Position numbers and translations under genes: made by a program. The notes beneath the pieces are model-generated. The model was not told the DNA's origin. It did no database searches and saw nothing but the letters and a program-made list of their open reading frames with translations. This document shows, piece after piece, positions 1 through 64,000 of a stretch of 64,000 nt of DNA (within the stretch, counting starts at the first letter, position 1; the number at the start of each line of letters is the position of its first letter). Source of the DNA: Beroe forskalii (taxonomy: Eukaryota > Ctenophora > Nuda > Beroida > Beroidae); the NCBI GenBank assembly GCA_011033025.1, contig WFMF01000005.1, positions 1,364,001-1,428,000 on the forward strand, written 5' to 3'.

Positions 1-69
1 AAAAGAGGCTATAACTGCGTTTCTTTTTATACCTATCTACGTTTTTTCAAAAGATTCCCAAATTTAAGG

Positions 70-2395
70 TCACTTTTTGTGTAATGAACCATCTAACCAT
101 GACAGCACATTTTTTGTGTCATGAATTAAGTCATGAACACTGAACACAGTGGAACTGTAGTGATCCGAGTTCGGTAGTTTATATCGTAAGTTCGCAGTGC
201 CAGCACTGCATACAACCATCAAACCATGACAGTACATTTCACTATTGTCAAAACAAAATATTTTCTGTTCGCTATGCAGCAGAGTACCTGCCAGCATGAT
301 GAGACAGTTTGCACAGGGAGGGAGGATTGCTGGTATCATCTCCTCAGATAGGAAGACATGGACAGGTGTCTCTGTTGCACTTGTGTAGTTCAGGACCAGG
401 AAATAGGTTCCTGCCTTGGAAAACTCAATATCTGTCATGTACGTTACTTTTACAGCCTGAAACATTAAAAATACTTAGCGACATAGCCAATTTTATTTCA
501 TATACCTAGCTGTGAACCAAATACTTACTTTTCCTTAAAAAAGTATTGCACCAATGAGGCTCAAGAATTACTCACTACACTATCAAGTAAGCAAGTAAAT
601 TATATTATCTACCTGTAAGTAGAAGTTTCAAATTTATATTTTGTACATAGTCATTTATAATTCATACCAACTTATATAGGTGGCTTAAGCAATTAGTATG
701 TGTCTCATGCTAGAGGATACAAGATTGAAACTAAGTAACTAACCTGACGCTTTGATGGTGTATGTTTAGATATCGGTTGGGTCTCAAATACAGACCTGAA
801 AGAATACAAACCCCTTATTTCACGTTTACGTTTATAGAAGGCTGATAATAGATATCATTTTAGGTTAAGGATCAGTTTGACAGGCCCACCAATGATTTGA
901 TTTGAATTTTCAAGATAATGATTCATAAATTTCAGTCTGAAAAATTCACTATTCATCGGTATTTACCTCGGTTTTCGTTTACTAAGGGTTCTTTTTCGTG
1001 AACGAGTAGCACCTTCCTCAACTGCACATGTATGTATGAAAATTCGATAAACCACAAATCACAACATGAGTTAATGAAGGCAAACGTGGAATAAAATCAA
1101 ATAGAAATTAATTCACAATATCATTTACCTTGCCAAACCATCATCATCATAGTTGTGAATACCAAAATATATTGCAAAGATGCATTTCATCATGACATTA
1201 AAAAGACTCACAAAAGTCATCAAAAGATACTGGAATAGGATATTCATTAAACAGAAGTTCAAATCTAGGGGGTATGTCAGACATATCACTTGGTTCAATC
1301 ACACCACTGATTTTGGCAGCTTCTTCAATCTAGGAAAAAGGAGTGAATGTCATGAATAACATTGATAAGATTAGAATATAGACTCAAATTTCATCAAGAA
1401 ACATCAAGCTAAAGCCTAAATTTCAATGGAAGCATTCGAATAGCAGACTCAATTGTACCTTCACAGTCATAACTTGTGGGGTGATATAAGGATAATGTGT
1501 AGAGATTGTTAGAATGGTCCATGGTACAACCCAAAAAGTAGATCATACTTACATTGAGGCCACTGATAGAATCCTTAAGCACAAGGTTAGACTTGATGTG
1601 GTATATTGCTGGGATATAAGACCCTGTTGATGGTCTATCACAATCCTTCCCAGTTATCCCAGGTTTACAATTACATTGACCAGTTTGTTTGTCACATTCT
1701 TTAGACAGGGATCCTCCAAGATCACAAGAACATCCTACAAAGAAAAAAATGATATATAGATGTATGGATAGTGTAAGGTGTTTAATTTTTACAGGCTTTG
1801 CTTGGGATTTTAATGAGTTAAGGATAGGTTCAAGATGGATCTTGACAACTGGTGACCATAATTTGATTTTGACAATTCATAACAGAGAATGATTAGGAAG
1901 TGCATGTATGATATGTCACTTGTTTGTCACTTTTATTTTATCAACTTACTTTGGCATCCAAATACATTGATTGAGGAGAGATTAAAGAATTGAGGGTAGC
2001 AAGTGTCACAGCTAGAATCTGGAATTACACTTGGTCGACAGAAGCATGATTGTTCCTGAAGTATAACAATGATCAATTATTGCATGACTATTACACAATT
2101 TACAAATTGATTCAATGATACAGAGTAATCCAAATAACTTGATAACTGTTCCAAATAAATTAATGGTCAGACTGGTACTTGAAAATTGAAGATTAAATGT
2201 GATAAAATTGAAATAGCTAAACACAGCTGAAACACTGCAGCAGTTAATTAATTAATCTATCTTATACGCTCCTAATTGTGAGCCCAAGGTACAATAAAGC
2301 AGTACTGCACTATAGTACTCTGTTATTCCAATTTCAACTTACATCTTCACATGTTGAAAGAGAACCAATGCTCCCATCTAAGTAGCAAGAACAAT
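70..2395 (-). CDS. Laminin alpha-like chain, partial (LE repeats followed by an L4b-type domain)
   Basis: Seven exons chain with matching phases and GT-AG borders, read right to left: 2343-2395, 1950-2055, 1553-1734, 1212-1329, 967-1021, 744-795 and about 70-456. The first three give cysteine-spaced laminin-type EGF (LE) modules (CSCYLDGS, SCFCRPS, CDTCYP, CSCDLGGS, GQCNCKPGITG). The last exon gives AGTYFLVLNYTS and a paired-cysteine stretch (PPCANC). That resembles the L4b domain that follows LE repeats in laminin alpha3/alpha5-type chains. Laminin alpha chains are secreted basement-membrane subunits. Exon 967-1021 and its neighbour encode a short Arg/Lys-rich segment that is unusual for the family. 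The last exon runs to a TGA near 70, so its true 3' border (an earlier donor or one outside the window) is undetermined. Upstream exons were not found. The LE call is firm; the alpha/L4b assignment is inferred from domain order and local similarity. Confidence 0.72.
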
Positions 2396-2952
2396 CTTTT
2401 GTCCAAACCAAACAAGTTGAGGATATGAAAAGAAGTAAAAACAGCATATTAACACTAAAACATTGCAGCCTATACAGGTTATTTTATCTGCTGTTAATAA
2501 TAGTGTATGAAACACTTCAAGTGAATTTCTCTTTGCTTTAACAAACAATTTATAATATTAGACCTACCCAAAAGAATAGTGGATGAGTAACAATTGCATA
2601 TCAATAATCAAGGAGGATAAGAATAGATATTGAAAATTCCAAACCAAGTTTTGGCAAGAGCAAATCCAATCACCATCACAAATGATAGGCACTACTTAGA
2701 AATCAATATAAAATTGACTTAAAGTTCACAACCAGAGCACACCAACACACAGTACAGGCTAAATGTCAGTACCACTCTAATGCAGATTACTGCTGATTTC
2801 AAGAGTATAACTGGTGTTGATACTATATATTAAATCTAATGCCACAGATTTATCTAAACAGATGCTAATGCCAAACAGTAAAGGGCCGGTGAAATAGCAG
2901 CATATGCCATGTGCAACAGAGGGATCTGGTTGGAGTGATGCCACAGATGTGA
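2396..2952. other. AT-rich intron or intergenic DNA
   Basis: Probably intron upstream of the first recognised laminin exon. No cysteine-rich exon, repeat or motif was seen on either strand. Confidence 0.4.
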
Positions 2953-3117
2953 TATAAGTGATACTGTTGCACTAATTACACTTGGCTGACGCATTGTGCC
3001 AATTAGAGAATTAGTGTATTAATCAACACTCACCTTTCCCTAAGGTGATTAGTACATTAATTCTTTAATTGGCACTGGGCTTTCCCTCATGCAATTAATG
3101 CAAAGTATCACTATGGG
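2953..3117. repeat. 165-bp imperfect foldback (hairpin MITE-like)
   Basis: The left half (AAGTGATACTGTTGCACT, then GTGCCAATTAGAGAATTAG) is matched in reverse complement by the right half (TTCTTTAATTGGCAC, then GCAAAGTATCACTAT). The centre is a tight hairpin, CACCTTTCCCTAAGGTG. No coding content. Confidence 0.6.
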
Positions 3118-3300
3118 CTTATATATTTTGTTGACGAATTATCTTTACCTACTTAAAATTTCTTGATGAAATCATTTTCTAATGATGTGCATACTTGGCA
3201 TGTGCTGACTACTGACTACTGAATTAGCATGTCAAGACTGTGCTTGGGCTACAGCTTAACCTTGACCCAATAGTTTAGCTCTATGACACCATTTATCTTT

Positions 3301-3445
3301 TTCCTCTGACATGAGGACATGTTGAACTTGATTGCATTTAGCATTGACTGAGGTGGACCCCATAGTGAAACACTAAGAATGCAAAAATGGATTCAAATCA
3401 GATCTACTTTACACCACTGATTTACTGCCAGTTTCGAGAATACAA
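3301..3445. repeat. Fragment of a dispersed repeat
   Basis: The string around GCATTGACTGAGGTGG, CCCCATAGTGAAACAC and CAGTTTCGAGA recurs in pieces near 7545-7640 and 12960-13050. The nested MITE starting at 3458 interrupts this copy, and its continuation resumes after 6538. Class unknown. Confidence 0.5.
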
Positions 3446-3859
3446 CATTTGAAAATGAGGCGGCCGTAACTTTCGTCGGTCGATCGAGTGGAGTTGGTCG
3501 ATCGATCGGCTTCATTTGATCGACTGATGTGTTTTAAATGGAAAATATTTGAGCTAGTAGGGAAACAACTAAATAATATACTGTAAAGCCATTAATTTTC
3601 GCGAGGCATTAATTTTCGCGAATTTATTTGGAAAAGAAAATCCGCGAAAATATCAGACGTGAAGTTAATTTATATATTATCTGCGTTTTTCGAGTCCAAT
3701 TCATTTGCCGTTATTCCCTCTTAAGTATTCGATAGATTGGTTTGTCATCAAGGCATTATTTTTCAACCCAAAGTGTCTCCTTAGAAACATTAAGCCCTCA
3801 ACTAAGATCTCAGTATCGTTTACGAATGACATGCTGTAATGTCTGACAGACACACTTAA

Positions 3860-6117
3860 GGGGGGGCACACTTAAATTCAAGTTGACCGGCCCGCTCAGA
3901 TGAGTTCATATGCTCATTCTGCAGCATATAAGGGGTACTTTACCGGAAAATTTTGATTTTTCTCGGACACATTTTTTGGGAATGAGCGGGCAAAGTTGGT
4001 ATACTATTTCACTGTCAAAGTTTGTTAGTCCATAGCTTAATAACCAAACCAGTTTAATGCATGAAAATTTGCATGCATGTAAATCAACATGTCCACTATA
4101 TAAACCCAAAGGTTCGTTTGTCAAATCGCAAAATTGACTGAGTTATGGCCATTCTTGTAAGGGTACCAAATTCTAAGAAAAAGTTTGCTAGCTCCGTCAT
4201 TTTTTGAGCTACAGTGGGATTCTACATATGGAAATGTGTGCCTTTAGGAGCTCTACATGCGTGCCAAAGGGCTAAGCCGGGCATCAGTTATATCTCACAT
4301 AATTATCAAATAAGTGGCAAAATTTAACATTTTTCTGTAATTGTACACAATATTTCATCATCCCACAATGAATAATTTGACACCGAGAACTGAATATACT
4401 TCATTTGATGTAAAATTTCATGCTGTTCAACTTCCCGGAGCCAATTTTGGATTTTCTGCTTTTTATTTCTTGATATAACCATTTTTAAGGCCCCAAAATG
4501 CGTTTTTTTGGCTATTTTTCAGCCTACGAATATCGTAGAGACTTCGTTTTGGGCGCAAACGAATCGCAATCATCGAGTTTATGTGTGACTTGTGAACAAA
4601 CATATACTCTAAATCGCTCAGGAAAAAGTTACGGGCCAAAACTGATTTTGTCGTTTCTGGCTTATAAAGATGAAAAATCGTATCTCAGCCCAGGAAGGTC
4701 GTAGAGACTTCGTTTTGGGCGCAAACGAATCGGAAACATCAAGTTTATTTGTAACTTGTGAATCAACATGTGCTCTAAAATGCTCAGAAAAAAGTTATGG
4801 GCCAAAAACCATTTTATTGACCCAAAATATGGCCCTATCTCGGCCCAGGAGTATCATAGAGACTCGATTTTGGGCTCGAAATATTTCGAGGGGGCATATT
4901 TATATATGACTTGTGAACAAACATATAGCTCAAAACGCTCAGGAAACGAGTTATGGGCCAAAACCTTCAAACCATAATTTTATGAGATGGCAAAAATGAT
5001 CTTACAATAGTTTTTGGCTCATAGCTCGCTTCCTGAGCGTTTTGAGCTATATGTTTGTTCACAAGTCATATATAAATATGCCCCCTCGAAATATTTCGAG
5101 CCCAAAATCGAGTCTCTATGATACTCCTGGGCCGAGATAGGGCCATATTTTGGGTCAATAAAATGGTTTTTGGCCCATAACTTTTTTCTGAGCATTTTAG
5201 AGCACATGTTGATTCACAAGTTACAAATAAACTTGATGTTTCCGATTCGTTTGCGCCCAAAACGAAGTCTCTACGACCTTCCTGGGCTGAGATACGATTT
5301 TTTCATCTTTTATAAGCCAGAAACGACAAAAATCAGTTTTTGGCCCGTAACTTTTTTCCTGAGCGATTTAGAGTATATGTTTGTTCACAAGTCACATATA
5401 AACTCGATGATTTCGATTCGTTTGCGCCCAAAACGAAGTCTCTACGATATTCGTAGGCTGAAAATAGCCAAAAACACGCATTTTGGGCCTTAAAAATGGT
5501 TATATCAAGAAATCAAAAGCAGAAAATCCAAAATTGGCTCCGGAAGTTGAACAGCATGAAATTTTACATCAAATGAAGTATATTAAGTTCTCGGTGGGAA
5601 ATTATTCATTGTGGGATGATGAAATATTGTGTACAATTACAGCAAAATGTTAAATTTTGCCACTTATTTGATAATTATGTGAGATATAACTAATGCCTGG
5701 CTTAGCCCTTTGGCACGCATGTAGAACTCCTAAAGGCACACATTTCCATATGTAGAATCCCACTGTAGCTCAAAAAATGACGGAGCTAGCAAACTTTTTC
5801 TTAGAATTTGGTACCCTTACAAGAATGGCCATAACTCAGTCAATTTTGCGATTTGACAAACGAACCTTTGGGTTTATATAGTGGACATGTTGATTTACAT
5901 GCATGCAAATTTTCATGCATTAAACTGGTTTGGTTATTAAGCTATGGACTAGCAAACTTTGACAGTGAAATAGTATACCAACTTTGCCCGCTCATCCCCA
6001 AAAAATGTGTCCGAGAAAAATCAAAATTTTCCTGTAAAGTACCCCTTATATGCTGCAGAATGAGCATATGAACTCATCTGAGCGGGCCGGTCAACTTGAA
6101 TTTAAGTGTGCCCCCCC
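3860..6117. mobile_element. 2.26-kb near-perfect palindromic element flanked by TTAA (inner level)
   Basis: Two arms of about 1.1 kb (3860-4963 and about 5012-6117) are reverse complements with few differences, around a spacer of about 48 bp. The termini are GGGGGGGCACACTTAAATTC and its mirror, flanked by TTAA at 3856-3859 and 6118-6121. TTAA duplication is the hallmark of piggyBac-type (and Kolobok) transposition, so a TTAA foldback element is likely. Small reading frames in the two arms are mirror copies of each other and not evidence of genes. No transposase is visible. Confidence 0.75.
4520..5465. repeat. Tandem ~160-170 bp units inside each palindrome arm
   Basis: Each arm carries about three diverged units marked by TAGAGACTTCGTTTTGGGC, then CTTGTGAATCAAC or CTTGTGAACAAAC, then GCTCAGGAAAAAGTTA. 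In the left arm they begin near 4525, 4695 and 4850. The right arm holds them in reverse orientation. Confidence 0.7.
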
Positions 6118-6680
6118 TTAAGTAAACCCAGACGAACAAGACACCTCATTAAACCGAGCTTTTGCCTTTATACAATCACCGGCTATCAAGGTGTACAGCA
6201 ATTAGTGAAAATGTTGAATGACCACGTACAAGCACTGGTTTATCTTCAAGGGATATTGAAATGCGTGAAAATTAAAACCGTGAAATTAGTCTGATTTTAA
6301 AGAAACGCGAAAAATAGCACCCGCGAAAATATGTGGCTTTACAGTAATATAATATAACAATTTTACTATCAAGTAACACGATTCATTCTATAAAATTAGC
6401 TAACAAAACTTCATCCTCATGTTGCTCATTTAAACACGATATAAGTCATAAGGGACCAGTAAAACACATTGTTCTTTCAAATGGAGTTGGTCGATCGACC
6501 GGTTCCGTTCGATCGACCGACGAACGTTACGGCCGCCTTATTATATTATTTCTTGTCTTCAGATAATAATTAGAAATTAAAGGCATGTGCAATGTGCATG
6601 CACAATCAAGTGGTTGTGTACAGCATGAGCAAAAGTATTTCACCATGTTACAGTATGTGTTTCACCATGTTATGGTCATA

Positions 6681-6919
6681 AGGCGCCCGTAACGTTCGTG
6701 ATCGGTCGATCGAATGGAATTGGTCGATCGATCAACTCCATTTGAATGAATAATGAGTTTTACATGGTCCCTAATGACTTAAATCGTGTTTAAATGGGCA
6801 ATATTTAGTTGTTTCCCCACTAGCTCAAAGATTTTCTATTTAGAACACATCAGTCGATCAAATAAAGTTGATCGATCGACCAATTCCATTCGATCGACCG
6901 ACGAACGTTACGGGCGCTT
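6681..6919. mobile_element. Intact 239-bp MITE with TA flanks
   Basis: TIRs AGGCGCCCGTAACGTTCG and AAGCGCCCGTAACGTTCG (right end read in reverse complement), with subterminal GGTCGATCGA words. TA lies on both sides (6679-6680, 6920-6921). It is the reference copy for the interrupted one at 3458-6538. Non-coding. Confidence 0.75.
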
Positions 6920-7139
6920 TATGTTTCATTGAAAGTTTAAGTGGAACAAAACAAAGAATTGTTACAAATTGGCATGGCATGGCATCATATTGTAATTAGG
7001 TTATGAGGTTTACAAGGTCACAAGGTTTATGAGGTTTTACTTTTTACAAGACCAAGGTTTACAAGGTTTAAAAATAAATAACCAACAACAAAATATTATA
7101 TCAACAGAGCGTTACCCTAACTAGTCATAGGTTCGTAGG

Positions 7140-7450
7140 ATGTAATTAGCCTACCATCGCGCGCGGCGCAACGTTCCATGACATTTGGACGTCACTTTGC
7201 GCTCCAGTCAAAAGAAATAAATTGTCAGACGTTGTTTGACCCCTACGCCTTCGGCGGGCACGCGCGCGAAACGCGCGCGTCCGCCGCTGAAATAATGGTC
7301 AGACAACGTCTGGCAAGAAATAGACGGGCAACGTCCATCGAGACGGACAACTTCCGTCGAGTCATAAGTTGTGTGTACGCGCCGCGCGCTTTCCTACGCG
7401 CGCCGCCGCGCAACTTACAGGGATATGCGTGTTTAGCAAGAATATAATAG
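7140..7450. repeat. GC-rich CpG-dense repeat, copy 1
   Basis: A GC island in AT-rich DNA with runs of GCGCGC and ACGTC/GACG words, ending GGATATGCGTGTTTAGCAAG. The same ending with one change (GGATATACGTGTTTAGCAAG) occurs near 53025-53045 beside another GCGCCGCGC stretch. Probably a dispersed repeat and not a promoter. The 89-codon open frame here looks incidental. Confidence 0.4.
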
Positions 7451-7706
7451 ACTTTGACAAGAATTTATTTCATCGGACTATTTTTTTTTCTCGATCATGT
7501 ATAAATTATTAAATTATGATTAGACAGGTTTGAAGTGATTGATCATTTCAGTGAAACACAAAAATTCTCAAATATGAAATCAAACCCATACACTTTGCAC
7601 CGCTATTCAACTGTCAGTTTCGAGATAAAATATCTCTTCTTCAGGAACTCCACAAAGTGTGACACAACCTTCTCAGTTAGTTAATTTAATATGTGTTGTG
7701 TTGTAA

Positions 7707-8081
7707 TATATTTGAGCTAAAAAGAAATCTTTCTTCAAGACATCAATCTGCAAGACTTTTCTCCAACTCCGTACTTGAACACCAACATGATTCCTTTAGG
7801 TAATGCAATGTGGAGAGCAGTAGGATCTTAATGAGTCACACCAAGATGAGTGGTGTGCAGGCATCTTCAGTCCAATACCTACCTCAGCTTTCGGGTGTTT
7901 AAATTGCGAGCTTTTTTATGAGGTAGGCCCCCAGCAGTCACCCCTGGTACCAGGGTATAGCACCGTTAAGTGCAGTGACCACCTGCCTGAATGAATCTGA
8001 AACTTGCTCTTTGGTCTTTGTCTTTACTCCAAGCACCAAGAAATTAAGCAACACACTAAGTGAAGAGAAGTAGAGGACCGG
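7707..8081. repeat. Dispersed ~375-bp repeat, copy 1
   Basis: Near-identical to 12443-12822 in the same orientation, from CTTCAAGACATCAATCTGC through GATGAGTGGTGTGCAGGC and CCTGGTACCAGGGTATAGC to GAAGAGAAGTAGAGGACCG. No open frame is conserved between the copies. Class unknown. Confidence 0.8.
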
Positions 8082-8204
8082 GTGTTGTGTTGTAAGTTTT
8101 AATATTGCATATATTTGCATATATTCTGAAATTTCTTATCATGCTGCACCATGTATGTCCATTGTACATGGTTATACTGTTAATTCAGTAGCATGCACGT
8201 TCAA

Positions 8205-8348
8205 ATGGCGGTTTTGTGGAAAGTTCAGACACTGATCTATGACATACGAGGTGGCGACACCTCTTCAAAGATTTTTTCACTAAATCTTGATCCTGATACT
8301 TTCTGGAACTTGCCCTCATCGTATATTTATTGTGCTGCTGATTTTTGA
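8205..8348 (+). CDS. Possible 47-codon small ORF or first exon
   Basis: ATG in the context CAAATGGCGG (a good Kozak match that also resembles a YY1-type core) opens 47 codons starting MAVLWKVQTLIYD and ending in TGA. No domain is recognised and no splice partner was found. It lies just downstream of the dispersed repeat and may be chance. Confidence 0.15.
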   Translation: MAVLWKVQTLIYDIRGGDTSSKIFSLNLDPDTFWNLPSSYIYCAADF

Positions 8349-8605
8349 TGACCACTCTACTCTGACAAGACTTCTTTGAGTTTCCAATACCATTCTTTCA
8401 ATAGAAACAGTTAAATGCTTAGTTGATCTGTAGTTAAAAGCTTAGCTGATCTTTAGTTCTGTCACCTGAGAAACTGTGAAAAATCTTATATATAAAGTAA
8501 AGTCACACGTGAATAATGTTTGTATGTGCCGCCGTCCACAATTAAATTTGAGCTTGCCAAGAAAATATCAAGAGAAACGAATGCAAAAGGGAGAAATGAG
8601 GCGCC

Positions 8606-8640
8606 GTTGCTATGGAAACCAATTTTTGCGCATGTGCAGA
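8606..8640. promoter_or_regulatory. Canonical RFX X-box with adjacent NRF1-like site
   Basis: GTTGCTATGGAAAC at 8606-8619 fits the RFX-factor X-box consensus. It runs into ACCAAT and is followed by TGCGCATGTGCA, one mismatch from an NRF1 palindrome. Such clusters mark animal promoters, often of ciliary genes, but no clear gene start was found beside it. Confidence 0.35.
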
Positions 8641-8908
8641 TTATAATCAGTGCTATGCGAGAGCTTTCTATTACGCTACTACTGTTAAATGAATTGTGCT
8701 GTAGTTTTTGAAAATTAGACGTTTTCTTTACTTCAAATCTAAGATCTCAAGAGTCAAGGTGGAGAAAGGACATAACTTGAATAACGGAGGATATTTCAAA
8801 TGAATTGTTTTCTGTGGCAGAGTTTGGCAGATAATCAATGCTGAGTCGGTGATAACAATAGTAGCTATAGTTTCGAAATTAGCCGTTTAGTTCACTAAAG
8901 TGTAAAAT

Positions 8909-11367
8909 GGCTATATACTGGGTGAACTGCAGTTCATATGAAGTCGTCGCGCACTTCATATGAATTCATATGAATTCATATGAGTTCATATGAATGCGTT
9001 TACCAGTTCAATAAATTTTTATATGAATGAACTTCATATGAACTTCACATGAATTCATATGAACTTCATATGAACTCCACCAAGTTCATATGAACTTCAT
9101 ATGAATTCATATGAATTCATTAAACACGGATGAACTAGTTCACCAAAATTTAGTGAACTGAGATGCATATGAATTCATATGAATGAACTAGTTCATTCAT
9201 ATGAACTGCGTTGAACTGGAGTTCACCTGAATTCATTGAACTGCGTTGAACTGCGTTGAACTACGTTGAACTGCGTTGAACTGCGTTGAACTGCGTTGAA
9301 CTGGAGTTCACCTGAGTTCATTTGAGTTCACCTGAGTTCATGTCACTCAATGGGAATAACATATGTTATTTTGGAAAACTTAGCTTTGCAACAGAATAGA
9401 CCTAAACGACTGTATGTAACTGTTAGTGTTACCCTAACCTCCACTGCGAGCACTTATTTTACGCAACACGTCCTTCCAAATTTCCAATTCCATTAGCTCA
9501 TTAGGAATGAGAAAATAATAATGTAGATAGAAATGTTATCTGACAGCGGAGGTAGTCAATGACTTGACTCAATGACTGGACTTCATGACTTGACTCGACT
9601 CGACGACTCGACTCGACGACTCGACTTCGACGACGCGACTTCGACGACTTCGACTTTGACGACTGACTCGATGACTCGACTCGGCGACTCTTGACGACCT
9701 GACTCCCACGACTCGACTCACGACTCGCTCGGCGACTTCGACCTTTGACATTTATTTGTTTTTTTACCGCGACCCCCACGACTTTGCGATCGATTCACGA
9801 CCCACACTCGACTCAACATTTGACTGACTTCGGCGACTCGACGACATTGCGACATTGACTGGCACTTCGACTTGACTCCACTCGACTCGGCTTAAATTTG
9901 ATTCGACTTTGACTCGACTCATTGACCGATCACTCGCGAAAAAGACTCGACGAATCGCGACTTTAAGGCCCATCGACGACTCCAGCTCCGCGACTCAGCG
10001 CGAAAGTCGGTCGTGCGTCAGTCCCCGGTCGAAGTCGAGTGAAATCAGTCTGGAGTCGAAAATTAGTAGTCGAGTAGTCAGTCGGCGAATGTCGAAGAAA
10101 AAGGGCGAAAGGGTCAAAGGGGTCGGAGTCAGTCAGTAGTCGGTGAGTCTCGAGTGATCAAATTGAGTCGATGAAAGAAGTAGCGGGGAAGTCGAAAGTC
10201 GGTGATTAGATCGAGGAGTCGTCGAGTCGTCGTCGAATCGTTGAGACGAGTCGTCGAGGTCGAGTCGTTGAGACGAGTCGTCGAGACAAGTCAGAGAGTC
10301 GTCAAATCAAATTAGAGTTGAGGCATCGAGTCGATTTGAGTCATCGAGTCACTGAGTGGTGGTAAGTGACTAGAGTTAATTCATGACTTTAAGTGAAATT
10401 TTTAGTTGTCACGTGACTTTACATAACAAGAGTACGAAAAAATCGTTTATGGAAGAGCTCCAAGACTTGAGTCTGATTTAACTATTTGATTTTGGAAGCC
10501 CTTTTAGTGAAATGGATCAAGATGCAGCTAATTTGGTGAAGTTTAACAGCCTCTTTAAAATTGAAAAAAGCCTTTCAATAGGTGACGTCACTCAGCAGTC
10601 AGTCAACCGGAATGAGAGACTTATCGGGCATAGATCAGAGCAGCAACGCCAAGAGGGCCCCATGGTAGCGCCAGTCGCGCCCACATCGACGCCAGGGCAG
10701 TGCCATGGTGTAAGCCACGAGGCCTTCACGACGAAGCCATGAAGACGCCATGGCTTCACAGTGGCACTGCCATGACTGCCATGATGTCACCGTGGCGCCC
10801 TTGTGGCTTCATCGTTGCCCAGTAGTGGCGTCCTCGTGGCTTCACCATGGCACTGCCCTGGCGTCACGCGGCACTGCGGTGCCGCTCTCGTATGCCGCTG
10901 ATCCATGTTTTGATCCATGCCCGAAATATCTGTTAAGTTATCATTTTGACCTTCTAGATGAACTTCGAGATGAATTCGTTGAACTCCGTTGAACTGCGTT
11001 GAACTCCGTTGAACTGCGTTGAACTCCGTTGAACTGGAGTCCGCGAGATGAACTTCCTAGTTCATATGAATTCAAAATAGAACTGGAATGCATATGAGTT
11101 CATATGAGTTCATATGCATCTCAGTTCACTAAATTTTGGTGAACTAGTTCATCCGTGTTTAATGAATTCATATGAATTCATAAGTTCATATGAACTTGGT
11201 GGAGTTCATATGAAGTTCATATGAATTCATATGAAGTTCATATGAAGTTCATTCATATAAAATTTATTGAACTGGTAAGCATTCAAATGAACTCATATGA
11301 ATTCATATGAATTCATATGAAGTGCGCGGCGACTTCATATGAACTGCAGTTCACCCAGTATATAGCC
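8909..11367. mobile_element. 2.46-kb long-TIR DNA element with exact 8-bp TSD (E1)
   Basis: TGTAAAAT flanks both ends (8901-8908 and 11368-11375). The ends are GGCTATATACTGGGTGAA and its exact reverse complement. Inverted repeats run near-identically for about 270 bp and continue as shared words for another ~150 bp. They are made almost wholly of TTCATATGAA/GAATTCATATG words, then tandem GTTGAACTGC decamers. The interior holds GACTCGACTC arrays and a GCCATGG/GGCTTCAC word-rich stretch (10660-10880). No transposase frame is present. An 8-bp TSD with GG termini is compatible with Merlin-type elements, but hAT or MULE affinity is not excluded. Confidence 0.8.
9541..10350. repeat. CGACT-word array with polarity switch, inside E1
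   Basis: Degenerate GACTCGACGACTCGACT repeats read on the plus strand to about 9975. After a centre near 9985-10010 the same word appears in reverse complement (GAGTCGTCGAGTCGTCG) to about 10350. The Ser/Arg-rich frames here are translations of the repeat. Confidence 0.75.
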
Positions 11368-11375
11368 TGTAAAAT

Positions 11376-12021
11376 TCAATCGAGTCGAATTTAGGTGTAG
11401 CAGATTACAAAGACAGTTTTTGGCCTGGATTAACGTAAACAAAACAAAATGGTCCAATGTCAGTATCAGTATGAGAATTAACATAGACTTCTTGCAATCA
11501 AAACGGAACGCTGGAACAAAACTCATGGTTTAGCATAACTAACACTAACCGACGCCGTTCTATTTTCCACTCTGCTCCTTCATAAAATTGAATAATTATT
11601 TAATTGATTTCGTTACGAATAACTTTTGATCTAATTGGAATTTTTGATGCGGTAAGAAGTATCCAATCGATTTGAATGGTAGTTTTTAAATTTGCGAATG
11701 AGGTGCTGCGTAGCTGTGTGATCTGTGTATATGCAAACCCAACAGGCCTGCTAGTGAATGATAAACTATTATTGAACTTGAAACTTCGTGCAATATGACT
11801 GTTCTTTTCAAATCATTGCATTTCAACTCTAACTTAACCATCTGGTTTAGTGGTTTCTGGCTCCCAGGTAAGTGGTGCTAGTTCATCTAGGTGGGTCCCA
11901 TGGAATGCTCTGTTATAAAAAGTTATTGAGGTGATGAGGTGTGTGGTCAGTGAATATTGCACAAGAGTCTGCTCTTGCAGCATGCTGCCTTGCTTTAGTC
12001 AGCATTTGAATTGGTCTGTGC
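11376..12021. other. No feature recognised
   Basis: AT-rich sequence between two transposons. No exon, RNA or repeat was supported on either strand. Confidence 0.4.
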
Positions 12022-12029
12022 TTTGTCTG

Positions 12030-13224
12030 CAGAGGGGGTGTCACCATCCCAAACTCAAGAAAAAGTGGTTTGGGACAGGAACAATTGGTACATTTGGGAC
12101 AAATGGGAAACCGAAATGGAACAAATGGGACTCAAGAAAGTGCATGGGGACTGGGACAAATGGGATGATTGGGACAAAGAAGACAGAGAAACATGGGAAT
12201 CTTGAAGTAAATTGGGACAGAGACAAATGGGAAAAATGGGACAAATGGGACATTTGGGACAATTGTGACATTTGGAAAAAGTAACTTGGGCTCAAATGTC
12301 TGTTTATAAGAGGCAGATTAGTGTTTTTTGTCTCACAGCCTATTTCAAAGTTGCACTTGCTGTGTTGCAGCTGCCACTGTCTTTTTCCTATTTGTATAAC
12401 CAATGCAAACAAACACAACAAAAACATTTACTTAGTATAATAAATATATTTGAATTAAAAAGAAAACTTTCTTCAAGACATCAATCTGCAAGACTTTTCT
12501 CCAACTCCGTACTTGAACTCCAACATGATCCCTTTAGGTAATGCAATGTAGAGAGCAGCAGGATCCAAATGAGTCACACCAAGATGAGTGGTGTGCAGGC
12601 TTCTTCAGTCGAATACCTACCTCAGCTTTCGGGGTGTTTAAATTGCGAGAGCTTTTTATGAGGTAGGCCCCCCAGCAGTCACCCCCTGGTACCAGGGTAT
12701 AGCACCGTCAAGTGCAGTGACCACCAGCCTGAATTAAACTGAAACTTGCTCTTTGGTCTTTGTATGTACTCCAAGCATCAAGAAATTAAGTAACACACTT
12801 AGTGAAGAGAAGTAGAGGACCGGTGGATGGATCCGGGTTATTTGTGTCCTTTTACGTTGCACATTAATAAATTAATGAGAAGTGGCATGCATCCTGATCC
12901 AATACTCCATCTTGAGAGATGCTTCTCCTGAAAATCAGGGTTAAAACATATTTGAATTAAAAAGAATAATAGTATGAATATAAGTTGTTGAACTTGATTA
13001 CTTATAGCATTGACTGAGGGGGACCCCATAGTGAAACACAAAAATTCATTTCAGTGAAAGAAAAACTAAAATCAATGTAAAAATGATAAATGACTGATTT
13101 GTTCAATTTTTTGTTTGTCCCCTATTTCCCCAATGGCCCAGTTGTCCCAATTGTCCCAAAAACTAGTCCCAAACTCAAAAAAAGTAAATTTGGACAGGGA
13201 AAATTGGGACAGTGACACCCCCTG
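12030..13224. mobile_element. hAT-like TIR element built of GGGACAAATGGG words (E6)
   Basis: Left end CAGAGGGGGTGTCACC and right end (reverse complement) CAGGGGGTGTCACTG form a CAG-type TIR. The 8-bp flanks TTTGTCTG (12022-12029) and TGTGTTTG (13225-13232) agree at 6 of 8 positions, consistent with a decayed 8-bp duplication. The left part is tandem TGGGACAAATGGGAC words (12058-12285). The right end carries the mirrored TTGTCCCAATTGTCCC. The dispersed repeat at 12443-12822 lies inside. No transposase. Confidence 0.55.
12443..12822. repeat. Dispersed ~380-bp repeat, copy 2
   Basis: Same orientation and nearly the same sequence as 7707-8081. It lies inside E6, followed by a further fragment (12945-13060) that matches the repeat piece at 3320-3380. 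Confidence 0.8.
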
Positions 13225-13662
13225 TGTGTTTGTGTTTTTAGATAAGGTGCTTGTACATCAGTGATCAGCTGTGCCATATTGAGCTTCAATCTGAATCTAA
13301 ATATTGTAGAATAACTTAAAATTTATAATACTTACATGTTTGACTGCTAACTTGCACTTTTATTCTACCTAGATATGATTGATCATTGCAGTGAAACATA
13401 GAAATCTCAATGTAATACAATTACTTATGATGAAAGCACAGGTGAATCAACTTAGATAATGTAAATCAATTTAACCTAAGTAATCACAATAATGCAAGTC
13501 TAATTTTACTTTTTTGCAATGTTGCATTGTTTCCTAGACCTGTCTTTGTAACAAATATGATTCAAGCAGTATAAGTTTAATGGTCTAACTATTATAACTG
13601 TATATAATGAACATAATCACATAGAACGAGGATAATAATGTTACAAATATTTCAATAGCTTG

Positions 13663-14580
13663 ATGACTGAAAAAAAGGTGAATAGATTTGTACATGCTGT
13701 GTCTTATTCCAAAGAGTTCTTTATTGGTGGCTTAGCTACATCAACTGCTTGTTTATTTTCAAATCCACTTGATGTGGTGAAAACAAGATTCCAGCTGCAA
13801 GGAGAACTCCAGAGTAGAGGTGCTTATGACATCAAATACAAGAACATATTTGATGCTTTTCTAAAAATTGCTCATCATGAAGGCATCACAGGTTTGCAAA
13901 AAGGTCTGGTTCCTGCCCTAGCCTTTCAAATTGTGATGAACAGTACACGACTTGGGATATATCAAACCATTATTAATTCAGGGATCACTAAAAATGAAGA
14001 TGGTGGAGAATCATTTCCAAGGCTCTTAATGGCAGGGGCATTCTCGGGGTGTTGTGGAGCTTTTGTTGGCACTCCATTCTATCTTGTAAAAGTTCAAATG
14101 CAATCAGCAGCAAATCCATCAATTGCAGTTGGATATCAACACAAGCACTCTGGACTTATAGCTGGTCTTAGAGCTGCTCACAAATCTCAAGGAGGGTTGT
14201 TCCAAGGTCTATCAAGTGCTCTCGCTAGAACTACTGTTGGCTCTGCTACTCAACTTGCAACATTCACTTCTTTCAAGCAAATCATAGGAAAATCAGGTTT
14301 GATCAAATCAGACTTTGGTATTGTTTGTGCATCTAGCATGTGTAGCAGTGTTGCAGTTACATGCACAATGACCCCATTTGATGTAGTGGCAACAAGAATG
14401 TTCAACCAGAAACATGGCCTATACTATGATGGTTGGTGGGATTGTATTTGTAAAATCTTCAAGCATGAGGGAGTTTATGGGTTTTACAAAGGGACATTTG
14501 CTCACTTTTTCCGTATTGGCCCACATACAATATTAACTCTCACAATTTGGGATCAATACAGAAAATGGTTCCTGAAATGA
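13663..14580 (+). CDS. SLC25A35: Mitochondrial solute carrier, SLC25A34/SLC25A35 type
   Basis: An intronless 305-residue frame from ATG 13663; an in-frame TAA at 13636 rules out upstream extension. Carriers of this family have three ~100-residue repeats, each with two membrane helices, and exchange solutes across the inner mitochondrial membrane. The three signature motifs are present: NPLDVVKTRFQLQGEL (about residues 34-49), TPFYLVKVQMQ in repeat 2 and TPFDVVATR in repeat 3. The lysine is replaced in repeat 3, as is usual in the SLC25A34/35 branch. YDGWWDCICK, YGFYKGTFAHFFRIGPHT and the C-terminal IWDQYRKWF also match that branch. Length is close to the ~300 residues usual for the family. 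The transported substrate is not established. An intact single exon may be the native structure or an old retrocopy. No perfect AATAAA follows closely. Confidence 0.9.
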   Translation: MTEKKVNRFVHAVSYSKEFFIGGLATSTACLFSNPLDVVKTRFQLQGELQSRGAYDIKYKNIFDAFLKIAHHEGITGLQKGLVPALAFQIVMNSTRLGIYQTIINSGITKNEDGGESFPRLLMAGAFSGCCGAFVGTPFYLVKVQMQSAANPSIAVGYQHKHSGLIAGLRAAHKSQGGLFQGLSSALARTTVGSATQLATFTSFKQIIGKSGLIKSDFGIVCASSMCSSVAVTCTMTPFDVVATRMFNQKHGLYYDGWWDCICKIFKHEGVYGFYKGTFAHFFRIGPHTILTLTIWDQYRKWFLK

Positions 14581-15752
14581 CAACCATATTTTATACCCAT
14601 AGATGCATGATAACAGGATTATTACATTAAGAATGATGTTATAAAACTTTTCAGAGATCGTCCTTCTGACTTATCTCACTGTATCTAAGCATATTAGGGA
14701 ATACTGGCAGGCCCCTTGGGCTTGCCTTTACACAGCTCACTCGAGTGTGCAATTAATTCATCAGTGCCATGTGCCCTTGGCGCATGCGTTGTCATGGGGT
14801 GTGATGTACAGAGAAGCACGATTTGCAAGTTTGAATAATGAATTAGAATTTAAATTGAGTTGATCGACTTTCACAATGTTTGGATGGAAATGTTAAAAGA
14901 TGTAATTTTAATGGATCACTCAATTTTGGCTGGATTATTTCAAAATGCTATTGATAAACAATATGATATGATATATTATTAGATTGACATCATTTGGCAT
15001 CATGATGATATTAGATACTTTGGTATCATGATGATATTAACTAGTGTGTTATGTGTATATTGAGCCCATTCAGATATTTATCATTATTATACTGGTTATT
15101 AATTTATTATTAGCAAATATTATTTTTAGGACCTTTATTAACAGTATTTCACAACTCACTAGGTAATTTATTTTATTCTCTACTTCCATCTTTCTGTCTT
15201 AAGTTTTTGTCAGATTTTTACATATGTAGAAACTTAGAAGTTAAATTCAGATATTAGTTAAAATGTAATATTAATTTTATCTCATGTCATTCTATTATTC
15301 TATATTTCATTAATAATTACTATCACTCCTGGTGAATAACTTTGAAAATTGAAAGTTTTGAAGTGATATGCTCATAATGTCATTGTAAAGCATTGAAAAG
15401 AAGGAACCGAAGCAATAAGTGGGTTTGGACAAGCTCACTTAATATTTCACATAAATGATTACATGATTCTGCAATCTGCACCAAACACTGATAGTTACAA
15501 AAATAAATTAATTAGTACCCACCTAACAGCATTAATGAAAACATTGCAAACAGCTGAACAAGAATGATATTTGGCACCCCTCCTCAATGAAGATAGTATC
15601 AGGTGATAAATCCTTTCTCACTGCTAAATTTTAGATTGCAACTTGGTGGTGAATAGATAGAATTCTCTAAATGATGATATCAATATAAACATGTTATCCT
15701 GCTATAGGATGTCACATGAATGTAGGTATTTGTGAGATGGCAGCGTGTTGCC
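14581..15752. other. Intergenic AT-rich DNA, nothing recognised
   Basis: Includes presumed 3' UTR of the carrier gene and the upstream region of the XK-related gene. No exon or repeat is supported. Confidence 0.4.
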
Positions 15753-16317
15753 ATGGGCTTATCATTCCAGACCCTTCACCTTCTCTATGACCTCGCTTAC
15801 TACACATCAGCAGTGGTTCTCAGCGTCGCTGATCCTGTATCAGGTACTGAAAACATAATGAGTAGTCTGAAGCAGTGGTAGTTTGAAATAAGAAACGACT
15901 CATTAACCAAACCAAAACCTAAATACCAGTTTACTGGGTGTTTTCAGCCAACGTAAACCAAAACCGATTTATCGAGAAATGGTAACCAGTCGTTTGCTAG
16001 TCTGAAGTAGTGGTAGTCGGAATTTTAAAGCTTATTAAACTTTTCTGACTTTCTGAATAAAACTTATTCTAAATTCAAATTGTCATTATTGAAAGTAGGT
16101 TCATGATTTATCAGCATGTATTCATTTTTGTTGAAAATATTCAGCATTTTAAAACATGTTTAACCTCTTCTTCAGATCTCGTTGTGGGCTGCTTGTACTT
16201 GACTAGCGATGAGACTGCGTTTGGTATTGCAACCATCGTGGTGTGTGTTGTTCCCTCCGTACTTCTATCTGCTCTCAGTTTTCAGTGGATCGTCTACGAT
16301 TATACTATTGAATCAGT
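15753..16317 (+). CDS. XK-related protein, first two exons (partial)
   Basis: Exon 1 (15753-15843) starts at ATG in CCATGGG and ends at CAG|GTACTG. Exon 2 (16176-16317) follows a pyrimidine-rich acceptor CTTCTTCAG and ends at a GTGAGT donor (an alternative donor lies two bases earlier). The phases join cleanly. The joined peptide begins MGLSFQTLHLLYDLAYYTSA, continues through SDLVVGCLYL and ends near LSFQWIVYDYT. This matches the N-terminal pattern of XK-related (XKR) proteins: a first helix with an embedded acidic residue, an Asp-containing loop, then a second helix ending in a (F/S)xxWxxxDY motif. XKR proteins are multi-pass plasma-membrane proteins, and some are caspase-activated phospholipid scramblases. 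Downstream exons for the remaining helices were not found, so the gene may be truncated or have a long second intron. Confidence 0.55.
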
Positions 16318-16492
16318 GTGAGTAATGTGTAATGTTTAATAGTCTCCAATAATTTTTTCCTGTTCCCAATCGCGTTTTTGTTTTACAAAAAGGCATTGAG
16401 AATAGGTTAGCAGAGATCGTGTTTTGTGGGGGTTGTGTGTATACTACCTTTACGCGTACTGTTAAATCTGAAATAGGTGGTGTGCTGAAATT

Positions 16493-16517
16493 GGTCGTCG
16501 TCGTCGTCGTCGTCGTA
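16493..16517. repeat. (GTC)n microsatellite
   Basis: About eight uninterrupted GTC triplets. Confidence 0.9.
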
Positions 16518-16554
16518 TGTCACTTTTTCGATCAACTGCTCCTTTATAATATCA

Positions 16555-16680
16555 CTCGCGTCAGAGTAGCTTGGTGTAGTGGCATCCTTCGCATTATGGG
16601 CTGCAGCTAGCTAACTGGGCTACTTTGTAGGTATTTGAGTTCAATGCTCTGTTCATGCTGATGTTCTTTATCAAAAATTT
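16555..16680 (+). repeat. Possible tRNA-derived SINE head
   Basis: TGGTGTAGTGG near 16571 fits a Pol III A box, and GAGTTCAATGC near 16637 fits the B-box core GWTCRANNC. The spacing is long (about 60 bp), tRNA folding is poor and there is no clear A- or T-rich tail. It is more likely a decayed SINE or chance than a tRNA gene. Confidence 0.25.
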
Positions 16681-18400
16681 AACAATTCTTTAGTCATAAA
16701 ATCAAAACTTAATCAATTTTCACGGAATCAATCAGATTGGATTTCAATCACACAGCCATTTGGACTTCTTTAAGTAGCGGGCAATTCGGCCAATTTACAA
16801 TGGGCAGTATTAGTGCCATCAGTTATGAATGATCTGAAGAATTGACTAGAGGAAAGTAAAACATGAGAGTTTGTCACGGTTCATGATTGATAACAATGAT
16901 AATATATCTGAATCTTTAATCTTGGTCAGTAATTAATACTATATTGTGTATCTCAATTTTGAAAATATCAAGGCGAGGTACAACATTAGCAAACATTGCA
17001 ATGATTTGATATCTGCTACGCAACACAAAAGAAAATTTTACGCGTAACCAAAATGGTGATCATAGTTATGAAACTCTGAACGGCGCGCAACGAATCTTCA
17101 AAGAGTTCTATGAAATGGCAGGAACGCGCGCGCGAACTTTTGACACGTGGAACGAAATCGCCCACGTGATATTTAGATCCGCGCGTGTTATATCAAACTT
17201 GTAGGCGATAGAAATGTATATAGCGCCCGCATAACGAGGAATATTTATAAAATTGATTTAATGATGTTAGTATTGCGATGTCACACTTGATAGAAGAAGC
17301 GTTTCATCACGGAAAATTATTTCTTGCTCATTATAAATTCCCGTAGGTGTACGCCCGCGATTGTATTTTGATTTGTGAGGTCACTTTTAGACTTTTATGC
17401 TTTATCGTCAACTCACTATGTCAGTAAATAAGACGGACAATGGTCAAATGACAGCGTGTTCTAATAGTAATACCAGCCCCAGGGAACAGGAAATTAAGCG
17501 CCTGTATACGGGAACAATCAACAACGCACAAGAAATGCTCCGGCAGGCGCAATTCTTGTTATAACGCACTACACTGGACTGGGTATTAAGCACTCTAAAC
17601 TCCAATAGTGATATGGTTGTGGGTTGACCGCTGTCATGACATCGCCCCGCCCCCCCCCCCCAATTAGTGCAACCACTACATTTGGTATGTCAGTCATTCA
17701 GGTCACTTGAGGGTGGTGATATTGCTCAATTGATGCGCCAGTCACTCAAGGAAACTGTCAGCTGGTCTCTAAAAAACTTGAACCGTGGTCCCTGAGCTTC
17801 AGTGACGAGTTCCATCGAATTTAATTCGTCTCGGTACGAAATAAATAACGACTATGAAGGATATTGTAAGATTTCCTCATTATTGAATGTAATACCAATT
17901 TAATTTATTTTTCTTAAATTTTATATAACCCAGTTTTGAGCGTTTAACCATCTACCGTCTGAGGTATTGTACAATACCTTAGCTAGTTCCATCGCTCATC
18001 TGCTTAATACTATAGCTGTTGATTGTTTACCATCTTAGGCAAACTAAGCAAGCCTTTTGCAATACCTGGGAGCTTATTATATCGTAATAGCACTTATCCC
18101 TCACCAGTTCTTGCGTTTATTCATGATAATGACGATACATTGGAATGATATCTGTTAAGCTGCAAATTACAAAAAATTAATGAACAGCGTCATCAACACA
18201 CCTGGTACAATGTACATTGTCCATTATATGCTGCCTATTGAAACGATAATTGCTCACATTAAAGTAAGATAGATACGTAATCAAACTTCAATAGTCAACA
18301 AAGCACTACCTCAGTTCAGTCTAATCGTTTTGCTTTTTGTGTTAAAATTTGTGCAACTTTATTTCATCCTGACACACAGCCTATACACTGAAATACATTG
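16681..18400. other. Intron or intergenic DNA, nothing recognised
   Basis: Searched for further XK-related exons on the plus strand and found none. Contains a short CpG-rich stretch (17040-17170) and a C homopolymer at 17647-17661. Confidence 0.4.
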
Positions 18401-18406
18401 TATGAA

Positions 18407-18574
18407 ATGCATCGAAACGGCATAGAATTTAGTTTGAGCGACCTCAAAAAATTGGAAAATAAGTGTGATAAGACTCTCAGAACAGTTCAGGAGTTGTCAG
18501 GAAATACCGCACCGTCAACTATCATTGAAAACGACTTCTTGCGGGCTAATAATGTTGATTTGTCGAAAAAATGA
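18407..18574 (+). CDS. Small ORF, possible 5' exon of the decayed exon array
   Basis: A 55-codon frame beginning MHRNGIEFSLSDLKKLE, ending DLSKK and then TGA. It is charged and helix-like in composition with no recognised domain. It sits just upstream of the first array module (18606), so it may be a relic of that gene's first exon. No splice donor is convincing. Confidence 0.2.
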   Translation: MHRNGIEFSLSDLKKLENKCDKTLRTVQELSGNTAPSTIIENDFLRANNVDLSKK

Positions 18575-18605
18575 CGCGATATTTTATGGGTTGGTCTTAG
18601 TTAAT

Positions 18606-18950
18606 TTTAATGACGTTGCGGGACAATTCTCCAGACTCTTTTAAAAGGCGCTACTTTCCAGCTCAAATCACTTCGCTCAACAGCTCTACCAACACAACTA
18701 GCTCCACCAACTCACTCAGCTTTACCAACACAACAAGCTCTAGAACCAAACATGGCCGATCTGGGATTTGCAAAGAGAGACGTGTAATATAGTGGATTTT
18801 ATATTGTACTAACTTATAACATCGTTATAGGGTTTTATGATTAGTCTAGCAATTAAAGGACTTGGATTGACTGCCTACCAAGAGGATTTGGGACATTTCA
18901 ATATGTTCCAGCACTGAGTGTTCCAGAACGTGAAGAGGTAAATTGCATTC
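18606..18950 (+). pseudogene. Degenerate A-type exon module, copy 1 of tandem array
   Basis: Segments AACACAACTAGCTC, AACAAGCTCTAGAACCAAAC, GATCTGGGATTTGCAAAG, then CACTGAGTGTTCCAGAACGTG and AGAGGTAAATTGC, match the A module seen at 21012-21839 and 22500-22716, but with insertions and stops. The following intron is conserved up to TTATTTTCACC, where element E3 is inserted. Confidence 0.55.
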
Positions 18951-19178
18951 AAGTTACTATCAGTTCCATTTCTCAATCTTATTTTCACCGAGTATGCGAC
19001 TTTTTACCCCCCCGACTTTTTATCCCCCGACTTTTTACCACCCTAAGTATCATGTGCGACTTTTTACCCCCCGTCTTTTTATCCCCATAGGTATAGAAAT
19101 GGAAAGTGTTTTGTAAAGTTCAACCATAAATCAATAATGTATAATATAATGTATAATCTGCTATTCAAATCAAACAAA

Positions 19179-19443
19179 TTACATATAATTATAAGCAATT
19201 CCACGGAGAAGTCTGTCAGCTTGAGGAAGGGTGTACTCCGAGACCAGCTTCTGGATCCGTTCGTTCCTCTTCTTCTCTCTGGCAGAGTGGGTGAAGGAAG
19301 TTCCTCTCTGGATGTCGTTGATGGTGGCTGCCGTGTGTGTCTGCTGCTTCTCCAAGGAGAGGGGTGGAGTGGAGTGGAGGTGGTCCATTGAGGATAGAGT
19401 TGGCTGCTACTACGTGTTGGAACGTCTGTTGAAAGGTGTTCAT
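19179..19443 (-). pseudogene. Captured coding-like fragment inside E3
   Basis: A GC-rich, codon-biased minus-strand segment encodes ...TAATINDIQRGTSFTHSARE and then QKLVSEYTLPQADRLLRG, with an overlapping open frame beginning MNTFQQTFQHVVAANSI, so one frameshift is likely. Composition differs sharply from the surrounding element. It may be exon material picked up by the transposon, as Pack-MULEs do. Parent gene not recognised. Confidence 0.35.
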
Positions 19444-19911
19444 CGTGATAGCTGGATAACTACTGCCCTCAGAGGACGCATTATATATGGTTCCTGCATA
19501 TGCTTACCCCACTCCTTACCCCACCTTCCCTTTGACTCCTGTTCACCCCCTCTACCCCCTTCTCAGTTAGAGCACGGTGATTCAGGCTTTTCATCAGCTT
19601 TTTTCACTCACAGCCCACACCTTGTTATCCAGGGCCATATTTTAATCTGATCACATGCTCAACTTATCACCGCATCACCTACTCAGCAACCATTAACATG
19701 CTTTTGAGTATGTATGATTTGAATAACAATGCATTTGTTACAAATTATATTTGAAATTCCTTGAAATTCCTATGCTAAACGAGCTTTGAAACCAGTGATG
19801 CATCTCGTTAAGTGGTCATGATGTGACCCAAAGCTATATGAGTACCATGATACAACGTTATATGAGTATCATGATCCGATCCTTGGTACCTGACACCATT
19901 GCTCGAACGGG

Positions 19912-20590
19912 ATAGCATCACGTGAGTTCCTCCTCGAAATGTGATCCAGGGGTAAAGGTCGCAGTTCTACGGTTAGGTACGACTGTTTATCCCCATCGAA
20001 GCTTGAACGGGGATAAAGGTCGCAGCTGTGCTATTGTCTGCGACCTTTATCCCCTGCTTCAAACCGAGCTCATTTTCAATGGGGATAAAAAGTCGCAGTC
20101 TATGGCAGAAGTGCGCCTTTTTATCCCCCTCAGAATACAGTACAGATCAAAGGCAAAGCAGGGGGTAAAAGGTCGCACCTGTACCCTAGGGTGGTAAAAG
20201 GTCGGGGGATAAAAAGTCGGGGGGTAAAAAGTCGCATCACCTTCATAGCATCACGTGAGTTCCTCCTCGAAATGTGATCCAGGGGGGGTAAAAGGTCGCA
20301 GTTCTACGGTTAGGTACGACTGTTTATCCCCATCGAAGCTTGAACGGGGATAAAAGGTCGCAGCTGTGCTGTTGTCTGCGACCTTTTATCCCCCTGCTTC
20401 AAACCGAGCTCATTTTCAATGGGGGATAAAAAGTCGCAGTCTATGGCAGAACTGCAGAAGTGCGCCTTTTTATCCCCCTCAGAATACAGTACAGATCAAA
20501 GGCAAAGCAGGGGGTAAAAGGTCGCACCTGTACCCTAGGGTGGTAAAAGGTCGGGGGATAAAAAGTCGGGGGGTAAAAAGTCGCATCACC
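19912..20590. repeat. Tandem duplication of ~333 bp within E3
   Basis: 19912-20244 and 20245-20590 are two copies of one unit starting ATAGCATCACGTGAGTTCC. Each copy contains mirrored GGGGATAAAAAGTCGCA and TGCGACCTTTTATCCCC words and the tail GGGGGATAAAAAGTCG. Confidence 0.8.
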
Positions 20591-20692
20591 ATTTTCACCA
20601 AAGCTTGGTTCAGGTTAACGATATATTTAAACAAATTTTTACTTTCTACCATCGCATTTAACTCATAGTTTATCAATTTCAGATTGAAACCA

Positions 20693-20868
20693 CCGAGAAT
20701 ATTTTCTCGTCCCACGGGGCACTCTTGTTGATGGCGAGGCTCTTGAATCATACCGAATAATCAACTCGCGCTGCTACATCCCAATGCAGTCACCGAAACT
20801 GAGGGTGGGATGCAAGGAGGGAGAGCATCCCACCTGTGCACTAAACGCTATCCTGCAAAGGATTGATG
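20693..20868 (+). pseudogene. B-type exon module, copy 1 (frameshifted)
   Basis: Acceptor TTTCAG and donor GATG|GTGGGT bound an exon homologous to 21980-22166. The shared peptide includes GEALESYRII, RCYIPMQSPKLRVG and EGEHPTCALNAILQRID. A one-base indel near 20715 breaks the frame relative to copy 2. Confidence 0.55.
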
Positions 20869-21011
20869 GTGGGTATTTTCATTTAGACACTGGATCACTG
20901 CCATCGGAATTCTAAACCTTTTACTCCTGAGTGCTATAAAATAGTTAATACCTTGAAGGCATATAAAGGAATTATTATTGACCTGAGTCGAACAAGCGCA
21001 AACTCTCAAGA

Positions 21012-21839
21012 CCGTGAATCATCAAGCATTACTTGCATCAGGAAAACAGCAGTGCTACGAGGATATGAGGGAATGATTCTACAAATCTCTGTCCTCGACT
21101 GGAGTGAAATAATAGTCAGACAGTTGACAAAAGTAACAACACAACTAGCTCTAGAACCAAACGACATGACCGATCTAGGATTCGCAAAGGGATATGTCCA
21201 AGCACTGAGTGTTCCAGTTGATAAGGAAAAACGCAACTTTGACTACAGTAGTGGTATCGAAGATGTCTTGACTGAGTTAGGGAACCAAGTTGGTTTTTCT
21301 TTAAAACCTAATTATATCGAACTACTGAAGAAATCAGATGAGAGCTATTACTCAAAGAAGATCAATCGAGCTACCAGTACACTTCGTGTGCAGTTCCAGA
21401 GTGAAGAAATAGCAGCGAAGATTCTGAAGAGTGCTAAGGGTCTGAGATATACTTCCTTCAGTAAAGTATATATTGCCCTGATAGAACTATTGAGGAACGC
21501 AATGCGAGGGCTAAACTTGTTGAACAATTAAAATTAAGATCACCTTCCAGCCATCAACAAAATGGGCCATCCGAAGGGGGTGAAGTTGTTGACTGTGGTC
21601 CAATAAATGGACCAATTGCTCCAGTAGTAGAGAACACAAACAGCGACTCGGGACTCTGAGTAGCAAGTATGACTTATGAGGAGTCAACTGTCACTAATGA
21701 ATACGAACTCTGAATTTTACTTAATTTTATCAAAGTGTTGAATTTAAGCGGGTCTTAGGGATTCTTTTTTGAATATGTGAGTTCCCGGAGGGGAAAATCT
21801 TATTATTATTATTATTATATTATTCCAGAATGTGAAGAG
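21012..21839 (+). pseudogene. A-type exon module, copy 2, interrupted by an ORF1-only LINE
   Basis: The open frame reads RESSSITCIRKTAVLRG, then LQISVLDWSEIIVRQLTK and NDMTDLGFAKGY. It is broken after GTTCCAG at 21217 by a 605-bp insertion, and the exon resumes at 21823 as TTCCAGAATGTGAAGAG before the GTAAAT donor. Copy 3 at 22500-22716 is uninterrupted. A death-fold-like helical domain is possible from spacing of W and hydrophobic residues, but this is not supported beyond suggestion. Product unknown. Confidence 0.5.
21218..21822 (+). mobile_element. ORF1-only LINE copy (half-LINE) with TTCCAG TSD
   Basis: Flanked by TTCCAG (21212-21217 and 21823-21828) and ending in an ATT/TTA microsatellite, as LINE 3' ends do. 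It encodes an ORF1-type protein fragment: YYSKKINRATSTLRVQFQSE, KILKSAKGLRYTSFSKVYI. A frameshift near 21478 is followed by DRTIEERNARAKLVEQLK, the conserved ORF1 tail, and then a stop at about 21658. The 3' end carries ORF1 where reverse transcriptase sequence would be expected, so the source is a deleted, non-autonomous LINE. Confidence 0.65.
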
Positions 21840-21979
21840 GTAAATTGCATTCAAGTTACTATCAGTTCCATTTCTTAATCTTATTTTCACCAAAGCTTGG
21901 TTCAGGTTAACGATATGTAAACATTTTTATTTTTATTTTCTACCATCGCATTTATTAACTCATAGTTTATGAATTTCAG

Positions 21980-22166
21980 ATACAGAAGACTCAGAACGTA
22001 TTTCTTATACCACGGGGGACCCTCGTAGATGGGGAGCCTCTTGAAACTTACCGGATCATTGACGAAAGGTGCTATATCCCGATGCTGTCACCAAAATTGA
22101 GGGTGGGATTTAAGGAGGGAGAGCATCCCACGTCTGCACTGAATGCCATACTGCAAAGGGTAGACG
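21980..22166 (+). pseudogene. B-type exon module, copy 2 (open)
   Basis: Acceptor ATTTCAG, donor GACG|GTGAGT, 187 nt, fully open: RGTLVDGEPLETYRII, RCYIPMLSPKLRVGFKEGEH, PTSALNAILQRVD. It chains in phase after the A module (GAAGAG|GTAAAT). Domain unrecognised; the end resembles the last helices of a death-fold domain only loosely. Confidence 0.5.
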
Positions 22167-22253
22167 GTGAGTTTTCTTTTAATCTAGGCACTGGATCACT
22201 GCCATCGGAATTTCAAACCTTTTACTCCTGAGTGCTATTAAATAGTTAATACC

Positions 22254-22716
22254 TTGAAGGCATATAAAGGAATTATTATTGACCTGAGTCGGACCAGTGC
22301 AAACTCTCAAAACCGTGAATCATCAAGCATTACTTGCATCAGGAAAACAACAGTGCTACGAGGAAAATGGTCAGGCGGGTCAAATGGTCAGGCGGGTCAA
22401 AACCAAGGACATCTTTCCGGATGTTTGCCGAGAGTCCTGCTTTACACTGGAAACAGAAGCAGATTGGCCATATCTGGGTAATGTATTGCTTCATCAAGAC
22501 CGTGAATCATCAAGCATTACTTGCATCAGGAAAACAACAGTGCTACGAGGAAATGAGGGAATGATTCTACAAATCTCTGTCCTCGACTGGAGTGAAATAA
22601 TAGTCAGACAGTTGACAAAAGTAACAACACAACTAGCTCTAGAACCAAACGACATGACCGATCTAGGATTCGCAAAGGGATATGACCGAGCACTGAGTGT
22701 TCCAGAATGTGAAGAG
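22254..22716 (+). pseudogene. A-type exon module, copy 3, with internal partial duplication
   Basis: The start of the A exon occurs twice (from about 22313 and again from 22497), separated by about 130 bp of unrelated sequence containing GGTCAGGCGGGTCAAA twice. The first occurrence has lost the acceptor-like AG (CTCAAAACC where copy 2 has CTCAAGACC). The second is complete to the donor at 22717. Confidence 0.5.
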
Positions 22717-22852
22717 GTAAATTGCATTCAAGTTGCTATCAGTTTCATTTCTCAATCTTATTTTCACCAAAGCTTGGTTCAGGTTAACGATATGTAAAAC
22801 ATATTTTTACTTACCATCGCATTTAACTCATAGTTTATGAATTTCAAAACAG

Positions 22853-22953
22853 AAGTAGAAGTATTCCATACCTTGGGGGGCCCTGCGCAATATATCAGAG
22901 CTGGTGAACTCTCATTCAAGGAGGGCAGGTTACGAGCTATCCTGGATTCCGCT
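22853..22953 (+). pseudogene. Chimeric B-to-C exon at the junction of two tandem arrays
   Basis: The upstream intron and first ~40 nt match module B (ACAGAAG...GTATT...ATACC..GGGGG). The remainder (ATCAGAGCTGGTGAACTC, then CGAGCTATCCTGGATTCC) matches module C at 23695 and 26600. It ends in a proper GTGAGT donor and reads open. Confidence 0.55.
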
Positions 22954-23213
22954 GTGAGTATAGCAACTTTTTAACTATTGAATTTGCTCTATGTTGCATT
23001 GAGCTTAGCCTTTATTTTAACAGTAGGATTTTCAGTTCATCGGGAAGTGGATTGTTTTTAGGATATCGGTTGTTTGTTTTGATTTGTGCTACTATAATGT
23101 GAGTATCTAAGTATGTATGAAAGGGGCTGGAAACCGGAACATGGGTGGAAGTGTTGAATTTGAACCTTGTTTCATTCGCCCCCAACTTAATCCTCTCATA
23201 GCATTCCTTTCAG

Positions 23214-23318
23214 GAGAAGATGGGACCGAGGCTGAAAAGATGGAGCCAGGAGACTTGGGAGTCCCCTAAGAATCTTCCGCTGTCGCATTCGTCTCGGAGA
23301 CAGAATTCCAGTTACGAG
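23214..23318 (+). pseudogene. D-type exon, copy 1 (nonsense)
   Basis: 105 nt, acceptor TTTCAG, donor GAG|GTTAGT. It encodes GEDGTEAEKM...DLGVP, then a TAA where the copy at 26134-26238 has TTA, then ESSAVAFVSETEFQ. The TAA makes this copy dead. Confidence 0.6.
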
Positions 23319-23694
23319 GTTAGTAATTTGAAGGTTATTATTTATTGTTGGGCTTCAGGATCATGATTACTGATTAAATTTTAGAGTTTGATATGTTACA
23401 CTTTCACTATCCCGTATCAATAACACTTCCCCTCTCACTCTCAGGAACTCGGCTATCTTTTGCTCTTTTGAAAAGTTGATAAAGAGAGTGTGGCTGAGAG
23501 AAGCAATAAACTATGATCAATGGCCTCGGAACTTGCTGTGAGTTTCATTGATTTGATAATTGTTTCTTTCGAAATATTGAAATCATTCACATGCCGATAT
23601 TCCTATATTTCATTGAAAAAGTGATTTCAAGTTTTTACCAGAATTTGCAATAATTCTTAAAAAAGCTTATAATAAATTTTTCAGAGCTCTACCA

Positions 23695-23762
23695 AGAAAT
23701 CAGAGCTGGTGAACTCTCATTCGAGGAGGGAGCGGAGTTACGAGCTATCCTGGATTCCGCTG
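23695..23762 (+). pseudogene. C-type exon, copy 2 (donor lost)
   Basis: Homologous to 26600-26677 (peptide LYQEIRAGELSFEEGAEL). The donor GCT|GTGAGT of the intact copies reads GCTGAGAGT here, so the GT is gone. Confidence 0.55.
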
Positions 23763-23860
23763 AGAGTATTGCAATTTTTTAACTATCGAATTTGCTCTAT
23801 GTTGCATTAAGCTTAGCCTTTATTTTAATAGTAGGATTTTCAGTTCACCGGGAAGTGGAT

Positions 23861-24673
23861 TCAGGTTTTTAAGGATATCGGTTGTCTGTTTTTTTTGATT
23901 CGTGCTACTATAACGAGAGTATCTAAGTATGTACGTACGTTTTGGTACGTTTTGGTGAGTTTGACTGGGCTTATAATACCCATGTTTGAACTGTGGTTCT
24001 GTTTAGGTGAAAACTGTTTCTTTCCATTACCACCCGACCTGTTGTAGTTGGGTGTAAATGGCTTACGACCAACCGAATTAACACTGCTGTTCGGATGCAT
24101 CACAGAATTGGACTGACTAGCCTGTTCTTTCAAAACGGCTTTCTGATACACTTGGTCCAATGTCGTAGTTTCATTGCAGTCTGACAATAAAGCCGTTCTG
24201 ATCTTTTCAGATTTCAGACCACCAATAAACTTGTTTTTCACCATCATCGTATACAAAGCTCCAAACCCACAGTTAACTGCTGCTTCCCTTATACGTCCCA
24301 TGAATACAGCAAGTGTTTCATTGTCCTCTTGTTTGATCAAGCTGAATCTGTACTGTTCAGAAACTGCATTTGGTGCAGGTGCAAGTTTCGATTTCAGAAT
24401 TTCCAATAGCTGAGCAAATGTTTTCGTTGTTGGTAAGTCTGGCGCACAGTATGACTTCAATAGTTTGTAAGCATTGCTTCCTAAGCTGGAAAGAAGGTAG
24501 CTTTTCTTGATTTCTTCAATCTTAGCCGTTTTCTCTGCTTCTTCTTCTGGTAGATTTGAGGCAGCATTAAAGATGGCTATAGTAACCATCTGTTCCAGTC
24601 TCTCGATCCAATTAGAAACAATACTTGGATCGTCACTGTTTATCGTGAGTTCTTCAATATTAAACGTCGCCAT
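23861..24673 (-). pseudogene. Ty3-like retrotransposon gag fragment
   Basis: Minus-strand frame from ATG 24673 (MATFNIEELTINSDD) with the retrotransposon gag pattern: SNWIERLEQMV near the start, TFAQLLEILKSKLAP, then YRFSLIKQEDNETLAVFMGR and FIGGLKSEKIRTALLSD, the hydrophobic spacing of the Ty3/Gypsy capsid-like domain. It breaks off in a basic linker where the nucleic-acid-binding zinc knuckle would come. The last residues (below 23934) read into the flanking module. No protease, polymerase or LTR is attached. Confidence 0.8.
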
Positions 24674-26015
24674 TGCTTTATTGCTCAGCTTGGATTGAGT
24701 ACAGCGTAAAACAACGGGTTGATAAAGAGGAATAAAATTGCACACTAGGTTAATCCAATCTCAAAATACACCAGGCAGGGACCGCTAACACTAGGAAAAT
24801 ATACTGGTTAGTAACATGATAAATCATAAATATTCAGGTTAAATATAATCAAATAAAATCAATAATATGAATACAAAGCACAGGACATCTGCGTCGTGCG
24901 CGTCTCCTTCCAGCTCAGCAATGAGTTGTTGTTCACAGCAGTGTACCCCGGAACAGGAGGTGTATCCGGGAACTGCTCAAGGAACATGCCCAAACCGATC
25001 TTGAAGCTTTCAAGTGAACTCAGTCGTGAGACGTCAGATGGCAAGATGTTCCATAGCTGAGCTGCTCTAACACCAAATGAACTATCGTAATTACTACGTA
25101 TAGAAAGCTGGGCCTTGGTGTTTATCTGTGGGATGAGTGCCTTAATCCCAAAGCCGAGGATGGTGCTTGAATTGCATCTCAACATCATTAGGGGCATGGC
25201 CGTTGGCGATTTTCCAAACTTGGATGATGCAGTATCTTTCTCTTCGCCGTTGGAGAGACATCATATTGAGCTTCCTGAGAGTGAGACGGTCCCAATAGCT
25301 CATGTCTTTGAGTCCAGCTATCTTACGGATGAAGCATCGTTGGACATTGTCTAACTTTTGGATGTCTGAGATCTTGGTAGGGTTCCAGACAGGACAGCAG
25401 TATTCCAGTCTGGAGCGCACCATTGATTTGTAGAGTGTCAGCATGACTACTGAACGATCACTGAACACTGAGGACCCAAGATGCCATTTTACGAGCCGCC
25501 TGTACAGTCTGTTCTATGTGCGGCGACCAGGATCTGTCACTTGAAACAAGAACCCCTAAGTCCCTGGCAGTGTCTGTCAGTTCTATGACATGTCCTTTAG
25601 GAGTTTTGTACTGGATATTCTCAGGATAAAATGGTAGTTGTCTTAAGAGGTAGGAGCTATTGAGGGGATAGCTGAGTAGTTGAAACTTGTCTTCATGGAG
25701 TTCCATGTTATTGATTGAGGACCAGTTAATCACTCTATACAGGTCGTCCTGTATACGTGCAGTGCATTCTTTACCGAGGACTTTCGATATTAGTTTAGTG
25801 TCATCGGCAAAACATAGCCCTTTACAGTTTTGAGGGTAGGGAGGAGGTCATTTATGTACAGGAGGAACAGTATAGGTCTAACACTGTTCCTTGTGGTACC
25901 CCCACTGATCACAGGCTGTGATGATGACAAGACACCTTCCACTTGGACAGTTTGGGTGCGGTTTGTGAGGAATGCTTCAATCCAGTGAAGGACTTTACCA
26001 CCAATTCCATAACGC
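23934..26015. mobile_element. Gag plus LINE composite insertion flanked by ATGTA
   Basis: Compared with the sister module near 23115, which reads GTATCTAAGTATGTATGAAA uninterrupted, this copy has 2.08 kb inserted between ATGTA (23929-23933) and ATGTA (26016-26020). The contents are the gag fragment followed by the LINE fragment, both minus strand. Confidence 0.55.
24795..26015 (-). pseudogene. 5'-truncated CR1/L2-like LINE, reverse transcriptase C-terminal half
   Basis: Frameshifted minus-strand pieces carry, in order: YGIGGKVLHWIEAFLTNRTQ, LFLLYINDLLPTL, the catalytic FADDTK box (antisense of 25795-25812), VINWSSINNMELHEDKFQLL, LVSSDRSWSPHI, then MLTLYKSMVRSRLEYCCPVW and WDRLTLRKLNMMSLQRRRER. 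These are the palm, thumb and C-terminal blocks of non-LTR reverse transcriptases. The GGPQG block before LFLLYINDL is damaged. At least three frameshifts make it dead. A presumed 3' UTR lies at about 24795-24858. Confidence 0.85.
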
Positions 26016-26133
26016 ATGTATGACGGGGAGAGAGGAGGGAGGGGCAGGGGAAACCGGAACATGGGTGGAAGTGTTGAATTTGATCCTTGTTTCATTCGCC
26101 CCAAACTTAATCCCCTCATAGCATTCCTTTCAG

Positions 26134-26238
26134 GAGAAGATGGGACCGAGGCTGAAAAGATGAATTCAGGAGACTTGGGAGTCCCCTTAGAATCTTCCGC
26201 TGTCGCATTTGTCTCGGAGACAGAATTCCAAATACAAG
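26134..26238 (+). pseudogene. D-type exon, copy 2 (open)
   Basis: 105 nt, acceptor TTTCAG, donor CAAG|GTAGGT. Reads GEDGTEAEKMNSGDLGVP and LESSAVAFVSETEFQIQ without a stop. The next candidate exon (26368-26441, GAACTCGGCTCTCTTGTG...) has good borders but does not continue in phase, so the transcript unit is probably decayed. Confidence 0.45.
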
Positions 26239-26599
26239 GTAGGTTATTTTGGACTTATTTTATATCGTTGGGCTCCAGGATTCATGATTGAATTTTAGAG
26301 TTTGATATGTTAAACTTTCAGTTTTCACTACCCCGTATCAATAACTCAATAACACTTCCCCTCTTAGGAACTCGGCTCTCTTGTGAAAAGTAGAAAGAGA
26401 CCGAGGCTGAAGATGACCCATCAACAGCCACGAAACTTGCTGTGAGTATCATAATTTTATTGATTTGATGTAATTGTTTCTTTTGAAATTACAAAAGTTT
26501 CTAAATATCATTGAGCAAGTCATTTTAACTTTTTAAGTTATTACCAGAGTTTGCAATTAATTCCTAAAGAAGCTAACAATTAATTTCTCAGGCTCTCAG

Positions 26600-26677
26600 G
26601 AGCTGTACCAAGAAATCAGAGCTGGTGAACTCTCATTCGAGGAGGGAGCGGAGATACGAGCTATCCTGGATTCCGCT
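26600..26677 (+). pseudogene. C-type exon, copy 3 (open)
   Basis: 78 nt, acceptor CTCTCAG, donor GCT|GTGAGT; reads ELYQEIRAGELSFEEG then AEIRAILDSA. It ends the recognisable array. Function unknown. Confidence 0.5.
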
Positions 26678-26689
26678 GTGAGTATGCAA

Positions 26690-27235
26690 CATTTTTGTTT
26701 TCAACTTTTTTGATTTTGATAGGATATTCAGTACAGTGGGATGACGTGGGTGTTGATGATAGGTTGGTTTAGGACCGGCTATTTGTTTTGATTGTTTTGT
26801 TTTGAATTGCGGTTTCTGATTGGTTGTTTTTATATGGTTTGCGGTTTCTGGTTGGACGGTGGTTTCTTTTGTGTGGTTGATGTTGTAACTGACAGATTGG
26901 GAATATAGGGGAGTGAGGGATGAGGTGTGACTACTGAGTAGGTTACTGCGTTCTTTATCTTTTACTTTTTTACATATTCATTTCTATTTGTTTGGCTTGG
27001 ATTAAGTATTTCTAATAATCCATTTCAAATTATGTATTGCTTATCCTTTACAATTATTTACAATATTTACAATATTATCCTTTACAATATTTCAACCTTT
27101 TTGAAACTTAGAACTAATTAGAACTTAATACTTAAAACTAATTAGAACTTAAAACTATTGAAATAACTGAAACATATTCATAATTAAAGCTTAAAACTAA
27201 TTAAAACGTAAAACAACTTAAACCAATCAAATTTA
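26690..27235. other. Low-complexity DNA downstream of the exon array
   Basis: TTGTTTTGATTG-type words, then AACTTAAAACTAATTAG words (27105-27230). No gene. Confidence 0.5.
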
Positions 27236-27239
27236 GGAA

Positions 27240-27605
27240 ATTAGAAATTTTGCGAAAATTTGGAAATTATGTGAAATTTGGAAACTTTGTGAAAATTTGG
27301 AAATTTTGTGAAAATTTGGAAATTTTGTGAAAATTTGGAATTTTTTGAAAATGTGGAAATTTTATGAAAATTTGGAAATTTTGTGAAATTTTGTGAAAAT
27401 TTGGAAATTTTGTGAAAATTTGGAAATTTTGTGAAAATTTGGAAATTTTGTGAAAATTTGGAAATTTTGTGAAAATTTGGAAATTTTGTGAAAATTTGGA
27501 AATTTTGTGAAAATTCGGAAATTTTGTGAAAATTTGGAAATTCTGTGAAAATTTGGAAATTTTGTGAAAATTTGGAATTTTGGGAAATTTGGAATTTTGG
27601 GAAAT
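27240..27605. repeat. 19-bp minisatellite GAAAATTTGGAAATTTTGT, about 19 units
   Basis: Nearly perfect head-to-tail units. The long NFQIFTKFPNFHK-type minus-strand frames are translations of the repeat and not genes. Confidence 0.95.
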
Positions 27606-28320
27606 TAAAAAAAAACAAAATATCAAACAAAAGAAAACTAAAAAACAAAACTAAATTATAGAAAATCTAAGAATCAAACAGACTTATTATTTTGTTCATT
27701 TTCATTCTTGTAACATTTTCATGTATATTCTGACTCATCTAAGTATCATTTCAACCATTTCTAATTTACTTCTTTACTTTTAATTTACTGTACCTATTAT
27801 AGCGTTCAGATCGTGTTTTTGTTTACTTTGAGTTGAGCGTTTGAGAGTGAGTTGGAGACTAGGGCAGATATTGATCATTGATGATGATGGCCGGTGATGT
27901 TGACTGTTGACTGACGCGTTTTTGACTTAAATCAGGAATTACGGATTATGATATGGTTTTGCTTTTTTGAGTTGTCGTGCTCGATTGGTGTTCAATATTG
28001 CGTGGATCATTGAATATGAACTGAATCTTTTGGGTGGGGTATGAATTAGGATATTTTTAATTTGCATTATGTTTGTGGACGTGTGTAAACTTTAACTTGA
28101 TAATCAATGATACTGCCGAGATTATCTCTTCAGGTCGAGGGAGATACATGGGAGCATGGGAGAGTGTTCTGAAAAGGACGGCTTATCTCCAGTTCAAGTC
28201 CTAGGTTACAGAAGGTGGCTTAGTAGAGACGGCTTAGCAAAGCCGCACAGAAGAGACAGCTTTACTTGTTGTTCACTGACTGTTGGGTGACTTTTGGTCG
28301 AGTTTAGAAACAACTAAATT
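27606..28320. other. No feature recognised
   Basis: AT-rich sequence between two tandem arrays. No exon supported. Confidence 0.4.
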
Positions 28321-28324
28321 ATTG

Positions 28325-28768
28325 TTGTTGTAAGATTTGAATATAAGATTTGAATTTTAGATTTGATTTAACTTGAAGATTCGAGTTTAAGATTTGAATT
28401 GAAGATTTGAATTAAGATTTAAATTGAAGATTTGAATTTAAGATTTGAATTGAAGATTTGAATTGGTGATTTGATTTGAAGATTTTAATTTAAGATTATT
28501 TTTCAGAAATTAATTTCAATATTTCTTGAATTTAGAATTTGGCCGGATATTTGACGGCATTTTAACTTTAAGATTCGAGTTTAAGATTTGAATTGAAGAT
28601 TTGAATTAAGATTTAAATTGAAGATTTGAATTTAAGATTTAGATTTAAGATTTGAATTCTAGATTTGATTTAACTTTATGATTCGAGTTTAAGATTTGAA
28701 TTTAAGATTTGAGTTTAAGATTTGAATTGAAGATTTGAATTTAAGATTTGAATTGAAGATTTGAATCG
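28325..28768. repeat. 12-13 bp minisatellite AAGATTTGAATT
   Basis: Two runs (28325-28495 and 28570-28768) of AAGATTTGAATT/AAGATTTGAGTTT units with a short non-repeat gap. Confidence 0.9.
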
Positions 28769-28784
28769 GTCCCTGCAAACATGT

Positions 28785-29530
28785 AGGCCTTTTCCATTTT
28801 TTTTAATTGGGTTTTTTCTTTCTCATGTTAAATTTTTTAAAAAACGAAATTGTCTTATTTTTGGTTTGAAAATGATCTGATTTCAGAAAAACCCCAAAAA
28901 AATAATAAACAACTCTTAAAAAAAATTTAAAAAATTTTTTTTTATTATTATTAATTAAAAACATTAATTATTAAGAAATGGTTAAAAAAAGAAAAAATTT
29001 TTGCTTTCAAGGGAAATGCGCGCCTTCTTTCCCGAATGGGACTTTTTTTTCAGAAAAGGGGGGCCTTCTTTCGGGGAAAAAGCCCGGAAATTTTTGAAAA
29101 AACGCGGCGCCCAAAAAAGGAAAAAAAATGAAAAAAAACCTGGAAAATTTAAAGATGGGGAATAAACTCAAGCTTAAAAAGGGTTTTTAACTTTTAAAAA
29201 AGAACCGGGAAAAAAAAGAGAACAAAAGGAAATATTATTTTATTTCTCGGGGGGGTTTTTGGCAACAAATTAATTTTAAAATTTAAAAAAATTCTTTTTT
29301 CCTTTTAATTTAAAAAAAATTTAATAAAATATTTTTTATTAAAATTGGGTTTAAAAAAAGGAATTTCTAAAAAAAATCTTTTTATTCAATTTTCTTTTCC
29401 TTCCTTGAATTTGAAAATTATTTCAAGGGTTAAAATTTAGCCTAAATTCTAAATTCAAAAAATAAAAATTTTAAAAAAAAAATAAATTTTCAATTTTAAA
29501 GATTATCTTAAATTTTAATCTTTTAAAAAA
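28785..29530. other. Homopolymer-inflated, probably low-quality sequence
   Basis: Extended runs of A and T mixed with GGGGGG and CCCC and almost no normal dinucleotide structure. The texture changes abruptly on both sides. It looks like poor base calls at a read or contig end. Confidence 0.5.
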
Positions 29531-31715
29531 AATTAAATAATTAGTATACTTACTAACTTGAGCGCTCAAACGAGATGTAGCGATGAAACGTGATGCATTT
29601 CGAGGGTAAATGCTTTTAGCAAAACGTGACGCATTACAATAAAACGTGACGGTGCAAAGCTGTGCAAAACATGAGTCGGGGGATGTAGCAAGGTCATCAG
29701 CATTCAAAACATTGCATAATAACGCACTGATATATCCCCTGCAACTGGTGACCACTGCTGTACAATATGTACGATATATCCCTGCCTATTGTATCAGATA
29801 GAATAAAGAAGCTCTTAAAGCTCTATTGGACGCTCTAAGAAAGTACTAATTCGAACAAGTAGCTCGAGCAAAGCCCTACATATAATACCTGCCCGTGGGA
29901 GAAAGCAGAGGAATTTAGTGGGTGGTTATTGGTGCATTGTCATTCACATCCATGTACATTGTACATTTAGGGTACAATGGCTTGTACACGGTTACCAGTG
30001 ACACAATAGCGCAATGAGCGATGGTTGGAGGGTTAACGTGGAATGATAGCTCGTATTGATAACAGAGAGCAGGCAGTAGACACGAGGCACTATGCACTAT
30101 GCAGTACATACAGTGGACAGTGGACATATCTTTGAACTTTTGAACCGACCTGGGGCAGGAACTGACATACCTTATCCTTAAGACTTGAAACTTGTATTTC
30201 ATGCATTCACGGAGGCGTTCGTTACAAGTCAATAGGTGTATGAAGAAAATAGGTTTTTCAGTTACTGCCCCAGTGTGGACCTACGTTTTGGGTCACGTGA
30301 CCAACTGCAACCTGGCACTACTAAATTGCGTAGGGTAACGTATATCCCCTTGGGCTGTGGGTTCAAAGCAGATAAATCCTTAGGGCCCTGCGCCTTCGGG
30401 AACAATCTCAAAATTCACCCGATAGGCGCACGTCTATGAAGTACGAACTTCAAGATTTCGTAAATCATGTTAATATGGTCTTCAGGATAGAATCTAAGAA
30501 TCTATGTCACTTATAACCCAGACACAACTACAACAACAGTGGCTGAATTGAGTAGTGACACACACGCATGAAAATACGGAGGAAACGTTGTGTATAGCTA
30601 GTATTAAAAGAAGCAGAAAGCTTCTCTCTCACACGGCGTTCAAACTAAGTACAAAACGCAGTGATTTGGTAAGAGTGTTCGTCTAATTATGTATGTAGCT
30701 GGATGCTACTCTCACATTGTAAGAGCTGATATAATATGTGCATATTGCACATGTCTGTCATTATATTATGCATCTCATAATCAGAATACAATACCCCACA
30801 ATACTATCGGATGACAATAAAGTGGCATTATTTCTATGTTGTCTTTTTGACGCCGTTGCGCCTCGCTGGCTCAAATACTTGCTCGATGTGGTGTTTAGCT
30901 CAAGTTATTATACCTTGCTTTGATTCTAAACCTTATTTGAGATAATCGTAAGCCATCAGACGGGTTTTGAGCTTTCTGGAGACGTGTTTACGCGAAGGAT
31001 TGCGATCGTTTTAAAGCACTTTGCTACAGGTGTTTGAGAAATTATTATTAGAAATTATAATGTGCATAATTATTATGTTATTATGCTGACATGCTGAAAT
31101 CAAGGAATAATTCTCCAAGTTTTAACAACGTGAATGTAAAACGTAAAGCAAACGATTCAGACTTATGTGCACGTAAACTGTGGAGCAGCAAAAGAAAATC
31201 CTGGATTAGCAAAACGTGCAGTGTGGATTGGAAACAAGACTAAGAAAGGATGAATACGTCATTTGATACTTCCGTTCTATCGGTAGCTCGTGTCAATCGT
31301 TACAACTCACACATTTTACAGGAGTTTTACAACACGACGTAACTTAAATACTGAAAATGTGCAAGAATCACACAGTAATAGACTCACTAGGTTCAATGGA
31401 TCATCGAGTTGTTGATTGGGGTTAATTGTTGATGACATTTAATTAATGATATAACTAGATCAATGTACATTGCAAAGAAATGTAGTGTGTAAGATGTACA
31501 CAGATGACAGTTTCTAGATAATACCACGAACGCAAGATTTCACTTCAGGAACTGAGTCAAAATCAGATCGATGATCAGTGATCATTCACACTAATAACGA
31601 ACTGCGAAAAGTAAGGCTTCTGAAAGCTAAGAATGAAGGTAGAGCAGGAAACAGCGAGGGCAAATAAAAACGGCGTGATGAATAATGGAAATTGTGTTGA
31701 TAAGTAGTGAGCATA
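29531..31715. other. Intergenic DNA, nothing firm
   Basis: Short AAAACGTGACG words occur at 29585-29655. The open frames on both strands lack recognisable domains. Confidence 0.4.
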
Positions 31716-31719
31716 AACA

Positions 31720-31897
31720 TTCCCGCCCTGGCCAGGGCGGTAACCCCCCGCGGTAATAAAAAAGACTGGCCAGGGTATATATTAGAGATTTGAGTGTCAC
31801 AGGGTGATTCCCGCCCTGGCCAGGGCGGTAACCCCCCGCGGTAATAAAAAAGACTGGCCAGGGGTATAAGTTAGAGATTTGAGTGTCACAGGGTGAT
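31720..31897. repeat. Two tandem 88-bp GC hairpin units (block 1)
   Basis: Each unit starts with the 18-bp perfect palindrome CCGCCCTGGCCAGGGCGG, then TAACCCCCCGCGG, AAAAAAGACTGGCCAGGG, and ends GTGTCACAGGGTGAT. The later TGGCCAGGG re-pairs with the palindrome arm. Copies begin at 31722 and 31810. Confidence 0.85.
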
Positions 31898-32975
31898 AGC
31901 ATAATATAGATAGATATAATATATATCATGATAATTAGGAGCAAATTTAAAACGATGAGATCTCAAGAACGGGAAATGGTAGAGCCATGATCGAGGTCAG
32001 GTTTTGTTGATCTAAGATGGGAAAATGTTATAGGCTATAAGAGAAGTTCTGGTGACGTCATTTTCACGTCACTATGACGTCATCAACTTTTTCACCAAGA
32101 AGGAATGGAGATAGCTGTCTGATTTTTCAGAATGATTTTTAGCAAATTTAAAGAGCTTTCAGAAAATCATATGGATCATTGGGCTATCTCGATTTTTCAT
32201 CGAGATATACGCGATTTTCTAAGGTACGGTGAAAAATCGATTTCCAAATTATAGGTTAAAACTGAAACGAGTGAGATTTACCAAGTATCTTGAGATGAGA
32301 TCGGTCAAAGTATGTTCTACTAAGGCGGAATTGCTTAATAGGCTATATGGGAAGTTGGTTTGAGCCTATTTTGGTGCTGTGATGACGTCATCAAAATCGC
32401 GTAAAACCACTAAAATAACGTATTTTGTGATAGAACGCTATTTTGCACAACTTTGAACATCTCTAACACAAAGAGTTTTCATCAGATTATTTTTACTTTG
32501 ATATGCTGCTTTTAGACCTTGAGGTTTAGCTATAAAACAATTTCAGGACGATCGGTCGAAGATTGTTGTCGTGGGAGGCTTCTAAAAATTGAACTGCAAA
32601 TTGATTGAAATTATGTTTATGACAAAAATTTGTACTGTAGTCCTATTCTGTGACACGATGGTGAACTGATAATGGTTTCTCCTGGTCTCGTAGTGCATAG
32701 GAATAGGAAATATACGATGGACTAGTGAAGCACGTGAGTTCACGCGGACGTTTTGTAGAAATTAGGGGATTTGAAGAAATTGATATTTACACGGGATTTT
32801 CGACTTGATTACGTTGAAATGAGTTCAAATACAACTAATGCACGTGAAATTAGATCTTAGTGCTACATTTCAGCACGTGAGTTCACGCGGACCTTTTGTA
32901 GAAATTAGGGAATTTGAAGTGATTGATATTTACACATGGATTTTCGAATTGATTACGTTGGAATGAGTTCAAATA

Positions 32976-33352
32976 CGACTAACGGGGGTCTGAATAACGG
33001 GGGTCTGAATAACTTGGGGGTCCGAATGACGGGGGGTCCGAATAGCAGGGGTCCGAATAACGGGGGTCCGAATAACAGGGGTCCGAATAACGGGGGCCCG
33101 AATGACAGGGGTCGAATGACGGGGGTCTGAATAACGGGGTCCGAATAACGGGGGGTCCGAATAAAGGGGCCCCGAATAACGGGGGTCCGAATAACGGGGG
33201 TCGAACGGGGGTCCGAATAACGGGGTCCAAATAACGGAGGTCCAAATAACGGGGTCCGAATAACGGGGGTCCGAATGACGGGGGTCCAAATAACGGGGAT
33301 CCAAATAACGGGGGGTCCGAACAGCAGGGGGTCCGAATAACGGGGTCCGAAT
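32976..33352. repeat. 15-bp minisatellite AATAACGGGGGTCCG in U1
   Basis: About 25 degenerate units. The long minus-strand frames rich in RTPVIRTP and GPPLFGPP are translations of the repeat. Confidence 0.95.
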
Positions 33353-33368
33353 ACATCTGTCAAGATAT

Positions 33369-33514
33369 CACCACCAAAACCGTTGGACAGTTGGTCACAA
33401 GTAACCCCGCGGGTTTGGATGTGACAACGGAACCTGGAAAGGTCCAAAATGGACTGACCACATCCAAACCAGCGGGGGGTTACTAGACCAACCGTCCAAC
33501 GGTTTTGGTGGTGT
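33369..33514. repeat. Terminal hairpin of U1
   Basis: The left arm CACCACCAAAACCGTTGGAC...GTTTGGATGTGA pairs with the right arm TCACATCCAAAC...GTCCAACGGTTTTGGTGGTG across a ~40-nt loop. The arm contains TAACCCCGCGG, shorter than in U2. Confidence 0.85.
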
Positions 33515-33540
33515 ATAATAATAATATATAATAAGATAGA

Positions 33541-35187
33541 TCATGATAATTAGGAGCAAAGTTATAAAGCCGAGATCTCAAGAACGGGATATGGTAGAGC
33601 CATGATCGAGGTCAGGTTTTGTTGATCTAAGATGGGAAAATGTTATAGGCTATAAGAGAAGTTCTGGTGACGTCATTTTCACGTCACTATGACGTCATCA
33701 ACTTAGCGATATTTTATTTCTTTTTTAGGTCATCTTTGTGCGCATTTTTCACCAAGAAGGAATGGAGATAGCTCAAAAATGTTGAAAAATCGTTAGTTGG
33801 AAACTTAAAGAGCTTTCAGAAAATCATACGGATCATCGGGCTATCTCGATTTTTCATCGAGATATACGCGATTTTCTAAGGTACGGTGAAAAATCGATTT
33901 CCAAATTATAGGTTAAAACTGAAACGAGTGAGATTTACCAAGTATCTTGAGATGAGATCGGTCAAAGTATGTTCTACTAAGGCGGAATTGCTTAATAGGC
34001 TATATGGGAAATTGGTTTGAGCCTATTTTGGTGCTGTGATGACGTCATCAAAATCGCGTAAAACCACTAAAATAACGTATTTTGCGATAAAACGCTATTT
34101 TGCACTACTTAGAACATCTCTAACTCAGAGTTTTCATCGGATAATGTTTTACGTCGATATTTTGCTTTTAGACCTCGAGATTTAGCTATAAAAATAGTTT
34201 CAAGGTGATCGGTCGAAAAATGTCGTCATGTGAAGCCTCTAAAAATTGAGATGCAAAATGGTTGAAATTGCGTTTATGACAAAAATTTGTACTGTAGTCC
34301 TATTCTGTGATACGATGGTCAACTGATAATGGTTTCTCCATGTCTCGCAGTGACTAGGGATGGAAATATACGATGGAAAAGTGAAGCACGTGAGTTCACG
34401 CGGACGTTTTGTAGAAATTAGGGGATTTGAAGAAGTTGATATTTACACGGGATTTTCGACTTGATTACGTTGAAATGAGTTTAAATACGACTATTGCACG
34501 TGAAATTAGATCTGGTTGCTATATTTCAGCACGTGAGTACACACGGACGATTTGTAGAAATTAGGGGATTTGAAGAAATTGATATTTACACGGGATTTTC
34601 GACATGATCACGTTGAAATGAGTTTAAATACGACTAATGTACGTTAAAGTAGATCTGGTAACTATATTTCAGCACGTGAGTACACACGGACGATTTGTAG
34701 AAATTAGGGGATTTGAAGAAATTGACATTCACACGGGATTTTCGATTTGGTTATGTTGAAATGAGTCCAAATACGACTTATGCACGTGAAATCAGATCTG
34801 GTTGCTATATTTTAGCACGTGAGTTCACGTGGGCGATTTATAGAATTTAAGAAATATATCAATTCTAGTAATTCCTATTTAGAATAGCGTAGTTTGGAAA
34901 TTCGTCTGTGTAAGTTGCGTGGGTTAGACTTGCGTGTGGGCTAGTAACGTGGGTTCGGACTACGTGAGGGCAAGTTACGTGGGTCCAAACTGCCTTTGGG
35001 CAAGTAACATGGGTTCAAACTACATACATCTGTCAAGATATCACCACCAAAACCGTTGGACGGTTGGTCTAGTAACCCCCCGCGGGTTTGGATGTGACAA
35101 CGGAACCTGAAAAGAGACAAAATGGGCTGATCACATCCAAACCAGCGGGGGGTTACTAGACCAACCGTCCAACGGTTTTGGTGGTGT
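33541..35187. mobile_element. Terminal-hairpin repeat unit U2
   Basis: Homologous to U1 over its whole left part, but with four ~145-bp GCACGTGAG subrepeats (near 34385, 34530, 34672, 34817) where U1 has the 15-bp minisatellite. It ends with the same hairpin (35042-35187), whose left arm reads TAACCCCCCGCGG. Confidence 0.75.
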
Positions 35188-35207
35188 TAATATAGGAAAT
35201 ATAATAT

Positions 35208-36782
35208 GGACACGTTCAAAAATAACTGCTGTGAAATTCTTTTTTTGGTTCTGTGCGTTTTAAAGGCCTAAGATGAAGAATAAATTGGTGGAAGGAAAGT
35301 TTTTATGAAGGATGAAACTTTATATTTCATGATCCTGAAATCACGAATATTTTATCTCAATCAGATCCTGAGATATGATGCTTTAAAGTGAAATGATACA
35401 GAAATCACAAAAAATCCATTTCTAGAATTGATACTACATGCCATAGAAATTTTACCAATCAATGAAATTGTCTGAAAATTAAGGAGGATGGAGTGACCCC
35501 AATTATATACCCATACCAATCGAAATTTTTGGTCTGGGGTTAAAGATGATACAATAGTCACAGTTTTTGTTTTGAAATTTACCGAATTTCACCATGTGAT
35601 TTAGTTATCTTAAATCTATTTTTCCAGCACTTTCTTGGTCTAATGGAAATATTTGACTACTTTTAAACATATTTAAGTAATGTGGATATCTTTTTCAATC
35701 AAAAATTGATACAAAGGTCACAAATCTAAAATCTTGGCTAAAATATGCTATAATAGTAATCTTTATGTGATTTTGGGTATCACAGAGGTCCTAAGAACTT
35801 GGGAACTTTTGGTGCATCTAAAATAAACATTGAATAGATAGTATAAACTGCAAAATCCACTGCTGGGTCAAAAGTGATACAAAAATCACCGTTTTGCAGT
35901 CAAAGAGTTCAATTTTGAAAGTGTGATATTTGTATCATTTCCAAATGTTTTGATGTTCCTATAGAGCATCCTCTATAGCCTATTTGGAACTAAACATATT
36001 GTCTGACACTCGATTGCAGTCCTTAGGTTAGCTAATGATACATTTATCACACTATTTCTGTGGTATACAAATTCGATGGCCAAGGTAGCACTTTTTTAAC
36101 TTTGACACTGTGATATTCGTATCAAATGCAGCTAAAAATCAATTCTAGCCACTGGTTTCATTAGGTTCGACTATTTTAAGTAAATTTCATTTCAAATGAT
36201 GGTATTTCAACTCCAATCAACACGAATATTGCTGTCACACTAAAATTTGATGAAAATTTTTCGATGTGTGACATTTGTATCATCCATGGCCGCAAATCAA
36301 TTTTCGTCCAGTGAAACCATAACACCTATCAATTTTGAATATTTTCTGAAGATATTAGGATGCCAAAGCTTAAGGTTCCGATATTATAGCCATTTTATCA
36401 CAATAGCAGGAATAATAGCTTTCATGTGATTTTTGTATTATAACTTGACCATTTGCTTGTGATTTACCGACCATATTTCATCAATGTACTCACAATAGGT
36501 GCAAGAATACGTTCAGGAACTCCGACAAGAGGATAAGACCAAGTTTTTCAGTCCAGGGCCAAGAACTGATACTACTGTGATTTTGGTATCATAACTGGCC
36601 TTTCAACAATAATTTAGGGTCAAAACAAATAAGATGGTGATAAATAGATCATTATTGACCATGTATCAGATTTTCAGACCTCTAGAGTGAAAGTTTCAAG
36701 ATTGGCAGCCATTTTTGTAAAATTTGTCACATTTTGGAAAATAATTTTTGGAATTTCACAGCAGTTATTTCTGAACACGTCC
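35208..36782. mobile_element. 1.58-kb TIR element built of GATACAAAARTCAC words (E5)
   Basis: Left end GGACACGTTCAAAAATAACT and right end (reverse complement) GGACGTGTTCAGAAATAACT continue as matched CTGCTGTGAAATTC. The interior reiterates TGATACAAAAATCAC-like words in both orientations about a dozen times. Both flanks carry an imperfect direct repeat, ATAGGAAATATAATAT, so the TSD length is unclear. No transposase. Confidence 0.6.
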
Positions 36783-36783
36783 A

Positions 36784-37469
36784 AATAGGAAAATATAATA
36801 TAGGAAATGAAACATTGCGGATATGGCAAAACTTTTACGAAAGCGAAAGTAATCAATGAAAACGACAAATATAACTTGAACAAATTGTTAATTAATAAGC
36901 AATGTAGTATCATATCATTATGTATTTATGTATAGAAAACTTGAATTGAGTAGTTATTAATAAAAATCCCTATGTTGTCAAAATTGTTACAAAATCGATC
37001 GCAAGATCAAATTAAATTTAAAAACACTGATCATCATTGACTAAGATTTCTAATCGATTGAACAGGCACACCATTTAACCATTATCACAAAATAACAAAT
37101 ACACATCCAAACATTTGATGCAAGCATTTAAATCAAATATTCCACAAAACATGATATTGCAGTAAAAACTATCAGCAGCGTCAACGTGACTTGGTTGTTA
37201 CAGAACCACTGAAGTACCTTGGTTGTTACGATTTGACAGAACAAACGCCTATTCACACAGTCCAATGAAGCTACGTTATTCACTATTCCCAGATTCTGAC
37301 CATAATATAAAAAGAAACTCACAAAAAGTCACGCAGAACAATTTAACAAAACAAATTATTTGATATGTCTTTACTCCTCCCAATGATTAATTGAATGCTG
37401 GCAGCTTGCTGAATTCCCATGATAGCCCTATAAAAGTGTCTCTTCCTTGCTCACTTCACTTCCTAGTTC
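36784..37469. other. AT-rich DNA downstream of OSTF1
   Basis: Contains the presumed 3' UTR of the minus-strand OSTF1 gene. No exon or repeat supported. Confidence 0.4.
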
Positions 37470-38135
37470 CTAGTCGGAGTCTTCTGCAGCGTTATGGTCA
37501 ATGTAATCCAAACCAGCCGTAGCATTACTGCTCTTTCTGAGGTCTCTGAGCAGAGCGCCGCACTGCGGGTCACGTGACAAGTCCTGGGGGGTTTTGCCGT
37601 CCTTGTTCCTCACGTCCGTCTTGGCTCCAGCACTCAGCAGGAGCGAGACACACTCCGGTCTGCACTTCCACGCTGCCTGGTGGAGGGGCGTGTCCCCCAG
37701 CTTGTTCTGCACGTTGATCAGCACGTTGCTCTGGGACAGGAGAACCTCCAGACAATCCTCGAACCCTCCAGCTGCTGCCCAGTGGATGGGGGTGCAGCCC
37801 GCGTTGTCCAGCCCGTTCACAGACACGTTGTTAGCGATGCACTCCTGGAGGAAGCCCACGTTTCCCCGCTTAGCAGCCTCATGAAGCGGGTTCTCCACCG
37901 TCTCCGTGCTCTCGTCCACGTAATTAGCAGGTATCAGCCCGCTGGAGCCCCTCTCAGGGTGCCCCACTCTCGCCAGGAACCAGCCCACTTCCGGCTCTGA
38001 GAGGATGTAGAGCGTGTCTCCCTCTCCGAAGCTGACCTCGTCATGTCGAGTGGCGGTGTACGGGTAGAGCGCTTTCACCACCCTCATGATGGCGTTAGGC
38101 TTCTTGGGCGGAGGGGGCGCAGGTCGAGGGGGCAT
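37470..38135 (-). CDS. OSTF1: Osteoclast-stimulating factor 1 (SH3 plus ankyrin repeats)
   Basis: A single open 221-residue frame from ATG 38135 to the stop at 37470; the human protein is about 214 residues. Domain order matches the family: a proline-rich N terminus (MPPRPAPPPPKK), an SH3 domain (about residues 18-75; ALYPY 22-26, GLIPANYV 66-73), then ankyrin repeats (NPLHEAAKRG, CTPIHWAAAGG, GDTPLHQAAW, DGKTPQDL) and an acidic tail ending AEDSD. OSTF1 is a small cytosolic adaptor that binds partners through its SH3 domain. The usual SH3 Trp-Trp is Trp-Phe here (GWFLAR). The coding region is GC-rich and intronless, unlike its AT-rich surroundings and unlike the many-exon vertebrate genes. 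An acceptor-like CCCTCTGTAG lies three bases before the ATG, so a 5' UTR intron is likely. Confidence 0.93.
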   Translation of the reverse strand: MPPRPAPPPPKKPNAIMRVVKALYPYTATRHDEVSFGEGDTLYILSEPEVGWFLARVGHPERGSSGLIPANYVDESTETVENPLHEAAKRGNVGFLQECIANNVSVNGLDNAGCTPIHWAAAGGFEDCLEVLLSQSNVLINVQNKLGDTPLHQAAWKCRPECVSLLLSAGAKTDVRNKDGKTPQDLSRDPQCGALLRDLRKSSNATAGLDYIDHNAAEDSD

Positions 38136-38955
38136 TCTCTACAGAGGGACAGGGGTTAGACTGTTAGGAGGCACTACTCACTAACACTAGACTACAGAGG
38201 GACAGGGGTTAGAGACTCATTGGAGGGCACTTCTCATAGTCTACAGAGGGACAGGGGTTAGAGAGCTAGAGGCACTACTCACTTACACTAGTCTACAGAG
38301 GGACAGGGAATAGAGACTCATTGAAGGGCACTACTTATAGTCTACAGAGGGACATGCTAGGGGTTAGAGATTCGTTGGAGGGCACTACTCACTTATAACT
38401 AGTCTACTGGTGGGCAAGGGTTAGACTGTAAGAGAGTTAGGGGACGCTACTCACTAACACTACTACACTAGTCTACAGAGGGACAGGGGTTAGACTGTTA
38501 GAGAATTAGGGGGCACTACTTAATAACACTTGTCTACAGAAGGGACAGGGATTAGACAAATAGGAGGGCACTACTCACTAACACTAGTCTACTGAGGGGT
38601 CGGAGTTAGAGAGTTAGGGGGCACTACTCACTAACACTAGACTACAGAGGGAGAGGGGTTAGAGACTCAGTGGAGGGCACTACTCATAGTCTACAAGGGG
38701 ACAGGGGTTAGAGTGTTAGAGAGTTAGGAGGCACTACTCACTTACACTAGTCTACAGAGGGACAGGGGTTAGAGACTCATTGGAGGGCACTTCTCATAGT
38801 CTACAGAGGGACAGGGGTTAGAGAGCTAGAGGCACTACTCACTAACACTAGTCTACTGATGGGCAGTGGTTAGACTGTTGGAGAGTTAGAGGGCACTACT
38901 CACTAACGCTTGTCTACAGAGGGATAGGGGTTAGACTCATTGGAGGGCAGTATGC
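38136..38955 (-). repeat. Tandem 47-63 bp repeats, each with acceptor-like and donor-like motifs, upstream of OSTF1
   Basis: About 15 units marked by CTACAGAGGGACAGGGGTTAG (20-base core CTACAGAGGGACAGGGGTTA) on the plus strand. Read with the gene, most units contain AACCCCTGTCCCTCTGTAG, a strong 3' splice site. Many also contain TTAGTGAGTAG, a consensus 5' splice site, about 10 nt after the AG. The array abuts the OSTF1 start codon. Confidence 0.85.
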
Positions 38956-40440
38956 AGATCGCTTAAATAACTTTCTCTAGAGACCGAATTCTTTCTAAAA
39001 TGAGAATTCAAAATATTATAAGACGTATAATTTGTATGTTGAGGTTAAATCAAAGATTTAAATGGAAATTTTGAAATATTCTCTTGCGAAGCACTGAAAA
39101 CACGTTGCAGGATATCAAATATAAGAAACGCAATTAACATTGACCACAATTCATACCACAAGTCAATATATTAATGAATTATTAAAGTCATAATTAACGA
39201 TTAAAAGTATGTAAGTATTAATTCGATTTGATATTTCTAACAATGATCATAAAAATAATCTTTATTGCTAAAATTTTAATATAATTTTATATTAAAATTC
39301 TTAATAAATTAAATATGATTTAATTACGCGTCGTGGATTCTTTTCATCACATTTTCAATCATTCTTGAGTCTCATGTTAAACACCCTTATTAATAAACTA
39401 CATGGTGCTGTACCATTGTTAACAAGCAGCAAATAATAGTAGCATGTAAATGTATGCAGCGACTTACTAGTACGACACAAGATTGCGGGCGACGCTTAGA
39501 ATGTTGACTTGATGAAGTCATCATCATTACTTACTACACTGACTTGATGATGTCATGATCATGGCTTACATTGGTCAATTGATGACGTCGAATCGCCTAA
39601 TTTTGGCGGGAGATTGAGAATCATAACATAGGGCCTAGATGATGCATATTGCCGCACTGATTGCAGCAAAGTTACTATTATTGAAACAACGATCATCTCC
39701 ATTCTCCAATATAGCAATCAATTTGATCAACTGCTCTTTGAATAGTTACTTAAAGGCTCTTTAATAATCATCCGATTATTCAATCACGTTTGCCTTCTTA
39801 ATCTTAGCAATATATTCAACTTATGTCATAAGCTATACAAGGTTCAAGTTATTAGCTGAATCATAATATTATGGATGAGTGCAGTGTAATCGCATTATAC
39901 TCCTACATCAGCCAACAGCTGCAAAAAAAGATACAACAAAAAAAACGATACAACAAAATATCGAAATATGACCATATTATTTCGGGCCCGCGAAAATGCT
40001 AAATTGTAAAATCATACGATTAAAATCGCTACATGAGTTTCAGCAACAAAATAAGAAGGCGAGTTCTAGCAGTGTACAGGAAAGAGACATGTATACTTCA
40101 TTTAATAACTCAAGGAAGTAGATACCAAGTATCAAGTTACACACTGCACGAGCAAGAAGCCTTCTCAAGGGGAGGGAATTCAGAATGTGTATTGTGTAAT
40201 GTGTAGGGCAGGGTTATCATAATATGCAACCACATCTCACATAATATGCACTACGCAAGTGCGTGTCAAGTGTGTGTATAGATGAAATCGTAAAATGTAC
40301 AATGTATTGTACAATGTAGCAATGTAAAAAAATTTGCAGCTAACGGTTCATCTCTCAAACTGTTCAAAAATCAAGATTAGATGCATCTCAACTCTTATCT
40401 ATTCATCTAATCGAATCTTCCTTTCCCATAATTTCTCTTG
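38956..40440. other. Intron or intergenic DNA, nothing recognised
   Basis: AT-rich, with TGATGACGTC/TGATGATGTCATG words at 39520-39590. No exon was found upstream of the OSTF1 repeat array. Confidence 0.4.
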
Positions 40441-40446
40441 ACTATA

Positions 40447-40656
40447 TTCCCGCCCTGGCCAGGGCGGTGACCTCCTGCATAGAAAAAAATAAAAATTTGA
40501 GAGACGTTTCTGGCCAGGGTATATAATAGAGAATTTGGTGTCACAGGGTGTATAATAATAATAATAATTCCCGCCCTGGCCAGGGCGGTAACCCCCCGCG
40601 GTAATAAAAAAAGACTGGCCAGGGTATATATTAGACGAACGAGTGTCACAGGGTGA
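40447..40656. repeat. Two GC hairpin units (block 2)
   Basis: CCCGCCCTGGCCAGGGCGG at 40449 and 40570, each followed by TGGCCAGGGTATATA and GTGTCACAGGGTG. The second is nearly identical to the block 1 units; the first is diverged in its middle. Confidence 0.85.
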
Positions 40657-40683
40657 TAGCATAAGAATAAGATATAAGATTAA

Positions 40684-41137
40684 TCTATATTAATAATTTC
40701 AAAGTGTTCGTGCGTCTGTGTATGTATGTATGTATGTATGTGTGTGTAATGCGTTTATAAGAAATGCATTTAGTATTTTTGATCGGTTTTTTCGGGAAAA
40801 TCTTCACCCAATTAAGAGGATTATTCTTATCTATGATAAATTCGAATCGGGCTTTCCGTTAATTAATTATTAGCATAATAAATATCATGCGTTTACTAAT
40901 GCTAATATATGCTGTGTGTATATATAGGTGGTCTCAAATTACAAAGTATGTTATGCGGTGCATTTCCGCGAATATCTGTAATCCTCGGTAAGCGGTAGCA
41001 TGTTAAAGTGATACCTAGGTGATCAAATCACTTTACACATTCCAAGATGACGTCATGAAGCAAGTTGCTGTTGGCTGCTGGATACAAAACGAACCGCAGG
41101 TTGATTGTTTCCGCGAATCTTCGCGGGCAAACGCTAG
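40684..41137 (+). mobile_element. 454-bp non-autonomous Helitron
   Basis: It starts TCTATATTAATAATTTC after an A (40683). It ends with the hairpin CCGCGAATCTTCGCGG, then GCAAACG and CTAG (41134-41137) before a T (41138). TC start, near-terminal hairpin, CTRR end and A/T insertion site are the defining Helitron features. Block 1 shows the homologous AT-rich position with no insertion. A short ATGT/GTAT microsatellite lies near its 5' end. No Rep/helicase. Confidence 0.82.
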
Positions 41138-41149
41138 TAATATATAATA

Positions 41150-42697
41150 TCATGATAATTGGGAGCAAATTTAAAACGATGAGATCTCAAGAACGGGAAA
41201 TGGTAGAGCCATGATCGAGGTCAGGTTTTGTTGATCTAAGATGGGAAAATGTTATAGGCTATAAGAGAAGTTCTGGTGACGTCATTTTCACGTCATTATG
41301 ACGTCATCAACTTAGCGAAATTTTATTGCTTTTTTAGCGGAAATAGGCTAATTTCGAGCGCATTTTTCACCAAGAAGGAAAGGAGATAGCGGTCTGATTT
41401 TTCGGAACAATTTTTAGCAAATTTAAAGAGCTTTCAGAAAATCATACGGATTATTGGGCTATCTCGATTTTTCATCGAGATATACGCGATTTTCTAAGGT
41501 GCGGTGAAAAATCGATGTCGAAATTTTAGGGCAAAACTTTAATGAGTGAGATGTCAAGAACTACGACTTATCTTGAGATGAGATCGGCCAAAGTATGTTT
41601 TACTAAGGCGGAATTTCTTATAGGCTATATGGGAAGATGGTTTGAGCCTATTTGGGTGCTGTGATGACGTCATCAAAATCGCGTAAAACCACTAAAATAG
41701 CGTATTTTGCGATAGAACGCTATTTTGCGCTACTTTGGACATCTCTAACTCAAATAGTTTTCATCGGATTATGTTTACTTTGATATGCTGCTTTTAAGAC
41801 CTTAAGATTTAGCTATAAAACGAGTTTCAGGGCGATCGGTCGAAGATTGTTGTCGTGGGAGGCTTCTAAAAATTGAACTGCAAATTGATTGAAATTACGT
41901 TTATGACGAAAAATTGTACTGTAATCCTATTCTGTGATACGATGGTCTACTGATAATGGTTTCTCCATGTCTTGCAGTGAATAGGGATCGGAAATATACG
42001 ATGAACTAGTGGAGCACGTGAGTTGACGCGGACGTTTTGTAGAAATTAGGGGATTTAAAGAAATTGATATTTACACGGGATTTTCGACTTGATTACGTTG
42101 AAATGAGTTTAAATACGACTAATGCACGTGAAATTAGATCTAGTTGCCATATTTCAGCACGTGAGTACACACGGACGTTTTGTAGAAATTAGGGGATTTG
42201 AAGAAATTTATGTTTACATGGGATTTTCGACTTGATTATGTTGAAATGAGTTTAAATACGACTAACGGGGGTCTGAATAACGGGGGTCCGAATGACGGGG
42301 GTCCGAATGACGGGGGTCCGAATAACGGGGGTCCGAATAACAGGGGTCCACATAACGGGGGCCCGAATGATGGGAGTCCGAATAACGGGGTCCGAATAAC
42401 GGGGTCCGAATAACGGGGGTCCGAATAACGGGGATCCGAATAACGGGGGTCCGAATAAAGGGGGTCCGAATAACGGGGGTCCGAATAACGGGGGTCCGAA
42501 TAACGGGGGTCCGAGTAACATGGGTTTAAACTACATACATCTGTCAAGATATCACCACCAAAACCGTTGGACGGTTGGTCTAGTAACCCCCGCGGGTTTG
42601 GATGTGACAACGGAACCTGAAAAGAGACAAAATGGGCTGATCACATCCAAACCAGCGGGGGGTTACTAGACTAACCGTCCAACGGTTTTGGTGGTGT
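41150..42697. mobile_element. Terminal-hairpin repeat unit U3
   Basis: Homologous to U1 throughout: TCATGATAATTGGGAGC start, GACGTCATTTTCACGTC, GCACGTGAG subrepeats, 15-bp GGGGGTCCGAATAAC minisatellite (42262-42525) and terminal hairpin (42552-42697). Confidence 0.75.
42262..42525. repeat. 15-bp minisatellite in U3
   Basis: About 17 units of AATAACGGGGGTCCG. The open frames here are artefacts of the repeat. Confidence 0.95.
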
Positions 42698-42712
42698 ATA
42701 TAATAATAAGAG

Positions 42713-44038
42713 CTGATAATTCGGGAGCCAACTTATAAAGCCGAGATCTCAAGAACGGGAAATGGTAGAGCCATGATCGAGGTCAGGTTTTGTTGATCTA
42801 AGATAGGAAAGTGTTATAGGCTATAAGAGAAGTTCTGGTGACGTCATTATCACGTCACTATGACGTCATCAACTTAGCGAAATTTTCTTGCTTTTTTAGC
42901 GAAAATAGGCCATTTTCAAGCGCATTTTTCACCAAGAAGGAAAGCAGATAGCTCTCTGATTTTTCAGAATGATTTTTAGCAAATTTAAAGAGCTTTCAGA
43001 AAATCATATGGATCAATGGGCTATCTCGATTTTTCATCGAGATATACGCGATTTTCTAAGGTACGGTGAAAAATCAATTTCCAAATTATAGGACAAAACT
43101 TTAAATGAGTAAGATGTCAAGAACTGCGATTTATCTTGAGATGAGACCGGTCAAAGTATGTTGTACTAAGGCAGAATTGTCTTATAGGCTATATGGGAAG
43201 TTGGTTCGAGGCTGTTTGGGTGCTGTGATGACGTCATCAAAATCGCGTAAAACCACTAAAATAGCATATTTTGCGATATAACGCTATTTTGCGCTACTTT
43301 GGACATCTACAACTCAAAGACTTTTCATCGGATAATGTTTTACTTTGATATGCTGCTTTTATACCTTGAGATTTAGTTATAAAACGAATTTCATGGTAAT
43401 CGGCCGAAAAATGTTGTCATGAGAGGCCTTTGGATATGGAGCTGCAAAATGCTCGAAATTACGTTTACAACGAAAATTTGTACCGTAGTCCTATTCTGTG
43501 ATACGATGGACAACTGATAGTGGTTTCTCCATGTCCCATAGTGAATAGGCATGGGAAATATACGATGGACTAGTGAAGCACGTGAGTTCACACGGACGTT
43601 TTGTAGAAATTAGGGGATTCGAAGAAATTGATATTTATATGGGATTTTCGACTTGATTACGTTGAAATGAGTTCAAATACGAATAATGTGCATGAAATTA
43701 GATCCAGTTGCTATATTTCAGCACGTAAGTTCACGTGGACGATTTGTAGAAATTAGGGGATTTAAAGGGATTTATATTTATACGCGATTTTCGACTTGAT
43801 TACATTGAAACAAGTTCGATTACGATCAATGCATGTGAAATTGAAGCCGGATGCTGTATTTCGGCACGTGAGTTCACGTCGATGAGGTGTAGAAATAAAG
43901 AAATACGTCAATTTTATTAATTCCAAGTTAGAATAACGTTGTATCGGACTGCGTGAAGTTTAGTTACGTTGGTTTCAACTGACAAAACCCAACTAGCAGG
44001 AGGTCACTACGACAACCGTCCAACGGTTTTGGTGACGT
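42713..44038. mobile_element. Terminal-hairpin repeat unit U4 (hairpin half lost)
   Basis: Starts CTGATAATTCGGGAGC and follows U1-U3 through the GACGTCATTATCACGTC and GCACGTGAGTTCAC sections. The 3' end keeps only the distal arm (CCGTCCAACGGTTTTGGTG) after a diverged AGGAGGTCACTAC segment. Confidence 0.7.
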
Positions 44039-44620
44039 TACATCATTTACAAATCTCTCGCAGTTCCTCCATATTTTTTGCTTTTCCTACTAACTATTGA
44101 GACACGGATGATTGCTGATCATGATTAGCACTTCCGTACTGTAGTATGTAGATAAAAATGGGACACTTTGTTTAGAAACGTAGAACACTTTGAGCTTTTG
44201 AAGACAGTCAGAATGAGCTTTATGCCAATTGCGGCAGTTTTCTGATTATCAATTCGTCACATCATGGCTGACTCTCAGACATTTCGAAGACACCTTACAT
44301 CTCATTTCATTTGATGCATCACGCATGTACAAATTCTCTGCGTGTATTCTCTTCAGGATCAACGCGTAGCTTCGTAACTTGGTAGTCAGAAGTGTACGTA
44401 CAATGTACAAGTTAAGTTGTTGATCATGCGAATCCTAGTACATGGTACACTGTGTATTGTACACCGTACGGTGAGTGTTTGGTCATCTGTTCCCCTTGCT
44501 CCCCTTGCTCTGTGCTCCCCTTGCTCTCTGTTCTCTCGGCTCCTGAAAATATATTCAGGTATTAGCAACACCAACGAGAGGACAGAGAGAAACAGGGGCA
44601 CAGAGAGGGACAGAGATCTG
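44039..44620. other. Intergenic, with a pyrimidine/purine mirrored stretch
   Basis: 44488-44540 repeats TCCCCTTGCTC. A complementary AGAGGGACAGAG-rich stretch lies at 44578-44615 across an AT-rich centre, forming a weak inverted repeat. No gene. Confidence 0.4.
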
Positions 44621-44624
44621 TAAT

Positions 44625-45060
44625 TATCTGTACAATTTGTGTGCGCAAGTAATTATCTGTACAATTTGTGTGCGCAAGTAATTATCTGTACAATTTGTGT
44701 GCGCATGTAATTATCTGTACAATTTGTGTGCGCAAATAATTATCTGTACAATTTGTGTGCGCAAGTAATTATCTGTACAATTTGTGTGTGCAAGCAATTA
44801 TCTGTACAATTTGTGTGCGCAAGTAATTATCTGTACAATTTGTGTACGCAAGCAATTATCTGTACAATTTGTGTGCGCAAGCAATTATCTGTACAATTTG
44901 TGTGCGCAAGGAAATATCTGTACAATTTGTTTGTGCGAGTTATTATGTGTACAATTTGTGCGCGTGCTAGTAAATATCTGTAGAATTTGTGTGCGCAAGT
45001 AATAATCTATACAATTTGTGTGCTAGTAATTATCTGTACAATATTTGCGTGCGTGCTATT
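44625..45060. repeat. 29-bp minisatellite AATTATCTGTACAATTTGTG-type, about 15 units
   Basis: Head-to-tail units AATTATCTGTACAATTTG followed by TGTGCGCAAGT with few changes. Plus-strand frames rich in NLCAQVIICTI are translations of the repeat. Confidence 0.95.
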
Positions 45061-46613
45061 AATTTACTACAATTAGTGAGTATTATTTGTGAACTGTGAG
45101 CGATAATTTTAAATGCGTATTATGCGTATTATTTGTAAAATATGCGTGGAATATGCGCGCTGATACGACCATTACACATTATTCCAAATAAGGCATAACA
45201 ACACAATAACGACTGAATAATGAGTGTCTGCTGTGGGAACTTTAGTCACAGGCCCCGCAACATTTGTGAGAGGCCTAAGTTGTGTGTGAGTATGTGTGTG
45301 TGTATGTATGTATGTGTGAATGACGTCATTACCCGAAATAACTCCTGAACAGCTGAATATTATGTAGCACAGTTTACTGCATATATACAAAATAATATGC
45401 CCGAACAACAACAAGGAAACATTTAATTTACAATAATCGTGATATAATTCACTCTGTGAAGGAGCAGAACAATAATCATCGAGATCAGGGAAGGTTTGTA
45501 AAATTTCACCAGTCGTGATCTCCCATTCCCGAATCAGGAGATCTACTATAGCATGGAATTCAAGACTACGAGGTTCTATCTGCAGGTTGCGTGCAGATTA
45601 ATCGATTGACAGAGGGCCCGATAAAGACGCGCAAAATTGTGCAATTTCGAAAGAATCTATGTAGAAAGTTGACACGCGAACAGGGAATCCGCGTGTGTTT
45701 TTCGAGCCCTCCTGTAATCGAGCGGTTTGCACACATTATATGTGAAAAACAAGGGATAGGACTATTGCAGATGTCTATTTCTCAGCAATGAAGAAATTGT
45801 TATAAAGTGAATAGAAGGCTCCTTTGAGTAATCTGTCAGAAAAATTGCGCGAAAAATTCTATTAGCAAAATATATGAAATGTACCTAGAAATTAGCACAC
45901 TTACACATTAAAAATTTTTCCCGAACGTTTTTTAGGATGTATTAATAAACTTACAATTAAGGTAATTTTATTTAGATAATATGGCGACATAATATATTAG
46001 GCATATCGAACATTATTTGGTCATTGAATGATTAAATCATCACATTATGTCATGAAACTGTCACTAAAGAGATGTTTGCAGTAGTGTCTCATATGATTAT
46101 TTGGTTTCATAACATTAAATGAAGGACATGTGCAATATTATAGTACAAAAGTATTTTATCTGGATGACATTTAATAGGAATGAGTTATAAAATCATGTGG
46201 AAGCATTGCTAATCTTTGAATTAATAATTCACAGATATCAAATTTAAAGAGGATTGCTGTCACTTGCAACTGCTGACAGCAGCTGTCTCATAAACTTCTC
46301 ATTTCAAAATGTCTCGAAACCAATAACCGACGATTTTATTGACGTGGAGCGATCGCGTGATTTAATGTGCCAACTGGTTCACAAATTAAAAATACGGCGG
46401 TCAGACTTTAGAGCATTAACTTTACGGAAAATCTTTCAATAAAGCACAGATCAAAGCATAAAAATACATTATACAAGCTCTAGAAGGATAACAGTAATAA
46501 ATGCTCGTAAAACGTCAAATATCATGTAATGCGCTTGGAGATCTTTTTGGCAAAGTGAGGTGTCAAGCAAGGGGTGAAATGGAGGTGAGTCGGGTACTCT
46601 GTCAGCGTTATGA

Positions 46614-46615
<2 letters not shown>
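45061..46615. other. Intergenic, nothing firm
   Basis: Short GTAT/GTGT microsatellite near 45285-45318. A 62-codon frame at 46254-46442 lacks any recognised domain. Confidence 0.4.

Positions 46616-46618
<3 letters not shown>

Positions 46619-46654
<36 letters not shown>
46619..46654. repeat. (GA)n microsatellite
   Basis: Eighteen uninterrupted GA dinucleotides. Confidence 0.98.
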
Positions 46655-46656
<2 letters not shown>

Positions 46657-47654
46657 CAACAATTTCAAGTTAGATCACCTGTACTTATAATGTATCCAAT
46701 ATTGACAAATGTCACACGGATTACGTGACCTTTGTTGACTAGGAACGATGAGTTTATCAACTTAGTAAAAAGCAGAAAAACACAACAGTGTACACTATAG
46801 ACGATTACATTAGGTATACAGTATACACACAAACAGGTTTACCTACCAACAAAGACAACACAAAAACACAGTGTAACACACTGACACAGCTAACAGTATC
46901 AAGGAAACTGTATACTTGAGTTTACAACTTTACAAGGCGGTGCAGAGGGAGAGAAACGAATTAAATCGGATATATGAAATGTATGTATAATATTAGTGCT
47001 AGAGTGCTAGAGTGCCAGGCCGTACTGCACACATAACTCTGTATACCATCTGTAAAATCTATATATTCAAGGTGATGAAAATTATATGCAATATGTGTGT
47101 AATGTGCACGGTAGCACAGAGAGTGTGCCACACAGATGTTTGATTTGATTATCCCTCGATATTATTTTTCAACATACTAATACTGGAAGGCCTGGCACTG
47201 AGGGCAAGATCACTGTAGAATGTATTCATGAATTATTATGATCTGGCAATGATATTCAAGTTCCTACCTTTTTCAAAGAATCATACAATAGCTCCAAAAA
47301 CTTTGGGTTATGAATAAAAGTAAATCTTGCTATACTGAGTTGTTGAATTTCAATTTTGTGCTGAGCTGGAAATTCGAATTTAGTATAATGCTACTTGATA
47401 ATCTCAGAAATGTACAATTCTTGCCTGCTGTTTTGGTACCTAAGTACTAAGCACAGTTACTACTTTTGATGGGGGGTTTATGCAGCTATGATGGATACTG
47501 AAGTCTGCAACTAAACCCTTGAAAACTGATACGTTTTGTCTGTATAAATAGGTAATAGTTATTTTGAATGTATTGCAATTTGCAACTCATAATAGTTTGA
47601 ATTCAAAGTCACGAGAATTTTCACAAACTTTTTCACATCCTGTGTCAAAAATAC

Positions 47655-47717
47655 CTGAGTTATCTCTGCAAGGAACAGACACAATACTAGTAGACTCCTG
47701 AGTGAACCTGTACCCAT
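47655..47717 (-). CDS. Possible signal-peptide first exon
   Basis: ATG at 47717 opens 21 codons, MGTGSLRSLLVLCLFLAEIT plus Q: a basic residue, then a hydrophobic Leu/Val core. A CAG|GTATTT donor follows in phase 0. This is what a secreted or membrane protein's first exon looks like. No following exon was recognised on the minus strand, so the call is weak. Confidence 0.25.
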
Positions 47718-47969
47718 GGAAGCAAAATGCCAATGGAACAGACTACAAATGAAACTGTATGGCAGCACACTGACTGAATGACTGAGGCGACTGACAGAAA
47801 TTGCTGCAATTGCAACACAGTACATTTTAGATTTTACAATATGAATAGATGCAATATTAGTATGTAACACACAAACCTCATACACCATGACCATTTCTAA
47901 TCCCTGCCTCAATGCCTTTATTGAAAAACAGAAAAGATGATTAGGGAGGGGACACTTCATATAACTGTA

Positions 47970-48749
47970 TAGGCTACTACCACAAACAGATAAGACTATG
48001 GCTTAGTGGCAATTCCAAAATTCAAGTTGTAGATGCTTTTAATTCTTTGATAGCATGAACTTGGCATTTTCAAGCATTTAGTCAACAGTGATCTGACACT
48101 AACATTAACTGACAGTGCATGAAAAGGTTGCTTTTTAGATATTTTTATTCCTATGATGCAAAACATCTATACTTTGAATTTTGATATAGATTTGATGACA
48201 TTGCAGTAAATTGATGTCTTGATGAATTCATGCTATATCATATTTATATACCTACAATAAATCCATCAATGTGCTTTATCAATTATTTTGAAAAACGAAA
48301 CAATCTTTGAGAAACAAAATGCATGAAAATTTCAACAGTTTGAATCTCAAGCAATAAGTACAAATAACTGATTATATACTACAATTTACAGTTGGTAATT
48401 GGATAATCTTTATAGTTTGTATTAGCAGTGAGTAAATTAATTGAACATAGGGTTGACATTTGCCAATAAATTACCTCATAACAGGGCTTTGGTAAGATGG
48501 TATTGAATAGAGATAAACAAAAAGCCACGGAGGTGAATGCACCTATCATTGCATCAGGAGGATTTGAAATTAGAGAAATTTGTGACCAAGAATTAAATCC
48601 AAGTTTAAGAAAGAATCACAAAAACACTGCCAGTAATTTAGATAAATAGCTAGCTTCACATAATTATTAATGCAGTATTACACTTGAATTAGATGTGAAA
48701 TTTTTCTGGGCATCTCACCATACTTTATAACTTGGTCTAGTATTTGACA
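47970..48749. other. Intergenic AT-rich DNA
   Basis: No feature recognised on either strand. Confidence 0.4.
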
Positions 48750-49324
48750 GCCTTACTGGCATATTCCACGATTTTTGCAAGTACACCTGAATTCGCCGCG
48801 AATTCGCCGCGAATTCAAGTGAATTCAGGTGAATTCAGGTGAATTCGCGGCGGAGTTCGCCAAAAAATTTTTGTGGACTCCGCCCGGACTCTGAGTCCGC
48901 CGGCGAACTCCGGCGAACTCACTTGAATTCACCTGAATTCGCCGCGAATACACAGCGTATTCGGTGTACCCTAGTTCGCCAATTTTCCAGTTCACCCAGG
49001 TGAACTGCCAGTTCATGACGAATTCGCGGCGAACTAGTTCGCCTACAATTCAGATGCCGGAGTCGCTGAGTTACGCCGGAGTCCGCCTGAGTTCGCCGGA
49101 GGGGAAACTTGTAAAAGCCCAAATCAGTACGAATTTAACAAATTGGCGATCGGCGATGAAGGAAAATTGCGTTATTGCAATTGCAAAGGCTCTTCTTTTA
49201 CAGGTGTTTTGGTCGGCACTTTGCTCTAACCAGATCCCGATTGCAAAGTCAACATGAGGCGGACTCACAGGTCGGGGGACTCTAGGTCAGGGGGACTCTG
49301 GGTCGGCAGTGGCACACCAGGGTG

Positions 49325-49410
49325 GACTCTGGGTCGGGGGATCCCTCAGGGTAAACTCTGGGTCGGGAGCCTCTTCACTTTATATAAACTACCTAAAGCC
49401 GGGATCGATT
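49325..49410 (+). pseudogene. Decayed reverse-transcriptase scrap inside E2
   Basis: One frame reads GIPQGKLWVGSLFTLY, and a +1 frame continues with YINYL. Spacing equals the GxPQG...LLFxLYINDL block of LINE reverse transcriptases. No neighbouring RT blocks, so a remnant captured by the element. Confidence 0.35.
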
Positions 49411-50179
49411 TATGCCGAGAATCTCTCGGTTAATCCAGATAACAGAGCCCGTATGGAGGTACAATCATGCGATCCGATGTATCATTGTGGGAGACACTGG
49501 GGGACTCACGATACACGGTGTCAGCATGTGATCCGCCACATCACAATTTACACTATCCCATACCGCTTGTTGGCTCATGTCATGGGAGGGGGATACGTGA
49601 TACGGGGGCGTTCATGCGAGCACAACCCCATGCTAATTCGTCGGGATATGCGTCCCACTTAAGGTAACGAGGTCTGTGAAGTCTGCAAACCCTTGACACG
49701 ACAGATGGGAGACAAGCTTGGAGGTGGATCAAGCGGAGCTGGCAGCTGCTAGTGTCCTGAACCTCATACCCACTCTGCAGACACCCTCCCCTGCAGACTG
49801 CGGACCCTCAGACAAGCTGATATGCTCCTCCTTTGACAACGCTCGGTGATCATCCGGGCTACCAGTGACAACCTCACGATCCTAGCAGAAAACTCCTGCT
49901 GGTTCCTCGATGAACCTTCAAGTCCTAACCCCAGATCCTTGTCATCCATGCGGAGCTCTCATCCCTCACAGAAGACAGATCCTGGTGCCTCCCCACGGTC
50001 TGCATTCTCCTAACCCACAAGGACTTAGCCATTTAAGCCTATATCGCCGATACTGGTTTTTGTCCTCAGCGAATCAGCGATGTCCTTAGTCGTCAGGGGT
50101 CAAGGCAACACCTGACAATGACGTCACAGATCTTGATGTCAATTTTTTCCTAGTGTCCTAATCAAAACCCTAACCCTAA

Positions 50180-50667
50180 GGGCAGGTCACATATTATGTC
50201 ATCACTTTTTTGCCCATTTTCAGCCTCCCCCTGTCTGTCATCACTTGTCATCATTGGCTGACCCCTCCCCATGATGACGTCAGCATTGACAAACCCCTCC
50301 TTTTTCAAAACAAATTTTGACTATTTCGAATCAAAACAACCGACATGAAATATCAACTATGTACGTGTGGTGTGATTCATATCGTTAAATTCGTTAAAAA
50401 TTAAAAAAAAATGGTTTAATTGTCATAGACGAACATCCAGTTAGTTTGGAAATATAGATATCATATCAAAGAAATGAAATGGGTACATCAAAACAAAATA
50501 TTGTGAACGAAAAAGTTTGGATATCGTATTTTCGAATTTAGAAAATTCAATATTTTCGCTGACGTCGGCAAACCTTAAACCCCTCCCTCCCCCCCTGTCA
50601 TCACCTGTCAGCATTTGAAAACCCCCCTCCCCGTCGAAAGTGATGACGTAATATGTGACGGCTCCCC
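50180..50667. mobile_element. 488-bp MITE nested in E2, TAA-flanked
   Basis: GGGCAGGTCACATATTATG at the left end and GGGGAGCCGTCACATATTAC (right end, reverse complement) continue into GTCATCAC. TAA occurs at both borders (50177-50179 and 50668-50670). A 3-bp TAA duplication with GGG ends suggests a PIF/Harbinger-type MITE. Non-coding. Confidence 0.55.
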
Positions 50668-51129
50668 TAAGGTTCTTTGGATCCCATGACGACGCATATG
50701 GTAGACATTGAATTGCATCTTAGTCTCACATAAGCGTGCCAGGCGTGACAAAGTTCCTTCAAAGTTCAGGTGAATTAAGCCGCAAACTGAGTTCACCTGA
50801 GTTCGCCCAAGTTCGCCCAAGTTCACCTGAGTTCGCTGGGTGGCGGACATCAGTTCAAGACACCCGGCTAACTTGTTCGCCTGGGTGAACTGGAAAATTG
50901 GCGAACTAGTACACCGAATACGGCGATGTATTCATGTGGCGAATTCAGGTGAATTCAGGTGAATTCGCCAGAGTCCGCGGCGAACTCCGGCGGACTCCGG
51001 CGGAGTCCGCCAAAAATTTTTTTAGCGAACTCGAATTCACCTGAATTCACCTGAATTCACTTAAATTCGCGGCGAATTCGCGGCGAATTCAGGTGTACTT
51101 GCAAAAATCGTGGATTATGCCGCCTTACT

Positions 51130-52920
51130 AGTCCTAGAATAAAGTGTTCTAAGGAAAGGTTAGCCATCATGTATTAAGACATCATGTATTAAGACAAAAT
51201 TAGGCACTACTTTATATCAGTACAACTAGAAGCCAAATTCTTGATCTATGGTAATATCTAATACTTCCTAAAATGAAGAATGGTTGAGAAACATAGTGCA
51301 CCAACCTTCCTCAGTGGATAATGAATGGTCAAGAATAGTCTTGAAAAAATAGTATTGATATGGCAAATTGATTGCTACTGGTAAATTGAATTCATTCATT
51401 CCATTCATTTACTTATCATCAGACTGCCTCATTATAAGAATGTCTAATATCGATAGGAATCAGGGTGATTCAATTTCAAACTTTTATATTTAAGTGGCAC
51501 ATCGACTTGAAATATTTTATAGCTGAGTCACAAAACGATTCATCAACAATTCAACAGCTGTAAAATATTGTGCTATTTGAAATACTATGATTGAAGTATT
51601 ATAATTACTCACCACCATATATTTCCTACAGAGCTTTCAGGAACTGTTGAGACTTGAGCCTAAACTAGAGGAAAGCATTTATGAACTTTAAATATCTTTA
51701 AAAATTTAATCACAAAAAGTATACACAACAAATTATACAGTACCACATGCAACCATCTTTAAGTGTTGTATAATGTATAGCTGCTTATAGCTGAATATTC
51801 ATTTTCATTTTCATTCAAATTCATTCATCACACAATTGCAAAACTTTGATAACATGAGGCTCATGTTATCTGAATAGAATCTGCAACATCCACTAGGCAC
51901 TAGGCAAGGACAATAATTCTTTGATACTCCATAAGAAAACAAATTTTAAGAAAACAAATTTTTATTTTAAACTTAACAGCACTACTTATAATTGCATTCA
52001 AATTTGAGCGTAACCTGAAGATGGAATCTTTTATTCTGAAAATGTCAGTGAATTTGTGTGGTCATGTAAAATTAGATCCAGTCCATTCATTTTTAACATT
52101 GAGTTTCATTGGCAAAGTCTCATAAACAAAGCTTATCAGCACGTTTTTGAGCATTGTATTCTCCCTGGGGCCATTGACCTTTGACAAATCAGTATGACCT
52201 ACCACCTTCTGAATCCCTACATGAACCCATCCATGTGATCACACACTTACTCATCACCCCAGGATGGTGAAACCATAATCACTGACTCTTCCACCCCTGA
52301 TAATTACATCATCTACATTACAGTATAGAAATAGAAATAGAATAAATTATGGTATTAAACCATCACGCTTCCTTTCATTATATCAAAATATTAGCTTCCA
52401 CTAAAACACACCTTTTAACCCAGGTGTCCATTTATTCAATTTTCAAGAATTATCTACATAAGTTCAAGTATGTTCAGGGGGATAGATGAGAGCAAAATGT
52501 CCACACATGATCAAAATGTTGGAGTATTATTCTATCCAGGGGCAATCACTGAGATCAATAAGCTCAAGCAGGACAGTAAATTTCTTGAAATCAATCCATG
52601 TTCTAACGTTCCATTGTCATGTGTATTTTGATAAGTTGTGTTATGAAATTTATTATGAGAGAACTATCTTATTTTGTGGAACAAATAATGTTGATCAGAT
52701 TCTAGGTATACAAGAAAAATAACTTTTTATTTATACCTGGCTATTCAGGTTCCAATAAACTTCTGGAAGAAGCAAAAATGGACAGGAAAAATCCCAAATT
52801 CAACGAATTCAACGCCGCGCACTGATTTTTATCTAAGGCAGTAAAACCTAGTCTGTTGAATGTTGATCACTAATTAATGAAAAGCTCTGTTGTATATTTT
52901 TGTCCTAACTAGGACCCAGG
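51130..52920. other. Intergenic DNA, nothing recognised
   Basis: AT-rich, no domain-bearing frame. The 78-codon frame at 52486-52722 has no recognised similarity. Confidence 0.4.
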
Positions 52921-52929
52921 TAATTTCGC

Positions 52930-53365
52930 TTTCCTAAGGCGGCATAAAGGTGAGTGTGTGTGTACGCACTGCGGCACGCGCTTCAGCTTCCCTGAGGAAG
53001 CGCACCACGCCACGCAATCAAACAAGGATATACGTGTTTAGCAAGGTTTCGCCCATGGTGTGGCAGGGCGCCGCGCGGCGCGGCGAGTAATAAAACCTGG
53101 TTACTTGGTTAGTTTGTTAGGCCGTTAGGCCTTAGAGGAATTTTTGAGATTTTCCTCAAAAAGCCGCGCGTGCATCAATAATTTTTTAGGAATAGTCAAA
53201 ATTTTACAAGTATGACATGGTATTATTTTATTACCCTTTGTCCAATTCGCGCGCACTTAAATGTTTCAACATTCTGCAACACGATTTTCTTGACAGGGGC
53301 GTCGGGAGACGATTAATTAGTTAAAGCGCTTGCCGCGCCACACACTTTGTGCTCAAAACCAGGTG
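52930..53365. repeat. GC-rich CpG-dense repeat, copy 2
   Basis: Contains CACTGCGGCACGCGC, GGATATACGTGTTTAGCAAG and GGCGCCGCGCGGCGCGGCG. The middle string is shared with the GC-rich stretch at 7140-7450. Confidence 0.35.
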
Positions 53366-53754
53366 GTTTTGTTATCTACTTATCTAGATATAATTTCAAT
53401 TTTCAATATCTCATTTATAGTAGCTGGAAGATCCGGTTAAAAGTGGAAGTTTGAAGGTAGTTCTTGTGAAAACAGTGTTGGTGTGCTTATCAAAACCATT
53501 GATTTTATTCTATTTTCCTCAAGAGATTTAAGTTTGAACGAGATAACTGATACAAGGGAATTGTAGTCAGGAGCTTTCGAAAATCATGTGATTATCGTTG
53601 TCAGCTGAGAGTGAAGGGTGGAGTGGTGTTTAAATATGAGTGATTGAGTGGTGTCAAGGGAGGGTGCAGGTGAAGGGTGGCAGCTGTGACGAGAAAATTA
53701 AAATATAACAATACAAAAATTATAACAAGACATGATGGAGTGGTGTCAGTAGTT

Positions 53755-54845
53755 GGAGAAGTGGATTCCTGAGTTGTTGGGTTTGAATGTAGTGGAGATC
53801 CTAGAGAAAATAGGATTCCAGAGGGGACTGCATTTGGGGGCACTGTCTGTCCTGTTAAGTGTAGGTTGCCTCGTTGAGATGGCGGCCTGTTCAGTGCGGT
53901 CTAGGTGGGAGCTGGAGGTAAAGGCTTTGAGGATGTGGATGTCATTCCAGGCGATGTTACGTCTGGTGGTGATGGAGTGAAGAGTGGGGGCAGACTTCAC
54001 CCAGTCTGTAGTGTTGTCAACTGCCTTGTTAACTCTGTAGCATCTCTCATGTTAGAGAAACAAAATTTCATTCTGTCGAGGAGAGGGCAGTAGGTCTGTC
54101 CGTTGTACTTGGCAGGGCAGTCGAGGCAGCTGATCTCGTAGATGGTGTTGGGGATCTGGGAGGAGTAGTCTTCGTCTTTGTGAGGAGGTTCTGGAGGGAG
54201 GTGTTGGATGAGAAGGTTGGTGAGGAACTTCTTTATGGGTTTGGAGAGGGAGGGATGGAAGGGTAGGAAGGCCTTGAGGGAGGGTTTGGGTCTGATCTGT
54301 CAGTTGAAGGAGGCAAGGGATTGGTGGGTTGGGGGTTGATGAACTTCTGTCATGATGGAGGTGATGGGGGAAGGAGGGACTCTGTTCTGGAGGAGGGTGT
54401 GTCATACTGTCTGGAGTTCTGCATCCAGGTGTTGGGGAGAGTAGAGTTTGTAGGTACGTCTCATCAGGGATCTGATGACACTGTCCTTGGAGGATGTAGG
54501 ATGCAGGAATCTTAGCAGGAGTCTTCAACTCCTGCTACCCAGATTTCTGCTAGCTGCACTGAGGAGGGAACCCATGATGCCAAACAGTCTGAGAGTGGAA
54601 CGAGCTGCTGAACTCGAGGTAGGAGTTCTCAAGGCAGAAGGTGATGAGGGAGAAGATGGTGGAGGAGGAGAGGTTGGAAGGGAGTAGGGAGGGGTCGGTG
54701 TCAAAGGATGAGATGGCAGACTCCATCGCGAGGCGCATGTCACTGGAGGTGTAGAGGGATTGGACATCGAGGGAGGAGTGGTAGGAGTAGGAAGGGTTGA
54801 GGGATGCTAGGAATCTGGATCAGAAGTCTGAGGAGTCCTTAAGGC
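53755..54845 (-). pseudogene. Penelope-like element, internally deleted (RT and GIY-YIG parts)
   Basis: Minus-strand peptides in order: YHSSLDVQSLYTSSDMRLAM (RT block with the catalytic Asp), FSLITFCLENSYLEFSSSFH, then in a shifted frame GIMGSLLSAASRNLG. Next is RFLHPTSSKDSVIRSLMRR (thumb-like), then NTIYEISCLDCPAKYNGQT, the start of a Penelope GIY-YIG endonuclease with its Cys pair, and finally WNDIHILKAFTSSSHLDRTE. The YxDD block between the two RT parts is missing, so there is an internal deletion as well as several frameshifts. 5' truncated near 54845. Penelope elements are retroelements carrying a GIY-YIG nuclease. Confidence 0.75.
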
Positions 54846-54879
54846 AGATTGGGCTCTATGTTAGGGGCTTAAGGGTGTG

Positions 54880-56560
54880 GAAGAGCAAATCATGTTGAAA
54901 GTTTGCATGCACATTGCATTTACAGGCAATTTGAAAAACTCATCAGAAACAACAAGAAACCAAAAATTGACCTCAGACTCCCACCCTGTGGGGCAGGGAC
55001 CTGGATTGTTCCAGTTGGGGCCTCACGCACCTCCCCCTCCTAAGTGTGCCAACTGCACTTGCCCATGCAGTTGGTATCATCCACACCTTCCACATGCTGG
55101 GTACTCTCTTGTACCACTCACCAGCTAAGTATCATTTAAACCTCACTACCCAATCCCTTGTAAGTATTTAATAACTTTAATTTTACTTTATAACCACCCT
55201 TGCCCACTCTTTCTACATATCTTGCTTTGATATTTTTACTTAATCCATTATAATACAGGTACACTAACCAAGTCTATCCTCAAAGAGATTATCAACCCAT
55301 ACATATTATATACTGTAGCAACATGGACAGACCAGTACTCAATTTGTACAACACAACATCCAATATGACTTCCTCCCCCAACTCTCAAAGGCTTCTCAAA
55401 AACCCCTGATGAGATTCCCACCTCATACAGCTAAATAGTAAAGGGGTCCAAATTCCTCCCAAAGTCCCTCAGCACCATTGCAGCAAGATTTATTTTGTTT
55501 CCTTCTGGAAGCAGCAGTTACATTGGGGACCCCTGGTTGCATTATTCACCCCCTTTAACTGTCCAACTTTCTGCAAGAACCAGTAAGTAAACTCTTCTCT
55601 TTTCCCCCACTTTCATCACCCTCACCTGCTGGGTACTCTGTACTTCAAACCAGCCAAGTCTCATTACCTCACCAAATCCGTCAAGCAACAAATGCTTATA
55701 CATATTATAGACTGCTGCCCATATGGAAAGGATAACTCCCCAATAAATCTGATTTAGCAATGTTATCATGATTAATGAACAACCTTCATAGATCTTCCCT
55801 AAACAGGAAAATTTCTAACGTCCAAAATGCTAGACGCATTGCTGTTCAAATGAAACAGCAATACACATAGTATCGAAGACTGGCTAGCACTCTCCTAAAA
55901 GACGTTTAGAGAATAAAATATCAACTTAAAAATGTAAGTTCAACCTACCTAAATCTCATACCAAAAGCGGAGTATTAACTGAACTTGAATGTAATGTCTT
56001 TGAGAAGATATTTCCCTGAAGCTGTTGATCATCATGGATCTATACACTAACATATATGACAAGTTTTCATACGGCTTATCTTATTCCTAAAAGATTTCAT
56101 GTGTCTATTTTAATTCTGAATCACCTGCGTGTAATTTGTGTATCACACTCAGCCTTTTATAAAGGTATTCCACTGATAACGGTTTTATAATTCATGATAT
56201 AATGCTGCGAGTATTTTCATGCGTGTAACTTGTAATGTAGCTATGGTCCCACTAAACACACAGCTAGTAGGCTGCTTCCAATTTACACTTTGCTTTTACA
56301 GTTATAAAAAGGCTTAAAACGCTACATGTTCTTATTTTTTCGAAATTTTTGCCTCAATGTCAGCTTGATAACGTGTTTTCAAATTCTCTTTTCTCAAACA
56401 CAAGAATATAATTTAACCATTTTATATATGTTTGGCCGATCAAAGGAAACATCAAAGGAAAGTCAAAGAACCCATGCTCTGCCCAAAACAACATCAACAA
56501 AACAGCAAATATAACGACAACAACTGCAACAACAACAACATTTAAATCAATATCGACAGT
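54880..56560. other. Intergenic DNA with a weak duplicated segment
   Basis: CTGGGTACTCT...GTACCACTCACCAGC at about 55098 and CTGGGTACTCTGTAC...ACCAGCC at about 55630, followed by similar CATATTATA.ACTG.. text, suggest an old ~530-bp-spaced duplication. No gene. Confidence 0.35.
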
Positions 56561-56565
56561 ACTTT

Positions 56566-56987
56566 CCTTCTGTTCCAGGCAGTATCCTGGAACTGGGCTT
56601 TGCCCATTGAGCCCAGTTAAATTCCAATCGATGGGAATATGATTTACACAGTCTGGCTGGGTCAGGCCACCCTGTGATCCACTAGACGAAGGGAGGTGGT
56701 ACATAGCCACCTTCGGCTGATAGCTGACCTAATCTGCAGGCAAGCCCAGACTTGCTTTGCAGTCCGTTTGAAGCCAGGGGCGTTGGTGGAATCCCAGACC
56801 TGTGTGGTCCAGGATGGGGTTCTGCTCTCAGCCCAGGATATAACCCGGCAGTCGGGTGGCCTAAAAACCACCCAGGAGTTCACACCCTTGGCCTAGTGTA
56901 TAGGGAAGTCTCCATGCTCTGCATGGCTGCCACCGGCCTGGTTGATTAAACCGACCCTGGCCATTTTACTAAGACTAAGACTAAGAC
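56566..56987 (+). mobile_element. LINE 3' end with (ACTAAG)n tail
   Basis: A GC-richer block (CCTGGAACTGGGC..., GTCGGGTGGCCTAAAAACC, GGTTGATTAAACCGACCCTG) ends in ACTAAGACTAAGACTAAGAC. A short non-A tandem tail is typical of CR1/L2/Daphne-type LINE 3' UTRs. Only the 3' end is present. The small frames here are not recognisable proteins. Confidence 0.5.
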
Positions 56988-57809
56988 TCCCACCCTGGTA
57001 GTGACTAGGTAGTGACTCACTACTCAGCTAGTTTTTGCAGGATTTGGCTTTTTTTCATTATTGTATTGCATGTAAAATGATACATTTTTCATTAACTGAA
57101 ATGGATCATTCAGAGAAAATAGTCTGAACACAATTCTGAATGCAAATTCCTTAACTCATATGGTAAATATAATTGTGTTACTTTTTCAGGATAAAGGGAA
57201 TATTATGCAATATGCATCTTCATGTAGTACCTACATTTGACTTTGTGATTTGATTAAGAACATTCAGAATGTTGATTGTTGCAGCATTTACCGCAATCAA
57301 TCTAAATAGTTTTAGTGGCTTGAAATGATTGTAGAATGTAGAATAATACAGATAATATTATCATTATTGTTTAAATCTTGACCTGGGTCGCGTACTGGTT
57401 GTTTAGTAACCTTCTGCAAATATAACGTTGCAACTTGTGATAATTATCAAATACAGTATTGATAACTACTTGAAATTGAAGCATCCTAAAATTTTGAATT
57501 TAACTTGTATGATAGACTATCATGTCCTTCAAAAAGTTCAAAAAGTTGCACCACACTGCAAAAGGTTGAGACACCACAGTAACAAGAAAATAAGCACAAT
57601 TCTTGTTAATTGGCATGTGGCATGGCACACTTTTTGGAATAAAAACTTTATTTCCATATCTGGAAATAATTACTCAATTAGATTATTTTTTATTGCAAGA
57701 TTATTTTCAGTGTACAACTGTCCAAAACTACTTTAGTGGCCAAAGTTTTAAACTGATACAGGGTGCACGAAAACTGAAAAGTCTTCACCCCTTTTACTTT
57801 TTTGATGAT

Positions 57810-58256
57810 TCGAAAAATAAGCCAATATTTCGATTCTGTAGAAAGTTTCAGTGATCGTAACCAGTCAATGCTGAATTCTGAAATTTTCAGGTTGGTATGA
57901 CTTTCATAGCAACGAGTTTCCATAGCAACCAGTCTTAAAATCAAGGATTTTTAATGAAATTAGCCCCAAATTCCACAACATCGAAATATCCATTGAACCT
58001 CCAATGAGCTAGATTCACTGTATCTGAACATTTTGTATTGTTGGCAACCCTTTCTATCAAAAATTGTAATAAATGGCAATTCGCGAGTTTCATTTATAAA
58101 AGGAGCCCAGATTCTTCCATTTTGAGTTTGGTTGCTACGGAAACTCGTGTGGTTGCTATGAAATACATAGCAACCTGAAGATCTGAGAATTCAGCATTGA
58201 CTGGTTATGATCACTGAAACTTTTCACAGAATCGAAATATCTATCCTGCATGATGA
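57810..58256. repeat. Inverted repeat rich in X-box-like words, truncated at the gap
   Basis: The left arm (ATATTTCGATTCTGT, AGTTTCAGTGATCGTAAC, CAGTCAATGCTGAATTCT, 57826-57930) matches the reverse complement of 58131-58250. GTTTCCATAGCAAC (57916-57929) and GTTGCTACGGAAAC (58131-58144) fit the RFX X-box pattern, and CATAGCAAC recurs. Confidence 0.75.
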
Positions 58257-58259
58257 TTA

Positions 58260-58359
58260 NNNNNNNNNNNNNNNNNNNNNNNNNNNNNNNNNNNNNNNNN
58301 NNNNNNNNNNNNNNNNNNNNNNNNNNNNNNNNNNNNNNNNNNNNNNNNNNNNNNNNNNN
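58260..58359. other. Assembly gap (100 N)
   Basis: Exactly 100 N, the usual placeholder for a gap of unknown size. It directly abuts the right arm of an inverted repeat. Confidence 0.99.
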
Positions 58360-59909
58360 GAGGTAAGTGTCTCTCGTAACAGGAGAAACAAGTTTTACGT
58401 AGGGCGTAAACAGGGCACGGAGAAGCACTAGAAATGCCTCAATACTACACTCCTGATATAGCCGAGTAAAGCTTGTACGCATATCATGATGTACCGTGCT
58501 GCTTGTGTGATGCCAGAAGAATATACAGACTACAGTGTAACTAAGTAAGACCAGTTTGACAACAACGGCGGTTTACAAATTATTCGGATATAAATATGGG
58601 CGGACATTAGTGTAATCATTAATTATTTGCTGTAAAAAAAGTTTGTAAAATGAAGGTACGTATTGAATCGTATTTTTACCGGTGGTACCATCAACTCATT
58701 AATGTAAATTATCAGCACCTTGTTATTGCATTAGTGCATTACTTTGTTCTGCAAGTGTAATGTATTTTGTGATTGGCCGGATCAGCGGTGCTGTGTTATG
58801 TCGTGCACATCGTGTGCAGCACTTGAGATTGCAGTGTGGGCACCGGGCAGGCATAGTGTGGGCACTGCAGTCGGCATAGTGTGGGCACCAGGCAAGCAGA
58901 ATGAGCATTAAGCGCGCACAGAAAGAGGTCGTCCCTTCATTTCAGGAATTTACAAAGCTTCTTATTCAGTTTGCTGAGCACACTGCATTGGATGCCACTG
59001 TGCCACAAAACTCCGACGCAATCTAAATCTTATCTGTATAATCACATACGACGCAAGTCATAATTATGAAGGAGAATTTGATTGAAATGAAGAAATTTTG
59101 GAAAAGAACACGGACAAAAGCAACTTCAGACAGTCGTGGCGCGCGAACGTACAACACGAATAATCCCCTCTGAATGATCGTTAACATGGTTACCAAAGTA
59201 GAAGTAGTAAACGTACTAATTAGAGGCATTTTCAGAACTTGCCCGTAGCCAACCCTCCCCAATGCCTAACTGTAAGACAAAACGGCCTCTGGGGGAGGTA
59301 ACTGTGAAATGCGTGAAATGGCATATCAGTGACTGAAAAGACAAATTTTCTCCTGTACTAGGACATTATTAGACAAGTTACTCAAAATCGTGGATGACAT
59401 TTCTTACTCAATGACGTTCCTATCTCAACTGATCAAAAAACAGACTATTTTAAGCATTTAAACTCCTAAATGCAACCTTAAGTTAAACTCAAGAAAATAA
59501 TTTTTACTTCACCATTTAATAACTTCCCAGCATCAACGTATCCTATCTCAATTAGAAGCTGAGATATTCTTCTCAGCATTTTTTGTAGGGCGCCTAATGG
59601 TAAGGCAGCCTTTGAGCCAATTAACGACATCAACGCAAAATGAGTAGGTGACGATATTATCGTAGGTTTACAATTATCATAGATGTACGTTACAAGCTGA
59701 TGACCACCTACTATTGGGTGCGGGCCCTGCACTGCAGGGTGTAGTGAATTGGGCATCTGTGAAATGAACCATTGATGGCAATTGGCCGTAATTATTTAAG
59801 GGTACCGCAGCAGCTTGCAACATGGCATTGTATGGATCTTATTATTATGTAGGCCTCTGACAAGCAAATCTATGTTTCCTTCACCTCTATAGTTCCCGTA
59901 CAAACTTAC
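58360..59909. other. Probable intron or downstream DNA of the PDP-like gene
   Basis: CATAGTGTGGGCACC/GGCA words at 58830-58890 form a short degenerate repeat. No further phosphatase exon was recognised. Confidence 0.4.
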
Positions 59910-60421
59910 CCAGTCGTTCCTGATGACAGGGTTCCTGGTAGCGAGCTCCCTCTCATCCAGCAGGTACAGAGCCAGGTAGTAAGGGAGTCTGTGCTTGATG
60001 GCATGGGCACATTGCCAACCTCCGTGCCCGTCTATCACGCTGAATATGTACATGTCCGTCTCAGACACTTGCGAAACTGCAATAGTGAGTGGTTAATGAA
60101 AGTGTCTTGTCACTTGCGAAACTGCAGTATTGACTATAATCTGACAGTGTCTTGTAACCTGGATTATTTGATATCCTCTAGCTCCAAATAATCTGGTCCT
60201 TGATTGATTCAACCAGCAATCAATTCAAGTTACAATTCCATATACCTGAGAGTCAATCCCATATACCTGAGAGTCTATCCTCACACGGATCATTACTGGC
60301 TAACTGATTGCTTTCGTAGCGGAGAATCCCGCCGCTTTGCACAACGCACTCGTTTTCTTCTCGGCTCAACAGGCTCCGGTTGGGCTGAGACAGTCGGAAC
60401 TTCCGATACTCATGGAACATC
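59910..60421 (-). CDS. Pyruvate dehydrogenase phosphatase-like PP2C, two internal exons
   Basis: Exon 60267-60421 (acceptor ATTACAG, donor CTCAG|GTATAT) and exon 59910-60076 (acceptor TTGCAG, donor TGG|GTAAGT) join in phase. The product contains FRLSQPNRSLLS, GGILRYESNQLASNDPCEDR, then YIFSVIDGHGGWQCAHAI and HRLPYYLALYLLDE. The SNQLxxNxPxEDR block followed by xxVxDGHGGxxCAxAxxxRLPYYxA is characteristic of the PDP branch of metal-dependent PP2C phosphatases. Those mitochondrial enzymes dephosphorylate and activate the pyruvate dehydrogenase E1 subunit. DGH holds a metal-binding Asp. The N-terminal targeting exon and the C-terminal two-thirds of the catalytic domain were not found; the latter should lie at lower coordinates, perhaps across the gap. 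The donor at 60265-60266 lies in a 21-bp tandem duplication. Confidence 0.8.
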
Positions 60422-60479
60422 CTGTAATGGTAATAAATCTTAATATTGCCTGTTTTCACATACATGTCGCAATAGTTAG

Positions 60480-61255
60480 GTCACTTACCAAACTCCTTAG
60501 TTTCAATCTCTAGTGTCTAGACGCTAACGTTTAACATACCGTACATCAAGGACATCCAGTAATGAGTAAGTTTGCAGGAATAGGCGCATTATAACCGAGA
60601 GACACGGCATAAGCGGTTACATGTCGAAGTGGTGACCGTATACCGCAATTTACATGGTCGAGGAGACAGCCGAAACTTTGTAAGTTGGATAATGGACGAG
60701 GCGTGCCGAGTTCATTATCGAAGGTATACACTATACGGTCACAACTGAGATCATGGAACCGGATTATACCCCGACCAGAAACAGCTGGGACCGACTATTC
60801 TACGGCCAAACAACAGTATTTCTTCCCACTCGGGTCTGCCGACCCTCGTCCGGATTCAACGCTTAAGTAGATTTTTGAGTGCTCCTTTATAAAATCAAAG
60901 TTCATTTAAAGCTTTTTGCACTGTTGTTCAGTGGAGACCGTATAACCAAACTTGTACACGGTCGCTAAAACAAGCTTGGAAGGAGTATAATATAATTTAT
61001 TTTAAATAAAGGTTCAGATCTTGGAGTGATAAGAATATCAGTGTCAAGAGGTTATCAATCCAGGGCTTTTCACAGATTTGATATGAGCAAACCTCACAAA
61101 CAAAACAAAAACTAAAAGTGCAGCTTTTCAACTATAATCATTGTTTTATAAATGTCTCGGCATCGAAAAATATATCGAAGCCCACTTCATAATTCACCGT
61201 GAAGTGATTCCTGGTGGTTTTTGGTAACATTTGGCGACAGAAATGTAAGTTTAGT
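60480..61255. other. Upstream or intron DNA of the PDP-like gene
   Basis: No exon recognised. GTGACCGTATA near 60632 and its inverse TATACGGTCAC near 60733 form a minor inverted repeat. Confidence 0.35.
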
Positions 61256-61405
61256 GTTCCATGCCCGGATTTTGCTCGGAATTCCGTGTGCGAAAAACCG
61301 AGAAAGCAAAATCCGGATGAAAATCCGCGATTTTCCGGGTGAAAAACCGAATTGAAAACCGACTAAAATCGGAGATTGCAGGAAGTACTTTGGACTGAGC
61401 CTGCC

Positions 61406-62175
61406 CATAGCTTCATCCTGGGTCCAATCCCCCCCTGAATTTTTCAACTCCCCCCTTGACAAAACCTCCTCCCTGAATTTTCAAAATCCTCAATCCCCCC
61501 CCTTTTGGCCACCCGCCCCCTGAATTTCAAAAATTCGACCAACCCCCCACCAAAAACTTAGAAAATTTTTCTAAGATATGCCCATTGAAATGTTTACAAT
61601 AGAATCAATCAAAACTAGAAACTTAATGACAAGATGAGAGTATGTAAACTATGAAATGTGACTGACAGACAAGAAATTTAGTCAATTTTGAGTTATAACA
61701 TATAATATTTTTAATGACTGAAATGGTAATGAAGTTCAATTTTAATCTAAATTAATCCGTGAATATAATTAAAGGCTAAAGCTATGAAGTGACACTTGTA
61801 AGGAAATCATGGCATGAAAGCAAGTCTCAGGGATATTGTCAACACAATATTAAATCATAGAAACACATTAGTTAAGTTTATATCACTTGAAAATGGCAGG
61901 GAATTGAAGTATTGTAGTTATTTGGCAGTCTTGCAAAAGATATGGGGGTCTGGGCTGTTTGAAGCCAGAGGGTTGGAGAAAAAATATTTCTCACGGAAAT
62001 AAGATTTTCCTCTCAAATTTTGAAATTCTTCTGCCAGATCCCAATCCCCCCCTTAATTTTTTCACTCCCCCTCCAGTCCAAGTCCCCCAGAATCATTGAA
62101 ATTAGGGCAGCCCCCACCTACCTCATCTGACGTGTCAGAATTTGACTTTTCAGGCTGGGGGGGATGAAGCTATGC
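61406..62175. mobile_element. 770-bp element with exact 8-bp TSD and CCCCCCTGAATTTT words (E4)
   Basis: AGCCTGCC flanks both ends (61398-61405 and 62176-62183). Ends are CATAGCTTCATCC and GCATAGCTTCATCC (right, reverse complement). Words of the type AATCCCCCCCTGAATTTTT recur at the left, and CCCAATCCCCCCCTTAATT at the right. Non-coding interior. Confidence 0.7.
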
Positions 62176-62616
62176 AGCCTGCCTAGAGATTCAATTAACG
62201 CAATCAACGTGTACAGAGTAGGTTATTATCATGTACATAGCAGATACACAAATTACACAGCGCACAGCTCCCTTCACTCTTCAACTTTCAAAGAACAAAA
62301 AAACCAAACATAGAATAAAGTAAATTGGTCAATGTTAATTTTGGAAGCCTGAAACACAATCTAGGTACTGATCTAAAGTTTTCAACCATATACTTTTTGT
62401 ATTCATAACTAGACAACAGTTTCCTTTCGGCTTTCAAACAAATGATGAGTTAGATGATTTTTTGAGTTAGAATTTAGAAATATGTGGCTGAGCTATTGAG
62501 CTATTGGAACTTTACTTCGATCTCTCAACTTCTATGAGTCTAGATACTTTTTTTCTAGATAATTTTCCGACATAATTTTCAAATTCTATCGGCTAGTACA
62601 CATCACACATACACCA

Positions 62617-62830
62617 GATAGTCGTCGGCGATTGGTCACAGTGCAAGACTGGTCACTGGTGTCGGCGTGTCAGAACTCAGTCTAGTGTCAGTGATATTCC
62701 AGGCTGGTGTCAGTTGAAAGTTTATACGCTATATAGTGCCAGATTGACGTCAATGATACGTATCGTTCGCGTTAGTGTGCCAGACTGATGTCAGTGATAC
62801 GTAACGTCAGTGTGCCAGACTTTCACACTT
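62617..62830. repeat. Degenerate GTGCCAGACTGATGTCAGTG words
   Basis: Seven or so variants of GTGYCAGACTGRTGTCAGTGATA at irregular spacing, inside E7. Confidence 0.6.
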
Positions 62831-63230
62831 TATACTAATGCACTTAATACTTTAATAAAACATCGAAATGTGGCCAGAGTTGCGTCGGAATGGTTTAAGT
62901 CATCAGTGAAACGTCAGAATGGTTTCAGAGAGTCAGAGAGTTACAGATATGCTATAATTGATTGTGTCAACTCTGGCTTCCTGACAGTCTTTTCGTGTCC
63001 CAAGAAGTGAGTCTGTAAATAGGTTGCTCTGACTTGCAGTGTCCTGCGCCCAAACTCACCTACACATTACACAAACTACACAGATATTAATTGTTAAACA
63101 CACTTACACTCTTGCATGACAATAATTCAATTTCAAATTGGCTGATTCGGAATTTCGTTGCATGGAACAACCCGAGCTTTTTCCGACGGAATTCCGGGTG
63201 GATTTTCGAGTCGGTTTCCGGGCGTGGAAC

Positions 63231-64000
63231 ATTATGTCACTTAGCTTTCGAACATGAACCATACGTAAATCATCAATGAAATAAATAGGGTGACTGTTAA
63301 AATTGAAATAATTGGAATTTCAAATACCTTTTACACAAATCCAGATGTTTAGTGGCATCTCTTTTTTTAAACCCTGAAAATAATATTGCATTATTTGTAT
63401 CATTAACAAGCCTGTTCCTGCTGTTATTGAATATAACAAACATAAAAAAAATATAGTACAGATATTTTGTTGTGATTCATATTTTGATATATCTGTTAAG
63501 AAAGGGCAATGATGGACTGATAAATTTGATTATTTATTGATCATTTAGTACTTTAGTAAGGGACACACGAAAACGTGAAGAAAATACCTATCAGATTCAG
63601 AATAGTTATATTATAGTAGCTGTGACCAGTTAGAACAGATAAAGAAACATCTAAAAGAACCAAGAGAATTTGTGATTGAATGAAACTACACAAACTGAAG
63701 CAATAAGCAGGCATTTAATTAATAAGCAGCTAATTGTAATGGTAATTGGATCACAAATTTCAGTGAAATTGTTAGAACTTTCAAGTGTGTTAATATTTCA
63801 ATATCTTAGTATTTGAACCTTGGATAACCAGTTTAGCAAAAGTGGAAAATGTTGTCAAGTTTACTGTAAAGGGTTTAAAGGGTTGTAATGGTGATGTACA
63901 AAGCTGTACACAGGAATGTAAATTTCACACTAGAAGTTTATATTCTTGCATCAGCTTGAACTTCTTTTTAGTTGGAGTAAGTGCAAGAGCTGTGTAAGAA
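63231..64000. other. Intergenic or intron DNA, nothing recognised
   Basis: AT-rich. No exon, RNA or repeat was supported to the window end. Confidence 0.4.

Follow-up and report, generated by a model that had tools for sequence, protein, structure and literature searches.

The 64,000-nucleotide window analyzed here, from the ctenophore Beroe forskalii (GenBank assembly GCA_011033025.1, contig WFMF01000005.1, positions 1,364,001 to 1,428,000 of the forward strand), contains an element, E1, that begins and ends with identical tips, GGCTATATACTGGG, and is flanked by 8-bp duplications (TSDs) of the sequence TGTAAAAT (Table 1). Both the TSD and the symmetric tips are exact, and the proposal of the initial annotation that E1 is a single transposed unit is borne out. 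A second element of the same design lies further along the window. Scanning the window with Rfam models and for tRNAs gave no match.

Table 1. Features of E1 and of the second element, in window coordinates
Feature	Position	Strand	Description
E1 element	8909..11367	+	2459 bp; non-autonomous DNA transposon; 41 more copies read
8-bp TSD TGTAAAAT, left copy	8901..8908	+	read from the sequence
A (left) inverted arm	8909..9183	+	14-bp tip followed by palindromic words TGAACTGCAGTTCA, TTCATATGAA, TGAATTCA, GAACTAGTTC at a pitch of 10, 11 or 21 bp
A-side decamer array TTGAACTGCG	9236..9303	+	unit number differs among copies
A-side interior without word structure	9345..9555	+	40 best genome matches, each over most of the query (249 bases, 9344-9592)
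Inner satellite, GACTCGAC-type words	9556..10340	+	halves in opposite orientation
B-side interior without tandem structure	10382..10657	+	40 best genome matches
GCCATGG/GGCGTC-rich block, short inverted words	10660..10920	+	by eye
B-side decamer array CGTTGAACTC/G	10977..11036	+	oriented as the A-side array on the + strand
B (right) inverted arm	11099..11367	-	near-identical to the A arm
8-bp TSD TGTAAAAT, right copy	11368..11375	+	read from the sequence
Second element, same design	48758..51121	+	2364 bp; tip GGCATA(A/T)TCCACG; arms of GAATTCGCCGC/GAATTCAGGT words at a 10-11-bp pitch
TSD GCCTTACT of second element	48750-48757 and 51122-51129		read from the sequence

The inverted part of E1 extends for approximately 275 bp at each end, not for the 0.4 kb initially assigned to it. 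In a consensus of 36 copies, the arm is composed of the tip, TGAACTGCAGTTCATATGAA, and then almost exclusively TTCATATGAA, TGAATTCA, and GAACTAGTTC dyads. Within the first 232 bp of E1, 61% of positions fall in perfect palindromes of at least 8 bp, as do 59% of those in the other arm, versus 6-7% in dinucleotide shuffles, none of 300 of which reached the 61% value. The dominant lag of E1 is 10; in a 200-bp cut of the A arm, a lag of 52 ranks first and a lag of 10 second. Both decamer arrays run in the same direction on the + strand and therefore lie outside the inverted repeat, giving E1 a polarity with an A end and a B end. The earlier description of the ends as words followed by decamers thus holds for the TTCATATGAA words and for the existence of the decamer arrays, but the decamers are direct rather than inverted.

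In the host genome (G000; 216,145,372 bases, or 216 Mb, in 1134 contigs), the 14-bp tip of E1 has 177 exact occurrences, 86 and 90 with T as the next base and one with another base. Neighboring tips facing head-to-head (+/-) at a distance of at most 9 kb form 48 pairs, 42 of which were read. Exact 8-bp TSDs flank 37 of these 42 copies, and 8-bp TSDs with one mismatch flank three more (L010, L061, and L070); L022 has a TSD of 7 bp, and in L074 a TSD is absent. The TSD sequences differ among copies, which indicates independent insertions. Both ends of every one of the 42 copies carry GGC, the tip having itself been the basis for choosing them; because only exact tips were used, old copies are under-sampled. 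The paired copies range from 209 to 8002 bp in length, the shortest (L004) being nearly arm against arm. The genome search for ends and TSDs that had been suggested at the outset thus finds E1 to be one copy of a genuine, recently mobile DNA transposon family with no transposase gene that is clearly its own.

Comparison of the copies separates a near-constant outer region from a variable inner one. The outer arm, measured between the tip and an internal landmark, is exactly 232 bp long in 44 of the 77 measurable arms (seven of 84 were unmeasurable and left out) and 226-235 bp long in 74, the other three being 10-12 bp shorter. A 10-bp ladder of lengths accommodates 18 of the 25 A decamer arrays measured (rungs at 47, 57, 67, 77, 87) and 31 of the 36 B arrays (rungs at 49, 59, 69, 79), with 17 A and six B arrays unmeasurable; the words of the inner satellite cover between 0 and 4098 bp among the 42 copies. 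The alignment of copies for word number therefore yields two answers: the inner arrays vary mostly by whole units, in the decamers largely single ones, and the outer array hardly at all, so that the growth of the transposon by reiterating words applies to its inside and not to its ends. In the 36 copies left after removal of six with cut-short arms, A and B arms differ by approximately 2.6%, at 0.0256 within the same element and 0.0260 between different elements, and 19% of permutations gave within-element values as low. Only two of 262 consensus positions tell an A arm from a B arm. The family is therefore young, and the arms of one copy are not homogenized; hairpin repair as a process making the two arms alike left no signal in this comparison and was discarded.

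Matches to the transposases of Merlin (at least 35 by the Pfam model PF12762 and at least 125 by protein), MULE (at least 46), and hAT (at least 23) were compared with 176 E1 tips. A clearly native transposase is absent from the 42 E1 copies read, and the autonomous partner anticipated by the initial annotation was not found among these copies or the listed transposase matches. Between paired E1 ends, the matches listed include one Merlin (L060) and one MULE fragment (L010). The L060 Merlin has inverted arms of its own, 162 nt long, on either side and was rejected as a gene of E1. The L010 fragment is the only one of 46 listed MULE (PF10551) matches inside a paired E1 element, where it lies beside Merlin pieces, and MULE was set aside as the E1 partner on this count. 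The 23 listed hAT matches are all more than 12 kb from any listed E1 end. Searches of E1-locus DNA with tblastn recovered Merlin pieces in L010, L078, and L001. In L001, which has one E1 end and no exact partner for it, the match (454 bp, E 3e-31) is to the C-terminal half of a decayed Merlin with a broken frame, and by eye the gene ends approximately 75 bp from the E1 satellite with no arm between. Its position would suit a native gene; it could be an insertion instead. Among the E1 interior matches considered (the best 40 of 91 and the best 40 of 141), none is less than 10 kb from a listed Merlin, the nearest distance found being 10.0 kb, in one case.

The Merlin ORFs of this genome give Pfam matches down to 9e-20 (DDE_Tnp_IS1595). 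In five aligned Merlin proteins, D156, D219, and E256 are invariant, as are the cysteines C46, C49, C58, and C71 of the N-terminal part, which might form a predicted zinc-binding, DNA-reading domain; Pfam returned no significant zinc family for these proteins. The DNA upstream of the transposase, or on both sides of it, was read at nine Merlin loci (the nested unit of L060 and L080-L087). Short-word arrays are present in six of them, with a lag of 11 in L060, L082, L083, and L086 and of 21 in L080 and L081, and these six arrays span four tip families. Three loci depart from this pattern: L087 has 15-bp words, L085 has no array, and L084 has only a longer duplication. Both inverted arms are seen at L083 and L060, where a search for TSDs by eye found none. 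The tips at the Merlin loci are GGCAGTCTGG, GGCAGTATCC, GGCAGTGTCC, and GGTAACTCGG, and facing GGCAGTRTCCAAG tips bracket four Merlin matches (C171:120483-123218, C171:115742-117659, C263:69513-71458, and C172:55939-57372). In this local comparison, which is not a published criterion, E1 and the Merlin ORF loci have no tip or word sequence in common and share only GG(C) and the pitch. Palindromes were rejected as a general rule, since half of the Merlin arrays (L082, L083, and L086) have zero palindrome coverage. Many Merlin remnants (such as C384:2681-3154, C392:586237-586710, and C555:87726-88199) correspond to the same C-terminal half, query residues 159-321, at approximately 61% identity and contain two TAA stops, a pattern suggestive of a separate family, present in many copies, that carries half a transposase.

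Inverted arms were found in the fetched DNA at 20 of 30 MULE loci examined. A lag of 15, 16, or 30 ranks first at all ten MULE loci with arms longer than 50 nt; the lags of L034, L044, and L045 are weak, with z below 4, and a MULE-locus array in L052 has a lag of 40 first and 20 second. One MULE (L041:311-2884) has unequal 7-bp tips, GGGGAAC and GGGTATA, and 118-nt arms of 15-bp words, and by eye it is flanked on both sides by the 8-bp TSD TGACACAC. Since this MULE also has an 8-bp TSD, TSD length cannot separate Merlin from MULE here. The median repetition score is 0.14 for MULE flanks versus 0.32-0.55 in eight of nine Merlin flanks; the score alone was abandoned as a means of separating them, because the distributions overlap (the MULE 90th percentile is 0.39), and pitch was used instead. 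The control was a set of 40 word-rich stretches from the MULE loci and from elsewhere in the window, with E1, the second element, and the Merlins excluded; a dominant lag reaches a z of at least 4 in 29 of them, and in none of these 29 is it 10, 11, or 20-22. With E1 and the second element counted on the Merlin side, the contrast in pitch has p 0.0004, a value to be read in light of the contrast having been noticed in the data rather than predicted, and in few families. Restricted to families with Merlin or MULE ORFs, some of which may be related, the contrast is four of five versus none of eight (p ~0.007). The odds appear even that word pitch is a superfamily signature in two unrelated superfamilies, approximately 11 or 21 bp (one or two helical turns) in Merlin and 15-16 bp in MULE, the words themselves being family-specific.

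The second window element has a dominant lag of 11; like E1, it combines a 10-11-bp pitch with symmetric GGC tips, as the Merlins do, and its tips occur 95 and 91 times genome-wide with at most two mismatches. Its interior at approximately 49260-50035 resembles a piece of the L041-type MULE, including the 15-bp words of that MULE. At approximately 19002-20579, inverted 15-bp words, CGACTTTTTACCCCC, resemble the arms of the MULE locus L044, and a 349-bp tandem duplication occupies 19912-20590. The claim that at least four other elements in the window share the E1 design is thus verified for 48758-51121, whereas the stretch near 19002-20579 has words of MULE-like length. Two arrays of a further 15-bp word, CGAATAACGGGGGTC, at 32976-33353 and 42259-42519, are each followed by 143-bp repeats and may represent a MULE-type element present twice. 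Elsewhere in the window are nested inverted repeats at 3452-6925 (up to 601 nt at 97%), several minisatellites, open frames at 13639-14580 and 37470-38138 that by eye are mitochondrial carrier-like and SH3-ankyrin-like, and open frames at 23861-26254 that by eye look like pieces of a retroelement gag and reverse transcriptase.

The TU elements of sea urchins are Foldback elements with 8-bp TSDs and short tandem words in their ends; these words, at 15 bp, are nearer to those of the local MULE arms than to those of E1. E1 itself has the structure of the Foldback class, with long inverted ends (TIRs) containing short words and with tandem decamers outside the inverted part. Long word-built ends are already known in the Foldback-like Galileo, Tetris, and Tm1, as described in passages of PMC4079207, PMC3688188, and PMC3169594. 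Similar to E1, Galileo and Tetris of Drosophila have long, internally repetitive TIRs; they differ in that Galileo belongs to the P superfamily (PMC4079207, PMC3688188) and the Tetris repeats are approximately 220 bp long (PMC4079207). Tm1, a Mutator/Foldback element of root-knot nematodes, resembles E1 in its ends of many short words and its mostly non-autonomous copies. The passages of PMC3169594 give Tm1 a 9-bp TSD, unequal 7-bp tips, and 13-15-bp words of variable number, in contrast to the 8-bp TSD, identical tips, 10-11-bp words, and near-fixed outer array of E1; the MULE of L041 is close to this Tm1 design. For Merlin (IS1595/IS1016-related), passages of PMC8101967 give 5'-GG tips, TIRs of 24-462 bp, and TSDs of 8 or 9 bp and note that some elements contain tandem repeats internally; helically pitched word TIRs do not appear in those passages. 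The suggestion that the E1 design may be undescribed therefore fails for word-built ends as such and persists for Merlin-type ends with words at a helical pitch, none of which was found in the open-licence literature searched.

The reading that we favor, with a probability of roughly 0.6, is that E1 is a non-autonomous cut-and-paste transposon, most likely of Merlin type, that is mobilized by a transposase from elsewhere, with the words as putative binding sites. E1 has 5'-GG tips, an 8-bp TSD that is exact in 37 of 42 copies, and TIRs of approximately 275 bp, within the Merlin range, and the word arrays of the local Merlins share its pitch; no transposase that is clearly native was found in the 42 E1 copies, and the filing of E1 under Merlin is provisional, given the 8-bp TSD of the L041 MULE and the absence by eye of a TSD at the Merlin units of L083 and L060. 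It is unlikely, though worth weighing, that E1 is instead a MULE (Mutator-type) Foldback element whose words are Tm1-like sub-terminal repeats and which a MULE transposase moves. MULE (Mutator) TSDs are 8-11 bp long, mostly 9 bp. In favor of this reading, MULEs with word-built inverted arms are present in the genome, L041 combines GG tips with an 8-bp TSD, the E1 copy L010 holds a MULE fragment, the second window element carries an L041-type piece, and passages of PMC4079207 assign most Foldback elements to Mutator. Against a MULE origin, the MULE arms here are built of 15-16-bp words and those of E1 of 10-11-bp words, the L041 tips are unequal and Tm1-like where those of E1 are identical, and the single one of the 46 listed MULE matches between paired E1 ends adjoins Merlin pieces.

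It is also doubtful, slightly more so than a MULE origin, that the words are a side effect of slippage during replication, or of repair driven by hairpins, with no role in transposition. Many parts of the window are word-rich (18 of its 90 tiles of 700 bp score at least 0.4), the decamer arrays and satellite vary in length among copies, and one E1 arm folded alone as DNA folds strongly (z -11.9); the outer array is nevertheless near-constant in 74 of 77 measurable arms, and arms of the same element are no closer than those of different elements, which leaves no trace of hairpin-driven conversion. Word pitch, moreover, goes with superfamily. Together with the word-built ends known in Galileo, Tetris, and Tm1, this speaks against the one shared slippage process raised in the initial annotation as an alternative to a family; what remains of that pair is a genome-wide family with a design common to other elements. 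Membership of E1 in hAT, P, or some other superfamily that makes 8-bp TSDs would account for its TSD, and the genome has at least 23 hAT matches; given the distance of the listed hAT matches from listed E1 ends and tips that we take to be unlike those of hAT or P, this is very improbable.

For a Merlin-type E1, the word-built ends are probably a multi-site docking array for transposase, as predicted from their pitch. The arm words would serve as transposase sites spaced by one or two helical turns and hence lie on one face of the DNA. Several transposase units could bind side by side, raising affinity and marking the true ends, and the bound array might help the two arms pair ahead of cleavage at the GGC tips. 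Among systems in which binding has been tested, Galileo comes closest: its THAP domains bind several sites in the repetitive TIRs (PMC3688188). We propose that the words are family-specific because binding specificity drifts and that the pitch is kept because it reflects the packing of neighboring transposase units. The inner decamers and satellite would form a less constrained zone that grows and shrinks by unequal repair.

If pitch is indeed a superfamily signature, it would be a readable trace of transposase packing along DNA and could be used to classify transposons that lack genes. If the docking array is right, thousands of bases of apparent minisatellite in genomes like this one would be transposon ends made of ordered transposase sites, and the arrays would form a natural series in which to study the assembly of transposases on long ends, a problem to which Galileo has already drawn attention.
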